DNA of 64,000 nucleotides from Lachnospiraceae bacterium MD335 (lineage in GTDB: Bacteria > Bacillota > Clostridia > Lachnospirales > Lachnospiraceae), in contig KE159628.1 of the NCBI GenBank assembly GCA_000403335.2, positions 185,387 through 249,386 of the forward strand, read 5' to 3'. This document shows positions 1-64,000 of this stretch, piece after piece. A program made the position numbers and the translations under genes. Numbering within the stretch: position 1 is the first letter of the stretch; each line of letters starts with the position of its first letter. The notes beneath the pieces are model-generated. The model saw only the letters and a program-made list of their open reading frames with translations, was not told the origin of the DNA and made no database searches.

Positions 1-371
1 TTGTAAAAGTTAAAATTTTTCGTTTCAATTGGTAAGTATTTGATGTAAAATTAACCACAGGGAATCCTCCTCTTTTTGTTTAGTATGATTTTATTGTGGT
101 GATTAAATTTTACATCAAAAAGGAGAAGGATTCCTTATTTTTTGGCTTATTTTTTTAAGTTGTACATAATTAGTACATACGATTGATGGTTCTGTGGATA
201 GAACTGCGGAAACTCAAGTATACAGACTCTTTCTTTTTTCGACTGCTTATGATATACTATATAGAAACTTTATCGTCTACCAACAACAGACAGAACCGAT
301 GTTCAAACGCAAACATTTGTTTTGTTTTTGTTGTTTTGTGGATAAAATAATAAAAAAGGAGCGAGTGAGAC
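1..371. other. Non-coding region upstream of the first chemoreceptor gene
   Basis: No convincing gene is seen here; the short open frames lack ribosome binding sites. The first 140 bases hold overlapping inverted repeats (separate entry). A small palindrome, TGTAC-N7-GTACA, lies at 161-177 and could be a regulator site. A TATACT hexamer near 255 could be a -10 box, but no good -35 accompanies it. The ribosome binding site of the chemoreceptor, AAGGAG, is at about 356-361. Confidence 0.5.
40..134. repeat. Overlapping inverted repeats, possible transposon-end remnant
   Basis: A perfect 13-base inverted repeat pairs TTGATGTAAAATT (40-52) with its complement (106-118), extended inward by ACCACA (54-59) and TGTGGT (95-100). 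A second inverted repeat overlaps it: GGAATCC plus a pyrimidine tract (61-77) against a purine tract ending in GGATTCC (117-134). The two pairings share bases and so exclude each other as RNA hairpins. The arms look like ends of a small mobile element, but no transposase or target duplication was recognised. Confidence 0.5.
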
Positions 372-2372
372 GTGACGGAACAAAAAACAGGTTCCCGCAG
401 CCGAAAGGCACGGCGGAGCCTCAACGGACGGATATTGGGGAGCACAACGCTCAATATTCTGGTACTGGTTATTGTAAGTTGTGTAATTATGGCATCTGCC
501 ATGCAGTCGTTGGCAAACAGTATTCTGCTTGACAGTTTACAGCCGATGGCGCGGCAGTCCTCCAAAACAGTGGAAGCAAACATCCACATGCTGGCAGACC
601 GTATGATGTCTATTGCAGGCGACCCCCGCATGAATGATGACGGCGACAGCAATGATACGCAGGCAAACCGAGAAGCGGTTCTTGTAGAAGCAGCCGAGGT
701 TTACGAGCTGCACAACATCGCCCTGTACGGCTTGGACGGGCATCTGATGCAGGAAACCGGCGGCGCGCCGGAAGTCTTGGACAGCGGTTTTTTTACATTG
801 CTTCAGGAGACTGACAATCTGACTACATATTCGTCAACCATTACGGGAGGCACGCTCGGAATCATGATGGGTATGCCCGTGAAAAAAGACGGCGAGACAG
901 CCTTCTATGTTGTGGGCATTTATAAATATGATGCAATCAATGATGTAATCAACGGTATTAATATCGGAAAGCACGGAATGGCATATATGGTCAATCAGGA
1001 AGGCAGCGTTGTCGGTCATCCGGATCAGTCCCTTATTCTGTCAGGAAGTACACTGGAGCAGCTCAGTGAGGGACATGAAGAAGCAACTACCCGTGTTACG
1101 ACCGGAGAAACCGGCGCAACCGAATTTCCGATTAGCGGCGAAACAATGCTGGTAGCCTTTTCCCCTATTCGCGGCACACAATGGTCTTTGGTCATTCAGG
1201 TTCCGAAAGCAGACTACAACCATTATATCAATACAGCAACAATATTTGCCGTAATCTGTACGTTAACTGTACTGTTTCTTTCAATTTTGCTGATTTTACG
1301 CCTGTCGCGCTCGATTTCACGTCCTGTCAAGAGCGTAACAAGCCGGATGGTGGCGCTCTCCGACGGCGACCTGCATACGGAGGTATCGCTTGTGCGCTCC
1401 GGCGATGAATTAGAGATTCTGACACAGACCCTTGACAGTACGGTAGAAAGCGTTAACCGATACATATCGGATATTCAGCAGGTATTAACGCAGGTAGCGG
1501 ACGGCAATCTGCGCACCAATCCGCAGGTGGATTACAAGGGCGACTTCGCTTTAATCAAGAAAAGCCTGCACACCATTCTTGCGTCCATGAACGAAACCAT
1601 TGGAGGCTTCCGCTCTGCTGCCGCAAGACTTGCCCGTATGTCCGACCAGTTGAATGACCAATCCGGTCAACTGCATGAGGCGTCTGTGGAACAGAACCAG
1701 TCTACCGAAGCGCTCGTCTGCGAGGTAACGCATGTGAAGGAGCAGCTTTCCACTGTTGCAGAAAACAGCGGTCAGGCAAGCGAAAAAACCGATGAGATCG
1801 CAAGACGCATTCAGGAGGCAAATACACAGATGTCCGCACTGACCGGCGCAATGGACAATATCAGCTCCAACGCGCAGGAAATCACAAAGATTGCCAAGGA
1901 TATTGAAGACATTGCCTTCCAAACAAGTATTCTTGCCATCAACGCATCCGTGGAGGCTTCGCACGCAGGAAGCGCGGGACGTGGTTTTGCGGTCGTTGCC
2001 GAAGAGGTAAAACGTTTGGCTGCAAAAAGCTCCGAAGCTGCACGCAATGCCACGGATATCGTGGGCAGTACGCAGGCTATTATCCAAACAGGTGTTGATT
2101 TAACTGCCGATACCGCAGATTCACTCCTGGCAATTTCTTCCGTATCCGACCAAATCAACAAGATTTCGCACCGATTGGTGACGGCGGTACAGGATCAGGA
2201 GAGCGCTTTGGCAATTATGGAAGAACGGATTGAGAATATTTCCGCTATTGCCGACCGCAATCTGCAAAACGCGACCGGAACGGAAAAATCAAGCGGCCTG
2301 TTGGCAAAGGAAGCGATTGCTTTACAGTCTCAGGTGAAAAAGTTTGTGTTGAAGGAGGAATACGACGGATGA
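372..2372 (+). CDS. Methyl-accepting chemotaxis protein with extracytoplasmic Cache sensor
   Basis: This is a transmembrane chemoreceptor that passes ligand signals to CheA/CheW. A short basic N-terminus precedes membrane segment 1 (about 26-48). A Cache-like sensor follows (about 50-280), then membrane segment 2 (about 286-308), HAMP (about 309-362) and a long helical signalling domain (about 400-650). That domain holds the conserved hairpin tip around EDIAFQTSILAINASVEA. The start is GTG, chosen because AAGGAG lies about ten bases upstream and the frame gives a normal N-terminus. The stop overlaps the next gene by four bases (ATGA), so the two are translationally coupled. The ligand cannot be read from sequence; the FMN-binding lipoprotein neighbour hints at a redox or flavin cue, which is inference. 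Confidence 0.93.
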   Translation: MTEQKTGSRSRKARRSLNGRILGSTTLNILVLVIVSCVIMASAMQSLANSILLDSLQPMARQSSKTVEANIHMLADRMMSIAGDPRMNDDGDSNDTQANREAVLVEAAEVYELHNIALYGLDGHLMQETGGAPEVLDSGFFTLLQETDNLTTYSSTITGGTLGIMMGMPVKKDGETAFYVVGIYKYDAINDVINGINIGKHGMAYMVNQEGSVVGHPDQSLILSGSTLEQLSEGHEEATTRVTTGETGATEFPISGETMLVAFSPIRGTQWSLVIQVPKADYNHYINTATIFAVICTLTVLFLSILLILRLSRSISRPVKSVTSRMVALSDGDLHTEVSLVRSGDELEILTQTLDSTVESVNRYISDIQQVLTQVADGNLRTNPQVDYKGDFALIKKSLHTILASMNETIGGFRSAAARLARMSDQLNDQSGQLHEASVEQNQSTEALVCEVTHVKEQLSTVAENSGQASEKTDEIARRIQEANTQMSALTGAMDNISSNAQEITKIAKDIEDIAFQTSILAINASVEASHAGSAGRGFAVVAEEVKRLAAKSSEAARNATDIVGSTQAIIQTGVDLTADTADSLLAISSVSDQINKISHRLVTAVQDQESALAIMEERIENISAIADRNLQNATGTEKSSGLLAKEAIALQSQVKKFVLKEEYDG

Positions 2373-2818
2373 AACGGATACTGAGCCTAACACTGATTTT
2401 GCTGTTGGTGACAATGTCACTGGCGGGCTGCGGCGAGACAACAACGGAGCTTCAGGACGGCTATTATACCGCCCAGGCTGCAGAGTTTCACTTCGGCTGG
2501 AAGGAATATGTTACGATTATGGTAAAGGGCGGAAGCATCGTTTCCGTAGAATACAACGCCGAAAATCCCAGCGGGTTTATCAAGAGCTGGGATAACGCGT
2601 ATATGCAGAATATGCTGCACTCGAACGGCACCTATCCCAATGAATACACCCGTTATTATGCCGGTGAACTTTTAGAGGGGCAGGGAAAAGAACCGATTGA
2701 CGCTCTGACAGGAGCAACCTCCTCTTACAGCTCGTTCCAAAAACTCTCTGCAGCGGTCGTGGATCAGGCACGAAAAGGGGATTCAAGTATTGTGTATGTT
2801 GATACAGCCACGGAGTGA
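2369..2818 (+). CDS. Lipoprotein with FMN-binding domain and covalent flavinylation motif
   Basis: The 149-residue product has a lipoprotein signal peptide with lipobox LAGC, Cys21 being the lipidated residue, so it should sit on the outer face of the membrane. The body is an FMN_bind-type domain. It carries the motif DALTGATSS at 111-119; in NqrC, RnfG and PplA-like proteins the last Thr of this motif (here Thr117) receives FMN from the transferase ApbE. The gene overlaps the chemoreceptor by four bases and precedes the membrane protein gene by four. No apbE lies in the window. A role in extracytoplasmic electron transfer or redox sensing for the receptor is inferred from the operon. Confidence 0.85.
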   Translation: MKRILSLTLILLLVTMSLAGCGETTTELQDGYYTAQAAEFHFGWKEYVTIMVKGGSIVSVEYNAENPSGFIKSWDNAYMQNMLHSNGTYPNEYTRYYAGELLEGQGKEPIDALTGATSSYSSFQKLSAAVVDQARKGDSSIVYVDTATE

Positions 2819-2822
2819 TAGA

Positions 2823-4874
2823 ATGAAAATCAGCAGAAATCAGGAAACATATATTATTTTATTACTCCGTATTTGTACAATTCTCTTGTCAGCAGTGTCT
2901 TTTTGGGCTACTGCTCAGGGAATGATTGATTATACATTTCCGCAAGCTTGGCAGGCGTACGCCGCATCGCTTGGCATACAGGGGCTTTTGCTTGGATTAA
3001 ATTTTTCGCTTCCATCCTTCTTAAGGAAATGCAGGGACCGGTCCCAAAAAGCTGTTTTGTATTTCCTTACGGTTGTCATCCTGTTTTGCTCTTCTTGGTT
3101 TAGTTATCTGTATATAACCGAGCAGGCATACGGCGATTCGTGGAAAACTGAAAGACGCTTACTGGCTCAGGCTGTTTACCGGGAAGAATTATTTGAAGCC
3201 GATGCCTATATAGAGTTATACAGGCAGGATGTGCAGAATGTTTTAACAGACCAAATTGTAAACCTGTACCAGCAGGCTATGAATATGGATCAAGCCGGTG
3301 TCAGCGTCAGCGAAAATTTGAACTGGGAGGAAGAACGACGGCAATATACTGCGGAAGATTTTGCAGCTAAGGATGCCATGTCTCTTGCCATTTCCGCAAT
3401 GGAAAACGCTTCTACAGGAGAGGCGTCTCAGGATGTACGGGAACAGGCTGCCGATGTTTTATCGGGTATGCAGTCCAACCTGCAGTCCGAGACAGACAGA
3501 CTTGCCGAACAGATTTCCAATACACACGGTTATCTTGTCAATGCAGAAGAATCGCTTCGCAATGCAGAAAATCATTTAAACAGCATTCCTGCCGGTGTTG
3601 ACTATACTTCATATCAAAATACAGTACAGCAGGCAGCAAAGACTTACGAAAGCCTTATCCAAAAGCTGGATGATTTAGAAAGTCAGCACGCCGATTATGA
3701 GAGCGCCCTTCAGCGCACCGGCTATTATTTGACAATTCTCGGCATGGCGGAAAACGGTGTTTCAAGTTATTATGTAGGCGCAACTCTGCGGGAAATTCAA
3801 CGGGAGTTATTTAAGACATCACCGGATTCCGAACAAATGCTGGAGTCAGCCGCCAATGTATTCGACCGTCTGCAAAATGCAGTTGATTTAAATGCCGACT
3901 CTTCAGAATATCAAAATATTTTGCAGGATATGAATATGTTTCGCCAAAATCTTGAGAATTACAGTACACTCAAAAAGGCAGATATAGAAATTCAGGCGCA
4001 GATTAACAGATTGGCAGACGGCAGCATACTGTCATTGGAAAACGATGACGAACTCTCTGAATGGAGAAAGCAATTTAACGAACTAAAATCCAAGATTACC
4101 GGATTACCCATATATTCCCTGCGGGGTGAAAACGGCTCGGCTTTGACATCATTTGACAGGGCAGCTTCCCTCAAACGCCTGGATCAGGTTATCCGTCGTT
4201 ATTTAACCGAACACAATGCTGCACAGAAAGGATTAATTTACTTAATAAGCCCCTACCGCGAAGCGGCTGTTTTTTCTCTTTTCCTGGCGCTCCTGTTGGA
4301 TATTTCCGCTTTTATCACAGGCGTAATTATTGATCGGGTATCATATTCTTCCCCTAACGGGGAAAAAGCAGATGAACAGCCCTTCAATATTGTTCCGGGA
4401 TTAAACCGATATATTTTTCTGACTGGTGAATATACAGCCGATAATGAAATAACGACTTACAAAGCCATTGAAAACGGTGTAGAGACCGAAATTAAGCATC
4501 CCGATCCCGGCCTAAAAGCAGGATTTTATCTGTTTAACGAAGCACGGCTATGTGAGGTCGAGCCGTCTTTGCTGCTATTTAAGGGGACCTCGGGAGGTCC
4601 TCAGGACGGGATTTATACCGAATGTGTTCTTCATTATGAAGATTCGCTATTAACTCTGATTCAGGACGAAGACCATATTTTTTTAGGACCGCTTGATGCA
4701 AACATTCCTGTCTTTTTACTATCGGAGAAACGCTGCAACGTTATTCCTTCCAAAAATATCTCTGATATTCACGGGCAGAGCATCGTAATTTCTTTGAACA
4801 CGGAAGGCACTCAGATTACCGCAATTTACATAATGGAGCATGACGGACGTCCTGCCATCCTTGCGCAGCATTAA
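2823..4874 (+). CDS. Unknown membrane protein with long coiled-coil region
   Basis: I do not recognise the family. The 683-residue product starts at the ATG just after the lipoprotein stop, with GGAG at 2813-2816; a longer in-frame start at 2790 overlaps the previous gene and is less likely. Three hydrophobic segments (about 9-31, 43-61, 76-97) are followed by a Gln/Glu/Asn-rich helical region with coiled-coil character (about 110-470). A fourth membrane segment (about 490-520) precedes a soluble tail of about 165 residues. It is the third gene of a tight operon with the chemoreceptor and flavin lipoprotein. It may be a scaffold or signalling partner for them, but no catalytic motif was seen. 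Confidence 0.75.
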   Translation: MKISRNQETYIILLLRICTILLSAVSFWATAQGMIDYTFPQAWQAYAASLGIQGLLLGLNFSLPSFLRKCRDRSQKAVLYFLTVVILFCSSWFSYLYITEQAYGDSWKTERRLLAQAVYREELFEADAYIELYRQDVQNVLTDQIVNLYQQAMNMDQAGVSVSENLNWEEERRQYTAEDFAAKDAMSLAISAMENASTGEASQDVREQAADVLSGMQSNLQSETDRLAEQISNTHGYLVNAEESLRNAENHLNSIPAGVDYTSYQNTVQQAAKTYESLIQKLDDLESQHADYESALQRTGYYLTILGMAENGVSSYYVGATLREIQRELFKTSPDSEQMLESAANVFDRLQNAVDLNADSSEYQNILQDMNMFRQNLENYSTLKKADIEIQAQINRLADGSILSLENDDELSEWRKQFNELKSKITGLPIYSLRGENGSALTSFDRAASLKRLDQVIRRYLTEHNAAQKGLIYLISPYREAAVFSLFLALLLDISAFITGVIIDRVSYSSPNGEKADEQPFNIVPGLNRYIFLTGEYTADNEITTYKAIENGVETEIKHPDPGLKAGFYLFNEARLCEVEPSLLLFKGTSGGPQDGIYTECVLHYEDSLLTLIQDEDHIFLGPLDANIPVFLLSEKRCNVIPSKNISDIHGQSIVISLNTEGTQITAIYIMEHDGRPAILAQH

Positions 4875-4912
4875 AATTGCATGTGTTATTCAAAAAACGA
4901 TAACCAAAGAAA

Positions 4913-4943
4913 AGCAGGACTCTAAATGAGTCCTGCTCGTTTT
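4913..4943. terminator. Bidirectional intrinsic terminator between the convergent operon and bioY
   Basis: A perfect ten-base stem, AGCAGGACTC (4913-4922) with GAGTCCTGCT (4928-4937), has a five-base loop. It is followed by CGTTTT on the plus strand and TTTTCTTT on the minus strand. The stem includes the last codons of bioY, so both convergent transcripts can end here. Confidence 0.85.
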
Positions 4944-5485
4944 AACTGCTTCTTTACCTGATCTCCTGCCACAATCGCAATGACTATTTTCACAAGGTCT
5001 CCTGCAATAAACGGAAGAACACCTGCTGCCAATGCTTTCATAAACGGCATATTTCCCTGATAAGAAAGCCAAACCGTTCCAAACAGGTACAGCACCGCCG
5101 TTCCTAATAGTATTCCGAAAAAGCAAATAAATACATTGCTTGTCCTGTCAATCACAAATCCGCAGATTAGCGCTAAAAAGATATAACCGATAAGGTATCC
5201 GCCCGTAGGACCAAGCAGCTTTGCAGGACCGCTTGAAAAGCCTGAAAATACCGGAAGCCCGACAAACCCTATCAAAAGATATACCAGGCAGCTTACAATT
5301 CCTTTTTTCATTCCAAGCACATAGACTGCAAAGTAAATCGCAAGCGTTCCAAGTGAAATCGGTACAGGACTTATGGGGATTTGAATCGAAAGCGGCCCCA
5401 TAATGCAGATAAATGCCGTCATCACGCCAATCAGAGCCAGTGTTTTCGTGTTAAATTTTTTTGGTTCCATCACTGATACTTCCAT
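4922..5485 (-). CDS. bioY: Biotin transporter substrate-binding subunit BioY
   Basis: BioY is the membrane S component that binds biotin; in Firmicutes it works alone or with a shared ECF energising module, which is not in this window. The 187-residue product has about six hydrophobic segments and the family signature GLPVFSGFSSGPAKLLGPTG around residues 75-95, followed by GYLIGY. The start is the ATG at 5485, preceded by AAGGAG at a nine-base spacing; a second ATG five codons in is less well placed. Upstream lie a sigma-A-type promoter and an overlapping BirA-like operator, so biotin repression is likely. Confidence 0.93.
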   Translation of the reverse strand: MEVSVMEPKKFNTKTLALIGVMTAFICIMGPLSIQIPISPVPISLGTLAIYFAVYVLGMKKGIVSCLVYLLIGFVGLPVFSGFSSGPAKLLGPTGGYLIGYIFLALICGFVIDRTSNVFICFFGILLGTAVLYLFGTVWLSYQGNMPFMKALAAGVLPFIAGDLVKIVIAIVAGDQVKKQLKRAGLI

Positions 5486-5510
5486 CTTGTAATTCTCCTT
5501 ATGTATTTTA

Positions 5511-5544
5511 AATGTTAACCTTGTTGCTATATATAGTTTACATT
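5511..5544 (-). promoter_or_regulatory. BirA-type biotin operator upstream of bioY
   Basis: AATGTTAAC (5511-5519) and GTTTACATT (5536-5544) form a nine-base inverted repeat with one mismatch and a 16-base spacer. This matches the BirA operator layout known from bacteria (TTGTWAAC, 14-16 bases, GTTWACAA). The distal half-site overlaps the bioY -10 box, so bound BirA-biotinyl-AMP would block RNA polymerase. Confidence 0.8.
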
Positions 5545-5563
5545 CAAGTCAAAGAAATGTCAA
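5535..5563 (-). promoter_or_regulatory. Sigma-A-type promoter of bioY
   Basis: On the minus strand a perfect -35, TTGACA (5558-5563), is followed after 17 bases by TAAACT (5535-5540). The -10 box overlaps the BirA-like operator and the -35 lies inside a long palindrome (5552-5593). Confidence 0.75.
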
Positions 5564-5593
5564 CCCATTTTTTCAATCAGGTTGACATTTCTT
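5552..5593. repeat. Perfect 14-base inverted repeat covering the bioY -35 box
   Basis: AAGAAATGTCAACC (5552-5565) and its exact complement (5580-5593) are separated by 14 bases. Each arm contains a TTGACA hexamer, pointing in opposite directions. It could be an additional operator for bioY or the edge of the neighbouring palindromic element. Confidence 0.75.
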
Positions 5594-5600
5594 CGTAATA

Positions 5601-5752
5601 CTGTTACTGTTCACTCCGTTCCAGTAACAGATAAAAATCCATGCAAAAATTGCAAAACGAACAAGTTCGTTGCGCAAATGGATTTTTACTTGCTATATAT
5701 ACGTTTTCGTACGGACTTAGCAGTAAATGCTAAGTCCTGTGTGAACAGTAAC
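5601..5752. repeat. Nested palindromic intergenic element with competing stems
   Basis: The outer arms GTTACTGTTCAC (5603-5614) and GTGAACAGTAAC (5741-5752) are exact complements. The left arm can instead form a local hairpin, CTGTTACTG (5601-5609) with CAGTAACAG (5622-5630). Inside are AAAAATCCAT/ATGGATTTTT (5633-5642/5678-5687), AACGAAC/GTTCGTT (5656-5662/5665-5671) and GGACTTAGCA/TGCTAAGTCC (5713-5722/5728-5737). No coding frame fits. It may end transcription of the 2195-residue protein gene, which stops at 5761, or be a non-autonomous repeat element. Confidence 0.7.
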
Positions 5753-5760
5753 GTAATACT

Positions 5761-8700
5761 TTATTTTAGGCGTACCCTAAACTTCCTGCTCTCCACCTCG
5801 TAAGTCTCACCTGAGCCGGTTTCAATCGTGTATACCACCGACATCTTATATGTCTTGGAGGTCTTTAACAGGTCCGGCTGTGCCGCCTTGACGCAAAGCT
5901 CGGGATTTATAATGGACATATCGTAGCTGTCTCTTTGTAAAGTAAAGTATCCGCCGTATTCTCCGACAAGGCGCGCACCCTTTACTCTGTGACTGTCTCC
6001 GAGATTGCTGAAATCGGAGTTCACGCTGATTTTGTCATCGGCAATCCTCTTTGTCTCTGTATTCGCCCTTACCTTCCCGTCAATCAGCCATACACGCAGC
6101 TTCAGTGTGTTCAGCGCCCTGCGCTCACCCGATGACGCATCCGTATAATACGGCGTCAGCTTATAGGTGTAGCAGCCCGTGCCGCCGGTACCCGTGATGC
6201 TGACGTTTACGCTGCTGCCGTCATGCACAAGTGAGATGAAATTATCCTCCATAAGCTTCTGTGACTTTTTATTTGCACCCTCGATTACCACATCCGAAAG
6301 CCGTGCTTCACCCGCGCAGTTCTTGAGTGAAATATTTACTGCCGCTTTATCGCTGTACGCGGAGTTAAATATCATACTGTCTTTATCTGCCACTGCCGAA
6401 GGCACTGCATTTTTAATCGTGTACTCCGCCCGCACTGTATCACGCCAGTCTTTTGCACTGAAAAGGAACGAAAGCCTTGCGTTTCCGCCATATGAAACCC
6501 TAAGCGAATAGTACCCTTTATTTTTGTCGATAACAACAGCGTCATTTTCGCAGCGCACATCGTCATAACCGTACTGCGTACCGCCGCAACGAAGCATTCT
6601 TTCCTGCGTCAAATCGTAAACCTTTATCGCCGCCTCATTCCCGTTTGCATCCGAAACAATACTGCTGCCGGCTCCCGTATGATAGTCCGTAAGCTTCAGC
6701 TTCGGCTTCTCATAGCAGGTTTTTATATGCAGCTCAAACGAATACGCCTCGCGTACACCCTTGAGCGCGACTGTGAGCGTACCTTCCGTGACGCCATCAT
6801 CGGCAGGCTTTCCGTCCAAAACTGCAATGTTTTCCTGCACAATGTCATAGACCATCGCCCCATTCTGCGCCAGCTTCCCACTGTCTGCTATTGCAAAACC
6901 GTTTCCCGTACCCTCAAGTGCATCCTCCCAGCTTAGGGAAGCCGCTTCCATTCCCTGAATTTCCGGCATCAGGGAAAGCTGTCCCTTGTCTGTTGTGTAA
7001 AACAGATTGACGCTCTTCGTAATCTTTGCCGAAAGCGCAGGTTTTTTGTTAATGACCTTCACCTTCATCGGATATAGATACGGCTCGCTGGAATCATTTG
7101 TGACTACTTTGAGCCTGCACTTGTATGTGCCCTGCGAAAGCTCTTGCGAAACAGGTCTGATTAAGTATCCGTTGACACCGTAATCACAAACCTCAAGAAC
7201 ATCCGATGTTACGATTCCCATATCGTCCGTAAGCTTTACGCTCTTAATATACTGTCCCTCTGACGCCGCAATCTCAATCATTCCGTATTGTGCCGCAGAC
7301 AATGCCTTACCGCTGCTGTCCATGTAATTGTATGCCGTGTTGACTGTTATTTCCTTTACGGATACTTCAGGCGCCTCACCGCTTGCCATCTCCTCTCCGA
7401 AGGACAGCGGCGCCTGCGTTTCCGCAGCGTCCTGCGGCTGCGCTTGCGTCTGTGTCAAAGAATTGCCGTAATAAATCCGAATGCTGCTTTCACCGGCATA
7501 GTATCCTGCTCCTGTATAAACCGCCTCAAATTGATACGGCTGGGCATCTTCCGAAAGCCTGTAAATCGTTGTCTTAGGATTTTTCCACTCCCAGCCTTCT
7601 CCAAGATAATCGGAAAGTACAATATCCTCAAGCTTCATTTCCTTTTTTGTATTATCAATGACAATCTGCGAAGTTTTCTTTTCCGGAACCGGCTTCACGC
7701 AAACCTGGAAGCTGCACTGCTGTCCCTCAAGCGCTCCGCCCGCCGGCGGTGTTACCGTAACAGTCGCCTCTCCCGCACTTAACGGAATTATGACGCCTCT
7801 GTCAGTTACTTCGAGCACACTGTTGTCGGAAACGCTCCAATCAAACATCTGCGCGTCAAAGCTGCCTGACGGACTGATTGCGCCTGCAATCTCATACCGT
7901 ATACCATCCTTCAATGCAATCTCATACATATCGCCATTTTTTATCGCGGGATACCGTCCGTCCTTTGCCAAAAGACCGGCAATCTCAAAACGCTCAGGTG
8001 CCGCCTCCACGCGCACCTCTACTCGAATATCAATGCCGTCCTTACACAGCGTAATTCCTGTTTTTCCCACGCCAAGACCGCGAATCATGCCTTGCGACAA
8101 ATCCGCTACGCTTGGCTTATCAGACTGCACCGTATAACCGGAAATCTCCGTACGCGTCCCGTCCGGCATCACCTCACAGAGTGCAATACCGCACGTATCT
8201 CCTTTATAAATGGTACAGCCGCGTATGCTCTTTCCAAGGTCCCCTGTCAAAGACTTCTCCACTACCGCATAGGATTTTACGCACACACTGCACTGTGTAA
8301 AAGTTTCCGCCGAATATGCCGACGCCGCCGTTATCACGGCTTCTCCCTGTGATACCGCATGTACCGTTCCGTCTGCATCCACACGCGCCACACTCTCATC
8401 GCTGCTGCTCCAAACCACTTCGGCTGATGCATCGGAAGGAACTACCTGTGCTGATAAACTGACACTTGTGTCATATAATAAATTTAACTGCTCCTGCGAA
8501 ATATCAATGCGCTCAGGAAGCTGTACACTCTTTGTCGTAAAAGAATACTGCGGCGTAAGATGCGCCACGGTTCCCGCGTAACACTCGCCGATAACCGTTT
8601 CCATTACCTTCAGCTCTGCATCCGTCACGGTATATGCCGTCTCGGGAGAAAGCCCTTCAAAACGAAGCTCCGCCGTATAGCCGTTCTCTTCCGACAGATC

Positions 8701-11700
8701 CGCTTCTTTTGTAAACACCTGTTCCCCATCCATGCCGGAAATCGTCAGAACCGCTTTCAGTTTCCGAATATCCTGTGCGCCCGCCGCCTTTACCGTGAGC
8801 AGCTCACAGCCTGCCGTGCTGCGCTCCTCGTCAGCCGTAATCTCAAGCGCAATATCCGCGCTTTTTGTCGTAATGCTTCCCGACTGCTGCATATCCTCCT
8901 CAATCTCAAACAGGGAAGTATTATAACCGCTGTCGCTTACTGCCACAATGTAATCATATTCCGTTCCCGATTTGAGTCCCTTGATAAAGGTCAGCATTCC
9001 TCCTGTCGTATCGCTCACAATAAAGGATTCGCTGCTCTTAATCCACTCCCACTCATCAGCTTCCTTATAAAATACATAAATATAAGAAGTCGTATTAATC
9101 GGATTGTTTGTCAGGGCGCCCTTGAGTGAAATATAAGAGTACCCGCTGTTCGCACTGACATTCGTCAGGCTTCTCGCATCCGCCTGCGTCAATACCTCGC
9201 CGGAATACGTGCCTTTTAATCCGTTTGCCGTGGTCGGAAATGCCGTGTCGCTGACACCCATTACAAATTCATAGATTGTATCCGCATTCAAATCGTCGCT
9301 CAGATAACTTGTAAGCTCAAAGCCGCATGCCGTCTGACCGCTCTCAAGGAGGCTGCTTCTGATGTCCCAGTCCTCTTCCTCTTTTTCCTTAAAAAACAAC
9401 ACCGCGTACTGATTTTCAAAATCAGTTTCTCCCTCAATAGATGCCTGCACGACAAAATTGTGCGCTCCCGCAAGCAGCGATGTAACGCCCATCATCACGC
9501 CGTCGATTTTTGCCTCAAACGTAAAGGTAAACGTACCGTACTCGCCGCCCTTAATGTCACAGAATGAAACGGTATATGTTTTGTTGTCGTCAAGCCCTAC
9601 AATCATGCGGTTATCCGTTTTATAATCCTTTGATTTGTAAAGATTAAAGCTGTCGCCGTACCTTCTGTACTCACCATCCTCCTCACGGATATAGGTAAAC
9701 AGTGTTATATCGTTTGAAATATGTTCCGTTCTGCCGTTGATGCCGATGTTATAATTCACCGCATCGGTCGTATTCGCCGTAATTTCCACGCTTACCTCAG
9801 ATTTTTCGGTCGTGACAAGCTGATAGATGGTGTGCGTAAGCGCCGAGCCTGCATACAGCTCCCACTTAAAACCGTACTGCGTGTTGGGCGAAAGCATCAT
9901 CAAATCCGCTGCCTGCATGGAAACGGTATAGTCCTGCGATGCCGTAAGATTTACTTTTCCCGCCGCCTCCGCGTAAAGCTTTGTCTCGGGATTATAATAA
10001 TACAACTTTACACTGTACGCCGTCGCTTTTTTCAGCTCCGCACTCTTTAAGCGATAAGAAATAATCGAATCATACGCACCCGTATCCGCCGAAAGCTCCG
10101 GATTAATCGGCGACTTTCCGATTTTAAAGGTGCCGCGCTTTACCACGCCCGAAAGGCGGACTTCGTATTCATATTCCGCACCTTCCTGAAGCCCTTTAAT
10201 CGTGCCCTTAACCTTACCCTTTCGTACCGTAACCGCAACAACCTCATACTCGCCGAGCGAATCCTTCATTCTGTATTTAAACTTACCGCTGACAGATTTC
10301 AAATAGTCCTCAATCATAATGGTATAATCTGCGGCGTATGATTTTGTATTATTTTTAACAATATTGACCTTTACGGCGCTTAGCGGAAACGGCGGCTCAG
10401 CAGTGGTCACGGTCGCTGCCGTTTCCTTGAAATGACCTGTATAGCCGGGTTCGTTAATCCAAGCGCGCACCGTATATCTTGTGGAGGCTTCCAAATCCTC
10501 CGCTTTTGCTTCAATGCTCCACCGTTCAAGTCCCTTTGTATCCGTCTTTTCCATACCGGATAAGAGCGTCTTTCCGGATTCATCCAGTATCTCATAACAT
10601 AAGTTAAACGAAGAGGGAACCTCGCCATCGTATGCAGTAATGTCCGCCCGCACCGAAATGCTGTCCGGTCCTGTTTCCTTTATTACATAATGCACCTGAG
10701 CAGGGTATTCTTTTGTGTCAACCGTCGTGTATGCCGTAACAACTCCGCCTGCATTGTAAAATTCAAAATAATATGTCGTCGCCGGCTCTAAACCAGAAAC
10801 GCTTACCTGCCCTAAGCCGCTGATATATTTCTGCAGACTGACTTCTTTTTCGTACTCCGCAAGCGGACCGTACTGAATCCGCGTCACAGGGTCAACTGCT
10901 TCAATGTCAATCGTAATACTGTCATAGGTAGAATGTATGTTTCGAAATACCACATTATCCCTTGACGCGCCTGTTTTCAGCTTAATTGCTTTAGCATCAG
11001 AAACAAGCACTGCTTCGAGTGCCTTTGTGCTGCTGTTAAGCAGATACATTGTAAAGCTGTAATCCTGCGAATGCGTCAGCCCGCTGATGTTCTTTTCTTT
11101 TTTCGAATTCAGGCTGACGGTTTCTTCCGCATATGTATATCCCACATCAGGATTTCCATAGACAATCTGCCACAGATACGTTTCCTGCTGCCCTGATTCT
11201 AAGCTTCCGCTGATTGTAATATCCGCGGCAATCGTACGGCTTGCAGGTCTCCAGCCGATATTTGCCTTTAAGGAAGACACCGTTGCCGTGTAACCGCCGT
11301 CTGTCTCCTGAACAGATGCCACAGCCGCCTTTTTCACGCCAAATCTGACTGTTTTTTCTGTTCCTGCGTCACCGCCCAAACTTATGGCAGGATAGACGGT
11401 CTGACCTTTTTCCAAGTATAGCAAAAGGTATCTTACTTTATCCTGATACGTTCTTTGCTTAATCTGATTTTTCTCTTTGATGCTGTCGTAAATCGTATTT
11501 CTAACGTTTGCGACATCCGCACCCTCAACATAAAAATTAAACCAGCCTGCACTTGGTGCCTTGAACTTAAAAAACTGTTCTTTTGTATCCGCTGATTTTA
11601 ACGTAATGTCCGTGCTCTGTCCGTTTTTTACGGTTTTGCTGAATCTGTCTTCTTCGGACTCGGAACTTTTTTCTTCTGACGAAGATTCCTCTGCGGATGA

Positions 11701-12348
11701 AGATTCCACAACACTTGTTTTTTCCGGTTTGCTTTCCTTTTCTTTTTTCGATTCCTCAACCTTGCTCGATTCCGGTTTTTTACTCTCCTCCTCGGACCTT
11801 GGCTCCGACTTTTCTTCCGACTGTGTCTGTGTCTCGGTTTGCGTCGGTGTCGGTGACGGTGACTCGGGGCGCTCTTCCGTTTCGGTCTGTGTTTGTGTCT
11901 GTGTCGGTATCTGTGTTTCGGTCTGCGTCTCTGTTTCAGTTGGTCCCTGTGTCTGTGTCTGCGTCGGTCCTTCCGGGCTTTCCTCCGTTTCAGGCGGCGC
12001 CTGTGTCGGCGTTGATGTTTCAGGCGGCGCTTCCGTCTGCGGCGGTGTATCTGTGCCCTCCGGTTTTTCCTCCGTCTTTGTCTGCGTCGGCTGCGGCTCG
12101 GGTTTTGGTTCCGGCTCGGGTTCCGGTTTTGGCTCGGGTTCCGGCTCCGGCTTTGGTTCCGGCTCGGGTTTTGGTTCCTCGTCCTTTTTATCCTCTTCCT
12201 TCTTCTCTTCTTCGCCTTCTTCATTTAACGTGACAATCCCCGTGCCCGTTTTATGCGTTTGCACAGATTCTTTCGCAGCCGCGGTCTGCGGAACGCTGCC
12301 TGCGATCAGACAGCTGCATAATAAGATTGCCAATCCCCTGTAAAACAT
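5761..12348 (-). CDS. Very large secreted surface protein with Ig-like and fibronectin-like repeats
   Basis: The 2195-residue product begins with a signal peptide (hydrophobic 5-20, likely cleavage near TAAA-K at 25). Residues about 45-235 form a low-complexity stalk: alternating Glu-Pro-Lys, then Thr/Gln/Pro and Ser/Glu/Lys tracts, resembling a wall-spanning region. The remainder is a chain of beta-sandwich-like segments with fibronectin-III character, such as repeated TxYxFxxY-type strands. One clear Big_2 (bacterial Ig) domain lies near 1280-1370, around VVWSSSDESVARVDADG. No LPXTG signal, enzyme motif or SLH domain was seen, so anchoring is unknown. The start has AGGGGA at a good distance. 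Adhesion or matrix binding is likely but inferred. Confidence 0.8.
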   Translation of the reverse strand: MFYRGLAILLCSCLIAGSVPQTAAAKESVQTHKTGTGIVTLNEEGEEEKKEEDKKDEEPKPEPEPKPEPEPEPKPEPEPEPKPEPQPTQTKTEEKPEGTDTPPQTEAPPETSTPTQAPPETEESPEGPTQTQTQGPTETETQTETQIPTQTQTQTETEERPESPSPTPTQTETQTQSEEKSEPRSEEESKKPESSKVEESKKEKESKPEKTSVVESSSAEESSSEEKSSESEEDRFSKTVKNGQSTDITLKSADTKEQFFKFKAPSAGWFNFYVEGADVANVRNTIYDSIKEKNQIKQRTYQDKVRYLLLYLEKGQTVYPAISLGGDAGTEKTVRFGVKKAAVASVQETDGGYTATVSSLKANIGWRPASRTIAADITISGSLESGQQETYLWQIVYGNPDVGYTYAEETVSLNSKKEKNISGLTHSQDYSFTMYLLNSSTKALEAVLVSDAKAIKLKTGASRDNVVFRNIHSTYDSITIDIEAVDPVTRIQYGPLAEYEKEVSLQKYISGLGQVSVSGLEPATTYYFEFYNAGGVVTAYTTVDTKEYPAQVHYVIKETGPDSISVRADITAYDGEVPSSFNLCYEILDESGKTLLSGMEKTDTKGLERWSIEAKAEDLEASTRYTVRAWINEPGYTGHFKETAATVTTAEPPFPLSAVKVNIVKNNTKSYAADYTIMIEDYLKSVSGKFKYRMKDSLGEYEVVAVTVRKGKVKGTIKGLQEGAEYEYEVRLSGVVKRGTFKIGKSPINPELSADTGAYDSIISYRLKSAELKKATAYSVKLYYYNPETKLYAEAAGKVNLTASQDYTVSMQAADLMMLSPNTQYGFKWELYAGSALTHTIYQLVTTEKSEVSVEITANTTDAVNYNIGINGRTEHISNDITLFTYIREEDGEYRRYGDSFNLYKSKDYKTDNRMIVGLDDNKTYTVSFCDIKGGEYGTFTFTFEAKIDGVMMGVTSLLAGAHNFVVQASIEGETDFENQYAVLFFKEKEEEDWDIRSSLLESGQTACGFELTSYLSDDLNADTIYEFVMGVSDTAFPTTANGLKGTYSGEVLTQADARSLTNVSANSGYSYISLKGALTNNPINTTSYIYVFYKEADEWEWIKSSESFIVSDTTGGMLTFIKGLKSGTEYDYIVAVSDSGYNTSLFEIEEDMQQSGSITTKSADIALEITADEERSTAGCELLTVKAAGAQDIRKLKAVLTISGMDGEQVFTKEADLSEENGYTAELRFEGLSPETAYTVTDAELKVMETVIGECYAGTVAHLTPQYSFTTKSVQLPERIDISQEQLNLLYDTSVSLSAQVVPSDASAEVVWSSSDESVARVDADGTVHAVSQGEAVITAASAYSAETFTQCSVCVKSYAVVEKSLTGDLGKSIRGCTIYKGDTCGIALCEVMPDGTRTEISGYTVQSDKPSVADLSQGMIRGLGVGKTGITLCKDGIDIRVEVRVEAAPERFEIAGLLAKDGRYPAIKNGDMYEIALKDGIRYEIAGAISPSGSFDAQMFDWSVSDNSVLEVTDRGVIIPLSAGEATVTVTPPAGGALEGQQCSFQVCVKPVPEKKTSQIVIDNTKKEMKLEDIVLSDYLGEGWEWKNPKTTIYRLSEDAQPYQFEAVYTGAGYYAGESSIRIYYGNSLTQTQAQPQDAAETQAPLSFGEEMASGEAPEVSVKEITVNTAYNYMDSSGKALSAAQYGMIEIAASEGQYIKSVKLTDDMGIVTSDVLEVCDYGVNGYLIRPVSQELSQGTYKCRLKVVTNDSSEPYLYPMKVKVINKKPALSAKITKSVNLFYTTDKGQLSLMPEIQGMEAASLSWEDALEGTGNGFAIADSGKLAQNGAMVYDIVQENIAVLDGKPADDGVTEGTLTVALKGVREAYSFELHIKTCYEKPKLKLTDYHTGAGSSIVSDANGNEAAIKVYDLTQERMLRCGGTQYGYDDVRCENDAVVIDKNKGYYSLRVSYGGNARLSFLFSAKDWRDTVRAEYTIKNAVPSAVADKDSMIFNSAYSDKAAVNISLKNCAGEARLSDVVIEGANKKSQKLMEDNFISLVHDGSSVNVSITGTGGTGCYTYKLTPYYTDASSGERRALNTLKLRVWLIDGKVRANTETKRIADDKISVNSDFSNLGDSHRVKGARLVGEYGGYFTLQRDSYDMSIINPELCVKAAQPDLLKTSKTYKMSVVYTIETGSGETYEVESRKFRVRLK

Positions 12349-12405
12349 CTGATTTCCCCTTTCTTACTTCAAATCAGTTTCTATCAATTTATATCGGTCA
12401 AAATA

Positions 12406-12461
12406 ATACCGCTTTTTCCACATATTGGATAATATTATACCGCTTTTTCCACAAAAATCAA
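12406..12461 (-). promoter_or_regulatory. Promoter with duplicated 17-base box upstream of the large surface protein gene
   Basis: On the minus strand TTGATT (12456-12461) and TATAAT (12434-12439) are 16 bases apart, a good sigma-A promoter. The 17-base word ATACCGCTTTTTCCACA (plus-strand sense) occurs twice, at 12406-12422 and 12437-12453, exactly 31 bases apart. The first copy in transcription order fills the promoter spacer. The second overlaps a possible second -10, TATTAT. The pair could be regulator sites or a duplicated promoter. Confidence 0.6.
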
Positions 12462-12479
12462 ATAGGTTTACAAAATATT

Positions 12480-13004
12480 TTAACGCCGCTCTCCAATCAG
12501 CTTTTCCATCCACACCATATCATACCAATGCTGAAATTTATACCCGCACTTATGGAACCGCCCCACCATCTGATAACCGCATTTTTCGTGAAATGCCACG
12601 CTGTCATTTGTCAGGTGCGCGTCATCCGTTTCCGTGTAAGCAATACATGCGTTCAGGTTTAAAATACCTTGCGTCTTTAATGCCTCCTCAAGCCTCTCAT
12701 ACAGCCTTGCACCAATTCCCGCGCGCCGCATTCCCGTCTTGACATAAATAGTCGTCTCAACCGCCCGATTGTACGCTGCCTGCGCCTTAAACGCACCTGC
12801 ATAAGTATATCCGACAAGCTCCCCGTCCGCATCCGCGACAAAATAAGGGTATTTCTTTAAGGTATTCCCGATGCGTTCGGAAAATTCCCCTACCGTCGGC
12901 ACCGTATACTCAAAACTTATCGCCGTGTCCCTGACATAAGGTGTAAAGATCTCCAAAAGCTGCCCTGCATCGCTTGGATTTGCTGTTCGTATTGTGATAT
13001 TCAT
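12480..13004 (-). CDS. GNAT acetyltransferase, phosphinothricin acetyltransferase-like
   Basis: The 174-residue product resembles the Pat/YncA group of GNAT enzymes, which acetylate the amino group of small molecules such as phosphinothricin or methionine sulfone using acetyl-CoA. It shows the N-terminal ITIRTANPSDAGQLLEIFTPYV strand-helix unit, the motif-A acetyl-CoA loop RRAGIGARL near 110, and the typical C-terminal GYQMVGRFHKCGYKF. The start at 13004 is chosen over an in-frame ATG at 13097 because AGGGGG lies nine bases upstream and the family's N-terminus begins there. The true substrate is unknown. Confidence 0.87.
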   Translation of the reverse strand: MNITIRTANPSDAGQLLEIFTPYVRDTAISFEYTVPTVGEFSERIGNTLKKYPYFVADADGELVGYTYAGAFKAQAAYNRAVETTIYVKTGMRRAGIGARLYERLEEALKTQGILNLNACIAYTETDDAHLTNDSVAFHEKCGYQMVGRFHKCGYKFQHWYDMVWMEKLIGERR

Positions 13005-13177
13005 TTTTATGTAACCCCCTTTAATTATGGAAACTCTATGTCTTATCATAACATGATTTTGCCCGAATTTCACCTGAAAAACTATTGCCTTTGCCATGTC
13101 CCCTATGATATACTCTGCTTATAATTACTGTAATCACGGATGATTATTTTTATATAACGGAACAAGGAGGTTTTCAT

Positions 13178-13702
13178 ATGACAATAGGAAGTATTTCGGG
13201 TTATCAGCCTTACAATTCGATGTACACAAGTCCGCTTGGCAAGACTTCGCAAAAGCAAGAGGTTCATGCGATTTCAGGTATAGAAACCGAAAAGAAAAGC
13301 GCCAATCCTGACGAGGTTAAAAAACCCGGTCGCAAGTCCTCTCCCGAGGATTGCGAAACCTGTAAAAACCGCACATATCAGGACGGCTCTGATGAAGGCA
13401 ATGTATCCTTTAAATCACCCTCTCATATTTCGCCGGAATCTGCTGCTTCCAAAGTGCGCGCGCACGAAAATGAGCATGTTTCCAACGCGTACAAAAAAGC
13501 TGCCAAAGATAACGGCAAGGTAATGAATGCATCCGTTACCATTCAGACTTCGATTTGTCCCGAATGCGGTCGTACATATGTTTCTGGCGGTCTTACAAAG
13601 ACTTCGATAAAGTATACGAATGAAGATAATCCGTACACAAAAAATCAAAAACAGCTTGATGCAATGAATATGCGCGGTGCAAATGTAGATTACGCCGCGT
13701 AG
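13178..13702 (+). CDS. SprA-like putative metalloprotease
   Basis: The 174-residue product resembles the SprA-related (PF12118-like) putative metalloproteases. Around residue 105 it has RAHENEHVSNA, which contains HExxH, the zinc ligand and catalytic motif of many metalloproteases. A C-terminal CPECGRTYVSGG adds a possible zinc knuckle, and an earlier CETCKN pair lies near 70. No signal peptide is present, and the N-terminal 90 residues are polar and probably disordered. AAGGAGG lies eight bases before the ATG. The Cys-rich gene that follows after 35 bases is likely co-transcribed. Proteolytic activity is inferred from the motif only. Confidence 0.65.
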   Translation: MTIGSISGYQPYNSMYTSPLGKTSQKQEVHAISGIETEKKSANPDEVKKPGRKSSPEDCETCKNRTYQDGSDEGNVSFKSPSHISPESAASKVRAHENEHVSNAYKKAAKDNGKVMNASVTIQTSICPECGRTYVSGGLTKTSIKYTNEDNPYTKNQKQLDAMNMRGANVDYAA

Positions 13703-13737
13703 ATTTCTTAATATTACTTACTTAGAGGAGGATTTTT

Positions 13738-14181
13738 ATGTCAGAAACACATAAAAAAGGATTTGACGCTGACTTAGTGACGGCAGATTTGGAAAACTGC
13801 TGCAGAGGAGTGGAGGTGTGCGGTCAGTGTCACGAGACACATTGTCTCATCGGCTATGCCAAAAGGTGCGTTGAGAATTACAAGCAGGCTCCTAAAAAGA
13901 ATGTTCCCGGCGGTGTGCGCAACATTCCCACCACGGACTTTAAAGTATTTGAAAACGTTGAGCTGGAAACAGCAATTGCACATATTCTAAAGGAATGCAA
14001 GGACTGCAAAGAGGACCACACGGAGAACTGTATTATCAATGTCATCCGCAACTGCTATGAGGTCGGTCTGTTGGGTGATATTCAGCCTTATGAAGGCAGC
14101 TCCCTGCAGTATTTAATGGCGCTCAAAGCAGATTTTCCCGAACGGGCAGATCATATCGCGGCAATTTATTCAACTTTATAA
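13738..14181 (+). CDS. Conserved-looking small Cys-rich protein of unknown function
   Basis: I do not recognise the family. The 147-residue soluble product has several Cys groups: CC at 21-22, CGQCHETHC shortly after, and CKDCKEDHTENC in the middle. This spacing suggests metal or iron-sulfur binding. GAGGAGG precedes the ATG, and a strong terminator follows the stop, so with the upstream SprA-like gene it forms a two-gene unit. No membrane segment or signal peptide is visible. Confidence 0.7.
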   Translation: MSETHKKGFDADLVTADLENCCRGVEVCGQCHETHCLIGYAKRCVENYKQAPKKNVPGGVRNIPTTDFKVFENVELETAIAHILKECKDCKEDHTENCIINVIRNCYEVGLLGDIQPYEGSSLQYLMALKADFPERADHIAAIYSTL

Positions 14182-14194
14182 AAGCATACATAAC

Positions 14195-14234
14195 GCAGCC
14201 GCCTGTGCAACTACTGCATAGACGGCTGCTTTTT
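14195..14234 (+). terminator. Intrinsic terminator after the Cys-rich protein gene
   Basis: GCAGCCG (14195-14201) pairs with CGGCTGC (14223-14229), with an inner CTGTGC/GCATAG extension, and is followed directly by TTTTT. Confidence 0.85.
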
Positions 14235-14256
14235 ATACACACGGGCACTCGGTTTT

Positions 14257-16152
14257 TTACATTCTGTCCTCCAAAAACCGCACAAACTCCTCCTGCGGCA
14301 GCGGCTTTGAGAAATAATATCCCTGTATATGACTAATCCCCAAATCTTCCATCGTCTGATACTGCTCTTTCGTCTCAACGCCCTCCGACACGATTTCCAG
14401 ATTCATCCCGTGTATCATATGGATTGCCGCTTCCATAACATGCTTTGCTTTTCCATTCTCAAAGTAAGAGTTCGTCATGCTTCTGTCAAACTTGATAATA
14501 TCCACCGGCATATCCACAATATAATTCAAATTCGACTGACCCGTTCCGAAATCATCCAATGAAAAGTGTACGCCGTAATCTATCAGATTTTCCATGTTAC
14601 CCAGCAATGTTTTTTTGGCGTTTGTAGACGCCGACTCCGTAATTTCCAAATTGATATATTTGGGATCTACGCCATACTGCTCCATAATTTCAATGTAATC
14701 CTGCGCCAAATGCTCATAGCCGCACTGCACCACGGACAAATTCACTTCAATATAATGCATTCCGTATTGCTCAAGCGGATGCGTCTTAATAAAATTGCAG
14801 ACCTTTCCAAATACAATGCTGCCAAGCTTCAAAATCATGCCACTTTTCTCGGCAATATCAATAAACACGCCCGGCGGTATAATGCTGCCGTCTTTACCGC
14901 GGATACGCACGAGCGCTTCCGCCGATGTAACACGCTGCTCGGTTGTGGAAAAAATCGGCTGGTAAAACACTTCCACGCGGTCGTTTTCCATCGCATCAAC
15001 TATCAGATGAATAATTTCGCGCTCACGGCGTATTTTATCGACGCAATCCTTTTCAATACACAGAAAGTCTTTGTCGGAAAAGGTCTTTTCGTCACGCCGC
15101 ACGTAGCGGATTAAATGCAATACTGTTTCCGCCTGATTGACAATATCCGCATGGGGCAGATACAGCCAACACGGCGTTACATTATCGCCGTTATAGGCTC
15201 CCCAGCCCGACCGAAAGCGTTTGCGGATTTCCTCCACCCGTATTTGTGCGGTTTCAACATCCGTAAACACGACGAAAAATTCGTCCTCCGCATTCTTGAA
15301 TGCATATGCGTCTGGGATTTTCTGCAGATACTCCACAATTTCCATTCGGATACGCTCTCTTTTATCAAGCGATACATTCTGATAAGCGGAATTTTCAAAA
15401 ACAACAGCCAAAACAGCAAAATCCTGTTTTTTCGCAAAAAGCTGACGCATATACAAATACAGCGCACCGCTGTTAAACAGCCCGGAATTCCTGTCAACGT
15501 TCGTCTCCGGATTCTCCAGCTTCAGGTAAAGCACCATGACGCCAATTGCACCGCCATACCCCACAATCAGCAATTCCGTATACATAAACTGAATTTGGGA
15601 CGCAACGACCCAAACCAAAAGCCAAATGCACACTGCCTCCCTGCGCCGGGGATTGATTTTCGCCTTCTCCTTTTTCATCAGGCAAAGGATTGTGATAAAG
15701 AAAACCAACGCCATACCATACGTAACATAAACGCTGGGACCATATGTATATTTCACATTCGCGCCGTCACTCGTATAGCTGTAGTGAAGCGGCACGGCAT
15801 AGGTTGCTGCCACACCGATTAACGTCATAATCCGGTACTTTCGCATTTGCTTTTGGTAGATTTCCCGCACGGTGTAAATATCCACGCACATATAAGACAG
15901 TGCGCTGAGCGCCACACCCAGCAGTGTCACAAGGTATGTCTTTGCCACAAATTTGGCAAACGGCTCAGACAGCACATGGCGGTATTCAATCGCGCCGATG
16001 GAAAGTATATCAACCGTTATGCAGATCAGTGTTGCCCAAAAGACATTTAAAAACGCCTTTTGGGTGTCCAGCGATATTCGTCTTTGGCGCATATAGAAAT
16101 AGAACAGCACCAGCATCAGGACAATACCGCAGCATTGTATCTGTATATGCAT
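14257..16152 (-). CDS. Membrane-bound EAL-domain cyclic-di-GMP phosphodiesterase
   Basis: The 631-residue product has about seven hydrophobic segments over residues 5-220. A diverged GGDEF-like region follows (about 225-375) that lacks the GGDEF signature. An EAL domain fills about 393-631. Its key residues are in place: EAL at 412-414, LEITES near 502-507, DDFGTG near 533-538, the Lys of DIIKFD near 554, and SEGVE near 589-593. It should therefore hydrolyse c-di-GMP to pGpG. Its ATG has AAGGGG upstream and follows the alpha-galactosidase stop by only 15 bases, so the two are probably one operon. The N-terminal membrane region may sense an unknown signal. Confidence 0.9.
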   Translation of the reverse strand: MHIQIQCCGIVLMLVLFYFYMRQRRISLDTQKAFLNVFWATLICITVDILSIGAIEYRHVLSEPFAKFVAKTYLVTLLGVALSALSYMCVDIYTVREIYQKQMRKYRIMTLIGVAATYAVPLHYSYTSDGANVKYTYGPSVYVTYGMALVFFITILCLMKKEKAKINPRRREAVCIWLLVWVVASQIQFMYTELLIVGYGGAIGVMVLYLKLENPETNVDRNSGLFNSGALYLYMRQLFAKKQDFAVLAVVFENSAYQNVSLDKRERIRMEIVEYLQKIPDAYAFKNAEDEFFVVFTDVETAQIRVEEIRKRFRSGWGAYNGDNVTPCWLYLPHADIVNQAETVLHLIRYVRRDEKTFSDKDFLCIEKDCVDKIRREREIIHLIVDAMENDRVEVFYQPIFSTTEQRVTSAEALVRIRGKDGSIIPPGVFIDIAEKSGMILKLGSIVFGKVCNFIKTHPLEQYGMHYIEVNLSVVQCGYEHLAQDYIEIMEQYGVDPKYINLEITESASTNAKKTLLGNMENLIDYGVHFSLDDFGTGQSNLNYIVDMPVDIIKFDRSMTNSYFENGKAKHVMEAAIHMIHGMNLEIVSEGVETKEQYQTMEDLGISHIQGYYFSKPLPQEEFVRFLEDRM

Positions 16153-16167
16153 TCTTTGTTCCCCTTC

Positions 16168-18387
16168 TTATATCTCTTCGAACAAAACCATTACGCTTTC
16201 ATACTGCATCATACTCCACGGAATCGTAATGCCTGCATTTATAAACGCCGCACCTGTTTTTATGACACTCATGTCATTTTTCAGGGTGCACCGATACTGT
16301 CTGTTTCTAAGCAAGCCTTTCATATAGACATGCGTCGGAAGCGGGTTTCCCTCGCTCTGCGTTTTTACAATCGTAAGCGCCGCTCTTTTTTTATCCTTTG
16401 CCACAAACGCCCACGCCATACAGTCACCGTTTTCAAGCGGAGTCAGCCTGTAATAATCGCCCTCGTGCGTGAGGTCATAGAGCTTATGGAACTGCGCAAC
16501 CTGCTCCTTAACCTGCTCCTTTTCCTCTTCGGAGATTTTTCCCAAATCCAGCTCATAGCCAAAGCTTCCCGACATTGCCACATCGCCTCTTGTCTGAAAC
16601 GGTACGCTGCGTCCCGTCTGATGATTCGGGCACGCGGAAACATGCGAACCGAAACTGCTTATCGGATAAAAGAAGCTTGTTCCGTACTGAATGCTCAGGC
16701 GGTTTATGGCATCCGTGTTGTCGCTGCACCATATCTGCGGTGAATAATATAGCATTCCTGCGTCAAACCGTCCGCCGCCGCCGCTGCAGCCCTCAAGCAG
16801 AAGATCCGGAAACCGCTCAAGCAGCCGCTCTAACAAATCGTAGACGCCAAGCACGTATTTATGATACAGCTCGCCGCTGCGCTCCTGCGCTGACGCATAG
16901 CTGTACATGTCGCAGATACTTCTGTTTAAGTCCCATTTTACACAGATGATGGGCGCATTGTTTAAAATGTCAGTCATTTTCTCCAACAGATAATCACGCA
17001 CGTCAGCGCGGCTCATGTCAAGCGTAAGCTGGTATCTTCCGCGGTTTGGCTCACGGTTTGGAATTGCCACCGCCCATTCGGGATGTTCCCTGTAGAGGTC
17101 GCTGTCCTCCGAAATCATTTCCGGTTCAAACCAAAGCCCGAATTTCATGCCCATCGCATTGACGCGCTCGCCAACCTCTTTCAGACTTCCGCCCAGTTTT
17201 TTCTCGTTGACAAACCAGTCGCCAAGACCGCTGAAGTCGTCGTCGCGCTTTCCGAACCAGCCGTCGTCGAGCACAAGCATTTCGATGCCAAGCTCCGATG
17301 CCTGTTGGGCTATGTCATGCAGTTTTTCTCTGTCAAAATCAAAATACGTCGCCTCCCAGTTGTTAATCAGAACGGGGCGCTTTTCATGTTTATACTTTCC
17401 GCGGCACATGTTCTCTCTCAGTATGTCGTGGTACTGCTGCGAAAGCGTGCTCAGTCCGCTGCCGGAAAAGCTCATAATAACCTGCGGCGTCATCAGCTCT
17501 TCATCCTGCTCCAACAGGTAGTGAAAGCCTTCGGGATGAATTCCCATCTGCACACGCACCTGATTTTTTTGGTCCTTTTGCGCTGCGCCTACAAAGTTTC
17601 CGCTGTAGGCAAGGCAAAATCCGTAGCAGTTTCCCTGTTCCTCGTTTGCGTCATGGTCGCAGAGAATAAAGGCAGGGTTATACTGGTGGCTGGACGTACC
17701 GCGAACACTGCCGATTTCAACCTTGGCATGCTTTACGGGAACGCGCTCAGGCGCGCGCTCAAAGGCATGTCTGCCTGTAAAATAAATTATATCAGGGTCA
17801 AAAAACATCATATCCATGTTCATGGACAGCAGCTTTTCCACAAAAACGCGGCGGGTACCCTTGTTGATGATTTTTGCCGCTCTTGTAATCACGTTTTCTT
17901 TTTCGTATACGCCGTAATAGAGTTTGAGCACGATGTCCGATGCCGCTTCACGCATTGTAATAATCAGCGTTTCGCCTTTTGTGACACTCGTGTCATAAAG
18001 TGCGGGCATACCGTCAATTTTGTAGGAGCTGTCAACAATTTCAAAGCTGTCATACCGAAATTCCGCGGCGCGGCTTCCGTCGTCGTGCAAAAGAGATACC
18101 ATGCTGTCACGGTAATCGCCGATACCAAAACCGGAAACCTCCTGTGGAAGCGTATCGAGCGAGTATGTGCGGTCCTTTCCTGCACAGGGGGGATTTCCGG
18201 AAAAACCCATATCGCTTAAGAAAATTAAATCTGACAGGTTATCACCGTTGATTATGGGTCTTCCGTAATATAAATGAAGCAGGACTCCATATTTATCTGC
18301 TTTCATTTGGTAACTGCTGCTGTTAGTAAATAAAGTAAACACTAACTCGTTGTCTATTGTCTTTACTGAAATCATGTTGTTCCTCAT
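16168..18387 (-). CDS. Alpha-galactosidase, glycoside hydrolase family 36
   Basis: The enzyme releases alpha-1,6-linked galactose from raffinose-family sugars or galactomannan by a retaining mechanism. The 739-residue length fits GH36. An N-terminal beta-sandwich precedes the TIM barrel, which shows LVLDDGWFG and GLWFEPEM. The nucleophile Asp is in KWDLNR (about 486) and the acid/base Asp in CSDNTDA (about 556); the 70-residue spacing is typical. No signal peptide is present, so it acts inside the cell on imported oligosaccharides. ATG 18387 has GGGGA seven bases upstream; ATGs at 18408 and 18375 are alternatives. An EAL gene follows in the same transcript. Two copies of a TGACAC-N3-TGTCA palindrome lie inside the gene. 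Confidence 0.93.
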   Translation of the reverse strand: MRNNMISVKTIDNELVFTLFTNSSSYQMKADKYGVLLHLYYGRPIINGDNLSDLIFLSDMGFSGNPPCAGKDRTYSLDTLPQEVSGFGIGDYRDSMVSLLHDDGSRAAEFRYDSFEIVDSSYKIDGMPALYDTSVTKGETLIITMREAASDIVLKLYYGVYEKENVITRAAKIINKGTRRVFVEKLLSMNMDMMFFDPDIIYFTGRHAFERAPERVPVKHAKVEIGSVRGTSSHQYNPAFILCDHDANEEQGNCYGFCLAYSGNFVGAAQKDQKNQVRVQMGIHPEGFHYLLEQDEELMTPQVIMSFSGSGLSTLSQQYHDILRENMCRGKYKHEKRPVLINNWEATYFDFDREKLHDIAQQASELGIEMLVLDDGWFGKRDDDFSGLGDWFVNEKKLGGSLKEVGERVNAMGMKFGLWFEPEMISEDSDLYREHPEWAVAIPNREPNRGRYQLTLDMSRADVRDYLLEKMTDILNNAPIICVKWDLNRSICDMYSYASAQERSGELYHKYVLGVYDLLERLLERFPDLLLEGCSGGGGRFDAGMLYYSPQIWCSDNTDAINRLSIQYGTSFFYPISSFGSHVSACPNHQTGRSVPFQTRGDVAMSGSFGYELDLGKISEEEKEQVKEQVAQFHKLYDLTHEGDYYRLTPLENGDCMAWAFVAKDKKRAALTIVKTQSEGNPLPTHVYMKGLLRNRQYRCTLKNDMSVIKTGAAFINAGITIPWSMMQYESVMVLFEEI

Positions 18388-18540
18388 TTCTATTCCCCAA
18401 ACATACATTCAGGAAATTGCTGATTTATATGCCCTCTTATGGTTGCGGGCTTTTCTTGAGTATATCATATTAGTCAATAATATTCACCCATATTTTTCAA
18501 ATTCGGCGGTAAATTTGAGGGTGGTTTCGGACGGAACGCG

Positions 18541-19554
18541 CTATAGCAGCTCTTTGTATACGTTCAGAACGTTTTTATATGCGATTTTCTCAATTTCGCT
18601 CTGCGAAAAGCCCGCTGCTTCCAGTGCGTCAAACAGCTTATACATCTGTGAACAGTCTGCAATCTCCAATGTACCGTCAATGCCGTCAAAATCCGAGCCA
18701 AGACCCAGGCAATCCGTGCCGCCGGTTTTTACAATATGGCGCGCGTGTTCGGCAATGCGCGCGGCTGTCGATGCGTTGTCACATTTTGCGTTTAAAAAAC
18801 ATCCGTAATAATTCAGTCCGATTACGCCGCCGCGCTCCGCGATGGTCCTAATCATGTCATCCGTAAGGTTTCTTGCGTGTCCGCAAAGCGCACGCGCATT
18901 GGAGTGGCTTGCCACAAAGGGCTTTTTTGTGCAGTCGGCAATTTGCCAAAAACCTGCGTCGGACAGATGGGACACGTCGATAATAATACCAAGCTCTTCC
19001 ATTCGCTGCGCAAATTCAAATCCGGTTTTCGTCAAGCCTTTTGTACCGTCAAACAGCGGAAATCCGTTTGGATCCGTTTTATCCTGGCACAGATTCGGAT
19101 TGGCTAACTCGTTTGGATAGTTCCATGTCAGCGTCATCATGCGGGCGCCGCGCGCGTAAAGCGTCTCAAGATTCTCAATTTTTCCCTTGCAGCATCCGCC
19201 TTCTTCAATGCTCAGAAATGCGGATATTTTTCCGTTACGTTCGTTTTGCGTTATTTCCTCATATGTTTTTATGACACGAATGTCATTTTTGTTTTGTTCC
19301 ATTTCCGCGTCAAACAGGTCGATGAGTGCAAGCACGTATGCAAACGGGTCAAGGTCTTTTTTGAGATTTATGTACATGGCAAAATTTTGCAGTGTATAGC
19401 CTGCCTGTTTCATTTTTTGAAGGTCAATGTGCAGATTATTTGCACGCAAACTATCTGTATAAGGGCTGATTTCGGCTGGTTTCGACGATTTGCCGCCGCC
19501 TTTTCGATCCCATAGTTCTGATATTGTGTCACAGTGCATGTCAGCGATTTTCAT
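18541..19554 (-). CDS. Membrane dipeptidase family (peptidase M19)
   Basis: The 337-residue product belongs to the renal-dipeptidase/M19 family of zinc-dependent dipeptidases that cleave dipeptides, often with D-residues at the C-terminal side. The metal ligands are visible: His7 and Asp9 in DMHCDT, Glu in SIEEGG, His in DVSHLSD and in ASHSNAR, and Asp in LGSDFDG. No signal peptide is seen, so it is probably cytoplasmic. ATG 19554 is chosen because AAAGGAG lies eight bases upstream; the longer in-frame start at 19623 lacks one. Its upstream region holds copy 1 of the structured repeat on the other strand. Confidence 0.9.
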   Translation of the reverse strand: MKIADMHCDTISELWDRKGGGKSSKPAEISPYTDSLRANNLHIDLQKMKQAGYTLQNFAMYINLKKDLDPFAYVLALIDLFDAEMEQNKNDIRVIKTYEEITQNERNGKISAFLSIEEGGCCKGKIENLETLYARGARMMTLTWNYPNELANPNLCQDKTDPNGFPLFDGTKGLTKTGFEFAQRMEELGIIIDVSHLSDAGFWQIADCTKKPFVASHSNARALCGHARNLTDDMIRTIAERGGVIGLNYYGCFLNAKCDNASTAARIAEHARHIVKTGGTDCLGLGSDFDGIDGTLEIADCSQMYKLFDALEAAGFSQSEIEKIAYKNVLNVYKELL

Positions 19555-19636
19555 TTCCAAATTCTCCTTTGCTATCATTCCTTGTTTATTTTTATAATCG
19601 AGTAGGGGAACGATCTTCTCCACTACTCGCCGCGCG

Positions 19637-19731
19637 CCCCATGCGCCGCTTTAGTGGCATACTTCCTTTGCATGGGGCTGCGCATCCCCCGGAGGGTTTT
19701 TTACTTTATAGGACGTAATTTCCTATAAAGT
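19637..19731 (+). repeat. Structured intergenic repeat, copy 1
   Basis: CCCCATGC (19637-19644) pairs with GCATGGGG (19670-19677) around an inner hairpin, GCCGC-TTTA-GTGGC (19645-19658). Then comes a conserved word, TGCGCATCCCCCGGAGGG, and six T (19679-19702). The element closes with the hairpin ACTTTATAGGA/TCCTATAAAGT (19703-19713/19721-19731). Copy 2 at 42595-42694 keeps the same layout with compensatory base changes. Confidence 0.75.
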
Positions 19732-19734
19732 AAT

Positions 19735-19758
19735 AAAAGGGGCTGATTTGCCCCTTTT
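19735..19758 (-). terminator. Intrinsic terminator after the flavin reductase-rubredoxin gene
   Basis: AAAAGGGGC (19735-19743) pairs perfectly with GCCCCTTTT (19750-19758) around a six-base loop. On the minus strand the stem ends in TTTT shortly after the stop at 19776. Confidence 0.75.
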
Positions 19759-19775
19759 GTAATATAGCTGTCTTT

Positions 19776-20375
19776 TTAGCTGATTGGTTTAAAATCCGAC
19801 GCGGGATGTTTGCACCACGGGCAGATAAAGTCATCAGGAAGCGTGTCACCCTCGTACACATAACCGCACACAACACAGATAAATCCTTTTTTCTTATCCG
19901 CAGGCGCAGTCTTGATATTTTTCTGATAATAGCTGTAAGTCACGGACTCTTCTTCCGCAAGGACTTCGCAATCCGTCACGTCAGCCAAAAAGAGCGTATG
20001 CGTGCCCAAATCAGTCGCGGAAATTACTTTTGCACAGATATAGGCGTTTGTTTCCTCCGCCAAATAAATCACGCCGTTCTCCGCTCTTTGGTAGGTAATC
20101 GCTTCTGTCTTGTCGACATCCTTACCGCTCTGAAAACCCCAGTGTTTGTAGGTGTCAAACTTTGAATTCTCGGTCAGAACCGACACGTTAAAAACACCTG
20201 TTTTCACTATCATGTCATGCGTATAATTCTGCTTATTTACTGCTACGGCAATCCGGTTCGGCTCTGTTGTTACCTGCGTTACCGTATTTACAATGCATCC
20301 GTTGTCTTTGTCGCCGTCTCTTGCCGTCAGGATAAACAAACCATAGGTCAGCTTATACATTGCTTTGTTATTCAT
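19776..20375 (-). CDS. Flavin reductase-rubredoxin fusion (high-molecular-weight rubredoxin type)
   Basis: Residues about 4-150 form a flavin-reductase-like split-barrel domain that binds FMN. Residues 163-199 form a rubredoxin with the iron ligands Cys167, Cys170, Cys185 and Cys188 (CVVCG and CPWCKH). The order matches the high-molecular-weight rubredoxin (Hrb) known from Moorella, which passes electrons from NAD(P)H to flavodiiron proteins in oxygen or NO detoxification. The 199-residue length is normal for such fusions. AGGA lies upstream of the ATG, and a terminator follows. No flavodiiron partner lies in the window, so the acceptor is unknown. Confidence 0.9.
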   Translation of the reverse strand: MNNKAMYKLTYGLFILTARDGDKDNGCIVNTVTQVTTEPNRIAVAVNKQNYTHDMIVKTGVFNVSVLTENSKFDTYKHWGFQSGKDVDKTEAITYQRAENGVIYLAEETNAYICAKVISATDLGTHTLFLADVTDCEVLAEEESVTYSYYQKNIKTAPADKKKGFICVVCGYVYEGDTLPDDFICPWCKHPASDFKPIS

Positions 20376-20497
20376 AATCTTTTTTCCTTTCTTTTGCGTT
20401 GTATTTTCATACTATTTTTACCAATTTATTATGATATTATAGCATATAAACTTGTTTGGGTAAATGAAACTTTTTCACTCTGCAGAGGAATGACTTA

Positions 20498-20856
20498 TAA
20501 CCGCCATGACGGAACTGTCATAGTAATGTCAAATCCGCCCGTCCAATCTTCTATTTTTAGCGTAGTTTTTCCAATGACTGTTCGTAAGTGAGATTGTATT
20601 CTTTCCTAAGCTCCTCTATAATCCGTTCTTCCGTGTATCCGCCTCGCGATCCCGTTTTGCCTTTAGGCGCTGCTCATGTTCCATTCTTAGTCTGTCGGTA
20701 AGGCTAATCTCCTTTCATTCCTTAATCGCCTCAATAATCCCCAAATTTTTTGTCCTTGATTTAATCATATCCAATTCCTCCTCTGTCTCCGCGTTAAACA
20801 GACTATGCCATTCATCAAGCAAATTTGGCATATTTAAGTTATGTAAATAATCGTTT
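20498..20856 (-). pseudogene. Decayed C-terminal remnant of an Rpn/PD-(D/E)XK nuclease-type transposase
   Basis: Reading the minus strand from about 20856 gives fragments such as LLDEWHSLFNAETEEELDMI, then a stop, then EISLTDRLRMEHEQRLKAKR, then a frameshift into EELRKEYNLTYEQSLEKL and another shift into LKIEDW. This resembles the helical C-terminus of Rpn-family recombination-promoting nucleases common in Lachnospiraceae. The catalytic N-terminal domain is missing upstream. At least one stop and two frame changes make it non-functional. Confidence 0.6.
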
Positions 20857-20898
20857 TATTTAATTTACTAAATTATTTGTTACATTAAAAAATTTAAT

Positions 20899-20938
20899 GC
20901 GGGGACACCGAACGTCTTATCACTTCTGGTATCCCCGC
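20899..20938 (-). terminator. Intrinsic terminator after the diguanylate cyclase gene
   Basis: GCGGGGACACC (20899-20909) pairs with GGTATCCCCGC (20928-20938) with one mismatch. On the minus strand the stem is followed by an AT stretch containing TTTTTT. It lies just downstream of the stop at 20945. Confidence 0.75.
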
Positions 20939-20944
20939 TATCTG

Positions 20945-22855
20945 TTAATACTCCCCATATGTCCCTTTGGTTGTTTTCTTCACCTCATAAAGCGCTTCGT
21001 CCGCGCGGCTTAAAAGTGCAGACAGCTCCTCGTTCGCATCCGCAGTCCACGCAAATCCGGCGGATGCGCTGATAATGCGCTCCTCCGTATCCGACAGCAC
21101 AACTATGTTTTCACCAAGCCTTCTGTAAAATTCATCTAAATATGCAGCGACATCCGCCCTGCCGTCACAATCATAAATCATCATGCAAAACTCGTCTCCG
21201 GAACGCCTTGCCGTCAGAAAATGCTTCTGCGGCATCGCGTTCAGAACAGCGGCAAAGCTCTGAAGATAGCGGTCTCCGACATCATGCCCGTACGTGTCGT
21301 TAATTCCCTTAAAATAATCCAAATCCAGCATGACAACCGCACAGACTTTTTCCGGCTGCATCTTCTCCAACCGTTCCTGTGCCAGCTGCTGAAAATGACG
21401 GTATTTATAAAGTCTCGTCAACGCATCATGCGTATTTTCGTAGCGCATGCGGCTCTTTTCCATCATATCCGTCGTTACGTCCGTGATAACGCCAAGCTTA
21501 CGCTTCTGCGACTCAGTCATATGAATGCGGATATATTTCCTGTCATTAATCCGGTAAACGTCCTCCTCACCCTCCACGGCATCCCGCGTAATCCAACACA
21601 TATAGCGGTCAAACGCATCCGCATTACGGCAAAGCTCCGTAACCTTCTCTGTGGGAATTTCCAGCAGCTTTCCAATTCCCGACGTTGCAAACACATGTTC
21701 TTCTCCGTTGCCGTATTCATACGCCGCCAGCGGAATTCCGCTGATGTCAATAATGGCAGAAATCCGGTCGGACAGGTTGATAATGCTCTTTACCATTGTA
21801 TTGATGCCGCCGCTTAATTTCTCAAACTCGCGGTTGCCGCCAACCTCCACCGTCGTGTCAAGATTCCCGTCCGTTATCGATGAGAGGTTCTCCAAAATAT
21901 GATGTATCCCGTCCGTTACTTTCCATTTTACAAGGCAGTACAAAAGCAAAATAACCGCCGCCTCGACAAACAGCAGATAAATCAATGTGTGAAACGTATT
22001 TTCCAACAGTTTCCGAAACATCACATCTGCCGGAAGCGCGGCGCATATCAGCACATCATCATAGCTTCGGCTCACCACATACCGTTTTCTGCCATCTGCT
22101 CCTTTCTGATACGCCCCTTTCATGCACTGCAAAAGGGACTCCAGCTGATAGCATTCTTCCGTAAACGCCTGCTCCATACTCCCAGAATGTCCCAAAACTT
22201 CCCCTGTAGAACGGTCAAGCACAAAAAGCTCCTCGTCCACGTCCATCGGAAACCTTGAGAAAATATAATCATACGTGTTTCTCGACTGCGCCTCCAGTTG
22301 GCGCTCCGGCACAAATCCAACCTGAACAACGCCTTTTTGGCTCTTTCTCGCAACACCCACATACTGCATTACTTTGTCTTCTGCTGCATTCGGCTGCGGC
22401 TCCTGAATCAAATAGGCATCCTCCTCTTCGCTTTCCAAAAGGTCAAGAAAAGGACTCGTCTGTTCATGATCTGCCATATCAATCCCAATATATGCGGAAA
22501 CCGAACCATACGCAATAATGCCGTTTTCGTCAATGACGTGCAGTTCATCCACATTCAAAAGCCTTGCCAAATACTGCATCTGCGGTACGTCCGTGACAAT
22601 CTCCTCCTGCCGGTCCATCACATAGGCTGCCGCACGCGCCCTGATTAAGTAATCTTCATCTAAATTTTCCTTGATTAACGCAAGTTCCATACGATTGTTT
22701 TCCAATGTATGGATAACCTGTTCTATTTTTGTGTGAAATGTATTAAATTGCTGATTTTCAAGCGTACGCCTGCTAAGCAGAAAATTGATAAAAAGTATTA
22801 AAAGAATTGCGGACGTCACAATTGCAACTGTATATTTGATAAATGTTTTTTGCAT
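20945..22855 (-). CDS. Membrane-bound GGDEF diguanylate cyclase
   Basis: The 636-residue product has membrane segment 1 (about 7-28), an extracytoplasmic sensor region (about 30-285, Cache-like), membrane segment 2 (about 287-310), a HAMP-like linker and a PAS-like segment (about 370-450). A C-terminal GGDEF domain fills about 470-636. The active-site signature reads SGDEF at 552-556, a functional variant, and the Mg-binding Asp of LDLDYFKGIND is present, so it should make c-di-GMP from two GTP. GAGGGA precedes the ATG by six bases. With the EAL protein at 14257 and the HD-GYP proteins it contributes to c-di-GMP control; its signal is unknown. Confidence 0.9.
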   Translation of the reverse strand: MQKTFIKYTVAIVTSAILLILFINFLLSRRTLENQQFNTFHTKIEQVIHTLENNRMELALIKENLDEDYLIRARAAAYVMDRQEEIVTDVPQMQYLARLLNVDELHVIDENGIIAYGSVSAYIGIDMADHEQTSPFLDLLESEEEDAYLIQEPQPNAAEDKVMQYVGVARKSQKGVVQVGFVPERQLEAQSRNTYDYIFSRFPMDVDEELFVLDRSTGEVLGHSGSMEQAFTEECYQLESLLQCMKGAYQKGADGRKRYVVSRSYDDVLICAALPADVMFRKLLENTFHTLIYLLFVEAAVILLLYCLVKWKVTDGIHHILENLSSITDGNLDTTVEVGGNREFEKLSGGINTMVKSIINLSDRISAIIDISGIPLAAYEYGNGEEHVFATSGIGKLLEIPTEKVTELCRNADAFDRYMCWITRDAVEGEEDVYRINDRKYIRIHMTESQKRKLGVITDVTTDMMEKSRMRYENTHDALTRLYKYRHFQQLAQERLEKMQPEKVCAVVMLDLDYFKGINDTYGHDVGDRYLQSFAAVLNAMPQKHFLTARRSGDEFCMMIYDCDGRADVAAYLDEFYRRLGENIVVLSDTEERIISASAGFAWTADANEELSALLSRADEALYEVKKTTKGTYGEY

Positions 22856-22898
22856 ATAAGTCCCTCATTCTTTCCAAGACCTGTCTCTTCTTATACGG

Positions 22899-22927
22899 GG
22901 AAGAATGCCCTATTCGGGCATTCTTCC
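22899..22927. repeat. Perfect 12-base hairpin upstream of the diguanylate cyclase gene
   Basis: GGAAGAATGCCC (22899-22910) and GGGCATTCTTCC (22916-22927) form a perfect stem with a five-base loop. It lies 44 bases upstream of the cyclase start, inside its leader or promoter region. The arm is nearly the same as that of the hairpin at 23039-23070. Confidence 0.75.
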
Positions 22928-23038
22928 GGAGATGGTTTAGAAGGGGGTTCTAAAATAATCCCTTTTCTATTATATCATACCCAAATGCACGTTATAATGT
23001 CATTTTCTTCGCAAAAAAGGCTAAAATTTCGCAAAAGC

Positions 23039-23070
23039 GGAAAGAATGCCCTTTCTCAGCCATTCTTTCC
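23039..23070 (-). terminator. Hairpin terminator after the 911-residue pectinesterase gene
   Basis: GGAAAGAATG (23039-23048) pairs with CATTCTTTCC (23061-23070). On the minus strand the stem is followed by GCTTTTGCG, a short T stretch. It lies 27 bases past the stop at 23097. Confidence 0.65.
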
Positions 23071-23096
23071 GTTTCCATATTTTATGCTTTACAGTT

Positions 23097-25832
23097 TTAC
23101 TGCACAATACTCATATCTTTTCCGGCAAACGGGTTCCACTCTCCCAAGAATGCTTCCACTACCGTATTGTCATTTACAACCGTTGTCTTGTCAGAAAGCG
23201 TTACGTTTCCGTCCGCGTCTGCGCTTAAAATTGCCGTCCAGCCTGCACGTGCGCTTGTGACAGATGCTGCCCCTGTCGATTCTATTGAAGCATATTCCTG
23301 CATAAACGGTGACTCGCCGCTCAGTGTATTAATCCAACCCTTCGGCTGAATCAAAGACTCGCTTACACCGTTGAAGTCCGTCTGCTCAATAATTGTCTTG
23401 TAGAACAATACCTCACTTGTATCAGCCTTCCACGGTCTTCCGAACAGACCCGGCTTAGAAGTCTTTACCGACGCCGTATCAACGCCCGGTGTCGTCGATT
23501 TTACGGTACAGTTGTACATCAGGTAACCCCTGTCACCTGCATTCTGCTGTGCTGCCGTGATGTAGCCTGTGTCGTTCGGGTCCTCGCTTGTATTAAATAC
23601 AAGGTCACATTTTGCAAATACTGCGGTCATCCCGCCGTAAATATAATCTACCGCGCCATAAACAGAACAGTTATAGAACGCTGCGGTCGAACCGGTTCCA
23701 CCAAACAGTGTATCCTGTCTTCCGATAAATTTGCAGTTATCAAAGTAAATCTGCTTGTAGCCGTTGTCAATTCCAACTGCAGAAGCACGCTCTATCATAG
23801 GTTTATTCTGCACTGCCGTACTGCCTGCCTTCATGGAAACACGCGGCGTATCCTTCTCGCCCTTCGGCGCATCGCTTAATGCCACTACCGTATCATTTGC
23901 TTCTTTCTCTGAAATATACTGGTTAAAAGAATTTTCAAAAATAATACCCTCTGCGTTAAATCCGTCAGCCGATACAGCCACCGTTGCATTCCACAGTTTG
24001 TTTGTATTCTTATATGTCGCACATCCGTTCTCCGTGCTGACTTTCAGCACACGCTCACTCCAGCGTCCGTCTTCGCCCATGCTGTAATAGTTGTAGCCAT
24101 GTCCATAGTACGATGTGATGCGCACCGCGTTTTTATCAATATCAACACCTTTGTTTAAAGTTTGCAGGCTTGGTGTTTTGCTTGCATTTTTCAGCGTAAT
24201 GTTTGGCAGCCCGATGACAAGCATCTCTTCATAATTACCCGGCTGAATTTCAATCGTGACACGCTCGTTATTTGGTCTGTCCATATAGTAAACCGCAAGC
24301 AGTGCGTCATTGATTGACTTGAACTCAAATCCTTTCTTGCCTACCTGAAGTACAGGTCTGTACGCAGTCTTTTCTTCCTGTGCTTCTTTTGCAAAGCTGA
24401 TTGTTTTTGTCATGTTCTTGCCGTCAACCTTTACGTTGGACGTAAGCTTTTGTGTATAAGTATCGCTCTTTACTTCCACCTTGTACACGCCGTCTCTTAA
24501 ACGAATCCCTTCGCTTCCCGTAAATGTGTATACATAGCCTTCCTCATCTAAGTTTGTGAAAACAAACTCCGCACCGGCAAGGTCACGCGCAGCTGCGCCG
24601 TCCAATACAATATTTACCTTATATGCAGGCTTCTTTTCAAATATGAAATCCCTCGTTGCATTTTCCGTTGCCGCTATGCTTCTGCGTGTGAGCGCATAGT
24701 CATTAACCATGCCTGCATGAATATCATAGCTTACGCCCTTCTCAAGATGAAGGGTATATGCATCGCCGTTAATACTGATTTCCGGCTTGTAAATCTTGTC
24801 CGAAACAAAAACAAGCGCAAGCTTTTCAAGCTCCGAAGTCCCAAGACCCTTAATCTTTCCCGTGATTGTCACAAGGTCAACCGCATTGACATTGATGTCA
24901 AAGGCTGTCGCACCTGCGCCCTTTGCGAGTGTAAGCTCACGCGCGCTGTTAATCACATACGAATTTGCACCCTCAAGAGAAACATCGTATGAATATTGCT
25001 CACACAGGTTTGCCGCATACGTTCCGCCCTGTACAGGTACAGCTGTTACTTCGCCGGACTCTCTGCTCGTAAATACAATCTTATATCCTGCCGGAATGTC
25101 TGCAGGTGCGGTTACTGTTCCGGATACCGGAACCCTTACGGGACTTTCTACCGTTACTCTTGCCACAACCAGTTTTTCGGTCAATGTATACAGCTTGTAC
25201 ATTCCCGTTTCCGATGCATGATATGTAAGAACCGTACCGTTCTCCACGCCCGTATGATTCTGCTCTGTCTTTGCACCGCTTGGGCTTTCCAAAGTATATG
25301 TATTAACGCTCTTTGCAGAATTTGCACTTGCCGCAACAGTGATAATGTCGCCAGATTCCGCATAAATGCTTAAATTTACGGTATCCGTCATGGACTTGTT
25401 GGAGTAGAGATACCCGTTATATGTATTCCCCGCAAATTTGAGTGATTTCTCGTCGTATCTTGTTACGTCCTTGTTGACAGTGCGGAGTCTGTGCGTGTTT
25501 TTGTTTCCGCCGTCATCAAACGCAAACAGCGTGTCACCCGTCTTATTCTTAACAGCAAACGACGTGATATTCTCGCCGACCGTACCTGCCGCCTTGCCGG
25601 GATAAAATCCGTTTAAGACAGTCTTGGTAAGCATCGTGTTGTAACCCTCGCCAAGGTCTGCGGCGCCAAAGTCATAAACGTCAATATTCCCGTTTTCGTT
25701 CTTGCCCTCCATTTTCTTAGGCGCCTGTGTTGTGCCGGCAGCCGGCTCCGCTGCCGCCGCAGTCATTCCTGACACAAGCATTGCGCCTGCCAAAACGAGC
25801 GCTAAAAGTGGTTTTGTCTTATGCTTTCTCAT
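23097..25832 (-). CDS. Secreted pectinesterase, carbohydrate esterase family 8
   Basis: Pectinesterase removes methyl groups from homogalacturonan so that lyases can cut it. The 911-residue product starts at ATG 25832, preceded by GAGGGA, and has a signal peptide (residues about 8-28, cleavage after TAAAAE-like sequence). Residues about 40-250 form a carbohydrate-binding-like module also found in the next gene, followed by Ig/carboxypeptidase-regulatory-like repeats. The CE8 beta-helix is C-terminal (about 540-860), with Gln706-Asp707 in GRQDTLFGG, Asp729 in VDYIYGG and Arg799 in GRPW, all catalytic positions. It is about 45 percent or more identical by eye to the central part of the larger neighbour. 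No sortase motif is visible, so it is probably released. Confidence 0.93.
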   Translation of the reverse strand: MRKHKTKPLLALVLAGAMLVSGMTAAAAEPAAGTTQAPKKMEGKNENGNIDVYDFGAADLGEGYNTMLTKTVLNGFYPGKAAGTVGENITSFAVKNKTGDTLFAFDDGGNKNTHRLRTVNKDVTRYDEKSLKFAGNTYNGYLYSNKSMTDTVNLSIYAESGDIITVAASANSAKSVNTYTLESPSGAKTEQNHTGVENGTVLTYHASETGMYKLYTLTEKLVVARVTVESPVRVPVSGTVTAPADIPAGYKIVFTSRESGEVTAVPVQGGTYAANLCEQYSYDVSLEGANSYVINSARELTLAKGAGATAFDINVNAVDLVTITGKIKGLGTSELEKLALVFVSDKIYKPEISINGDAYTLHLEKGVSYDIHAGMVNDYALTRRSIAATENATRDFIFEKKPAYKVNIVLDGAAARDLAGAEFVFTNLDEEGYVYTFTGSEGIRLRDGVYKVEVKSDTYTQKLTSNVKVDGKNMTKTISFAKEAQEEKTAYRPVLQVGKKGFEFKSINDALLAVYYMDRPNNERVTIEIQPGNYEEMLVIGLPNITLKNASKTPSLQTLNKGVDIDKNAVRITSYYGHGYNYYSMGEDGRWSERVLKVSTENGCATYKNTNKLWNATVAVSADGFNAEGIIFENSFNQYISEKEANDTVVALSDAPKGEKDTPRVSMKAGSTAVQNKPMIERASAVGIDNGYKQIYFDNCKFIGRQDTLFGGTGSTAAFYNCSVYGAVDYIYGGMTAVFAKCDLVFNTSEDPNDTGYITAAQQNAGDRGYLMYNCTVKSTTPGVDTASVKTSKPGLFGRPWKADTSEVLFYKTIIEQTDFNGVSESLIQPKGWINTLSGESPFMQEYASIESTGAASVTSARAGWTAILSADADGNVTLSDKTTVVNDNTVVEAFLGEWNPFAGKDMSIVQ

Positions 25833-25935
25833 TATTCCCTCACTTTCCGCAGCATATGGCGCTGCTTTTTTATACAATATAACAAATTTCAAGGTATTTT
25901 TCAACTCTAATTTAGGAATTTTATCCCAAAAAGCA

Positions 25936-25959
25936 AGGGCGCTCCAAATGGAGCGCCCT
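25936..25959 (-). terminator. Intrinsic terminator between the two pectinesterase genes
   Basis: AGGGCGCTCC (25936-25945) pairs perfectly with GGAGCGCCCT (25950-25959) around a four-base loop, followed on the minus strand by TTGCTTTTT. It lies 17 bases past the stop of the large gene and so should separate the two transcripts at least in part. Confidence 0.85.
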
Positions 25960-25976
25960 ACTAAAATCAGCATTGC

Positions 25977-28900
25977 TTATGCTTCTTTTATCTTGAATTT
26001 AATTGTCTTTGTGCCATAGTAGCCATTCTTCGCAATACCTCTAATCGTTACGGAAGCAGTGCCTGCCTTATAGTTGTTCTTGTAGCTTCCTGGTACAATT
26101 TCAACATGTTTGCCAAGCTCAAACTCATAAGATCCAAGCAGTTTAATATCCTCAGCCGTAAGCTGTACAGGATTTCTTCCGTCATAATACTTCACAAAAT
26201 CTTTTGCGAACTCTACCTTAGAAGGCTTTGAAAGCTTCGCAATGTTCTTTGCCTTATCATAATAATAAGCTAAAAGCGGATTCTCTTCTGCGTAATTTGC
26301 CTTTGTCGCATCAGTAGGACGGATAATTACCGCACCTCTGCCATCTTCAGCTACTGTAGGCTCGATTACATAGTCCTTATTGACTTTCAGCTTTGTTCCG
26401 AAGTAGTCATTAAGAACCACTGCCTTTTCAAGCGCCTTCTGAAGTGCGGCGCCTTCAAGGTCTCCCTTTGTTATGTCCACTGTAATAGCGCTGCTTACAT
26501 ATACGCCTCCATCAGTGAAGTAAGACGGCTTAATTATATATTCTGACTCACTAAATATACCCTTGAATGCATTCATACCTTTACCTGAGAACTTCACAGT
26601 ACTGCCTACTTCTTTGTTCTTGCTCGCATACTTATAAGATCCCTTAAAGTCTACGCCTTCTTCAAGTAATATTTCATCGACAATTTCCGTGTGGTTCCCA
26701 TTTGTATATCTTCTAAATAAGATAAACTGCGCTTTTGCACCATTAGGTGAATACTCCATACCATAATAAGGAGCATACACATCCGTTTCCGGATTTACTA
26801 CGATCGGCTTAATTGTAAACGGTATATTCAATGTACCTGACACATTGTTTCCAATACCCTTAATAACCAAAGAAGCCTTTCCTGCCTTACGGTTATTCTT
26901 ATATGTTACCGTGTAGTCAATATTCTCTCTAAGCGTTTTGCCGGCACTAGATTTTACAATCAGTTCCTCCGCTACGACTGCCTCTACGCCGCGGTAATCA
27001 TACTCATTGCCCTTAAGGTCCTCGCCGTTTGCATCTTTTGCTGTTACCGTAATATGGTCAGCCTTATTAATTGCAGCTTTCTTAATCGTAAAGTTTACGG
27101 TCTTTGTGCCTATTACAAACTTTTCGCCTTCAGCACATATCGCGTCACTGTCTGCCGAAACAATTACAGAAGCTTTTCCTGTATTGATATTGCTTCTATA
27201 AGATACCTTATACTTCGCCGCATCAATTACGTCCTTTCCTACCTTAACTTCCGTTACCGCAGGTGTTATCGCGTAGCCTGTATAGACAGCGCTCTTTGTA
27301 TCAATTGTAATCTTCGCCTTGCTAAGGTCAATAATACTGTTCTTGTCCGCCTTCTTGTCAAATACCCTAAAGGTCTTTGTAACGCTGCTTTCCGGATTGA
27401 TTCTGTACTCGTCAACCGTTCTGCCCAGTCCTTTAAGTGTTACGGAATAAACGTTACCCTCCTTAAGAACAGGCTTACTTACTTCGTAATCAAGTCCAGC
27501 CGCAAATGTAACCGGATTAATCGGCTTGCCTTCGCTGTCCGTGCCTGCATAATATACAACAGATGTCTTCGGTCTATTTTCCGGATTCTTCTTAGGATCC
27601 GCCAGGATAGATGATACTGCTATATCACATTTATCAATGTCAATTACCGTGATAACCGGTTCGTCTCCGCCGCCATTTCCAATCTGAATTGTAAGCGTTA
27701 AAGGTTCGCTATTAAGGAACTTATCCTTTACCGCAATTGCTTTAATAACGGTATCTTCCGCAATCTTGGCAATCGCAATGCCTGTCTCGTCATTATACTT
27801 GTTACTTGAAGCGCCAGGAAGCTTATTGTCTGTTGTATAGTAGATTTCCGCTCCCTCTGTCGCAGTTGCAAGTTTTACAACAACATCCTCACCTGCATTT
27901 ACGTGAACTGCATTTCCAGTCACCGGCTTACCATTAACTGAAGTAACTGTCGGAGTCTCAGCTTTCGGGAACTCCTCCTCTGACGTGGTGTAAGTAAATG
28001 CCGCAACCGTACTTTGTCTATCACCCTTTACCGCAACCGCTTTGATTGTTGTGTTATTTTCAGTTACTTCGATTCCCTGATCAGGATCATAAGTCTTGCG
28101 TGCTTCCGATTCTACAGTAGGATCTGAATCTGCACCGATTGTATAGTAAATAGTTGTACCTTCATCTGCTGAAAGCCGAACAATTCTTCCGTTCTTCGGA
28201 AGCACTGAGCCGCTCTCAGGCGTTGCTACAGGCATACTAAGCGGTACAAGATATTCAAGTGTCACAACAGCGCTGTACTTGCTGCCTCTCTTTGCAACTG
28301 CCTTTATCACCGTATCCTGACTAACCGTAATTCCGCTGCTCTCTTTGTCGTATGTTGCCGGATTTGATTCTGCAAGTGTCGGATCAGCAGCATCATCAGC
28401 CGTAGCACCCGTTGTATACAGTATCGTTACATCTTCATCAGCGGTCAGTTTCACTTTTCCGCCGCCATCCGGGAATTGGTATCCATTCTTCACGCTTGCA
28501 ACAGGTTTATTTACAATCACATTATACACAGCAGTTGTAACTTCACTGGTCTTACCGGTCATTACCGCAACTGCCTGAATCTTTACGGTACTGTCTTCCT
28601 TATTAACCATATCCAGTGTAAGCTTAACGCCTAATTTTCCTGTATAAAGTGTGTCTTTATCTGTTGGAGCAGCTTCAGCATTTACATTGTAGTAGATTTT
28701 AGCTCCATACGGTGCTGACATCTTAATGCTTGAGCCTAACAATACATTTGCGTCTGTTTCCGGTGTCAATACAGGCTTAGCCGGAGCCGGCGCTTCAACT
28801 ACCTTATAGGTAAATGTTGCAACGTCACTGGTCTTACCATATTTAACCGCAATCGCCTTAACTGTTATTGTATTATCCTTAATGTTTTCATCTGTAACAT

Positions 28901-31900
28901 CTATTGCACCCTTATACAACATTTCAGGAGTTTCTGTCGGATTACCGTCTGCATTTACATTATAGTAAACCTTCGCGCCCCTTTCAGCTGAGAGAACAAT
29001 TGATGCTCCCTTTATAACCTCGTCTTCCTTTTCTGCCTCAGGTGTGATAATTGCTTTCGGCTGTGCCGGTGCCGGTACACCTTCATCATTTGGAAGAACA
29101 ACGGTCATGTCTTTGCCTGCAAACACGTCCCAGTCTCCTAAGAACGTCTCAACAGTAATCGGATCTCCGCTTACAAGCTTCTCTTCCGTCAAAACGTTTG
29201 CCCAGTCGACTCTCTTTGTACTATTGTCTACACCAGACAGCTCGTATGTTCCATATTCCTGGCTCAATGCAGATATGTCGCTCAAAGACTTATCCCAGCC
29301 GACCGGTGTAATCAATGAAAGCTTTTCACCCTCAGTACTCCAATGCGCATCTGCTTCATCAATAATCGTCTTATAGAATACGGCTTCACCCGTATTAGCC
29401 TGCCAAGGTCTTCCTAAATATCCCGGTTTTGAAGTATACTTAGATGCCGTATCCACTCCGGGCATCGTAGAAGTTACATGGCAGTTATACATTAAGTAGC
29501 CGCGTCCTTCTGACTGCTGTGCTGCCGTAATATAACCGACATCATTCTTATTTTCGTCACTCGTGTTAAATACAAGCTCGCACTTTGCAAATACCGCTCT
29601 CATACCGCCAAAGATATAATCCGTGCCGCCGTATACGGAACATCCATAAAATGCTGCCGTAACGCCGACTCCGCCATAGAGTGTATCCTGACGTCCGATA
29701 AATTTACAGTTATCAAACGAAATATGTGACTGTCCGTTTGTGATTGCGAGCGCTGCCGCTCTTTCTACATATGCCTTATCCTGTACGGTCGTATCTCCGT
29801 ACGCCATAGATGCTCTTGGAACAGAACCTTCTTTTGCACTGCTCTGCTTCACAATCACATCTTCGGCTGCCTTTTTAGAAATGTACTGGTTGAATGAATT
29901 CTCAAAGATAATTCCTTCTGCCGATACATTGGAAGTATTGATAACTACCGTTGCATTCCAATAACTTCCGTTCGTACTTCCGCTGCCCGGATTCGTATAG
30001 GACTCGCATCCGTTCTCTTTGTTTGCTTCTAAAACTTCTGCGCTCCATTTGCAGTCATTACCCATACTATAGTAAGAATATCCATGTCCATAGTAAGAAG
30101 TAATACGTACTGCATTTGCATCAATGTCAACGCCCTTATTCCGTAAGCCTATGCTTGCATTTTCACCTGCTGCATTGACAAGTTTAATATTGCTTGTTTC
30201 AATGACAAGCATTTCTTCATAGTTGCCCGGATCTATCGCAATCGTTACTGCCTGGTCAGCAGTTCTATCCATTTTACGCACTGCTTCCAATGCATCATTG
30301 ATTGTCTGGTAATCTTTATCTTTACCTACCGTAATCGTTGCTTTGTATTCAAAAGCTTCGATCACTTCAATTGATTTAATATACGTAGTGGTGCTGCCTA
30401 CCGTAATATCAACCTTATCTGTATTATTGTAAGGTATTTCTAACGTTTTTCTACCACCGTCGGGTTGTGCGGAGTCTGTAATATCACCGCTGACAATACC
30501 CCATGAATAGCCTAACTCTACCTTAACCTTACCGGAACCAGTAACTGGCACGCTGATGATAATATTGCTAAGCGTACTTCCGTAGCTCTCACCATGATAT
30601 TTCCAAGCGCCTTCTCCGCTATAGCTCAATCCGTCACACGGATTTTTAACAACACTGTTTTCATAGGTATTTGCATTTACAAAATCCCATTTTGTAACTG
30701 GAGTGCTGTCAAATGCAATTTTCTTTGTTACATCACTGCCGTCTACCACCAAATTACCCGTCAGTTTCTGTCTAAATACACCGCTGTTTGATACAACAAC
30801 GCTGTAAGTACCGTCTCTAAGCTCAATGTTATCAGTTCCCGTAAAGTTATATACGTAACCCTCTTCCTTCAGATTCGTAAAGGTAAACGTTGCATTTGCC
30901 AAATCGGCAAGTGTCGCGCCTACAGGTTCGATTGTAACCTTGTATACAGGTTTCTTTTTGTACGTAATATTTCTGCCTGTGGCATCCGAAGAAATTCTGA
31001 TTCGGTCACTGTTGTTATTTGCCCTGCTATCGAGCTCATAATCGTTGACACCTTCTGTTGCCAAAATGTACTCAACGCCGCTTTCTAACAAAGCAGTGTA
31101 TGTCTTAGCAGCCTTGTCAACCTCTATAGTCGGAAGATAAAGCTTATCTTCTGGTTTCTCAAAGCTTATTTTTAGGTTGTTCATTGCAGCATCATCCAAA
31201 CCAACAATAGATCCGGACAATTTGCGAAGCGTTACTGCACCAACCGTAATATTATGTGTAAATGTCTGCGTTTCGTTAGCTGTTCCTAACTCAAGTCCCC
31301 CGCCTTCTTCGATGATATATATTGCAGGGCTGACAACTACGTCATAATGATAGTTTTCAAAAAGGTTTACAGAGTAGGTACCATCTTCTGCAACAGTAAC
31401 GTTCTCTGCTTTTCCGGATTCTTTGCATGTAAATGTAAGTGTGAGCGCTCCGTCTACTCCGCTCTTGCGCGTAATAGTTCCGCTTACATTTACTGTTTTA
31501 TTATGCTGTCTGGTAACACGTCCTACAACCAGCTTCTCATCTGTACCGTTATAAATTTTATGTATTCCTGATTTTGTTGCATAATATGTTATCACAGAAG
31601 CGCCTTTAGGTTTTGCAAAATTCTGTGCACGTCCTTCGGGGTCTTCTACCGTAATTGTATAAGCATTACCGTTTGAAGACACTACTGCTGTCATAATATC
31701 TCCGGCATTCAGTTTGACTCCAACATATACGCCCTTTTCAGAACCCTTATTAGAATATAAGTATCCATTATATGTAGCATCTCCTATATTAAGGTGTTTG
31801 CTATCCCATCTTGTCAGATTCTTATTTTCTGTTCTGAGTCTGTGTGTAGCCGGATAACCGCCGTCATTAAACATAAAGTCTACATTTCCGGCATCATCCT

Positions 31901-34900
31901 TTACCTCAAAAGAAGCAATTGTAGCGTTTGTCGTTCCCGGAGCAACGTTCGGAAACCAACTGTTAATAATTTCTTCTGTCAGCTTATTATTATACTTAAC
32001 TGTATCTGTACTTTGCAGCTGCTCTGCACCGAAATCCCACACATCGATTCCTTCTGTATAAACATCGGGAAGTTCTTCTGGCAGGTATTCAATGCTAACT
32101 GTGTGGATCCATAAAGTACCTTCACCTGTTTCACCTATATTGCTAAAGGTCAGGGTAAGATCGCCGGCATCAGCCTTTCTTATGCTGAACTCAGGAACCT
32201 TATCACTTTCTGCAGCAATGATTGTTTTTGTTACCTCTCCGGATGTCGCTGCCATTTCTACAGCAGTTCCAACTCCATATCTGCATCCAAGCACGGTAAC
32301 ATTTGCTTTTCCTGAAAGATTAAGCGTTATGGAAGCGCCGTCACCTGTAGACTCACATCCATGTGAATTGCCTTTATGCTCGATCTTATTGAATGTAAAA
32401 CCATCAATTTTAAGATCCTTTAATGTTGCAAAATTATAAGTACCTGCTGTTGCATACATAACAGGCGTTACATTAATTGCCTTAATATGGTTATCCGCCG
32501 TTATCTCAATGACAACCTTACCGTCCGAACCTGTGCAGTCAAAGGTTTCCTCTGCTGCTTCCGCTGCCTTGCCATCTACCGTATAAGCGGCGCTTTCAGC
32601 AGATACTTTTACCTTGCAGGCATCTCCTTCTACCGGAATTGTAATGATTGTTTTATTCTTCACTGCGGCACCGTCAGTACCCGTACCGGTAGAATCCCAT
32701 CCGCTGCCTTCTGCCGTAGCATCAATGCCAAGACCTGCTACCGTTTCGGTCTTTCCTGTAACTGCCGCACCTTTGTCGCCTTTCAGATTTTCGTCATTTG
32801 CAAAATCCCAGTCCCTGCGGATAATCGGATCAAAGATTGCCTTTATTTCTACATCTGAAGCAGGCATTGTGAATTTGTTATTTTCAATTTTCACATCACC
32901 GCTGATTACCTTCCACTCCTTGAATTGATAGCGGTTATCCGGTGTTGCGGTTAATGTGATTTCTGTGCCTTCCTCGGCAAGAGCTTTATCTACCTTGGCG
33001 GTTCCATTGCCGTCGTCCGTTACGGTTACTTTATATTTTTCTAAACCGCTGCTTTCCGTAGCGACAATGCCGTGTACAAATGACCCCGTTGAATTAATCG
33101 TCAGCGTCACTTCGTTTTCAACGTTTAAGATTGTATACTTTTTGACATTTTCTTCTTTTTTGTTCGGATCTTCCGTATTATTTGCCGTTTCCGGAATCGC
33201 CTTGGGATCTCCATCCTCAGGCATAGAAATCGCAGTACCATACATACATCCCCATATAGTCAGGTCATATTTCTTTCCCGGCTCAAAAGTCAATTTTATT
33301 TTGGCATTACTTACTGTTAATCCATGATCTTTATCCCAGTATTTAAAAGTACCCTCAACAACATCAAGACCGTCAACGTCATCTACAGGGTCGTTCTGTG
33401 AATGATTAGCCGACTGAACTTTTTGGTTAAAGTATGTTGTCGTAAAGTATGTAACCGGTTTTAATTCAATAACAGCCGTTACTGTTATATCTGCATCCGG
33501 CATTGTAAAAGAATACTTACCAGCCGTCTTAGTAAGCTCGACTTTTTGTGTACTTCCATCCTCTCCCGCATAGGTTACATTCCACTCTTTCAGCATATAA
33601 CCATCATTTGGAGTTACCGTAGCAACATCATCCATATTTACGGTTACTCCTGCCTTCGCAGATGTTACAGTGCCTGCAGTTACAGTACCATGCTCAACTG
33701 TTTCCGTAACAGTTATAGTATGCGATGCACCAATTGCCTCAAAAATTGCCTTCACTTCAACATCACTGGCAGGCATTGTGAACGTAGCTGCATTCGCATT
33801 ATCATTATCAGGAGTAATCGTAAGTGCGCCGTCTCCCTCCGGCTTAATTACCTGCCATTCCGCTACTCCGTAGCCACTGTTTGGCTCTGCTGTCAGAGTA
33901 ACTTTGTCGCCTTCGGCTGCATAAACAGGACTAGACTTTGCCGTACCATTTTCATCGGCAGTTGCCTTTATAATATATTTGTCAGTAACATTTTCATTCC
34001 AATAATTTACCTTAAGGTTATGTATCCACATACCGCTTGCAAACGATAATGTAACTGTACCTTCAGCTCCTAATATAATATATTCCGGCGCATCTTTCGA
34101 ACCAGTATAATTTTCTTTCGCTGTTGTCTCAACTATTTTAAACGTTTTTCCATCTGCACCAATAGCTGATGTTACACCATTTGACCCATATTGACATCCT
34201 AAAATAGTAATGTCTGCCTTTTTACCATCAGGAATTGTAATCGCCATAGCACTATCGGCAGCTGTACCAATACCATGTGAGCCACCCAAAGGATTATGCC
34301 AAGTTATATTTTTAACTGCAATATACTTTAAACCAGCATCGCTCGTATTTGCTGAAGTATCTATATTCGCTCCATCCGTCTTTGATGTTGCAAGGTCTTT
34401 AAAATTAATGTTTAAATTATCAACAGCTTCACTTACTGGCTTAAAGCTGCTGTCAATAACGATTCCCTCTACTTTGACTGTTGCAAGGTAGGTATTGCCT
34501 GTCACCTCAATTACAACCCATCCGTTTGCACCTGTACATGTAAAAGTATCCTCTTTTTGATCATCCGCTGTAGATACTGTTCCATCTACTTTATAAGTTC
34601 CTTTATTATAACCTTTTACGGTTACCTTGCTGGCACCTTGAACGGGAACATGGATTTTCAATATATTCGCTTGTGCCCAAGATGCATTATTAGCACCTAA
34701 CTTACCCTCTGTTGCGTCAATCAATAATCCATCTAAATAATCTATCTTTCCTTGAATAGTTAAACTATTACTAGATGTTAACGCTGCCAAATCCCACGAA
34801 GTCTTTATCGTTTCAAATTGAGCTACTATCTCTCCGCTACCGTCATCTACACTACTTGCTGATACAGTGAATTTATTCGGCTCACTTGTTGCATCAACAG

Positions 34901-35405
34901 TAACCCCTTCAGGCACCGTCCATTGGCTGAACATATAACCCTTCTTCGGTTCTACAGTCAGATTATACTTATCACCCTCTTTTACTGATGTTACAGTACC
35001 GTAGGATTCATTTTCACTTTTAATCGTTGCTGCCTTCAACGTTTCCTCTGTATCTGTTTTTTCTTCCTCTTTGAAATTTTCCGTCTCTTCATCTTCCGAA
35101 TCTAAAGAAGATGTTACTTCTGTTTCCTTAACATCTTCCTGTTCTTCATCATTATCATCCGATTCCGAACTTTTCTCCGATACTGAAGCCTTGTCCGTAG
35201 TTTCTGTTTCTACATCAGCCGCAGCTTCATTCTCGGCTTCTTTATCCACTGTTTCTTCATCTGTACTCACAACAGATTCTTCTGCTTCTACAGCGGACGT
35301 TTCAGACAATTCATTGGCATAAACTGTCATATTAGACATAATCATGGCAAGCGAAAGCGCTACTGCCATAATACGTCTGCCTAGCTTCTTTTTAAATTTA
35401 CTCAT
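25977..35405 (-). CDS. Giant multidomain secreted pectinesterase (CE8)
   Basis: The 3142-residue product has a signal peptide (about 8-31) and a Glu/Ser/Thr-rich stretch (35-145). InlB-type repeats follow, ending in motifs like FTMPASDVEVKAIFE, mixed with carbohydrate-binding-like segments (about 150-1130). A module shared with the 911-residue enzyme (about 1140-1600) precedes the CE8 domain (about 1690-2100). Its QDT (near 1905), DYIFGG (near 1928) and GRPW (near 1998) motifs hold the catalytic Asp, Asp and Arg. The C-terminal 1000 residues carry about five chitobiase-C-like repeats of the VYYNVNADG type, then Ig-like repeats. AGGAGGG precedes the ATG. It should act outside the cell on methylated pectin, with the accessory modules binding wall polymers or the cell surface. 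Confidence 0.92.
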   Translation of the reverse strand: MSKFKKKLGRRIMAVALSLAMIMSNMTVYANELSETSAVEAEESVVSTDEETVDKEAENEAAADVETETTDKASVSEKSSESDDNDEEQEDVKETEVTSSLDSEDEETENFKEEEKTDTEETLKAATIKSENESYGTVTSVKEGDKYNLTVEPKKGYMFSQWTVPEGVTVDATSEPNKFTVSASSVDDGSGEIVAQFETIKTSWDLAALTSSNSLTIQGKIDYLDGLLIDATEGKLGANNASWAQANILKIHVPVQGASKVTVKGYNKGTYKVDGTVSTADDQKEDTFTCTGANGWVVIEVTGNTYLATVKVEGIVIDSSFKPVSEAVDNLNINFKDLATSKTDGANIDTSANTSDAGLKYIAVKNITWHNPLGGSHGIGTAADSAMAITIPDGKKADITILGCQYGSNGVTSAIGADGKTFKIVETTAKENYTGSKDAPEYIILGAEGTVTLSFASGMWIHNLKVNYWNENVTDKYIIKATADENGTAKSSPVYAAEGDKVTLTAEPNSGYGVAEWQVIKPEGDGALTITPDNDNANAATFTMPASDVEVKAIFEAIGASHTITVTETVEHGTVTAGTVTSAKAGVTVNMDDVATVTPNDGYMLKEWNVTYAGEDGSTQKVELTKTAGKYSFTMPDADITVTAVIELKPVTYFTTTYFNQKVQSANHSQNDPVDDVDGLDVVEGTFKYWDKDHGLTVSNAKIKLTFEPGKKYDLTIWGCMYGTAISMPEDGDPKAIPETANNTEDPNKKEENVKKYTILNVENEVTLTINSTGSFVHGIVATESSGLEKYKVTVTDDGNGTAKVDKALAEEGTEITLTATPDNRYQFKEWKVISGDVKIENNKFTMPASDVEIKAIFDPIIRRDWDFANDENLKGDKGAAVTGKTETVAGLGIDATAEGSGWDSTGTGTDGAAVKNKTIITIPVEGDACKVKVSAESAAYTVDGKAAEAAEETFDCTGSDGKVVIEITADNHIKAINVTPVMYATAGTYNFATLKDLKIDGFTFNKIEHKGNSHGCESTGDGASITLNLSGKANVTVLGCRYGVGTAVEMAATSGEVTKTIIAAESDKVPEFSIRKADAGDLTLTFSNIGETGEGTLWIHTVSIEYLPEELPDVYTEGIDVWDFGAEQLQSTDTVKYNNKLTEEIINSWFPNVAPGTTNATIASFEVKDDAGNVDFMFNDGGYPATHRLRTENKNLTRWDSKHLNIGDATYNGYLYSNKGSEKGVYVGVKLNAGDIMTAVVSSNGNAYTITVEDPEGRAQNFAKPKGASVITYYATKSGIHKIYNGTDEKLVVGRVTRQHNKTVNVSGTITRKSGVDGALTLTFTCKESGKAENVTVAEDGTYSVNLFENYHYDVVVSPAIYIIEEGGGLELGTANETQTFTHNITVGAVTLRKLSGSIVGLDDAAMNNLKISFEKPEDKLYLPTIEVDKAAKTYTALLESGVEYILATEGVNDYELDSRANNNSDRIRISSDATGRNITYKKKPVYKVTIEPVGATLADLANATFTFTNLKEEGYVYNFTGTDNIELRDGTYSVVVSNSGVFRQKLTGNLVVDGSDVTKKIAFDSTPVTKWDFVNANTYENSVVKNPCDGLSYSGEGAWKYHGESYGSTLSNIIISVPVTGSGKVKVELGYSWGIVSGDITDSAQPDGGRKTLEIPYNNTDKVDITVGSTTTYIKSIEVIEAFEYKATITVGKDKDYQTINDALEAVRKMDRTADQAVTIAIDPGNYEEMLVIETSNIKLVNAAGENASIGLRNKGVDIDANAVRITSYYGHGYSYYSMGNDCKWSAEVLEANKENGCESYTNPGSGSTNGSYWNATVVINTSNVSAEGIIFENSFNQYISKKAAEDVIVKQSSAKEGSVPRASMAYGDTTVQDKAYVERAAALAITNGQSHISFDNCKFIGRQDTLYGGVGVTAAFYGCSVYGGTDYIFGGMRAVFAKCELVFNTSDENKNDVGYITAAQQSEGRGYLMYNCHVTSTMPGVDTASKYTSKPGYLGRPWQANTGEAVFYKTIIDEADAHWSTEGEKLSLITPVGWDKSLSDISALSQEYGTYELSGVDNSTKRVDWANVLTEEKLVSGDPITVETFLGDWDVFAGKDMTVVLPNDEGVPAPAQPKAIITPEAEKEDEVIKGASIVLSAERGAKVYYNVNADGNPTETPEMLYKGAIDVTDENIKDNTITVKAIAVKYGKTSDVATFTYKVVEAPAPAKPVLTPETDANVLLGSSIKMSAPYGAKIYYNVNAEAAPTDKDTLYTGKLGVKLTLDMVNKEDSTVKIQAVAVMTGKTSEVTTAVYNVIVNKPVASVKNGYQFPDGGGKVKLTADEDVTILYTTGATADDAADPTLAESNPATYDKESSGITVSQDTVIKAVAKRGSKYSAVVTLEYLVPLSMPVATPESGSVLPKNGRIVRLSADEGTTIYYTIGADSDPTVESEARKTYDPDQGIEVTENNTTIKAVAVKGDRQSTVAAFTYTTSEEEFPKAETPTVTSVNGKPVTGNAVHVNAGEDVVVKLATATEGAEIYYTTDNKLPGASSNKYNDETGIAIAKIAEDTVIKAIAVKDKFLNSEPLTLTIQIGNGGGDEPVITVIDIDKCDIAVSSILADPKKNPENRPKTSVVYYAGTDSEGKPINPVTFAAGLDYEVSKPVLKEGNVYSVTLKGLGRTVDEYRINPESSVTKTFRVFDKKADKNSIIDLSKAKITIDTKSAVYTGYAITPAVTEVKVGKDVIDAAKYKVSYRSNINTGKASVIVSADSDAICAEGEKFVIGTKTVNFTIKKAAINKADHITVTAKDANGEDLKGNEYDYRGVEAVVAEELIVKSSAGKTLRENIDYTVTYKNNRKAGKASLVIKGIGNNVSGTLNIPFTIKPIVVNPETDVYAPYYGMEYSPNGAKAQFILFRRYTNGNHTEIVDEILLEEGVDFKGSYKYASKNKEVGSTVKFSGKGMNAFKGIFSESEYIIKPSYFTDGGVYVSSAITVDITKGDLEGAALQKALEKAVVLNDYFGTKLKVNKDYVIEPTVAEDGRGAVIIRPTDATKANYAEENPLLAYYYDKAKNIAKLSKPSKVEFAKDFVKYYDGRNPVQLTAEDIKLLGSYEFELGKHVEIVPGSYKNNYKAGTASVTIRGIAKNGYYGTKTIKFKIKEA

Positions 35406-35760
35406 TGTCTCCCTCCTATTACCATATTTGTGTAACAGTCTAAAAGTTTGTTTACAAAATATTTTTCATATCCATGCCTCCAACTGCATCTGCCTATACT
35501 TTTACTCATACATATACTACCGTCTCCTTTCCAGGCATATCTGTCAGTCATTGGGCATTTTGTCCCAAAAATACTTGTTATATCAAATATAACAGATAAA
35601 TTCACCCAATTCAACTATGTTTATTACATTTTTTTCATAGATTTTGTTTTTATATAATGATTTTTTCGATGTTTTTTTGTGCAATTTTTATAATTATTTA
35701 TTTTTCTTTAATTTATTATTATAATTCTCAATTAACACGATTTCTTTTATGCTTTCTAAG
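35406..35760. other. Long AT-rich leader of the giant pectinesterase gene
   Basis: No gene is supported here; a 70-codon minus-strand frame overlaps the leader but lacks a convincing start. The transcript from the promoter at 35586-35614 would have a leader of about 170 bases. That leader contains a small hairpin, TTGGG-N8-CCCAA (around 35551-35568), and a purine-rich GGAGG near 35485 followed by a tiny frame MDMKNIL. No known riboswitch was recognised. Confidence 0.5.
35577..35614 (-). promoter_or_regulatory. Promoter with overlapping palindrome upstream of the giant pectinesterase gene
   Basis: On the minus strand TTGAAT (35609-35614) and TATATT (35586-35591) are exactly 17 bases apart. 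A perfect palindrome, GTTATAT-N3-ATATAAC (35577-35593), covers the -10 box, as expected for a repressor operator. Confidence 0.65.
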
Positions 35761-35939
35761 TCAAAACCACCGGCTTAGCCGGTGGCTTGCACTCCCCTAT
35801 AAGGGGCTATTACATGCTTGCGCCCAGAAGACGCACGGAAGGTCTGCCTGCTGCACTACATCCACAGTTACCCCTAAAGGGACTTTTTTAGTGCTTCCTT
35901 ACCCTGGCGCAGCCCCAAAAGGCCCCTACAGAGTAGGGG
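35761..35939 (+). other. Hairpin-rich non-coding segment, possible IS200/IS605-type end or structured RNA
   Basis: Three strong hairpins lie in GC-richer DNA flanked by very AT-rich DNA: CCACCGGC-TTA-GCCGGTGG (35767-35785), CCCCT-ATA-AGGGG (35794-35806) and CCCCTAC-AGA-GTAGGGG (35923-35939). Between them, near 35872-35887, is a CCCCTAAAGGGACTTTTTT stretch like a weak terminator. Hairpins of the first type are common at the right ends of IS200/IS605-TnpB elements and in their guide RNAs, but no transposase or TnpB frame is present. A standalone RNA is the other possibility. Confidence 0.4.
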
Positions 35940-35961
35940 GGTATTTTTACTGTGACACAAT

Positions 35962-36013
35962 AAAAATAAAATCCTTTCCGCCATAACTTATCGGCGAAAA
36001 GGATTTTATTTTT
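35962..36013. terminator. Strong bidirectional terminator after the YwgA-like gene
   Basis: A 21-base stem with one mismatch pairs 35962-35982 with 35993-36013, with a ten-base loop. The arms are A-rich on one side and T-rich on the other, so it can work in both directions. It begins at the stop of the minus-strand gene. Confidence 0.85.
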
Positions 36014-36559
36014 CTATCCTGATATTGCATATTTTTGTTCCAACGGGAAAAACTCCTCCATCACTGTTTGATATGAAGTCTCAATTTCATTATGATTAAA
36101 GCGTTTTCCCTTTGCATTAGACACTTTTCGGATAACAGCTTCTTTATCATCATCCCCAAACAAAACCTTTTGCTGTCTGTCAATAAAAAAAGTTGTAGCC
36201 GTAATTTCCAGTTGCTTTGTTGTCATTTGATTACAAAGCCCAAGTATATCCTTTACAATTTTTTTCGAAATATCAGACAGCTTGTTCTCCGATTTAACAA
36301 TATCATTTAAAAAAATATCATAATTTACACCTTTTCCGATAACTCCATCTGACTCTGTCAAAATATTGTCAGCTACACAATCCTGTAATGCATTTGCAAC
36401 CTGCTGACTATATGGACCATATATATACAGCTTATAGTTCGCATTAACATCAACACCCATTGCTTTACAAAAATAAACCAATTTCTGCAGCTGCACACGG
36501 CCTTGTATCTCACCCCCTTTTTCCTCTAACAACTGAATAATAAATGCGTTTGATTCCAT
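36014..36559 (-). CDS. YwgA/Panacea-like protein
   Basis: The 181-residue soluble product begins with a helical unit and KLVYFCKAMGV, followed by YKLYIYGPYS near residues 42-51. The KLQKLVYF plus YGPYS pair resembles the YwgA family and, more distantly, the DUF4065/Panacea antitoxin domain. As I recall, in Bacillus ywgA lies beside the HD-phosphohydrolase gene ywfO, as here. AGGAGG lies seven bases before the ATG, the best ribosome binding site of the three-gene group. A gap of 118 bases separates it from the HD gene. Function is unknown; an antitoxin or regulatory role towards the two upstream enzymes is inferred from the fold and context. Confidence 0.6.
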   Translation of the reverse strand: MESNAFIIQLLEEKGGEIQGRVQLQKLVYFCKAMGVDVNANYKLYIYGPYSQQVANALQDCVADNILTESDGVIGKGVNYDIFLNDIVKSENKLSDISKKIVKDILGLCNQMTTKQLEITATTFFIDRQQKVLFGDDDKEAVIRKVSNAKGKRFNHNEIETSYQTVMEEFFPLEQKYAISG

Positions 36560-36677
36560 AAAAGCGCCTCCTGATTTTAGCTATTGTATTATTTTAATTA
36601 TTTTTTAAATGGTAACCATATTAAATTCTATGCCTTGATTCATCTGAATATTTTTGTTACACGCATCCTCGCGTTTC

Positions 36678-38252
36678 TTATTCAAGCTCATTATTAATAG
36701 TGAGGTCTTCCTCCATATCCTTAACTTTCATCTTTAATTTATTCATCTCGCCCTCAAGCGTTTTTATTCTCTCTTTATCTTCTGCTAATTCGACATTCTT
36801 CTTAGTATATTCCTCATTAAACCAATGATTACATTTCTTTTGTATTTCCTCTACAGTTTGCTCTTCTGCATAAACACGTAAAATACTGATTTTACGGTCT
36901 GAAATACTCCTTAACGTGAAGGAATAATCCTGAATCGGTTTAATCTCACCGCCATGCTTAGGTATTACCGGTATTGCCGGCATTTCCTGTGACAATGATA
37001 CTTCAGCCATACAATCCGGATCCGACTCTTCATTATACACCTTAATATCGAAAATATGTTTGGTTGTGGAGCCTTTTGCTAAATCGACATATATCTCTTT
37101 ATTTCCTGCATGTTCCGCTTTTATTTTCTTGTTCATATAAGATATTCTATGATATGCCTCTCTTTGCTCTTCGTCTTTTTCATTGTAGTGTACATACGGC
37201 GAGTCAAAAGCAACCTTATGATGTTTTCTGTTATATAGCTTGTTCGCAAAATAACATATGTCAGATTTATCTTTTTTCTTTGCGTATTGTTTGATAATAC
37301 ACTCAATTTCATCATCGTCTAATTCCAAATACTTATCCAGCTCTTCAGGATATTTTCCATTGTTTATCTTTTTACATTTTAAAAACTCTTTTAAAAAGGA
37401 ACTTAAATAATAATCAAACAATCTACGGTCCTTGTGAAAATATACCTGGATAAACATCCAATAACGGGCTAATACAAATGCTTCCACAGCCTGTATCCCA
37501 TTTTGGCTAATGGCTAATACGTGATTGTCATCAAACTCTGCAACACTCAGAGAATGGATAAGTTTTTCCAAGTCAAAGACCCCATATTCCACGCCGCAAT
37601 AATGGCTATCCCTAAGCAGGTAATCCATTTTGTCGCAATCGAGCTGTCCGCTTATAATATCATCAAAAAAACGAAAAGTCGGATCACTGGAGCCTTGGCT
37701 AAGAATCATTAGAATATCTTCCACCATGCTATATCCCTTTGATTTTGGCCAAAATTCTTCAATTGTTTTTGATAAGCGTTCTTTAATAATGCAACGTGTA
37801 TAAATCTCATGCCCTGAAGCCAATTCTCCACTGACAGGATCTTTTAAATTTGGATATATATCCGCATCTGCTTCACCCACATGAGAGAAGCAACCATGCC
37901 CAATATCATGGAGAAGCGCAGCCATACGTACTGATGCCCTTTTTACAAAATATTCTTTCTCACTTAAATCTTCTAAAGGCTTAAATTTCCGTAAGTGATC
38001 CATTACGCGCCCTGCAACATGCATTACACCAATACTATGCCCAAATCGGGTGTGTTCCGCGCCATGATATATTAAATATGTCATACTAAGCTGATGAATT
38101 CTGCGCAGTCTTTGAAATTCTTCCGTATCAATCAATGCCCGTTCCCATTGATACACAGGTATCAATCCATGAATAGGATCCCTAAACACACTTGTTTTAC
38201 CTGCATTTAATAAAAAAGCTGATTTCTCATTTTCTTGCATGACTTTATCCAT
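36678..38252 (-). CDS. HD-domain phosphohydrolase of SAMHD1/YwfO type
   Basis: The 524-residue product opens with VFRDPIHGLI, as in SAMHD1-type dNTP triphosphohydrolases. It keeps the HD metal ligands: His72 in HTRFGHS, His115-Asp116 in LLHDIGHG and Asp207 in DCDKMDYLLRD. Catalysis is therefore likely, on a (d)NTP or a related nucleotide such as an alarmone. A C-terminal tail (about 455-524) is charged, with coiled-coil character, longer than in simple YwfO proteins. It starts 23 bases after the alarmone synthetase stop, with GAGG upstream of its ATG, so the two are co-transcribed. Base composition is clearly more AT-rich than proS upstream, suggesting acquired DNA. Confidence 0.85.
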   Translation of the reverse strand: MDKVMQENEKSAFLLNAGKTSVFRDPIHGLIPVYQWERALIDTEEFQRLRRIHQLSMTYLIYHGAEHTRFGHSIGVMHVAGRVMDHLRKFKPLEDLSEKEYFVKRASVRMAALLHDIGHGCFSHVGEADADIYPNLKDPVSGELASGHEIYTRCIIKERLSKTIEEFWPKSKGYSMVEDILMILSQGSSDPTFRFFDDIISGQLDCDKMDYLLRDSHYCGVEYGVFDLEKLIHSLSVAEFDDNHVLAISQNGIQAVEAFVLARYWMFIQVYFHKDRRLFDYYLSSFLKEFLKCKKINNGKYPEELDKYLELDDDEIECIIKQYAKKKDKSDICYFANKLYNRKHHKVAFDSPYVHYNEKDEEQREAYHRISYMNKKIKAEHAGNKEIYVDLAKGSTTKHIFDIKVYNEESDPDCMAEVSLSQEMPAIPVIPKHGGEIKPIQDYSFTLRSISDRKISILRVYAEEQTVEEIQKKCNHWFNEEYTKKNVELAEDKERIKTLEGEMNKLKMKVKDMEEDLTINNELE

Positions 38253-38275
38253 ACCTAATTCCTCTCATTTGTATT

Positions 38276-39223
38276 TCATTTATTTGGATTACGCATTTTT
38301 TTATATAAAACAGGAAATCGGGATTTCATGGCAAGTCTTAATTTTCCAGCATAACTATAAAAAGGCTCTCCTTTTTCGCCGCTTTTTTTAGCTTCTTTTT
38401 TTCTAATTCCTTCCATTTCACTTGAAAGAAGTTCCCTAAGCTGTCCTACAGTATTGATGCCGCAAAAGGAAAGTTCTTCCAACAAATCATCGAAAGGCTC
38501 TTGTAATTTTTTATTTTCTTTTAAAAATAGTTCATCTAAAATATGTTCTAAAAGAATACTGTTTAATGTGGTTTCCGAACATTCTTTCTCATTATTGGAA
38601 GTTTCCTGCAAGGATAATCGGTAGCATTCTTTGGCATTTAAAATGGATTCTAATTCATCATCTACAATTTCCAGCACTGCGGCCAAACGATTAATATTGC
38701 GCCGCATCACATAAGGGACTGACGAATCTCTTTTATATTGCAAAAGATGAGAAGACGCCGCCCAAACGTGTTGACTAAAAGTTCTGACTTGCAATTCGAC
38801 ATCAAGCTTAGAATACTGAGAATCCGTCGGCGATTTAATCCACTCCTCTGGTACCTTGAGTTGAAAGTGAATAGATAAATAACCGAAACAATTATCCGTT
38901 TTTTCCTGCGCTTTATCGTCTTCCCATGCTATTTGAAATGTGTTTCTTACCATATCACAAATAGTACAAACATCCCTTTTGAATAATGTAATAATACGAA
39001 ATCCAATAATGTCATGAATATCTTGTAACGGCAAAGATTTTCTCTCCATTTTTTCCAAAATGGAATCCAACGTTTTAATTCTGGAACTTAATTCGTAATA
39101 ATAAACATCTGTTTCTTTTATAAGTTCTTTAAACTGTTTTTCCAAATAATCACAAAAACGCTCATATATATTATATTCTTGCTTATATTTGCTAATAAAT
39201 AATTGTATTTCTGTATTTTCCAT
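38276..39223 (-). CDS. RelA/SpoT-type alarmone synthetase, single domain
   Basis: The 315-residue product has a RelA/SpoT nucleotidyltransferase domain (about 35-165). Visible are SRIKTLDSIL (Arg48, Lys50), DIIGFRI (Asp71, Arg76), GYLSIH (Tyr115, His119) and ELQVRT (Glu143, Arg147), then WAASSHLLQYK. The catalytic Asp and Glu are kept; the usual EH of the last motif reads SH. No HD hydrolase, TGS or ACT domain is present, so it belongs with small alarmone synthetases. A helical C-terminal extension of about 150 residues is unusual for housekeeping ones. The ATG lacks a clear ribosome binding site. The product could be (p)ppGpp, or a toxic (p)ppApp as in toxSAS toxins; the sequence does not decide. 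Confidence 0.82.
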   Translation of the reverse strand: MENTEIQLFISKYKQEYNIYERFCDYLEKQFKELIKETDVYYYELSSRIKTLDSILEKMERKSLPLQDIHDIIGFRIITLFKRDVCTICDMVRNTFQIAWEDDKAQEKTDNCFGYLSIHFQLKVPEEWIKSPTDSQYSKLDVELQVRTFSQHVWAASSHLLQYKRDSSVPYVMRRNINRLAAVLEIVDDELESILNAKECYRLSLQETSNNEKECSETTLNSILLEHILDELFLKENKKLQEPFDDLLEELSFCGINTVGQLRELLSSEMEGIRKKEAKKSGEKGEPFYSYAGKLRLAMKSRFPVLYKKMRNPNK

Positions 39224-39316
39224 ATTTTTTACTGATTTATCTATATAAATAGTATCCAGTATCAGCCGCTGCTAATCCAAATAATGTCAGCTATCATAAC
39301 AACATCCTAATGTTTA

Positions 39317-40756
39317 TTAATACGCCCGACCCCAATAAACCATTTTCTTCGCCGGCTTTCCGCAACAAACACATGTATCGCTCAACTGCTCCTGCTCAAA
39401 CGGCATACACCTGCTGGTCGCCGTAAGCTCTTCTTTAATCCTATCCTCACACGCCTGCTCGCCGCACCACATTGCCTTCACAAAGCCAGGCTTATTGTTA
39501 ATTGTGTCACAAAATTCATCCCATGTTACCGCACTGTAAATATGCGATTCCAAATGCGCCTTTGCAGCCTCGTACATATCCTTCTGAATCGTCTCAAGCA
39601 ACTCTGCCGCCTTCGCTTCAACGTCATCAAGCGCAACCTCTGTCTTCTCTCTCGTGTCACGCCGCACGAACACGCACTTATTGTTCTCAATATCTTTCGG
39701 TCCGATTTCAATCCTAAACGGAACGCCGCGCATCTCGCACTCGTTGAACTTCCAGCCCGGGCTCTTGTCTGTATCATCCACCTTTACGCGGAATCCGCTC
39801 TTGAGCAAACGCTCACGCAGCGCATATGCCTTGTCAAGCACGCCCTCTTTTTTCTGCTGAATCGGAATCACCATAATCTGTGTCGGCGCCACCTTGGGCG
39901 GAAGCTTCAGACCCGAATCATCGCCATGCACCATAATCACGGCGCCGATAATACGCGTCGATACGCCCCATGACGTCTGATAACAATACTTCAATGTATT
40001 GTCCTTATCTGTATACTGTATGTCAAACGCCTTCGCAAAACCGTCACCAAAGTTGTGGCTTGTGCCAGACTGGAGCGCCTTGCCGTCGTGCATAAGAGCC
40101 TCTATCGTATAAGTAGACTCCGCACCCGCAAATTTCTCCTTTTCCGTCTTTTGCCCCTTCACAACGGGAATTGCAAGTACATCCCTTGCAAAATCAGCAT
40201 ATACGTTCAGCATCTGAATGGTGCGCGCCTCCGCATCCTCTGCGGTCGCGTGTACGGTATGTCCCTCCTGCCACAAAAATTCGCGGCTTCTTAAAAACGG
40301 GCGCGTAGTCTTTTCCCAGCGCACAACCGAGCACCACTGATTATATACTTTCGGCAAATCCCTGTAGGACTGCACTTCATTTTTATAAAAATCGCAAAAC
40401 AGCGTCTCCGACGTAGGACGCACGCACAGACGCTCCTGCAGCGGCTCCAGTCCGCCGTGTGTCACCCATGCGACTTCGGGCGCAAAACCTTCCACATGGT
40501 CTTTTTCCTTTTCCAGGAGACTCTCCGGTATGAACATGGGCATATACACATTCTCAACGCCCGTCTCCTTGAACTTCGCGTCAAGCTGCTGCTGTATCTG
40601 CTCCCAAAGCGCATAACCTGCCGGTTTAATAATCATACAGCCCTTTACGCTGGAATAGTCGCAAAGCTCCGCCTTTTTTACCACGTCCGTATACCACTGG
40701 GCGAAATCCTCTTCCATCGAAGTAATCGCCTCTACAAGCTTTTTATCGTCTGCCAT
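39317..40756 (-). CDS. proS: Proline--tRNA ligase, eukaryote/archaeon-like type
   Basis: This class II synthetase charges tRNA-Pro with proline. The 479-residue length and the lack of an internal editing insertion fit the short type found in many Firmicutes. Visible are motif 2 ([21 protein letters not shown]), the anticodon-binding domain around [13 protein letters not shown], and a C-terminal zinc-type region with [21 protein letters not shown] 40756 is chosen: AAGGAG is about 12 bases away, while the GTG at 40765 would leave only three. No T-box leader is present in the 81 bases upstream. The gene ends 93 bases before the alarmone synthetase gene. Confidence 0.96.
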
Positions 40757-40837
40757 TTTTTTCACAATCTCCTTTTTCTATATACCAAATTCTGCTTTAT
40801 TTTAATGCCATACGGCTGTTTTGTCAACATTGCGCAT

Positions 40838-42286
40838 CTAATGCGTCACCTGCTGCCCTGTGAGGATGCGCTTAATCTCCGCCTTCACATATGTAGGCTT
40901 GTACGGCCGCACAATGTATCCCGCCGCGCCCGCTTTCCGGCAGCGCGCGATAACGCTCTTATCGTTTGTATCAATCACGAAAAGAATCGGCACAAGACTG
41001 CCCACAATTCCCTGAATTTTTTCCGCTGCTTCTATGCCGTTTATTCTTGGCATGTCCAAAGAAAGGATAATCAAATCCGGCTCTGTCTGCCGCTTTAAAT
41101 ACAAAAGCGCCTGGTCAACGGACGTGAGCAACTGCAAATCGTACATATTATGCAGAAAGCCGCGCAGCGTCTGCAAATGGATTAACATGTTGTCAATGAC
41201 CATAATCCGGTAACGTCTTGAGGGTGTAAGCATTTTTTTACGGTCCGCCTCACCCAAAACCGGGTCAAGTACCTGTTCGTTAGCCTCATGCAAAATTGTT
41301 ATTTTAAAATTTTCATGCTCCTGCAAATCAAGCATCGTACCGTCTAGCAGCCGCAGTAACGGTCTTAAATTCCTCGTCCCCGAATTCTCTACGATAATAC
41401 CTTCTCTGCCATCGGAAAGCTTTACCTGCGTACCCTTTGGGTAAAACGGAACACAGAGCATCAAGGCTTCGACAACTTTGGGCTCAAACATAATGCCGCC
41501 GGCGCCCATGAGATACTCACATGCTTCGTACGGCGAATATGGATTTTTATATGGCCGCTTCGACACAAGCGCGTCATACACATCCGCAACGTGCAGTATT
41601 TTTGTAAAAAACGACGTTTGGTATCCTTCCTTGCCGTCAGGATAACCGCTTCCGTCAACGTTTTCATGATGATAGAGAACCGCCGTCTTGACATTGGCGG
41701 AAATGTCCCATCGCTCCTTAATCAGTTCATAGGAGAGCGTCGAATGCGTTTTCATCAGGTCATACTCTTCACTCGTCAGGCGCGAAGGTTTATTCAGGAT
41801 TTCACGCGGAATCACGAGCTTTCCAAGGTCATGGAGCAGTCCCGCGGTAACAACCTGCTCAAGCTCTTCACCGTTTAAATTCAATCCAAAACCTATGACG
41901 CAGCAAATCACCGCGACATTCACGGAATGCGCGTATGTATAGCTGTCAAAGCTTCTTAAATCGGTAAGATCAAGTGAGTGCACACCCCTGTCAAGTACCT
42001 GTTCCACAATTTTCCTTGCCACGGTTTTACAGCCGTCAATGTCGCTTTCACGCACTCCTACAAGTCCCTCGGCACGCAGCTCAGGAGTAATGACCGGCTC
42101 AATTTGAATATCCTCCGACAGCTCGTCCGTAATATACACGCCATCAAAGCCATAATCACTCAGCCGCTTAATATAAAATTCGGAAAGCACACTGCCGTTG
42201 CAAATCAGCGTGTGTCCGTCTGTGTCGTACATGTTGTATGCAAGGCACATGCCGGGTGTGGCATCTTCGATTTTGATATAGCGCAT
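40838..42286 (-). CDS. HD-GYP protein fused to a degenerate receiver domain
   Basis: The 482-residue product has an N-terminal region typical of HD-GYP proteins (about 1-75) and an HD-GYP domain (about 95-275). Its key residues are His152-Asp153 in LLHDLGK, HHENVDGSGYP at 206-216 and HVADVYDAL, so c-di-GMP hydrolysis to GMP is likely. Residues about 357-478 form a CheY-like receiver. There the phospho-acceptor Asp is Ser409 (ILSLDMP), the acidic pair reads IDN, and the conserved Lys before Pro is Arg, so normal phosphorylation is not expected. AGGAAA lies about ten bases before the ATG. It starts well away from other genes and is probably a single-gene transcript. Confidence 0.9.
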   Translation of the reverse strand: MRYIKIEDATPGMCLAYNMYDTDGHTLICNGSVLSEFYIKRLSDYGFDGVYITDELSEDIQIEPVITPELRAEGLVGVRESDIDGCKTVARKIVEQVLDRGVHSLDLTDLRSFDSYTYAHSVNVAVICCVIGFGLNLNGEELEQVVTAGLLHDLGKLVIPREILNKPSRLTSEEYDLMKTHSTLSYELIKERWDISANVKTAVLYHHENVDGSGYPDGKEGYQTSFFTKILHVADVYDALVSKRPYKNPYSPYEACEYLMGAGGIMFEPKVVEALMLCVPFYPKGTQVKLSDGREGIIVENSGTRNLRPLLRLLDGTMLDLQEHENFKITILHEANEQVLDPVLGEADRKKMLTPSRRYRIMVIDNMLIHLQTLRGFLHNMYDLQLLTSVDQALLYLKRQTEPDLIILSLDMPRINGIEAAEKIQGIVGSLVPILFVIDTNDKSVIARCRKAGAAGYIVRPYKPTYVKAEIKRILTGQQVTH

Positions 42287-42415
42287 AGATTTTGATTTCC
42301 TTTGTATAGATTACTTCTATTCTATCGTGTTATTCTGTGCATGTAAAGCTTTTCTTTTGGTTGATTGTGAATGTCCGGGTTTCGAATTTTCATGAGAAGT
42401 TCTAAAATGTTCGGG

Positions 42416-42444
42416 TTGTGAAATAATAACTGCCATGATATACT
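42416..42444 (+). promoter_or_regulatory. Sigma-A-type promoter upstream of a possible small peptide
   Basis: TTGTGA (42416-42421) and TATACT (42439-42444) are exactly 17 bases apart. A transcript starting near 42451 would run into the small frame at 42490 and the structured repeat. Confidence 0.55.
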
Positions 42445-42489
42445 GAAACAGTATATTGAACAGAAGGTGGATGCGATGTTCCGATTATG

Positions 42490-42618
42490 ATGCCCTCTAG
42501 TCCTACGAAGGAGGGTGATGCCTATTTACTTGTTATTTTTACGGCATTGTCTTACATAGAGAATCATAAAAAAGAGTCCGGCTCGCCGGACTCTCGCGCC
42601 GAAGCGCGGTTGCTTTAG
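42490..42618 (+). CDS. Possible small hydrophobic peptide, type I toxin-like
   Basis: The 42-codon frame encodes a hydrophobic stretch, AYLLVIFTALSYIE, followed by NHKK and a polar tail. Many Lachnospiraceae have short holin-like type I toxin genes in which a GGAGG-TGATGCC leader is followed by such a peptide; here GAAGGAGGGTGATGCC is inside the frame. The promoter at 42416-42444 and the hairpin at 42573-42594 fit a small RNA of about 150 bases. The start is uncertain: AAGGTGG at 42464 is far away. It may be a decayed copy. Confidence 0.3.
   Translation: MPSSPTKEGDAYLLVIFTALSYIENHKKESGSPDSRAEARLL
42573..42594 (+). terminator. Perfect ten-base hairpin after the small peptide region
   Basis: AGAGTCCGGC (42573-42582) pairs with GCCGGACTCT (42585-42594) with a two-base loop. 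It is preceded by AAAAAA, but no T-run follows on the plus strand; on the minus strand the A-run becomes TTTTTT, so it may end leftward transcripts. Confidence 0.55.
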
Positions 42619-42694
42619 CAACCATATTCCTTAGCGCGGAGTGCGCATCCCCCGGAGGGTTTTTTAATTTATAGGACGTAATTTCCTATAAATT
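42595..42694 (+). repeat. Structured intergenic repeat, copy 2
   Basis: Copy 2 has CGCGC/GCGCG pairing at 42595-42608 and the hairpin GGTTGC-TTTA-GCAACC (42608-42623). The shared word TGCGCATCCCCCGGAGGG and six T follow. The closing hairpin is AATTTATAGGA/TCCTATAAATT (about 42666-42694). Compared with copy 1 at 19637-19731, the C:G pair of the last stem is A:T here, and the TTTA hairpin stem is changed on both sides while staying paired. Confidence 0.75.
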
Positions 42695-42695
42695 A

Positions 42696-42746
42696 AAAAG
42701 AAATAAGCATCCCCCCCCGCCCAAGGTTGTGATGCTTGTTTCTTTT
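42696..42746. terminator. Long hairpin with T-rich arm next to repeat copy 2
   Basis: AAAAGAAATAAGCATC (42696-42711) pairs with GATGCTTGTTTCTTTT (42731-42746), 15 of 16 positions matching. The 19-base loop starts with a run of eight C. The A-rich and T-rich arms make it a plausible bidirectional terminator. Confidence 0.6.
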
Positions 42747-42893
42747 AACTAAACTTAACTGAGGGCAATCGGATATCGCATCCGATAAAACCTTTCTAAG
42801 TAAATTATACACTAGGGCTGCCTGCATTGCAAGCAGCTCTTTTCAAAAAATTGCGACACGCTTTGATAATATTTTAACAAAAGGAACGATTGC

Positions 42894-44057
42894 ATGATAA
42901 TCAAAAAAATTTCCATATTAAAAAACTTTCAATGCACCGGCGCCGCGTGTCCTTCCAACTGCTGCCGCGGCTGGAAAATTCCGATTGACGACGATGCCTA
43001 TAAAAGATATATTACCGAAAAGGGCTTTTTCGGCTTTCTCCTGCGCTGCTTTCTTGTCAAAAAAGAAGAACTGACCTCTTTCCGATGCAGCAAACACCAG
43101 TACCGCTGTCCGTTTTGGGGCTTAGATCATCTTTGCACATTGCAGAAAAATCACGGTACGAATTATATGCCGCGCGTATGCGCCGAGTTTCCGCGCCAGC
43201 TCTCAAACTTCGGCACATTCTGCGAGGAAACGCTCTACCTTGCCTGTCATGAGGCGGCAAGGCTTTTTGTTGAGCAGGCGAGAGCGGGCATTCCCTTTAC
43301 CTTCACGGAGACGGCGGGTGAGGCAGGCTACGGGGAAAACACGACAAACGATGATTTGGATTTCCTTGGCTACCTTTTAAATTCACGCAGCGAATTAATT
43401 ACAATGCTCGCGGACGGGTGCGGACTGAATACAAGCCTTCTAGTCTACGCAAAGGACGCACAGGAAAAATGCCTTGCGTATTATACGCATGCTTATGGCG
43501 CAGTCAATACCGGCATCAATCTCGGCTCCGAACAGTATCCGCTGCCAAGCCCGCTTGACTATTCCGCGGCGGACGGCAAGCCGTTTACGGCAGATGCCTC
43601 CACAATGTATACGCTCTTTTTCAGAGGCTTTTACCACCCGTCCCTAAAGCATTCTTCGCCTGTTTTGTATAAGCTCTGCCAAAAATATATCCGTGAATTT
43701 TACACACTGGCAAAGACAAATCCGGCAGAAGCGGACAAAAAGCAAAGCGCCCTATTAGAACTCACATACAAATACGTGCCCGACTTCGATGCACTGATGA
43801 CTTCCTATTATATATATTTCCTGCAGAAAAATTTCCTCGATATCTTTGAGGACTACTGTTTTTCAAAGCACATGCTTTGCGGCATGGCTCAGGCACAGAT
43901 GCTGGGGCTCTTTATTGCGCTCTACTGCAAAGACCGCCGCGGAAAAAAGAAGGATCCGCTCTCAACGGATGAGCTTGCGCTGATTATTGCCGTATACGAA
44001 CGAAGAGCGCCCCAAATAGAGGACGCTCTCAAGGAAATTATTGTGTCATTCCCTTAA
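42894..44057 (+). CDS. fliB: Flagellin lysine-N-methylase FliB
   Basis: FliB methylates surface lysines of flagellin, probably as a Cys-rich, metal- or iron-sulfur-dependent enzyme. The 387-residue product shows the family's N-terminal Cys cluster: Cys14, Cys19, Cys23 and Cys24 in QCTGAACPSNCCRGWKI, followed by the IPIDDDAYKRY segment. Further Cys are in CPFWGLDHLC, RVCAEFPRQ and LACHEAARL. AAAGGAA precedes the ATG. No flagellin gene lies in the window, but the gene implies the host is flagellated. Its end overlaps the convergent thiT gene by 20 bases. Confidence 0.9.
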   Translation: MIIKKISILKNFQCTGAACPSNCCRGWKIPIDDDAYKRYITEKGFFGFLLRCFLVKKEELTSFRCSKHQYRCPFWGLDHLCTLQKNHGTNYMPRVCAEFPRQLSNFGTFCEETLYLACHEAARLFVEQARAGIPFTFTETAGEAGYGENTTNDDLDFLGYLLNSRSELITMLADGCGLNTSLLVYAKDAQEKCLAYYTHAYGAVNTGINLGSEQYPLPSPLDYSAADGKPFTADASTMYTLFFRGFYHPSLKHSSPVLYKLCQKYIREFYTLAKTNPAEADKKQSALLELTYKYVPDFDALMTSYYIYFLQKNFLDIFEDYCFSKHMLCGMAQAQMLGLFIALYCKDRRGKKKDPLSTDELALIIAVYERRAPQIEDALKEIIVSFP

Positions 44058-44604
44058 TTCTGTTAATCGCGTTTTTCACGGGCGGCAGCATGATAATTAT
44101 GACGGTTATAATTGCTTCCGCAAAGATGTAAATGCCATTGTAGACCAGCGAATACGGCAATACCGCCCAGCCTTCCCAAGCATACTCGCCAAAGAAAATC
44201 CAACCCGAGATTACAACAAAGACATACCGTCCCATAACACCTGTTATGTATCCTTTTACAAGCCCGTTTTTCGCGTTTGCAAACAAGCCGGAAAGTCCCA
44301 ACGCGCCAAACGCAAGGAAATAGTCCACGACAAGCTGTATCGGAAATATCACATACGGATCAATAATCAACTGCAGCGCCCCATATGCTAAGCCTGTAAT
44401 CAGCCCCGCGCCAAGCCCATAAAAATACCCCGGCAGCACGATGACAAACATCGAGAGCAGCGTAATCGACCCTCCCCACGGAAAATCAACAATCTTCACG
44501 AGGGACAGCACCGTCCCAAGCGCAATGGACATCGCGCAGAACGCAAGCTGTTTCACCGTAATTTTTCTCTTGTTACTCTTTGTAAGCTCCTGTTTTTGTG
44601 ACAT
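44038..44604 (-). CDS. thiT: Thiamine transporter S component ThiT
   Basis: ThiT is the membrane-embedded thiamine-binding subunit of an ECF-type transporter; the shared EcfA/EcfA'/EcfT module is encoded elsewhere. The 188-residue product has a basic N-terminus and six hydrophobic segments. Visible are the conserved ALGTVLSLVKI start, the PWGGSITLLSM segment and the aromatic WIFFGEYAWEGW loop that contributes to thiamine binding. AAGGAGG precedes the ATG but can be sequestered by a hairpin. A TPP riboswitch lies upstream, which supports both substrate and regulation. Confidence 0.95.
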   Translation of the reverse strand: MSQKQELTKSNKRKITVKQLAFCAMSIALGTVLSLVKIVDFPWGGSITLLSMFVIVLPGYFYGLGAGLITGLAYGALQLIIDPYVIFPIQLVVDYFLAFGALGLSGLFANAKNGLVKGYITGVMGRYVFVVISGWIFFGEYAWEGWAVLPYSLVYNGIYIFAEAIITVIIIMLPPVKNAINRIKGMTQ

Positions 44605-44611
44605 AAAAAAA

Positions 44612-44639
44612 CCTCCTTAGTTTTGTTTTTACTAGGAGG
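44612..44639 (-). promoter_or_regulatory. Ribosome-binding-site sequestering hairpin of the thiT leader
   Basis: On the minus strand CCTCCTAGT (44631-44639) can pair with ACTAAGGAGG (44612-44621), with one bulged base, hiding the AGGAGG of thiT. This suggests that the TPP riboswitch upstream controls translation start. Confidence 0.6.
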
Positions 44640-44750
44640 ATGCACCACAACGAATGGCTCTGCCATTCTTCCACTGTAAAGGGTGGTCTGCTTTGCAGAC
44701 CCTGGAAATTCTTAATTGATGTCTTTTGTCAACTTAAAATTTCTCTTTAC

Positions 44751-44827
44751 AGTTGCTTCCCTACGCCAGTATTATCCGGTTCAGGTAATGAGGGTAAAAT
44801 CTCAGCATATGCGCACCCCTAGCAAGT
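44751..44827 (-). promoter_or_regulatory. TPP riboswitch (thi box) controlling thiT
   Basis: Read on the minus strand, the aptamer has closing stem P1 (TTGCT with AGCAA), then GGGGTGC, GCTGAGA, TACCC, ACCTGA, CCGGATAATAC and GGCGTAGGGA in the conserved order. These are the hallmark TPP-binding segments. A GC-rich hairpin with a GTAA loop sits just upstream (44828-44846). Downstream, CTGTAAAG near P1 can pair with CTTTACAG closer to thiT, giving a switchable platform ahead of the sequestered ribosome binding site. Confidence 0.95.
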
Positions 44828-44887
44828 CCCGGGGCTTACGCCCCGAGAATATTTAGTTGTTTGTTCTCTATGTTTAAATCGACTGCA

Positions 44888-46612
44888 TCAGCCAATTTTA
44901 AACCGTTGTACCTCTTCTCTCAGACTGGCAGCAATTTCACCGTTTTCCACCATTTCCGAGTTCACGACATTAATTTCCGCCACAAGCGTCTGAATGTTCT
45001 GCGCTACGTTCGTTACACCGTTTGCGCTCTCGTCGACTGCCTTTGTAATACCATTAATCGACTCGACAATCCGGCTGACAGTTCCGGTAATCTCTGCAGA
45101 ATGACGGGCATATTCTGCCATTTCGGCATCAACATGCGCCGCATCGTCACGGTATTGCTTTCCGCTTGCGACAAAATTGTTATAGTCATTTAAAACCGTT
45201 CCTTCAAGATAACCCGTAATTTCTTTTGAATTGTCAATCAAATCCTGCACAAGTGTTAATACCGTGCCGTTAATCACCTGAATATTGTTTGCCGTCTCGC
45301 GGCTCGAATCCGCAAGCTGTCTGATTTCGTCCGCAACTACGGCAAAGCCCTTGCCTGCCTCACCCGCTCTTGCCGCCTCAATCGACGCATTGAGCGCCAG
45401 TAAATTCGTCTGACTGGAAATCGAAAGAATTTCGCCCGTAAGCGAGCTGATTTTCTCAATCTCCTTACTGTTTTCGATTGCCGTCTTTATTTTCTCAATA
45501 ATCGGCGCAACAAGCTTAATCGTGCTGCTCTTATTCTCCATCGCAGACTGCTCAAGCGCGGTCGCACGATCTTTCATCTCGTTTGCATAGACCACAATAT
45601 CGTCAGTTGCGCTCTGCATTTGATTCAGCTCATTCATCACGCTGGATGCGTTCTGATCCACGCCTGCCACAGTCGCCGCAATCTCTTCCATTGTCGCGGA
45701 AAGCTCCTCTGCCACGGCTGAAACATTACACGCACTGGAATTTGCGTTCTCCGCTTTCTCCACCACATTTGTCACAATTTTATCAAGCGAAATGGACTCC
45801 GCATTCAGCTTGTTCATTACACTTTCAAGCACTTCCATCAGGCGGTTCATGTTTACGGCAAGCCTGCCAAGCTCATCACTGTTTGAAATCGTAAGCCGCA
45901 GCGACAGATCTCCCTCTCCCCGCTCAATGCTGTCGATAATTTCATCAATCTTCACGGTATGTCTGCGCAGACGCAAAATCACGTACTTATAGATAATTAT
46001 TACGGTCAGCACAAACATTGCAATAATCAAAATGGTGAGTATCAAAGAAATATTCGATGCCCATATGTATGTCATTGTTTGGTTCCTGATAATATTTTGA
46101 ACATCCGTATCGTTGTATGCGATCACCTCATTAATAGCTGTCTCCGCCGCCGTCGATATACCATTCATATCCGTCAGCACAATCTCCGCCGCTTTTTGAG
46201 CATCTCCGCTGTCAACATGCTGCTTAATCTGCTTTGCTAAATCATACAAGTCATTTATAGAAGTCTCAATCGTATTCAAGCCCTCCTGCGTGCTCTCACT
46301 TGTCAAAAGTGTTCTCGCCCTTTCAAGCTGTTCCCACATCTTTGTATTGCTCTCTTCAACCTGTCCCCATACGGCTTCCTTTCCGTCATCCTGAAGCTGA
46401 ACGTAGACAAGCGCCATTTTTTCCAATTTATTTGCCTGTATCGCAATTTCGTCAAGAGCGGCAAGGGAATTGATTCCGCCATGCTCCAGCTCTTCCATGT
46501 CTTCCTGCATCTGACTCATGCTGATTTTGCTATATCCGGCAATCATAAATGCTAAAATCCCCAATATACAGACAGGGATGAGAATTTTAAAACGGATGCT
46601 CATATCTTTCAT
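44888..46612 (-). CDS. Methyl-accepting chemotaxis protein with four-helix-bundle sensor
   Basis: The 574-residue chemoreceptor has membrane segment 1 (about 8-28), a helical extracytoplasmic region of about 155 residues resembling 4HB_MCP sensors, membrane segment 2 (about 188-212), HAMP (about 213-265) and a signalling domain. The hairpin tip reads [20 protein letters not shown], and [17 protein letters not shown] follows. This differs from the receptor at 372, which has a larger Cache-like sensor. GGAGG precedes the ATG. The ligand is unknown. It is followed on the same strand only by the riboswitch region, so it is probably transcribed alone. Confidence 0.93.
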
Positions 46613-46654
46613 ATCCTTACCTCCAAATGTATATTATTCTGATTTGGCATCTGA

Positions 46655-47944
46655 TTATGCCATTTTCGTTAAATACTTCTCAACCGACGCAAGCTTCACG
46701 CAGAGCACAAATACCGCACACGCTTTTGTCAGCTCCTTGGGCGTCGGGCACGTAGGCGCAATACGGATGCTCGTATCCGCGTCGTCCCGCTTATATGGGT
46801 ACGTCGAACCTGCCGGCGTCATCACCACGCCCGCTTCCCTGCATAATGCCACAACACGCTTTGCGCAGCCCTCCAGCGTCTCAAACGCAATAAAATATCC
46901 GCCGCGCGGCTTGATCCAGCTTCCGATTTCCAATCCGCCAAGCTCTTTCTCAAGACAGTCAAGTACTGCGTCAAACTTCGGTCTTAAAATTGCCGCATGC
47001 TTTTCCATATGCGCATTGACGCCTGCCGCGTTCTTAAAAAACATTACATGGCGCAGCTGATTGACCTTATCATAACCGATCGTCTGTATCGTCACCGTCT
47101 TTTTAATATCCGCAATATTTTCAGGCGACGTAATCAGCGCAGCCACACCGGCGCCGGGAAACGTAATCTTTGATGTCGAACAAAGCTCGTAATACATATG
47201 CGGATTGCCCGCCTTTTCGCATTCGTCTGCAATATTTAAAATCTGCGCTTTATCCTCCATATAAACATGATGCACCGCATACGCATTGTCCCAGTAAATC
47301 CTGAAATCATCCGCCGCCGGTCTTAAACCTGCAAAGCGTCTTACCACCTCGTCCGAATACACTACGCCCGTCGGATTTGAATACTTGGGAATATTCCAAA
47401 TGCCCTTTACGGCAGGGTCGTTATTGACATACTGCTCTACCAAATCCATATCCGGACCGTTTTCATCTATCGGAATGCTAATCATCTCAATCCCGAAGCT
47501 CTCCGTAATCGCAAAATGCCTGTCATATCCCGGAACAGGGCAGAGAAATTTCACCTTGTCAAGCTTACACCACGGTGTGCTGCCGCAGATACCGTGCACC
47601 ATTGCCTTTGAAATCAAATCGTACATCACGCTGAGGCTGGAATTGCCATACACCATAACATGATCCTTCGGGCACTCCATCAATTCCGCAAAGAGCTCTT
47701 TTGCCTCGTCAATGCCGTCCATTAGTCCATAGTTTCGGACGTCGATATTGTTGACGCCCTTGAATGCCGACTTGCTGTTAAGCACATCAAGCATGGGCGC
47801 AGATAAATCAAGCTGATCCGTGCCCGGCTTCCCCCGCGACATATCAAGCTGAATACCCTCTCCTTTCAGTTTATCGTACCGTGCCTGAAGCTCCGCCTGC
47901 AGTGCGAGCAGCTCCTCCTTACTCATTTTCCCGTACGCTTTCAT
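46655..47944 (-). CDS. PLP-dependent aminotransferase, aspartate aminotransferase-like (PF12897 type)
   Basis: The 429-residue product belongs to the fold-type I aminotransferases of the Ic-type aspartate aminotransferase group. Visible are the substrate-binding QLDMSRGKPGTDQLDLS start, the Asn of YSNPTG, the Asp of IYWDNAYAVHH that binds the pyridine nitrogen, the PLP lysine in STSKITFPGAG, and the Arg in IRIAPT. It probably interconverts aspartate and 2-oxoglutarate with oxaloacetate and glutamate. ATG 47944 has GGAGG about ten bases upstream; the in-frame ATG at 47974 would read through that site and is less likely. Confidence 0.9.
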   Translation of the reverse strand: MKAYGKMSKEELLALQAELQARYDKLKGEGIQLDMSRGKPGTDQLDLSAPMLDVLNSKSAFKGVNNIDVRNYGLMDGIDEAKELFAELMECPKDHVMVYGNSSLSVMYDLISKAMVHGICGSTPWCKLDKVKFLCPVPGYDRHFAITESFGIEMISIPIDENGPDMDLVEQYVNNDPAVKGIWNIPKYSNPTGVVYSDEVVRRFAGLRPAADDFRIYWDNAYAVHHVYMEDKAQILNIADECEKAGNPHMYYELCSTSKITFPGAGVAALITSPENIADIKKTVTIQTIGYDKVNQLRHVMFFKNAAGVNAHMEKHAAILRPKFDAVLDCLEKELGGLEIGSWIKPRGGYFIAFETLEGCAKRVVALCREAGVVMTPAGSTYPYKRDDADTSIRIAPTCPTPKELTKACAVFVLCVKLASVEKYLTKMA

Positions 47945-48049
47945 TTTTTCACAGCCTCCATTTGTAAGCGGCACATTGCATGCCTCTTGTTTTCTACAAT
48001 ATCATATACTATTCTGTCTGTTTCTGTCAATATGTTAATAATTTAACAC

Positions 48050-49141
48050 TCACCAAAACATTTCCTTTCCAAGCTCCACCAAAATCAGCAGCGTCACCGG
48101 TCCAAGCACCACCCCGCCAATTCCGTAGAACAATACGCCGGCATATACCGCAATCAATACCGCAACCGGCGAAAAACGAAGCCCGTTCCCCAAAAGCCTT
48201 GGCTCCAGCAGCTCCCGTATCAGTACACATATAATATATGTTGTAATCACCGCAATACCACCAAAAATCTTTCCGCGAATAAACTGAACGACACCAATCG
48301 GGATTAAAACAATACCCGTTCCGATAAACGGCAGAAAATCCATAACCCCCGCCAAAATCCCATAGGAATACGCATCTTTCACACCTCCGATATAAAGCCC
48401 GATTGCTGCAGTCACGCTGATACAGACCAAAATAATCGACTGTGTTTTTGCGTAAGTTTTAATCATGCCGCCAAGTTTTTTGCCGATGCGTATTAATATA
48501 GAAAGAAGCCGGTCAATCGCAGGCTCCAAAGCGGCGAGATTCAAAAGTCCCTGCTGCCAGCGCTCCACCTCGCGCGCAAACAAAACAACGCAGATAAAGC
48601 TTACAAGAATAAATGTCCCGACGTGTCCCGCAACCGATAGATACCGCAGACTGCCGCTTAAAAACCCGTCTCCCGTATGTGCAAGACTGCCCGCAAAATC
48701 GGAAACCCACACATCAATCCAACGGCTGATTGCGCCCTCCTCAAATCCCCAAAACTCCTCAATTCTGACACTCGTGTCAGAAATAATTTCGGAAACGCTG
48801 TCCGTAATAAACCCGACGTCACGCACAACATTTCGCGCACGGCTTATCAGAAATGTCCCAATACCCACAATGATAAGCGCCACGACAAGAATAATGCCAA
48901 ACAAAATGCCGCCTGCCATTACACCCTTTCCGTTGCTTTTGTACAGGCCGCACCGTTTCCCCTTTGCACGTCGCTTTTCCTCCGCGCGGATACAAAACCG
49001 CTGCAGCGGCACCACAATCAAAAGCGCCACGGCAAGCGGCAGAAAATACGGCAAAATATATTTTAGCAGGAACAAAACTGACACACATGTCATAATGTAC
49101 AAAACGACTCTTTGGTATCCCCTTTGCTTCCAAAATTCCAC
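48050..49141 (-). CDS. AI-2E family transporter / PerM-like permease
   Basis: The 363-residue product has about eight hydrophobic segments and the family's C-terminal pattern, with VKDAYSYGILAGVMDFLPFIGT and a final LLGNGLRFSPVAVLIAVYAG. Family members are named for autoinducer-2 export (TqsA), but others move Na+/H+ or unknown solutes, so the substrate is not assigned. The start is GTG with AGGGGG about eight bases upstream. Two TGACA-N4-TGTCA palindromes lie inside the gene. It sits alone between the aminotransferase and the transglutaminase-like gene. Confidence 0.85.
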   Translation of the reverse strand: MEFWKQRGYQRVVLYIMTCVSVLFLLKYILPYFLPLAVALLIVVPLQRFCIRAEEKRRAKGKRCGLYKSNGKGVMAGGILFGIILVVALIIVGIGTFLISRARNVVRDVGFITDSVSEIISDTSVRIEEFWGFEEGAISRWIDVWVSDFAGSLAHTGDGFLSGSLRYLSVAGHVGTFILVSFICVVLFAREVERWQQGLLNLAALEPAIDRLLSILIRIGKKLGGMIKTYAKTQSIILVCISVTAAIGLYIGGVKDAYSYGILAGVMDFLPFIGTGIVLIPIGVVQFIRGKIFGGIAVITTYIICVLIRELLEPRLLGNGLRFSPVAVLIAVYAGVLFYGIGGVVLGPVTLLILVELGKEMFW

Positions 49142-49327
49142 ACGCAGCTCCCCCTTTTTTCATCTATGTAAAGCAAACGCCGATGCCTTTCCCGTTTTTA
49201 TCAAACAGAAAAATGCAGCAGTTTTGAAAATTTCCCAAAACTACTGCACTTATTATCGTCATTATTATATTACAATATACCTATCGTTTTACTTCCATAT
49301 TAATACCGTTATGAATGCCCAAAACTA

Positions 49328-50917
49328 TTAATTGATTTCTGCCGCATGGCTTAACAGCCAGCTTCCGTCCTCGCGCTCCTGTGCCGTAACGCTCATCACA
49401 CAACTGTTTCTGTGCTTTTCAACCAAATAACGCTCAATATATCCATCCTGACAGTCGCCTTCATCATACGCCTCATAAATATCCTCCCAAAGGTCTTTAT
49501 CAGTGATAATCAAGTCAAAGCTGACATCATAATCATCCGTCGCCATCATTGCAGCAAAGCACTCAATATAATAGTCATCAATATCTCCGATATAACCTTC
49601 CTCACTGCCGCGCACGGTCTGAACCGTAATATTTGCGGTGTTGTCAACAACCGGCGCCTGCGTCGTTGTACCATCCCCCGTTGTCGTGGTCGTAGTTGTT
49701 GTTCCTGTAACTGTTGTGACCGTTGCCGGTCCGGTTGTCGTCGGTTTTTTCGGCGGCGTCACTGTCGTCGTATCAGAAGGCACAGACGGATTTACTTCAA
49801 GTCCGCTGTATCTGCTCCCCCTGCATGCCGGAAGATAAATCGACAAATCCTTGCGCATATGATTTCCTGCGTACTCCGCGTCCGAGCAGTTAAAGTAATC
49901 ATACGTATTCGGTGTAGTATCATCCCATGTACTATCCACGTTATAAAACTGTCCGTCCTCAAGCTTTACAATATTCCAAGCATGATTTTCACCCGCATAC
50001 CCTGTAACATAATAGCAGGGAATATCAAGCTGCTGAAGCACATACTGCAACGCCCTCGCGTATCCCGCACACACGGTTCTTCCATATACAAGCGCACTGT
50101 ACGCACTTTGGTTCATGGGTGCGTTTGAATCATACCGAACAGAACCAATCAACGCATCATGCGCCTCTCTCTCCTTATCATAATCCGTATAATACCCATA
50201 GGTTTTATCCAAAATGAGCTTTGCCGCGTCCTCAAACTTTGATTTGGAACCGTCAATGTCGTTTGCCGTAACATTAAACACAAGCGTAATGTCAGCCACA
50301 GTTCCAAGCGGCGCATATTTATACTTGTATGCCGTATCCACCCAAAACAGTTCAGGGTGATCGTTCACAACAGCCGTAAACGCATTTTTCAGGTCAGTCA
50401 CCGTAATATCCGTCACCGGCGAAAAATTCTTCTGCATCGCATCCGCATTCGCATACAGCTGACGATAAAGCGCTTTCTGCGTGTCATTGAGCATGGCATA
50501 ATACGGATAAAACTCCTCATCAAATGTAAGTTTCTCTCCAATCTCACCTTTGCTAAGCGTTTCTAAAATCTCATCTGCTTTTGCCTGTGTGACTTCCGTA
50601 CCGATTGACTTAATCGGAATATAACCTGTAAGCGCAGCTACCTTTGGTGGAATCTTCAGCTTCTTCTCCGCATCATCATCGTCCGAAGTCGGACTTTCCG
50701 CCGCAGGCTGTTCCCCCTGTGTCACTGTTGTTTTTATAACAAAGTTTCCTGCCTGACCTTCCTCCGGCATCTTTGTTTCTGTGGCTTCGTCCGGTTTTTT
50801 CAGACGTTCCCCAATTTTTACGGCTATATCGGGATTGTGGTTACAGAGCGCAATAAAAAGAAGTATAAGCGCAAGCAGACCACCAATTCCGTATAGCAGC
50901 TTTTCTACTATACGCAT
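49328..50917 (-). CDS. Secreted or anchored transglutaminase-like protein
   Basis: The 529-residue product has one N-terminal membrane segment (about 8-26), likely an anchor. A linker precedes a transglutaminase-like domain (about 230-360), with the catalytic triad Cys283 in GRTVCAGYAR, His312 in GENHAW and Asp328 in YNVDSTWD. A Thr/Pro-rich stalk (about 385-430, including a run of Thr) leads to an acidic C-terminal domain of about 95 residues. Such domains act as peptidases or crosslinkers of extracellular peptides; the exact reaction is unknown. The ATG has GAGG upstream. No partner genes are evident. Confidence 0.85.
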   Translation of the reverse strand: MRIVEKLLYGIGGLLALILLFIALCNHNPDIAVKIGERLKKPDEATETKMPEEGQAGNFVIKTTVTQGEQPAAESPTSDDDDAEKKLKIPPKVAALTGYIPIKSIGTEVTQAKADEILETLSKGEIGEKLTFDEEFYPYYAMLNDTQKALYRQLYANADAMQKNFSPVTDITVTDLKNAFTAVVNDHPELFWVDTAYKYKYAPLGTVADITLVFNVTANDIDGSKSKFEDAAKLILDKTYGYYTDYDKEREAHDALIGSVRYDSNAPMNQSAYSALVYGRTVCAGYARALQYVLQQLDIPCYYVTGYAGENHAWNIVKLEDGQFYNVDSTWDDTTPNTYDYFNCSDAEYAGNHMRKDLSIYLPACRGSRYSGLEVNPSVPSDTTTVTPPKKPTTTGPATVTTVTGTTTTTTTTGDGTTTQAPVVDNTANITVQTVRGSEEGYIGDIDDYYIECFAAMMATDDYDVSFDLIITDKDLWEDIYEAYDEGDCQDGYIERYLVEKHRNSCVMSVTAQEREDGSWLLSHAAEIN

Positions 50918-51045
50918 AATGGTACCTCCTCTTCCTACTTATACTCCCCCATGAGTCAAATCCAAACGGCACCTCCATATGCCTCAATTGTCGCTTTAAT
51001 TCAAAAAAAGCGATTAATTTATTTAATTATAAGACTTTTTACAGG

Positions 51046-51074
51046 TTGTGTCAATCTGTTATTTTGTATATAAT
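51046..51074 (+). promoter_or_regulatory. Sigma-A-type promoter of the NrdG-like gene
   Basis: TTGTGT (51046-51051) and a perfect TATAAT (51069-51074) are 17 bases apart. This puts a transcription start about 85 bases before the ATG at 51167. Confidence 0.7.
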
Positions 51075-51166
51075 ATGAGAAGAAAACAAAAAGGTTTTGT
51101 GTAATGTGAAAAAGTTTGTGCATTGCAGCACAAATCTGCAGTACATGAAAGGAGCATTCTTAGAAA

Positions 51167-51871
51167 ATGAAGATTTTAGGATTAAATAAAACCACTCTGC
51201 TTGACTATCCGGGGCGGGTGGCATGTACGATTTTCCTGGGCGGCTGCAATTTCCGCTGCCCGTTTTGCCATAATAAGGACATTGTGCTTATGTCAGATGC
51301 GATTGATGCGTATTCACAGGATGAAATTTTTGCGTTTCTCAGAAAGCGTAAGGAAATTCTCACGGGTGTCTGCATCACAGGCGGAGAACCCACGATAAAT
51401 AATGATTTACCCGGTTTTATCGCAGATATTAAACAGCTTGGCTACAAAATCAAACTCGACACCAACGGTTCCTCCCCCGCTATGCTCGCATCCTTAATTG
51501 ACAATAAACTGATTGACTGCTGTGCAATGGATATTAAAAATGCTCCCGAAAAATATGACACAACTGTCAGTTTTCCGGCACTGACCGATGTCAAAAAATC
51601 CGTGGAGCTTCTGTTATCGCAATCCTGTGAAGAAGAAAACGGCTTTTCCTATGAATTCCGAACCACCCTCGTAAAAGAGCTTCACGATGAAGCAGATCTC
51701 CTATCTATCTGTAAATGGATAGCTGGTGCAAACGCTTACTACCTGCAGCCTTATGTGGAGAGTCCCGGCGTTTTTCAAAAAGAATTTCATGCGCATGATA
51801 TGGAAGCGCTCTCTTATTTCGAACACCTGTGCCAAACATATATTCCCAACACGCATCTGCGAGGTATATAA
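51167..51871 (+). CDS. Anaerobic ribonucleotide reductase activating protein, NrdG2 type radical SAM enzyme
   Basis: The 234-residue product is a small radical SAM protein with the 4Fe-4S motif CNFRCPFC (Cys27, Cys31, Cys34), the TGGEPT loop for SAM near 72-77, and an N-terminal TTLLDYPGRVACTIF that is typical of NrdG2-type activases. It should install the glycyl radical on an anaerobic ribonucleotide reductase (NrdD) or a related glycyl-radical enzyme. nrdD is not in the window. AAGGAG precedes the ATG by about 12 bases. Its stop is one base from the stop of the convergent DUF6128 gene. Confidence 0.87.
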   Translation: MKILGLNKTTLLDYPGRVACTIFLGGCNFRCPFCHNKDIVLMSDAIDAYSQDEIFAFLRKRKEILTGVCITGGEPTINNDLPGFIADIKQLGYKIKLDTNGSSPAMLASLIDNKLIDCCAMDIKNAPEKYDTTVSFPALTDVKKSVELLLSQSCEEENGFSYEFRTTLVKELHDEADLLSICKWIAGANAYYLQPYVESPGVFQKEFHAHDMEALSYFEHLCQTYIPNTHLRGI

Positions 51872-51872
51872 C

Positions 51873-52715
51873 CTAAATTTCCACCTGTTTCATATAATAT
51901 CCGAAACACCCCTCATAAATCTCCCTTTTTTCCTCTCCACGCATCCGCGCCTCACCGATGTCAAACCCTTCAAACCCAAACATCTGCGCAATCCGTTTCT
52001 CCCTCTCATAATAAACACCCGCAACACCAAGATAATACTCCACATTGGCTCCGTCCGAGTTTGCCGCCTGAAGCCTGCTGTCCGCCAACTGTTTTCCCTC
52101 AAACCGAAACAGCAGAAGCTGTCTGTAATTGTAGTAGGAGTGCAGCACAAACGAGTTGGAAATCAGACTATGATAGCGTTGTGTCAGCACCACAAGATCC
52201 TTAGGTTTAATCAGCAATGACTGCGCTTCCGGAAAAATATGAACCTGCGGATAAGTATCGGTCAGCTGCTCCCATTTATCCTGCGGGAGCTTCTCCGGAA
52301 GGTCTGAGTTTGCATAATTTATACTATATATTGTCCTATTTTCTTCCTTATTCTCCGCTGCCTGTGCATTCTGAGAATCACTTTCTGTCTGCTTCGACGC
52401 AGTTCCTGTACACTCCCGAAGCACACAAAGACCTTTTCTATATCCATGAAATGGTATCTCGACACGGACACATTTTTCAAAGCCTTCGATGTCCTCCCAA
52501 CTCAGCTTTTCCATGCCATATCCGTTTTGAATGGCGACTTCACCCAAATACCACTTCTCACCGGTTTCCCCAACTGCATAAACACTGCACCGGTTTCCGC
52601 ACTGTAAGGGAACACCGCGCAATCCCACGCAGATCCCGCTGCGTTCCACCCGCAGAAAACCCACATTGCGTTCCTTCCGGTCTCCGTTCATAAAATCTAT
52701 ATAGAAAAACTGCAT
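51873..52715 (-). CDS. DUF6128-like protein of unknown function
   Basis: The 280-residue product resembles the Lachnospiraceae-restricted DUF6128 proteins. It has an N-terminal beta-rich half (about 1-100), with repeated short strands such as VGFLRVERSGICVGLRGV. A polar linker leads to a C-terminal half ending in YYLGVAGVYYEREKRIAQMFGF, an aromatic segment that looks conserved. No membrane segment, signal peptide or catalytic motif was seen. ATG 52715 is chosen because AGGGGG lies upstream; the in-frame start at 52760 is weaker. It follows the CdaR-type gene by 71 bases and may share its transcript. Confidence 0.7.
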   Translation of the reverse strand: MQFFYIDFMNGDRKERNVGFLRVERSGICVGLRGVPLQCGNRCSVYAVGETGEKWYLGEVAIQNGYGMEKLSWEDIEGFEKCVRVEIPFHGYRKGLCVLRECTGTASKQTESDSQNAQAAENKEENRTIYSINYANSDLPEKLPQDKWEQLTDTYPQVHIFPEAQSLLIKPKDLVVLTQRYHSLISNSFVLHSYYNYRQLLLFRFEGKQLADSRLQAANSDGANVEYYLGVAGVYYEREKRIAQMFGFEGFDIGEARMRGEEKREIYEGCFGYYMKQVEI

Positions 52716-52786
52716 TAAAAAGCCCCCTTCCGTGTTCGCCATACAATAATGTATGTCCACAAAAGGAGGTTTAGAACCATTGTTAT

Positions 52787-53875
52787 TTATTGCAGCGAAT
52801 CAATATACCGCATATAATTTACAACCATGAGTGCAATTTTAAAGGTCAACGCGTCCTCAAATTTGCGGATGTCAAGACCCGTGGCTTGGTGCAGCTTCTC
52901 AATCCTGTATACAAGTGTATTGCGGTGTACAAAAAGCTGTCTTGATGTTTCCGACACGTTAAGATTATTGTCGAAGAACTTCTGAACCGTTGTAAGCAAT
53001 TCCTCATCCAAATCATCCAAAACATTCCCTCCGAAAACTTCCGTAATAAAGATACGACAGAGATTAATCGGAAGCTGATAAATCAACCTGCCAATTCCAA
53101 GTGTATTGTAGGCATTAATCGGTTTCTCCATATAGAAAATTTTACCCACATCCATCGCCATTTTCGCCTCTTTATAGGACTTGGACACTTCCTTAAGCTC
53201 ACCCACGATCGTACCGTAAGAAACCCTTGTAATCAGCATTGCTTCCGAGTTCATCATGTCTACAATAACCTGCGCTTCCCGCGCCACCTCGTCATAAGCA
53301 TCCACCGAAACAAGCTCCTTGATAATGATAATGTTTTTCTGCTCCACCGCCGTCAGATAATACCCCGGCTGCTCCGCAAATAAATTTTTTAAAAGCTCCA
53401 TCGAAACATTGTCTTTATCATTCTGCGCCTCCACCAAGTACACTACACGCGGCATATCCGGCGCAATGTGCAGCCTCTTCGCGCGGTTGTAAATATCAAC
53501 CAAAAGAAAATTATCCAATAGGAGATTCTGAAAAAAGTTGCTCTTATCGAAGTGTTCCTTATATGCAATCATCAAATTTTGTATCTGACTTACCGCAATT
53601 CTCCCAATCATATACGCATCGGCAGCACCTGTTCCTTTTGAAATCAGCACATAGCTGACCTCCTTTTCCTCAAGTACCTTCAGCATATGATAATCGCCGA
53701 CAATTTGGCTGTCCGCAGGCGAGCTTGCGAAATTCTCAACCAACTCCTGTGAAACATCCTTATTTTCAAACGTCGACGCAACCACGATACCTTCCATATC
53801 AATAACACAGAAGTCAACTTTTGTAATACTTTTCAGCTCGTCAATGCTTGCCTGAATCATTTGATTTGAAATCAT
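52787..53875 (-). CDS. CdaR/PucR-type transcriptional regulator
   Basis: The 362-residue product has an N-terminal sugar-diacid-recognition-like domain (about 1-130), starting MISNQMIQASIDELKSITKVDF. A GGDEF-like middle segment follows. The C-terminal PucR-type helix-turn-helix (about 290-355) reads LNVSETSRQLFVHRNTLVYRIEKL. This is the arrangement of CdaR, which responds to sugar diacids such as glucarate and galactarate. Downstream of the MsmK gene and in a pectin-using genome, a role in uronate or related sugar use is plausible. A terminator separates it from msmK. GGAGGG precedes the ATG. Confidence 0.9.
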   Translation of the reverse strand: MISNQMIQASIDELKSITKVDFCVIDMEGIVVASTFENKDVSQELVENFASSPADSQIVGDYHMLKVLEEKEVSYVLISKGTGAADAYMIGRIAVSQIQNLMIAYKEHFDKSNFFQNLLLDNFLLVDIYNRAKRLHIAPDMPRVVYLVEAQNDKDNVSMELLKNLFAEQPGYYLTAVEQKNIIIIKELVSVDAYDEVAREAQVIVDMMNSEAMLITRVSYGTIVGELKEVSKSYKEAKMAMDVGKIFYMEKPINAYNTLGIGRLIYQLPINLCRIFITEVFGGNVLDDLDEELLTTVQKFFDNNLNVSETSRQLFVHRNTLVYRIEKLHQATGLDIRKFEDALTFKIALMVVNYMRYIDSLQ

Positions 53876-53899
53876 ATTTTCTCCCTCCGTGTATACAAA

Positions 53900-53926
53900 A
53901 CCCCCGACAGAAAATCTATCGGGGGT
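53900..53926 (-). terminator. Intrinsic terminator after msmK
   Basis: ACCCCCGACAGA (53900-53911) pairs with TCTATCGGGGGT (53915-53926) with one mismatch; the minus strand continues with TTTTG. It lies 30 bases past the msmK stop and upstream of the CdaR-type gene. Confidence 0.85.
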
Positions 53927-53955
53927 ATATAATCGCTTTTCAGAAATACAGAATA

Positions 53956-55068
53956 TTAGTTTGTAATAACCTTCTCTGTTTCCTTATCGAATACATGGAT
54001 CTTCTCGACATCCATAGCAAACTTAACCTTGTCGCCCGGTCTTGCCGTTGTTCTAGGATCAACTCTTGCCGTGATAGGGAACTCAGCAATATCAGCATAC
54101 AAGAATACTTCTGCACCGAGAAGCTCGTATACACGGATTGTTGTGCTGAATGTGCTGTCAGCCTTTGCCTCTACCATCATCTGAGAATCATAAATATCCT
54201 CAGGTCTGATACCGAATGTAACAAGCTTTCCGTTGTAGCCGCCGTCGATTAACTTCTTAGACTTAGCGGGAGGAAGCGCAATTGAGAGGTCTGCTACGTT
54301 TAAGTAAGCCGTATCACCCTTAACCTCAACCTTTGCGTCAATGAAGTTCATCTGCGGAGAACCCATGAAACCTGCAACGAACAAGTTCTGCGGTCTGTCA
54401 TATAAGTTCTGCGGTGTATCTACCTGCTGTACAATACCGTCCTTCATAACTACGATACGAGTACCAAGCGTCATAGCCTCTGTCTGGTCATGTGTAACAT
54501 AGATGATGGTTGTTCCAAGTCTCTGATGAAGCTTTGCAATCTCAATACGCATCTGTACACGCAGCTTAGCATCCAAGTTTGAAAGAGGCTCGTCCATGAG
54601 GAATACCTTAGGATTACGTACAATCGCACGACCCATAGCAACACGCTGTCTCTGACCGCCTGACAAAGCCTTCGGCTTTCTGTCAAGGAGCTTCTCAAGG
54701 TCAAGAATTTTTGCCGCATCGCGAACCATCTTGTCGATTTCCGGCTTCGGTACCTTTCTCAGCTTCAGACCAAATGCCATGTTGTCATATACTGACATAT
54801 GAGGATACAGAGCGTAGTTCTGGAATACCATCGCGATGTCTCTGTCCTTCGGCTCCACGTCGTTAACAACTCTGTCGCCGATTCTCAACTCACCTGAAGA
54901 AATATCTTCAAGACCTGCAATCATACGAAGTGTTGTAGACTTACCGCATCCTGAAGGTCCAACGAAAATGATGAACTCTTTATCTGCGATTTCAAGATTA
55001 AAATTCTTAACTGCCTCAAATCCGTTCGGATATACCTTGCAAACGTTCTTTAATGATAAACTTGCCAT
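53956..55068 (-). CDS. msmK: Sugar ABC transporter ATP-binding protein, MsmK/UgpC type
   Basis: This ATPase energises carbohydrate importers of the CUT1 family; in Firmicutes one stand-alone MsmK often serves several permeases. The 370-residue length is normal. Visible are Walker A GPSGCGKST (about 37-45), the Q-loop at VFQNYALYPHMSV, the signature LSGGQRQRVA, Walker B VFLMDEPLSNLD, the switch His of VTHDQ and a C-terminal TOBE/MalK-like domain (about 240-370). ATG 55068 has AGGAGG nine bases upstream; the longer frame to 55134 enters the structured leader. No permease genes lie beside it. The leader holds paired hairpins that may regulate it. Confidence 0.95.
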   Translation of the reverse strand: MASLSLKNVCKVYPNGFEAVKNFNLEIADKEFIIFVGPSGCGKSTTLRMIAGLEDISSGELRIGDRVVNDVEPKDRDIAMVFQNYALYPHMSVYDNMAFGLKLRKVPKPEIDKMVRDAAKILDLEKLLDRKPKALSGGQRQRVAMGRAIVRNPKVFLMDEPLSNLDAKLRVQMRIEIAKLHQRLGTTIIYVTHDQTEAMTLGTRIVVMKDGIVQQVDTPQNLYDRPQNLFVAGFMGSPQMNFIDAKVEVKGDTAYLNVADLSIALPPAKSKKLIDGGYNGKLVTFGIRPEDIYDSQMMVEAKADSTFSTTIRVYELLGAEVFLYADIAEFPITARVDPRTTARPGDKVKFAMDVEKIHVFDKETEKVITN

Positions 55069-55110
55069 TTTAAACAGCCTCCTAATATTATTTTTTAATT
55101 TGCCGATATA

Positions 55111-55198
55111 GTCAAATACCTCGCAGTAAGCCACGAGCTATTTGACCCTCGCGGCAGTCGTCAAATGTCTGCAAGCAGTCACTTGACTCGTTGCTTGC
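55111..55198 (-). repeat. Paired hairpins in the msmK leader
   Basis: GTCAAATACCTCG (55111-55123) pairs with CGAGCTATTTGAC (55134-55146) with one mismatch. GTCAAATGTCTGC (55160-55172) pairs with GCAGTCACTTGAC (55175-55187), 11 of 13 matching. GCAAGCA (55171-55177) can instead pair with TGCTTGC (55192-55198), so the second hairpin has a competitor. The two main hairpins share the GTCAAAT word. Confidence 0.7.
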
Positions 55199-55326
55199 GG
55201 GAATTAAGATATATCGTTTTTTACATAGTCTTAGTATAAATTAAAACGCACCAAATTGCTAGTGCCATAATTCAACAAAGATTTTTGCGGGGTTATGTAA
55301 AAATTGCTCACCCAATATACACAAAT

Positions 55327-55366
55327 CCAATATTTTCCATATTGGTTAGTCAACTTGACCAACCAA
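55327..55366. repeat. Two adjacent palindromes downstream of the YesL-like gene
   Basis: CCAATAT-N5-ATATTGG (55327-55345) is perfect. It overlaps TTGGTTAGTCAA-C-TTGACCAACCAA (55342-55366), 11 of 12 matching. Neither has a clear T-run, so termination is uncertain; the second is symmetrical enough to be a protein-binding site. Confidence 0.6.
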
Positions 55367-55402
55367 TCCCATATATCCTATACAGATTGCCCAATTCTTA
55401 TC

Positions 55403-56104
55403 TTACTTTTCCTTCCCCTCGCGTTCCATACGCTCGCTCTCGGCAAAAATACCGCCTTGCGTTTCGGCAGAATCCTCTGCTTCTTCGGCATCCGCATCGA
55501 TTGTACTTTCATACTTCCGAAATACCCTTAAAAGCACAAAGCTCTTAAAATAAAAGATTCCCCCAAAGCCGAGCAGAAACACCAGCGGAAAAATCCGCGG
55601 CACAAGCCACAAAAGAAAATACGGCACAGCATATATTAGAATAAGAAGAATTGCACTCGGAAGGTGCGAAAGCGCCATCAGAAAAGCATTTTTTATGGTG
55701 TGCTTTACTGTATTCTGAAAACGCGCCTGTAACGGAAACAGGAACACAACGCCAAGTGCGGCAACCAGGGAAACGGAAACCATCGCAATCCGAATCCACG
55801 ACGCAAACGCAACGCCTGAATACAGAATAATCCGATAATCCGCCAAAATTACACCGAACAGCAGCAACACGAAAATCCATATAATGGTCGCCTGTTTAAA
55901 GTTATCCCTGAATGCCTTAAAAAATCCTTTAATAATATAGGTCTCTTCGTTTTTCACCATCTTAAAACCCATGTAATACGCCGCCGTAAATGCTGCGCCT
56001 GCGGTAATTACGGGAATGCACGCAATCATAAAGACCACGCCCAAAATCAATATGTCCGCAACCTTATTCAGAAAATTCACCAACGGACTGTCCAACTTAA
56101 ACAT
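55403..56104 (-). CDS. YesL-like membrane protein (DUF624)
   Basis: The 233-residue product has five or six hydrophobic segments and the DUF624 pattern, starting MFKLDSPLVNFLNKVADILILGVV and with YYMGFKMVKNEETYIIKGFFKAF near 42-66. In Bacillus the family member YesL lies in the rhamnogalacturonan-use cluster, and relatives often sit near sugar ABC transporters; the molecular role is not known. The C-terminal 40 residues are acidic and Ser/Glu-rich, outside the membrane. AAAGGAAG lies about 12 bases before the ATG. The nearby msmK and pectinases fit a plant-sugar context. Confidence 0.85.
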   Translation of the reverse strand: MFKLDSPLVNFLNKVADILILGVVFMIACIPVITAGAAFTAAYYMGFKMVKNEETYIIKGFFKAFRDNFKQATIIWIFVLLLFGVILADYRIILYSGVAFASWIRIAMVSVSLVAALGVVFLFPLQARFQNTVKHTIKNAFLMALSHLPSAILLILIYAVPYFLLWLVPRIFPLVFLLGFGGIFYFKSFVLLRVFRKYESTIDADAEEAEDSAETQGGIFAESERMEREGKEK

Positions 56105-56143
56105 ACTGCTCTAACTTCCTTTCCATAAATCAGGCAGGCACAA

Positions 56144-57397
56144 TTATGCCAAACTGTTGTAAACCTGCTTATAATTGCGCAGCAGCTTCTGATACATAAT
56201 AAGCGCCAAATCCGCCTTATCCTCCGCGAGTTCAATAATATCATCATAATGTTTCATAAACGTATCAGTGACAATTGCTTCATATGTACCGGATATAATA
56301 CCGTTGTTTAAGTTGTCCGTAATTTCCTTCTTTGTATACGCCCTTCTGTACGGCTTTTCATCCATCGCATTTACCACATATTCTGAGATCTGCAAAATCG
56401 CATCCTTATTTGTCATCGCGCTCCCTTTAAGCCCTTTTGGATAGCCGCTTCCGTCAAACCGCTCGTGGTGTGCAGCCGCAATTTTGATAATGTTGGGAGA
56501 AATTTTACCCTCCAGCATTTTTTCCATAATTTCAACATGCGTCTTAATCAGGTTCTTTTCCTCTTCATTTAAATTCCTGGGAGCCTGCAGCAGCTGGCTT
56601 GGAATTGCAAGCATTCCAATATCATGCAAAAGCGCCGCATAGTAGACTTCGTTTTTATCACTTTCACTCAAATTCAGTTTCCGCACAAGCTCACGGCTCA
56701 CCGAAATCACCGAAATGGTCTCCGAAACCATCGACTCATCCCGAAGTCCCGTACAGTACATCAGCATTTTCAGGTACTTTTCCTTCTCCTCATCAGACAA
56801 CAGCACATAATCCTCGTACTCGTCAACTTCCTCGCCAAATGTATTGTTTTTAATGCGCTCCAAAAAGTCATCCTTCTTGGTTGCCTCCTCAAACAGCGCA
56901 ACTGCTTCCGGGTCAAACTTCGTACCCGAATATCTGTTTATCATGGAATATTCAAATTTATCGCCGAATGCCTTGTACCAAATATCCATCATTTCCGCGA
57001 TTTTCAACAGCTCAAGCTCAAACCGGTAACGAAAGTCCAAATCCTTTGTCTTGGTATAATCCATATGATGATAAAGTACAATTTTTGACCGTTCCTCAAA
57101 GGGTGAGAGATACTTCAAAAACAAGTATCCATAAATGGAATGCGGTAAAGTCCGCTTCGCTTCATAAGTCAGCTGCTTTCTGACATCATCTGTTTTATAC
57201 GCACCAATATCATGGAGCATTGCAAGAATCATGAAGTCAGCGATTTCATACTTTTCATAAGTACCTCTGCACTCGAGAAGCTTCGCCAAAATATAACCCA
57301 CGCGCACACTGTGGTGCGCTACGCTGACATTCATGACCCGCATTGTCTCATAAATCAAACTAATCATATTTCTGCTTGTAATATATTCAACTGCCAT
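56144..57397 (-). CDS. Tandem HD / HD-GYP domain protein
   Basis: The 417-residue soluble product has two HD-type domains. The first (about 5-150) shows AMLHDIGAYKTDD and VLYHHMDYTKT and lacks a GYP motif. The second (about 215-385) shows ALLHDIGMLAIP, AAHHERFDGSGYPKGL and the downstream NAMDEKPYRRAY, as in active HD-GYP phosphodiesterases. It could therefore hydrolyse c-di-GMP or a related cyclic dinucleotide, with the first domain as a regulatory or second catalytic unit. GAGGAGG precedes the ATG. It lies 39 bases upstream of the YesL-like gene on the same strand and may be co-transcribed with it. Confidence 0.85.
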   Translation of the reverse strand: MAVEYITSRNMISLIYETMRVMNVSVAHHSVRVGYILAKLLECRGTYEKYEIADFMILAMLHDIGAYKTDDVRKQLTYEAKRTLPHSIYGYLFLKYLSPFEERSKIVLYHHMDYTKTKDLDFRYRFELELLKIAEMMDIWYKAFGDKFEYSMINRYSGTKFDPEAVALFEEATKKDDFLERIKNNTFGEEVDEYEDYVLLSDEEKEKYLKMLMYCTGLRDESMVSETISVISVSRELVRKLNLSESDKNEVYYAALLHDIGMLAIPSQLLQAPRNLNEEEKNLIKTHVEIMEKMLEGKISPNIIKIAAAHHERFDGSGYPKGLKGSAMTNKDAILQISEYVVNAMDEKPYRRAYTKKEITDNLNNGIISGTYEAIVTDTFMKHYDDIIELAEDKADLALIMYQKLLRNYKQVYNSLA

Positions 57398-57418
57398 TTG
57401 GAATTCCTCCTCATTCGT

Positions 57419-57913
57419 TTAATTTTTTATGCATTTCCTCATTGGCGTATACCATATTCCATCTTGAATCTGCCGGACATCCGTATCCGTAAAACCAACA
57501 CGGTGATAAAACTCTACCGCATACGGCGCCGCATTCACTGTGACAAAGCCGTGTCCTTCCTCCCGCAACACATAGTCGCCTACATACTGTATCAGACGCC
57601 TTCCAATCCCCCGCCTGTGATACGCTGCATCTACAAACAGCAGGGAAATGTGCGTTTGGTTCCGAAGGCTTATCATACCGATCATACGTCCGTTGTCATA
57701 TGCTGCAAACAGTTGATATTCTCCCAGCAAAAACATACGGTAAAGCACGGAATCCGTAATAAAATCCTGAAAGCTTTCAATACCCTCCGGCGGATAATCC
57801 TTTGCCTCAAACTGCATGAAAACGCGCCACGCAAGCGCCATTGCGTCATCCCACTCATTACGGTATGCAGGTCTGACCGTCACCCTCAACGGCTTTATCA
57901 CATTACTCTCCAA
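57419..57913 (-). CDS. GNAT family N-acetyltransferase
   Basis: The 164-residue product has a GNAT fold with the acetyl-CoA-binding motif A, YHRRGIGRRLIQYV, near 96-109, and the C-terminal VNAAPYAVEFYHRVGFTDT with the conserved aromatic. The substrate is unknown. The start is probably TTG at 57913, with AAGGGG seven bases upstream; a GTG four codons in, preceded by GGAG, is an alternative. It lies 21 bases upstream of the tandem HD gene and 24 bases downstream of the D-lactate dehydrogenase gene, so these may form one transcript. Confidence 0.87.
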   Translation of the reverse strand: MESNVIKPLRVTVRPAYRNEWDDAMALAWRVFMQFEAKDYPPEGIESFQDFITDSVLYRMFLLGEYQLFAAYDNGRMIGMISLRNQTHISLLFVDAAYHRRGIGRRLIQYVGDYVLREEGHGFVTVNAAPYAVEFYHRVGFTDTDVRQIQDGIWYTPMRKCIKN

Positions 57914-57937
57914 TGTCGTTCCCCTTTTTTGTTTCTT

Positions 57938-58930
57938 CTATCCCATATCTGCCTTTACGACATTCACAAGCTCCAGTCCCCTGTTCACTGCATCAGCATT
58001 CTTTAACGTCACATCCGCAATGGCACGTACCGCCTCCTTTGTAAAAAAGCCCATGTGTGAAGTCACAAGCACGTTCGGAAAGGTCATTAACCTTGCCAAA
58101 TTCTCATCTGCGATAATTTCATTCGAACAATCCTCGTAAAATACACCATTCTCCTCCTCATACACATCAATACCTACACCGGCGAATTTCTTTTTTAAAA
58201 GACCTTCGATCAAATCATCTGTCCTTATCAAATCTCCGCGTGAAGTATTAATCAGATACACATCGTTTTTCATCAGCTCAATCGTTTTTTCCTGTACAAT
58301 ATGTTTTGTCTCAGGCGTCAGCGGACAGTGCAGTGTCAGAACATCAGCGCGTCGGAACACATCTTCCTTGTCACAGTATTCTACATCCAGCGAACTGTTC
58401 GGATAAGGATCATACGCTATAATTTCCATGCCAAAGCCCCGCAAAATGTTAATCATCGCCTGGCCAATCTTCCCTGTACCGATAACGCCCGCCGTTTTCC
58501 CGTGCAAATCTGTTCCCATAAAACCATTGATGTTCATGTTAAAGTCTCTCGTTCTGGTGTAAGCACGATGCGTTTGTCTGTTGACAGTCAATAGCATCGC
58601 CATCGCAAATTCAGCAACCGCCTCCGGCGAATAACTTGGCACACGCAGCACCGGAATATTGTTACGCGCCGCCGCTTTAATATCCACATGATTAAATCCT
58701 GCGCTTCGAAGCAGCACCGCGCGCACTCCCATTGCGGCAATACTGTCAATCATCTCCTCGTTTAGATAATCATTTACGAAAATACAAAGCGCATCATGCC
58801 CTGCTGCCAGCGGAATGGTTTCCTCATTACAAGGTACTTCAAAAAAATGCAGCTCTATGCCATATTCGCGGCTTAACGGCTCAAAGAATATCTTGTCATA
58901 GGGCTTTGTTGAATAAAATGCAACTCTCAT
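57938..58930 (-). CDS. D-lactate dehydrogenase (D-isomer-specific 2-hydroxyacid dehydrogenase)
   Basis: The 330-residue enzyme reduces pyruvate to D-lactate with NADH, regenerating NAD+ in fermentation. Visible are the NAD-binding GVIGTGKIGQ (about 149-158), the Arg of NTSRGDLI, the Glu of DVYEEENG and the His of TSHMGFFT that form the catalytic set. The segment DVYEEENGVFYEDCSN matches LdhA-type D-lactate dehydrogenases rather than other 2-hydroxyacid dehydrogenases. GGAGG lies upstream of the ATG. A different 2-oxoacid substrate cannot be excluded from sequence. Confidence 0.9.
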   Translation of the reverse strand: MRVAFYSTKPYDKIFFEPLSREYGIELHFFEVPCNEETIPLAAGHDALCIFVNDYLNEEMIDSIAAMGVRAVLLRSAGFNHVDIKAAARNNIPVLRVPSYSPEAVAEFAMAMLLTVNRQTHRAYTRTRDFNMNINGFMGTDLHGKTAGVIGTGKIGQAMINILRGFGMEIIAYDPYPNSSLDVEYCDKEDVFRRADVLTLHCPLTPETKHIVQEKTIELMKNDVYLINTSRGDLIRTDDLIEGLLKKKFAGVGIDVYEEENGVFYEDCSNEIIADENLARLMTFPNVLVTSHMGFFTKEAVRAIADVTLKNADAVNRGLELVNVVKADMG

Positions 58931-59052
58931 ATCTATGCCTCCAAATTAATTAATAAAAAGTCTTTCTCTATTCTGTGCATTTTTTCGTTGTTTATGCCTG
59001 TTTTGGGCAAATAGAATAATTGTCTGACAATAGTATAGCATATATTTTTATA

Positions 59053-59083
59053 TAAAAAAAGCCCAATCGTAAAGATTAGGCTT
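59053..59083 (-). terminator. Intrinsic terminator after the HPr-like gene
   Basis: AAGCCCAATC (59059-59068) pairs with GATTAGGCTT (59074-59083) with one mismatch, and the minus strand continues with seven T. It lies 20 bases past the stop at 59103. Confidence 0.9.
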
Positions 59084-59102
59084 ATTATCCAAAAACAGTC
59101 TT

Positions 59103-59357
59103 TTATTGACATTGCAGAAATTTTTCAAGCGCGACCACTGCGTCATCCTCATCGTTCCCGTCAGCAGCGATTGTCACATTCATACCTTCAGAAGGATTAA
59201 AGGCGATAATTCCCATGATGCTTTTAGCATTGATTCTGTACTTGTCATATTCAAGTAATATTTCGCATCTATACTGGCTGGCAATCTGAACAATTTCAGC
59301 CAAAGGATGATCATACTTCTTATCAATGTCTTTTACCATAACTTCTTTCTTTAACAC
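59103..59357 (-). CDS. HPr-like protein lacking the phosphorylatable His15 (Crh-like)
   Basis: The 84-residue product matches HPr in length and fold pattern. Where HPr has GLHARPA, it reads KKYDHPL, so His15 is Tyr and Arg17 is His. It keeps the region of the regulatory Ser46, reading AKSIMGIIAF. This is the pattern of Crh in Bacillus, which cannot take phosphate from enzyme I but, phosphorylated on Ser46 by HPr kinase, acts in catabolite control with CcpA. The GTG start at 59357 is chosen because GGGAGG lies seven bases upstream and the N-terminus then aligns with HPr. It has its own promoter and terminator. A Crh-like role is inferred. Confidence 0.8.
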   Translation of the reverse strand: MLKKEVMVKDIDKKYDHPLAEIVQIASQYRCEILLEYDKYRINAKSIMGIIAFNPSEGMNVTIAADGNDEDDAVVALEKFLQCQ

Positions 59358-59413
59358 ACCAATTCCTCCCATTTGTAAGCAACCCGCTCATTATATAGTT
59401 CGCACTGACTATC

Positions 59414-59442
59414 AGTATCTGCTTTTTTTCGGAAAAAGTCAA
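59414..59442 (-). promoter_or_regulatory. Sigma-A-type promoter of the HPr-like gene
   Basis: On the minus strand TTGACT (59437-59442) and GATACT (59414-59419) are exactly 17 bases apart, about 56 bases upstream of the start codon. Confidence 0.75.
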
Positions 59443-59503
59443 TGTTTTTAATGGTAAAAAATTGTTATCCATATAAAAACCGTCTAATCCACTAAAAAAA
59501 GGG

Positions 59504-61927
59504 CTATTTTAAATATTTTATTAGTATTTTTTGCAAGAGATTCACATCAATCGGCTTGGTCATATAATCGTCAAACCCTAGTGCAATATACTCTTCCCGT
59601 GCACCTGCCATCGCATTTGCCGTAAGAACTACAATCGGCGTCGCATGACTCACGGAGCTTTCGGTGTCGCGAATATGACGCATCACCTGCTTTCCTCCAA
59701 TCTCTGGCATCATATCATCTGTAAGGATTAAATCAAATTTTTCCTTGTCAAGGCGGTTAATCGCTTCCTGCCCTCCGCCTGCCTTTGTAACCTCAATATC
59801 AAGCATCTCTAAAAGCGCGGCAATCACCTCAAGATTCATTTCATTATCATCCGCAACAAATACACGCTTACCTGCAAAATGCATCTCCTCCCGGCTGCTC
59901 TCCTGCTCCTTGCGCAGTTTCTCATCTGCCAGTGCCTCAAACCGTTTCTTATAGTCCCCTATCGGCTCATAAGCCGTAATCCGCTGCGGTATTTCCACAG
60001 TAAAAACAGATCCTTCGCCATAAACGCTGTCTACACTGATTTTTCCCTTCATTAAGGTCACAAGCTGCGCTGTAATGCTCAGCCCTAATCCCGTTCCCTC
60101 TATGGCCTTGTTTTTCTGCTGGTCGAGACGCGCAAACTCTTTAAAAAGCGTATCCTTTTCTTCTTCCTTGATACCCATACCGCTATCCGATACCCGTACA
60201 ATAATTACAATATTATCGTCATCAAGGTAGTTTGACACGGCCCGCATTCCTACACTGAGTTTAATCCAGCCCTCTTTTGTATATTTTACGGCATTCGTCA
60301 TCAGGTTGATAATCACCTGTTTGACGCGAATCTCGTCTCCGTAAAGCGCATCCGGTATGTTACCGTCCACCTCAATCTGAAGCTCAAGTCCTTTTGTATC
60401 CGCCCTGCCTTGTATCATAACGACAATATCATTCAGCAATGCGGAAAGCGAATATTCCGCATCAATAATGTCAATCTTTCCCGTTTCTATTTTGGAAAAG
60501 TCCAGTACATCATTGATAATTCCCAAAAGCGTATTCCCTGCATTTTGAATATTGTTCGAATATTGTTTCACGTTCTCATTTACCGCTTCACGCATAATCA
60601 ATTCATTCATTCCAAGAATTGCATTGAGCGGCGTACGGATTTCATGCGACATATGTGACAGAAAACGGCTTTTCTGCTCGTTTGCTTTCTCCGCCGCCTT
60701 CTTATCCCGTTCCATAAATATTTGGTCCGCCTCACACCGCATCTTATAAAGCTCATAGCGGCTTCTCACAACCCATGTCAGCATACACACGCTGAAAATT
60801 AAAAGTCCGTAACCGAAAATCACGGACGCCGGCATTGCAATACTATGCCAATATGCCGCAATTCCCGCCATAGCGCCGACAAATATGGCGCCGAATCCGC
60901 CTACGACCTCCGGTGCCGGCGTAATTTTCTCCTGTATGAAGCTGATAATGCATACGACAATGTCTGCAATAATCAACATATGTATACATGCAAAAAAATG
61001 AACCATATTATACGCAAACAGTACAAAACAGCTTACAGCTATGATACAGAGCACAACATTTATGAATACCAATGTCTCATATCGTTTATGTCCCGGAAAA
61101 AACGCATTCATCGTGAAAAGGATAAACGGAATCGGCAAAAGGATCAATGAAACAGAATGAAACCAGCTGACTACGCCTGTTCTTCCCACAAATATTTCCA
61201 TACAGCCCGAATCCGCAAAAAGATAAATCATCGCCAATCCTAAAAATAAAGAAAGCCAGTTAAGTGACCGCATATCGTGTAACTTTTCCGCCAAAATATG
61301 TGAGTGTGTTACAACCGTGTTCATAAGAATGATAAGGAACGCAGCAATGCATATACCCAGACTGTTTCCTGATTTTTGTATAATATATCTCGTCAGCGCA
61401 TACCGATCTCCGATTGCGTTAAACTGCATTCTGAAATAATCCCGCCCCTCAGAAGAAAGTTCAATTGTAATAATATCTCCTTCCTGTACGCCATCTACGG
61501 ACATTTGGTGAAGAAGGTATATTTGTTTTGCGTAGCTTCGGTATTTTTCTTCGTACATATTTTGATAAAGCAGCCTGTCATTGACATAGACCGAAACGTC
61601 TTGTGCCCTCACGCGAAAGCACATGTATTCGTCAACGTCCGGTGTATAGTCCATTACCTTTGTAATGACAGCTTTTCCGTCTGACGCTTTTATCCTTAAA
61701 TACCGCTCGCCCTGGGAAGTTACAAGCGTATTGTCTCCCGCATAATGCCAATTATCGCCAAACCATACATCATTATTTGCCAGCTCATTGAAATGATACT
61801 GCACAGGCGAGTCGATGCAGACCCATAGTGTAATGATAAATAATGCCATCAGAAATGCGCCGTATATCACATGCTTTATAAAACGCACATCCCATTTGTT
61901 ATTTATTTCACAAATTATTTTCCACAT
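59504..61927 (-). CDS. Hybrid sensor histidine kinase with C-terminal receiver
   Basis: The 807-residue product has a membrane segment (about 20-40), an extracytoplasmic region (about 42-185) and seven hydrophobic segments (about 190-400), in the manner of 7TMR-DISM sensors. A dimerisation domain follows with the H-box SHMSHEIRTPLNAILG. The ATPase domain has NLMTNAVKYT, DSGMGI and GTGLGLS. The receiver (about 685-805) keeps its phospho-acceptor Asp in DLILTDDMMPEIGG and the Lys of MTKPID. The kinase can thus autophosphorylate and pass phosphate to its own receiver. The signal is unknown. It starts 28 bases after the response regulator gene, in one operon. GGAG precedes the ATG by seven bases. 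Confidence 0.92.
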   Translation of the reverse strand: MWKIICEINNKWDVRFIKHVIYGAFLMALFIITLWVCIDSPVQYHFNELANNDVWFGDNWHYAGDNTLVTSQGERYLRIKASDGKAVITKVMDYTPDVDEYMCFRVRAQDVSVYVNDRLLYQNMYEEKYRSYAKQIYLLHQMSVDGVQEGDIITIELSSEGRDYFRMQFNAIGDRYALTRYIIQKSGNSLGICIAAFLIILMNTVVTHSHILAEKLHDMRSLNWLSLFLGLAMIYLFADSGCMEIFVGRTGVVSWFHSVSLILLPIPFILFTMNAFFPGHKRYETLVFINVVLCIIAVSCFVLFAYNMVHFFACIHMLIIADIVVCIISFIQEKITPAPEVVGGFGAIFVGAMAGIAAYWHSIAMPASVIFGYGLLIFSVCMLTWVVRSRYELYKMRCEADQIFMERDKKAAEKANEQKSRFLSHMSHEIRTPLNAILGMNELIMREAVNENVKQYSNNIQNAGNTLLGIINDVLDFSKIETGKIDIIDAEYSLSALLNDIVVMIQGRADTKGLELQIEVDGNIPDALYGDEIRVKQVIINLMTNAVKYTKEGWIKLSVGMRAVSNYLDDDNIVIIVRVSDSGMGIKEEEKDTLFKEFARLDQQKNKAIEGTGLGLSITAQLVTLMKGKISVDSVYGEGSVFTVEIPQRITAYEPIGDYKKRFEALADEKLRKEQESSREEMHFAGKRVFVADDNEMNLEVIAALLEMLDIEVTKAGGGQEAINRLDKEKFDLILTDDMMPEIGGKQVMRHIRDTESSVSHATPIVVLTANAMAGAREEYIALGFDDYMTKPIDVNLLQKILIKYLK

Positions 61928-61955
61928 AAACCTTCTCCGTCAAACATACTGTATT

Positions 61956-62687
61956 TTACATATCTTTATAGGCTGTCCACATATATCCGATGCCGAATAT
62001 CGTTTTAATATACCGGAACGCATGCAGCTTCTGCATCAATACCTGCACGGTCTCCGCAAGAATATCGCCGTCAATCTCTTTCCCAAGTTCCGCATTCAAG
62101 CGTTCCATAAGAGTATTTTTCTTGAGAACTACACCTCTGTTTTCAACAAGAAGCTTTAAAAGACACTGCTCCAAATCCCCAAGCATAATATTTTTTTCCT
62201 TATATTTGTACTCTTTATGGTCAAAATCAAATTCATATTTATCAATGTACACGGTCTTATCTCCCACCATAAATTCGGGGAATGCCACACCAAGCGCGTC
62301 AAATCGGGCACTGGAGCCGTCGTCAAATCGGGTATGCTTTTTTTGGAGCTGTGTGCCGACCTTTGCCTTTAAGACAATGGGATTAAACGGTTTTTTGATA
62401 TAATCCGCCACACCATATCCTCGCAATCCGTCCTCGTTAAGCTTTGTATCCTCAGCCAGTATCATAATTACAATAATACCCTCGCTGATATACTCCAGTA
62501 AATCAAGTCCGCTTCCGTCGGTCATCTTTTCGTCAACCAAAACAAGCGCCCATTCCTCACATTCCAGCATTGTGCGTGTCTTTTTTATCGTATCGCAGCT
62601 CATCGGATAATTGTTTGCGTCCGCAAAAACCCCCCTTAATTGAGATGCCAGCTCTGTATTACTCTCCGCTATCAAAATTCTGTCCAT
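61956..62687 (-). CDS. Response regulator with winged-helix output
   Basis: The 243-residue product has a receiver domain (about 1-115), with the phospho-acceptor Asp in LVLVDEKMTDGSG and the Lys in YIKKPFNP; the acidic pair at the start reads AESN rather than DD. Residues about 140-240 form an OmpR/PhoB-like winged helix, with KNIMLGDLEQCLLKLLVENRG and the wing IKTIFGIGYMW. It is encoded 28 bases before the hybrid kinase gene, its likely partner. ATG 62687 has AAGGA eight bases upstream. Its promoter overlaps a palindrome, suggesting autoregulation. Confidence 0.88.
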   Translation of the reverse strand: MDRILIAESNTELASQLRGVFADANNYPMSCDTIKKTRTMLECEEWALVLVDEKMTDGSGLDLLEYISEGIIVIMILAEDTKLNEDGLRGYGVADYIKKPFNPIVLKAKVGTQLQKKHTRFDDGSSARFDALGVAFPEFMVGDKTVYIDKYEFDFDHKEYKYKEKNIMLGDLEQCLLKLLVENRGVVLKKNTLMERLNAELGKEIDGDILAETVQVLMQKLHAFRYIKTIFGIGYMWTAYKDM

Positions 62688-62767
62688 ATGAAACGTCCTT
62701 CTTGTCATCGCAATTATTTGAAAAACCCCTAACCATTTTCTTCATAGTTAGAGATTTCACCATATAA

Positions 62768-62810
62768 ATTATATATCAATTTGCACAATTATTCAATTAT
62801 TTTGTGCAAA
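62768..62810 (-). promoter_or_regulatory. Promoter and overlapping palindrome of the response regulator-kinase operon
   Basis: On the minus strand TTGAAT (62791-62796) and TATAAT (62768-62773) are exactly 17 bases apart. A perfect inverted repeat, TTTGCACAA (62780-62788) and TTGTGCAAA (62802-62810), spans the -35 box. It could be an operator, or an end-of-transcript hairpin for spmB on the same strand. Confidence 0.7.
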
Positions 62811-62834
62811 AATGTCGAAGAGAACTGTTATTTT

Positions 62835-63356
62835 TTACAAGACTCCTGCAATAACAACACTTGCCACAAGACCGGCAAACGTAGAAAGCAGCGCTCCTGC
62901 AAGTGTCCAGCGCGTCTTTGTCACCTTTGCCGCCATAAAATACACGGACATTGTGTAAAATACAGTTTCCGTACTTGCAAGTGCAAGCGAGGTCACAAGA
63001 CCGGCAAACGAATCCGTTCCATATTCCTTGAAAATATCAAGCGCAAGACCGGTTGCCGCCGACGCCGAAAACAGCTTCACAATAAAGAGGGAAATCAGTT
63101 CATTTGGAAAGTCCGTAGTAAGGAGACTAACCAAATGCCCCATAATCCCCCCGATAAAATCCAAAAAGCCTGACGCGCGCAGCACGCCGACCGCAATCAT
63201 CAGACCGATTAATGTGGGGACAATGTCTATAACCGTTTTTATTCCGTCTTTTGCTCCCTTTGTAAAACATGCGTAAATATCCTTTTTTTGGGAAAGTCCC
63301 ATTGCGATGATATAAAAAACAAGTGCAGGAATCAGAATTGTTGACAAGTGTGCCAT
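62835..63356 (-). CDS. spmB: Spore maturation protein B
   Basis: SpmB works with SpmA in dehydration of the spore core. The 173-residue product has about five hydrophobic segments of the nucleoside-recognition/gate type, with KKDIYACFTKGAKDG near the start, IVPTLIGLMIAVGVLRASG, the loop NELISLFIVKLFSASAATG, and STETVFYTMSVYF. The length is normal. AAGGA precedes the ATG. spmA normally sits directly upstream, but the 285 bases upstream hold no gene on this strand, so spmB stands alone here. Its presence suggests that the organism forms spores. Confidence 0.92.
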   Translation of the reverse strand: MAHLSTILIPALVFYIIAMGLSQKKDIYACFTKGAKDGIKTVIDIVPTLIGLMIAVGVLRASGFLDFIGGIMGHLVSLLTTDFPNELISLFIVKLFSASAATGLALDIFKEYGTDSFAGLVTSLALASTETVFYTMSVYFMAAKVTKTRWTLAGALLSTFAGLVASVVIAGVL

Positions 63357-63507
63357 TCGGTTCGCATCCTTTTGACATGATAGAACTTAATCTATGTATA
63401 TTGCATTTGGAAACAGTTGATGTTTGTTAAATAAATATCAAAAACTCTTTTATTTGGTACTTTTGTCCTATATACTATATAGCTTTTTTCATATATGATG
63501 CTTTTTG

Positions 63508-63625
63508 TGGTATAAAATTGACAAGCATTATACCAGCGCCAGGCGAAGCAGGCGTGCCTCGCAAAGCGTACCTTCTTATGGGTGTTTCTGCCCGGTTCCC
63601 CTCTATTAGTATTCATTTAATTTTT
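63508..63625 (+). other. GC-rich structured leader upstream of the last gene
   Basis: An AT-rich stretch with a TATAAA box near 63510 gives way to a GC-rich segment with short complementary blocks (GCGAAGCAGGC near GCCTCGC; GGG-N8-CCC near 63580-63594). It could be a structured 5' leader of the regulator gene at 63642. It does not match a riboswitch class that I can name. Confidence 0.3.
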
Positions 63626-63641
63626 AAGGAGATGTTTTTGT

Positions 63642-64000
63642 ATGATTAACATTGGACTTTGTTTTGAAAACGACGCAGAGCTTTCATTTTTATATACGGA
63701 GCTTTGCAAGTGCTTTGACTTGCGCGGTGTTGATTACAATATCTGTTGTTACCACAATACCGCCGAGCTGCGGCGCGGCATTCAGCGTAAACGCCTTGAT
63801 TTATTCTTCTTTGATATTATGGGCGAGTATGGGCTAATCCGTATGGCAGCGCTCTCATTAAAGGAACTTAATCCACGGCTTGTCTCCGTCACATTTCAAA
63901 ACCGAAATTACATCAATCCCCCAAACGACATTCTCTTGGAGCCGCTCTATATCATCCCGAATAAGAGCCGAAAACAACTTTGGGCCTATGCCGTTCTCGC
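63642..64000 (+). CDS. Probable response regulator, N-terminal part (cut by window end)
   Basis: The visible 119 residues read as a receiver domain. INIGLCFENDAELSFLYTEL matches the first strand and helix of LytTR-type regulators, though the acidic pair is only partly kept. DLFFFDIMGEYGLIRMA places the phospho-acceptor Asp in FFFDIM. A Lys-containing fifth strand is not obvious before the end. AAGGAG lies ten bases before the ATG. The output domain, probably LytTR DNA-binding, is beyond the window, so the type is tentative. Confidence 0.65.
   Translation, partial: MINIGLCFENDAELSFLYTELCKCFDLRGVDYNICCYHNTAELRRGIQRKRLDLFFFDIMGEYGLIRMAALSLKELNPRLVSVTFQNRNYINPPNDILLEPLYIIPNKSRKQLWAYAVL

Follow-up and report, generated by a model that had tools for sequence, protein, structure and literature searches.

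A SAMHD1-type HD gene and a YwgA-like gene behind a prophage-type synthetase gene: an operon-like locus possibly assembled from two independently moving units

The three genes and their products

Three AT-rich genes lie together on the minus strand of the window, by which we mean the whole 64,000-nucleotide stretch of Lachnospiraceae bacterium MD335 DNA that was analysed, and the question that they raise is whether they form one conserved module, as an earlier note on this DNA had proposed, or units of separate origin. They encode a RelA/SpoT-type synthetase (positions 38276-39223; 315-aa ORF), an HD protein (36678-38252; 524-aa ORF) and a small YwgA-like protein (36014-36559; 181-aa ORF); both the ORFs and the GC contents (0.326, 0.361 and 0.346, respectively, with 0.504 for proS) agree with the description that had been given of them. 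The stop codon of the synthetase gene is 23 bases from the start of the HD gene, and 118 bases separate the HD gene from the YwgA-like gene, which is flanked on its other side by a 3142-aa ORF. An intrinsic-terminator-like hairpin (20 pairs, a loop of 8, and a T-rich tail) is located directly 3′ of the YwgA-like gene (35964-36011, minus strand), the number of terminator-like sites on both strands of the region being 5 versus a shuffle mean of 2.6. A promoter-like site (TTAATA-16-TATGAT, with TG before the second hexamer) lies between proS and the synthetase gene (39293-39320, minus strand), a position that is only suggestive given that the 13 promoter-like sites of the region are at chance level (shuffle mean 15.5). 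From this layout the three genes look like one operon and would be co-transcribed. The family assignments of the earlier note were correct, and the toxin-antitoxin or defence flavour that it gave to the locus is plausible.

The HD protein matched the Pfam families HD_assoc_2 (PF19276, 6.8e-11) and HD (PF01966, 1.4e-9), both above their cut-offs, and phmmer matched it to 2hek (1.2e-44), 2o6i (2.5e-38; which we take to be EF1143) and, as the best SAMHD1 chain, to one at 3e-24. The metal ligands that had been named for it (His72, His115, Asp116 and Asp207) are all present, as is an H124/E127 pair. H115, D116, D207, H124 and E127 are invariant in five aligned HD sequences, and H72 falls in a region not fully covered by one of the five (L045). 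By its domains, its metal ligands and its H/E pair the protein is of the SAMHD1/YwfO type as judged from sequence, and it is probably a dNTP triphosphohydrolase; the proteins that it matches are of dNTPase type and not of alarmone-hydrolase type.

The small protein had been described as YwgA/Panacea-like. The YwgA likeness holds, and so does a weak similarity to Panacea, but the C-terminal domain of DarG is the better match. That is, the SocA_Panacea match in Pfam (E 0.0084) scored 17.5 bits against a cut-off of 25.7, whereas the C-terminal half of DarG was matched at 1.2e-10 in NCBIfam (below the cut-off set for the whole protein, which half of one would not be expected to reach) and at 7.7e-14 in PADLOC. 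The closest fold was likewise the DarG C-terminal domain, so that sequence and predicted fold both point to a DarT-binding type of domain. The resemblance to DarTG is confined to this C-terminal half: neither a DarG macrodomain in the protein nor a neighbouring DarT was found, and the linked enzyme is instead the HD protein. Panacea (PanA/SocA) proteins share with it a GP-containing motif, which reads YGPY at residues 47-50 of the window protein versus GPV in the part of PMC8832971 consulted. Panacea matches with E <= 0.01 were obtained for 6 of 23 YwgA relatives (best 2.6e-5), and no chain named Panacea or SocA occurred among the structure matches listed. With its sub-cut-off score and the YGPY motif, Panacea was set aside as the best label in favour of a stand-alone relative of the DarG C-terminal domain. 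A weak match to the PADLOC model PDC-M19A was also seen (E 2e-5, residues 6-117 against a 294-position model), and a search of plasmids and phages with the window YwgA sequence gave no matches.

The synthetase carries a RelA_SpoT domain (PF04607, 1.6e-21, above the Pfam cut-off). Structure matches and the residues R48, K50, S54, K58, D71, R76, Y115, E143 and H159, whose roles follow the part of PMC5794853 consulted, delimit a synthetase domain at about residues 10-201 (38621-39196, minus strand). Asp71 and Glu143 are thus kept, as had been noticed before; equally, Pfam shows neither a hydrolase nor a regulatory domain, and the unusual helical tail described earlier is found in the structure model. 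This tail, a C-terminal domain of residues 202-315 (38279-38620, minus strand), is a candidate regulatory or sensor region: the last ~110 residues are helical, no strand of at least 3 residues occurs beyond residue 148, and solved structures among the matches listed hardly cover it, most of them ending near residue 200.

The nearest structures to the synthetase core are RelQ and RelP, which share its fold and its ATP-binding and catalytic residues. They differ from it in lacking the extra ~110-residue C-terminal domain, and the residue preceding the conserved His is Ser (WAASSH) in the window protein and in 11 of the 11 best viral copies, versus Glu in RelQ. In the tree, the window protein forms a clade with 10 viral rows (support 93/95, slightly below the program's strict mark, in a tree that has long branches elsewhere). 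Because of this placement among viral rows, plain RelQ/RelP membership was not adopted even though the structures rank RelQ/RelP first. A single-protein search had found no viral relatives, and an alignment-based search confirmed 157 of them. A portal gene adjoins 8 of the 11 best viral copies. Among the immediate neighbours of 100 family members there was no dominant cluster (the largest, a phage portal-type gene, had 9 members, and 128 were singletons), and no conserved dedicated antitoxin gene of the kind that defines toxSAS was found among these neighbours.

CapRel, too, is encoded by one gene, joins a RelA/SpoT-type enzyme to an extra C-terminal region, and is carried by phages. CapRelSJ46 matches phrog_4773 (1.3e-144) over residues 5-370 of 373 and the PADLOC model PDC-S33 (7e-87) over residues 11-370, whereas in the window synthetase the matches to these two span residues 27-172 and 27-157 only, respectively. 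CapRel membership was rejected, the CapRel-family matches being confined to the core. Moreover, the C-terminal region of CapRel is described, in the part of PMC9712102 consulted, as a three-stranded pseudo-zinc-finger, unlike this part of the window protein in its model. On sequence grounds the synthetase is a phrog_9640-like, prophage-type protein of the long small-alarmone-synthetase type, distinct from CapRel. Its domain and catalytic residues are those of toxSAS enzymes (FaRel2/PhRel2 type) too; the toxSAS trait of toxicity by pyrophosphorylation of tRNA or adenosine nucleotides is here putative.

Distribution of the trio and of the HD-YwgA pair

The earlier note had treated the three families as one module and had itself named their failure to recur together as one observation that would speak against it. 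No second example was seen in any locus compared, and a conserved three-gene module was rejected. The synthetase family was absent beside the HD type or YwgA at all of 80 HD loci (the best 80 of 432 confirmed matches) and 70 YwgA loci, and neither partner occurred at 80 viral synthetase loci (80 of the 157 confirmed). Nor was the synthetase family found at the 6 close HD loci. Eighteen same-family synthetase loci, one of them that of the own genome, held no YwgA and a single HD match (L050), where the synthetase relative is followed by an alarmone-hydrolase-like gene and then by a Dgt-type HD gene. The idea of a synthetase with a hydrolase partner finds an echo in this one relative. Within the genus, the full gene set at E 1e-20 was absent from 37 other genomes, some of them incomplete. 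The synthetase was found at this threshold in the own genome only (38 genomes), and the HD gene in three others, in two of which YwgA is adjacent and in the third of which the match is cut by a contig end, with no YwgA seen there. In the six congeners examined at this position, proS is followed by other genes. Because none of the 80 HD and 70 YwgA loci holds the synthetase family, the HD-YwgA pair is considered independent of the synthetase.

The pair itself recurs widely. YwgA adjoins HD in 22 of the best 80 named-genome loci, or 23 with a broader model, from Lachnospiraceae, Clostridium, Bacillus, Poribacteria, Coatesbacteria, Chloroflexi, Rhodospirillaceae, Methanothrix and an uncultured archaeon. 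The order is HD followed by YwgA in 21 of the 22 (gaps of -13 to +74), with the reverse in L138; reversed order was also seen in L043, L231 and L232. Across 398 same-phylum genomes, own included, YwgA was matched at 1e-5 in 90 and HD at 1e-60 in 75. YwgA is adjacent to 62 of the 80 same-phylum HD matches outside the window and absent beside 18, and none of the 44 strongest matches lacks it, although in one case it is a fragment (79 YwgA rows compared). Conversely, HD lies upstream of 37 of 41 full-length YwgA copies (40 loci). On an HD tree of 73 rows built by a quick method, the YwgA label can be explained by 7 changes, versus 19.8 in shuffles, and YwgA-linked copies from different phyla and domains mix. 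The window protein falls in a clade with L099, L067, L066 and L068, all YwgA-linked (SH-aLRT 92); L099 and L045 (Clostridium thermobutyricum) were treated as one locus. Within the family, HD was present at 1e-20 in only 3 of 100 genomes, own included.

An obvious counterpart is the ywfO-ywgA pair of Bacillus, in which HD and YwgA are immediate neighbours in the same order (e.g. L129, B. mojavensis); the gene names are presumably those of B. subtilis, and strain 168 presumably carries the pair. The window HD protein differs in belonging to another clade and in its length (524 versus 435 aa), and its gene in the 118-base gap and the upstream synthetase gene. The earlier note had regarded ywfO-ywgA as likely housekeeping and the synthetase as the novel part. 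The distribution turns this round: what recurs is the HD-YwgA pair, a patchily distributed and horizontally spread unit with a partial association with defence, and not the trio.

Gene damage and defence neighbours of the pair

The condition of the paired genes was compared, HD being counted as intact at an ORF length of at least 370 aa. Of the 59 intact YwgA copies, 39 adjoin an intact HD and 15 a short one, while 5 have none; of the 11 damaged copies, 1 adjoins an intact HD and 4 a short one, and 6 have none. Another five cases, cut by an end, were excluded. The single intact HD beside a damaged YwgA (L318) has an intact YwgA as well. An alternative rule based on model coverage, by which HD counted as intact next to 36 of the 59 intact YwgA copies and as short or missing next to 23, was dropped, as it misjudged some whole ORFs, e.g. 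in L368. Counting from the HD side (at least 370 aa, no stop), 50 of 62 YwgA-linked genes were intact versus 18 of 18 unlinked ones, and in 11 of the 12 non-intact linked cases, some of which lie at contig ends, YwgA spans at least 125 positions. Such an excess of damage in HD over YwgA would be expected of a toxin-antitoxin pair, but the set was assembled from YwgA matches, and of the two genes HD is the longer.

Defence-type neighbours (BREX, type IIG/TIR or other) occur at 4 of 15 HD-YwgA loci examined. In single scans against PADLOC of ten proteins from five loci, two of these proteins giving no match, PglX, PglZ and BrxA were found directly upstream of the pair in L099, a type IIG enzyme and a ThsB-like TIR protein near it in L076, a WYL protein and PDC-S26 near it in L080, and a DUF1156/HmaB-like methylase immediately after YwgA in L073. 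Other flanks hold ribosomal-protein, sugar-pathway and similar genes. A bulk scan matched 149 PADLOC families in 78 proteins flanking the 15 loci versus 8 in 78 controls, counts that were not used as evidence because one protein can match many families. The controls were drawn at random from 325 proteins around 50 HD loci without YwgA (one came from L117, later assigned a YwgA by the broader model), and 7 Bacillaceae-type loci were excluded from the test set. The same scan matched a reverse transcriptase, PbeA and PDC-S01, without assignment to a locus.

Possible roles of the locus

To the reading that the operon was assembled from two independently moving units, the HD-YwgA pair and a prophage-type synthetase, working as set out below, we give about an even chance. 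From the gene linkage, homology, folds, catalytic residues, distribution and operon-like layout observed, we infer the enzyme activities, the inhibition by YwgA, the trigger and any role in defence. The effector of the pair would be the HD protein, as a SAMHD1-family dNTP triphosphohydrolase, and the YwgA-like protein, of winged-helix DarG-C-terminal type, would bind it and keep it inactive, in the way that DarG restrains DarT. Phage or other stress would disrupt the complex, upon which dNTPs would be destroyed and replication would halt. The upstream single-gene phrog_9640-type synthetase would be an ATP-dependent pyrophosphotransferase held off by its helical C-terminal domain until triggered, in a CapRel-like manner with a different C-terminal domain.

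Enzymes of the SAMHD1 family protect animal cells, and DarG has been studied as an antitoxin. If the above is true, a common SAMHD1-type and DarG-type pair would be a regulated dNTP-depletion switch in many bacteria and some archaea; no paper on such a pairing appeared in listings from a collection of open-licence papers, one of which was dominated by work on human SAMHD1. The synthetase family would add a phage-carried single-gene RelA/SpoT-type candidate distinct from CapRel. With functions predicted in this way, the two-gene pair appears more interesting than the trio.

Alternatively, and with a lower but appreciable probability, ordinary nucleotide-pool and stress genes could lie side by side by chance, as a dNTP-homeostasis pair with a YwgA regulator and an extra (p)ppGpp synthetase. 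The pair does occur in Bacillus and relatives, the synthetase core is nearest to RelQ/RelP with its ATP-binding and catalytic residues retained, and RelA_SpoT domains occur at seven loci of the genome itself. Some same-family synthetase relatives, read by eye, recurrently adjoin a DHFR-like gene. YwfO, moreover, has been proposed as a pool-cleaning pyrophosphohydrolase (PMC4993169, in the part consulted). Against this stand the patchy spread of HD in the family, the mixing of phyla and domains on its tree, the defence-type neighbours, the non-intact HD genes seen in 12 of 62 YwgA-linked versus 0 of 18 unlinked cases, and the fact that the nearest synthetases are viral.

An integrated toxSAS-type module, with the synthetase as toxin and both the HD hydrolase and the YwgA-like protein as antitoxins, seems unlikely. 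The shared strand, the 23-base gap and the operon-like layout would suit it, as would the alarmone-hydrolase-like neighbour of the L050 relative and the fact that DarG and Panacea proteins are antitoxins; but no second trio was seen at the loci compared, the pair occurs without this synthetase family, the synthetase relatives have no dominant common neighbour, and the HD protein sides with dNTPases rather than alarmone hydrolases.

In Clover, according to the part of PMC12265719 consulted, the dNTPase CloA is held inactive by p3diT, the product of the nucleotidyltransferase CloB. We likewise think improbable the boldest, combined reading, in which HD-YwgA is a new dNTPase toxin-antitoxin or defence module, a protein-based Clover counterpart with direct DarG-C-terminal-type restraint, and in which, in this genome, a prophage synthetase has in addition come to lie upstream, the pyrophosphorylated compound that it makes serving to tune or release the dNTPase. 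A truly Clover-like arrangement, in which the nucleotide signal of the synthetase would control the HD dNTPase allosterically and YwgA would be a second, protein-based restraint, is very unlikely: the CloA precedent, the closeness of a nucleotide-handling gene to a dNTPase-type gene and the Dgt-type HD gene two genes on in L050 speak for it, but the synthetase is RelA/SpoT-type, the synthetase-HD pairing was seen once, and HD-YwgA occurs elsewhere without this synthetase. No CloB-type nucleotidyltransferase lies beside the window HD gene, whose neighbour is the RelA_SpoT protein and whose usual partner is the DarG-type YwgA instead of a p3diT-making enzyme. Common to the two systems would be an HD-type dNTPase encoded next to a partner that restrains it, and the spacing of H115/D116 and H124/E127 in the window protein equals that of H117/D118 and H126/E129 in CloA (PMC12265719, same part).

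The site after proS in congeners

In two congeners of the source genome (loci L265 and L266), the position of the window operon just after proS is held by another RelA_SpoT-domain protein of 298 aa (PF04607 in Pfam, 1.6e-18 for the L265 copy), the gene of which is followed by one for a protein of 176-179 aa. The two genes cover 1060-2512 on the minus strand of L265 and 1886-3330 on the plus strand of L266, and the small protein of L265 has no Pfam match. The presence at this place of a different RelA_SpoT gene together with a small gene indicates that the site may have repeatedly taken up synthetase-type modules.

Other chromosomal and viral synthetases

A chromosomal subgroup of long synthetases (L053, L054, L058 and L060) recurs near an apparent DHFR gene in several genomes of the same family, which suggests a settled role. 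At locus L050 (1030-5148), a synthetase relative is followed by an apparent alarmone hydrolase gene and then by a Dgt-type HD gene, these names being assigned by eye.

Four viral contigs (L219, L222, L224 and L225) carry a separate group of phage synthetases, that of L222 matching phrog_32462 (1.9e-139). Upstream of each synthetase, touching it or at most 6 bases away, lies the gene of a 341-365-aa protein belonging to a single cluster (PF04245, nucleoid-associated type, in L219); the two genes could possibly form a two-gene system. Three further viral synthetases (L146, L150 and L151) are preceded on the same strand, at a distance of 88-100 bases, by genes of another single cluster (541-547 aa), whose L146 member matches GmrSD_N (PF03235, 9.9e-36).

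HD proteins with and without YwgA

The source genome encodes a second, distant HD protein (L044, 5134-6888, minus strand; 584 aa, 35% identity), with no YwgA-like neighbour within the L044 stretch. Across loci L300-L369, several HD genes adjoining intact YwgA genes are broken by a stop or a shift (e.g. L300, L303 and L335), as if the enzyme gene decayed ahead of YwgA.
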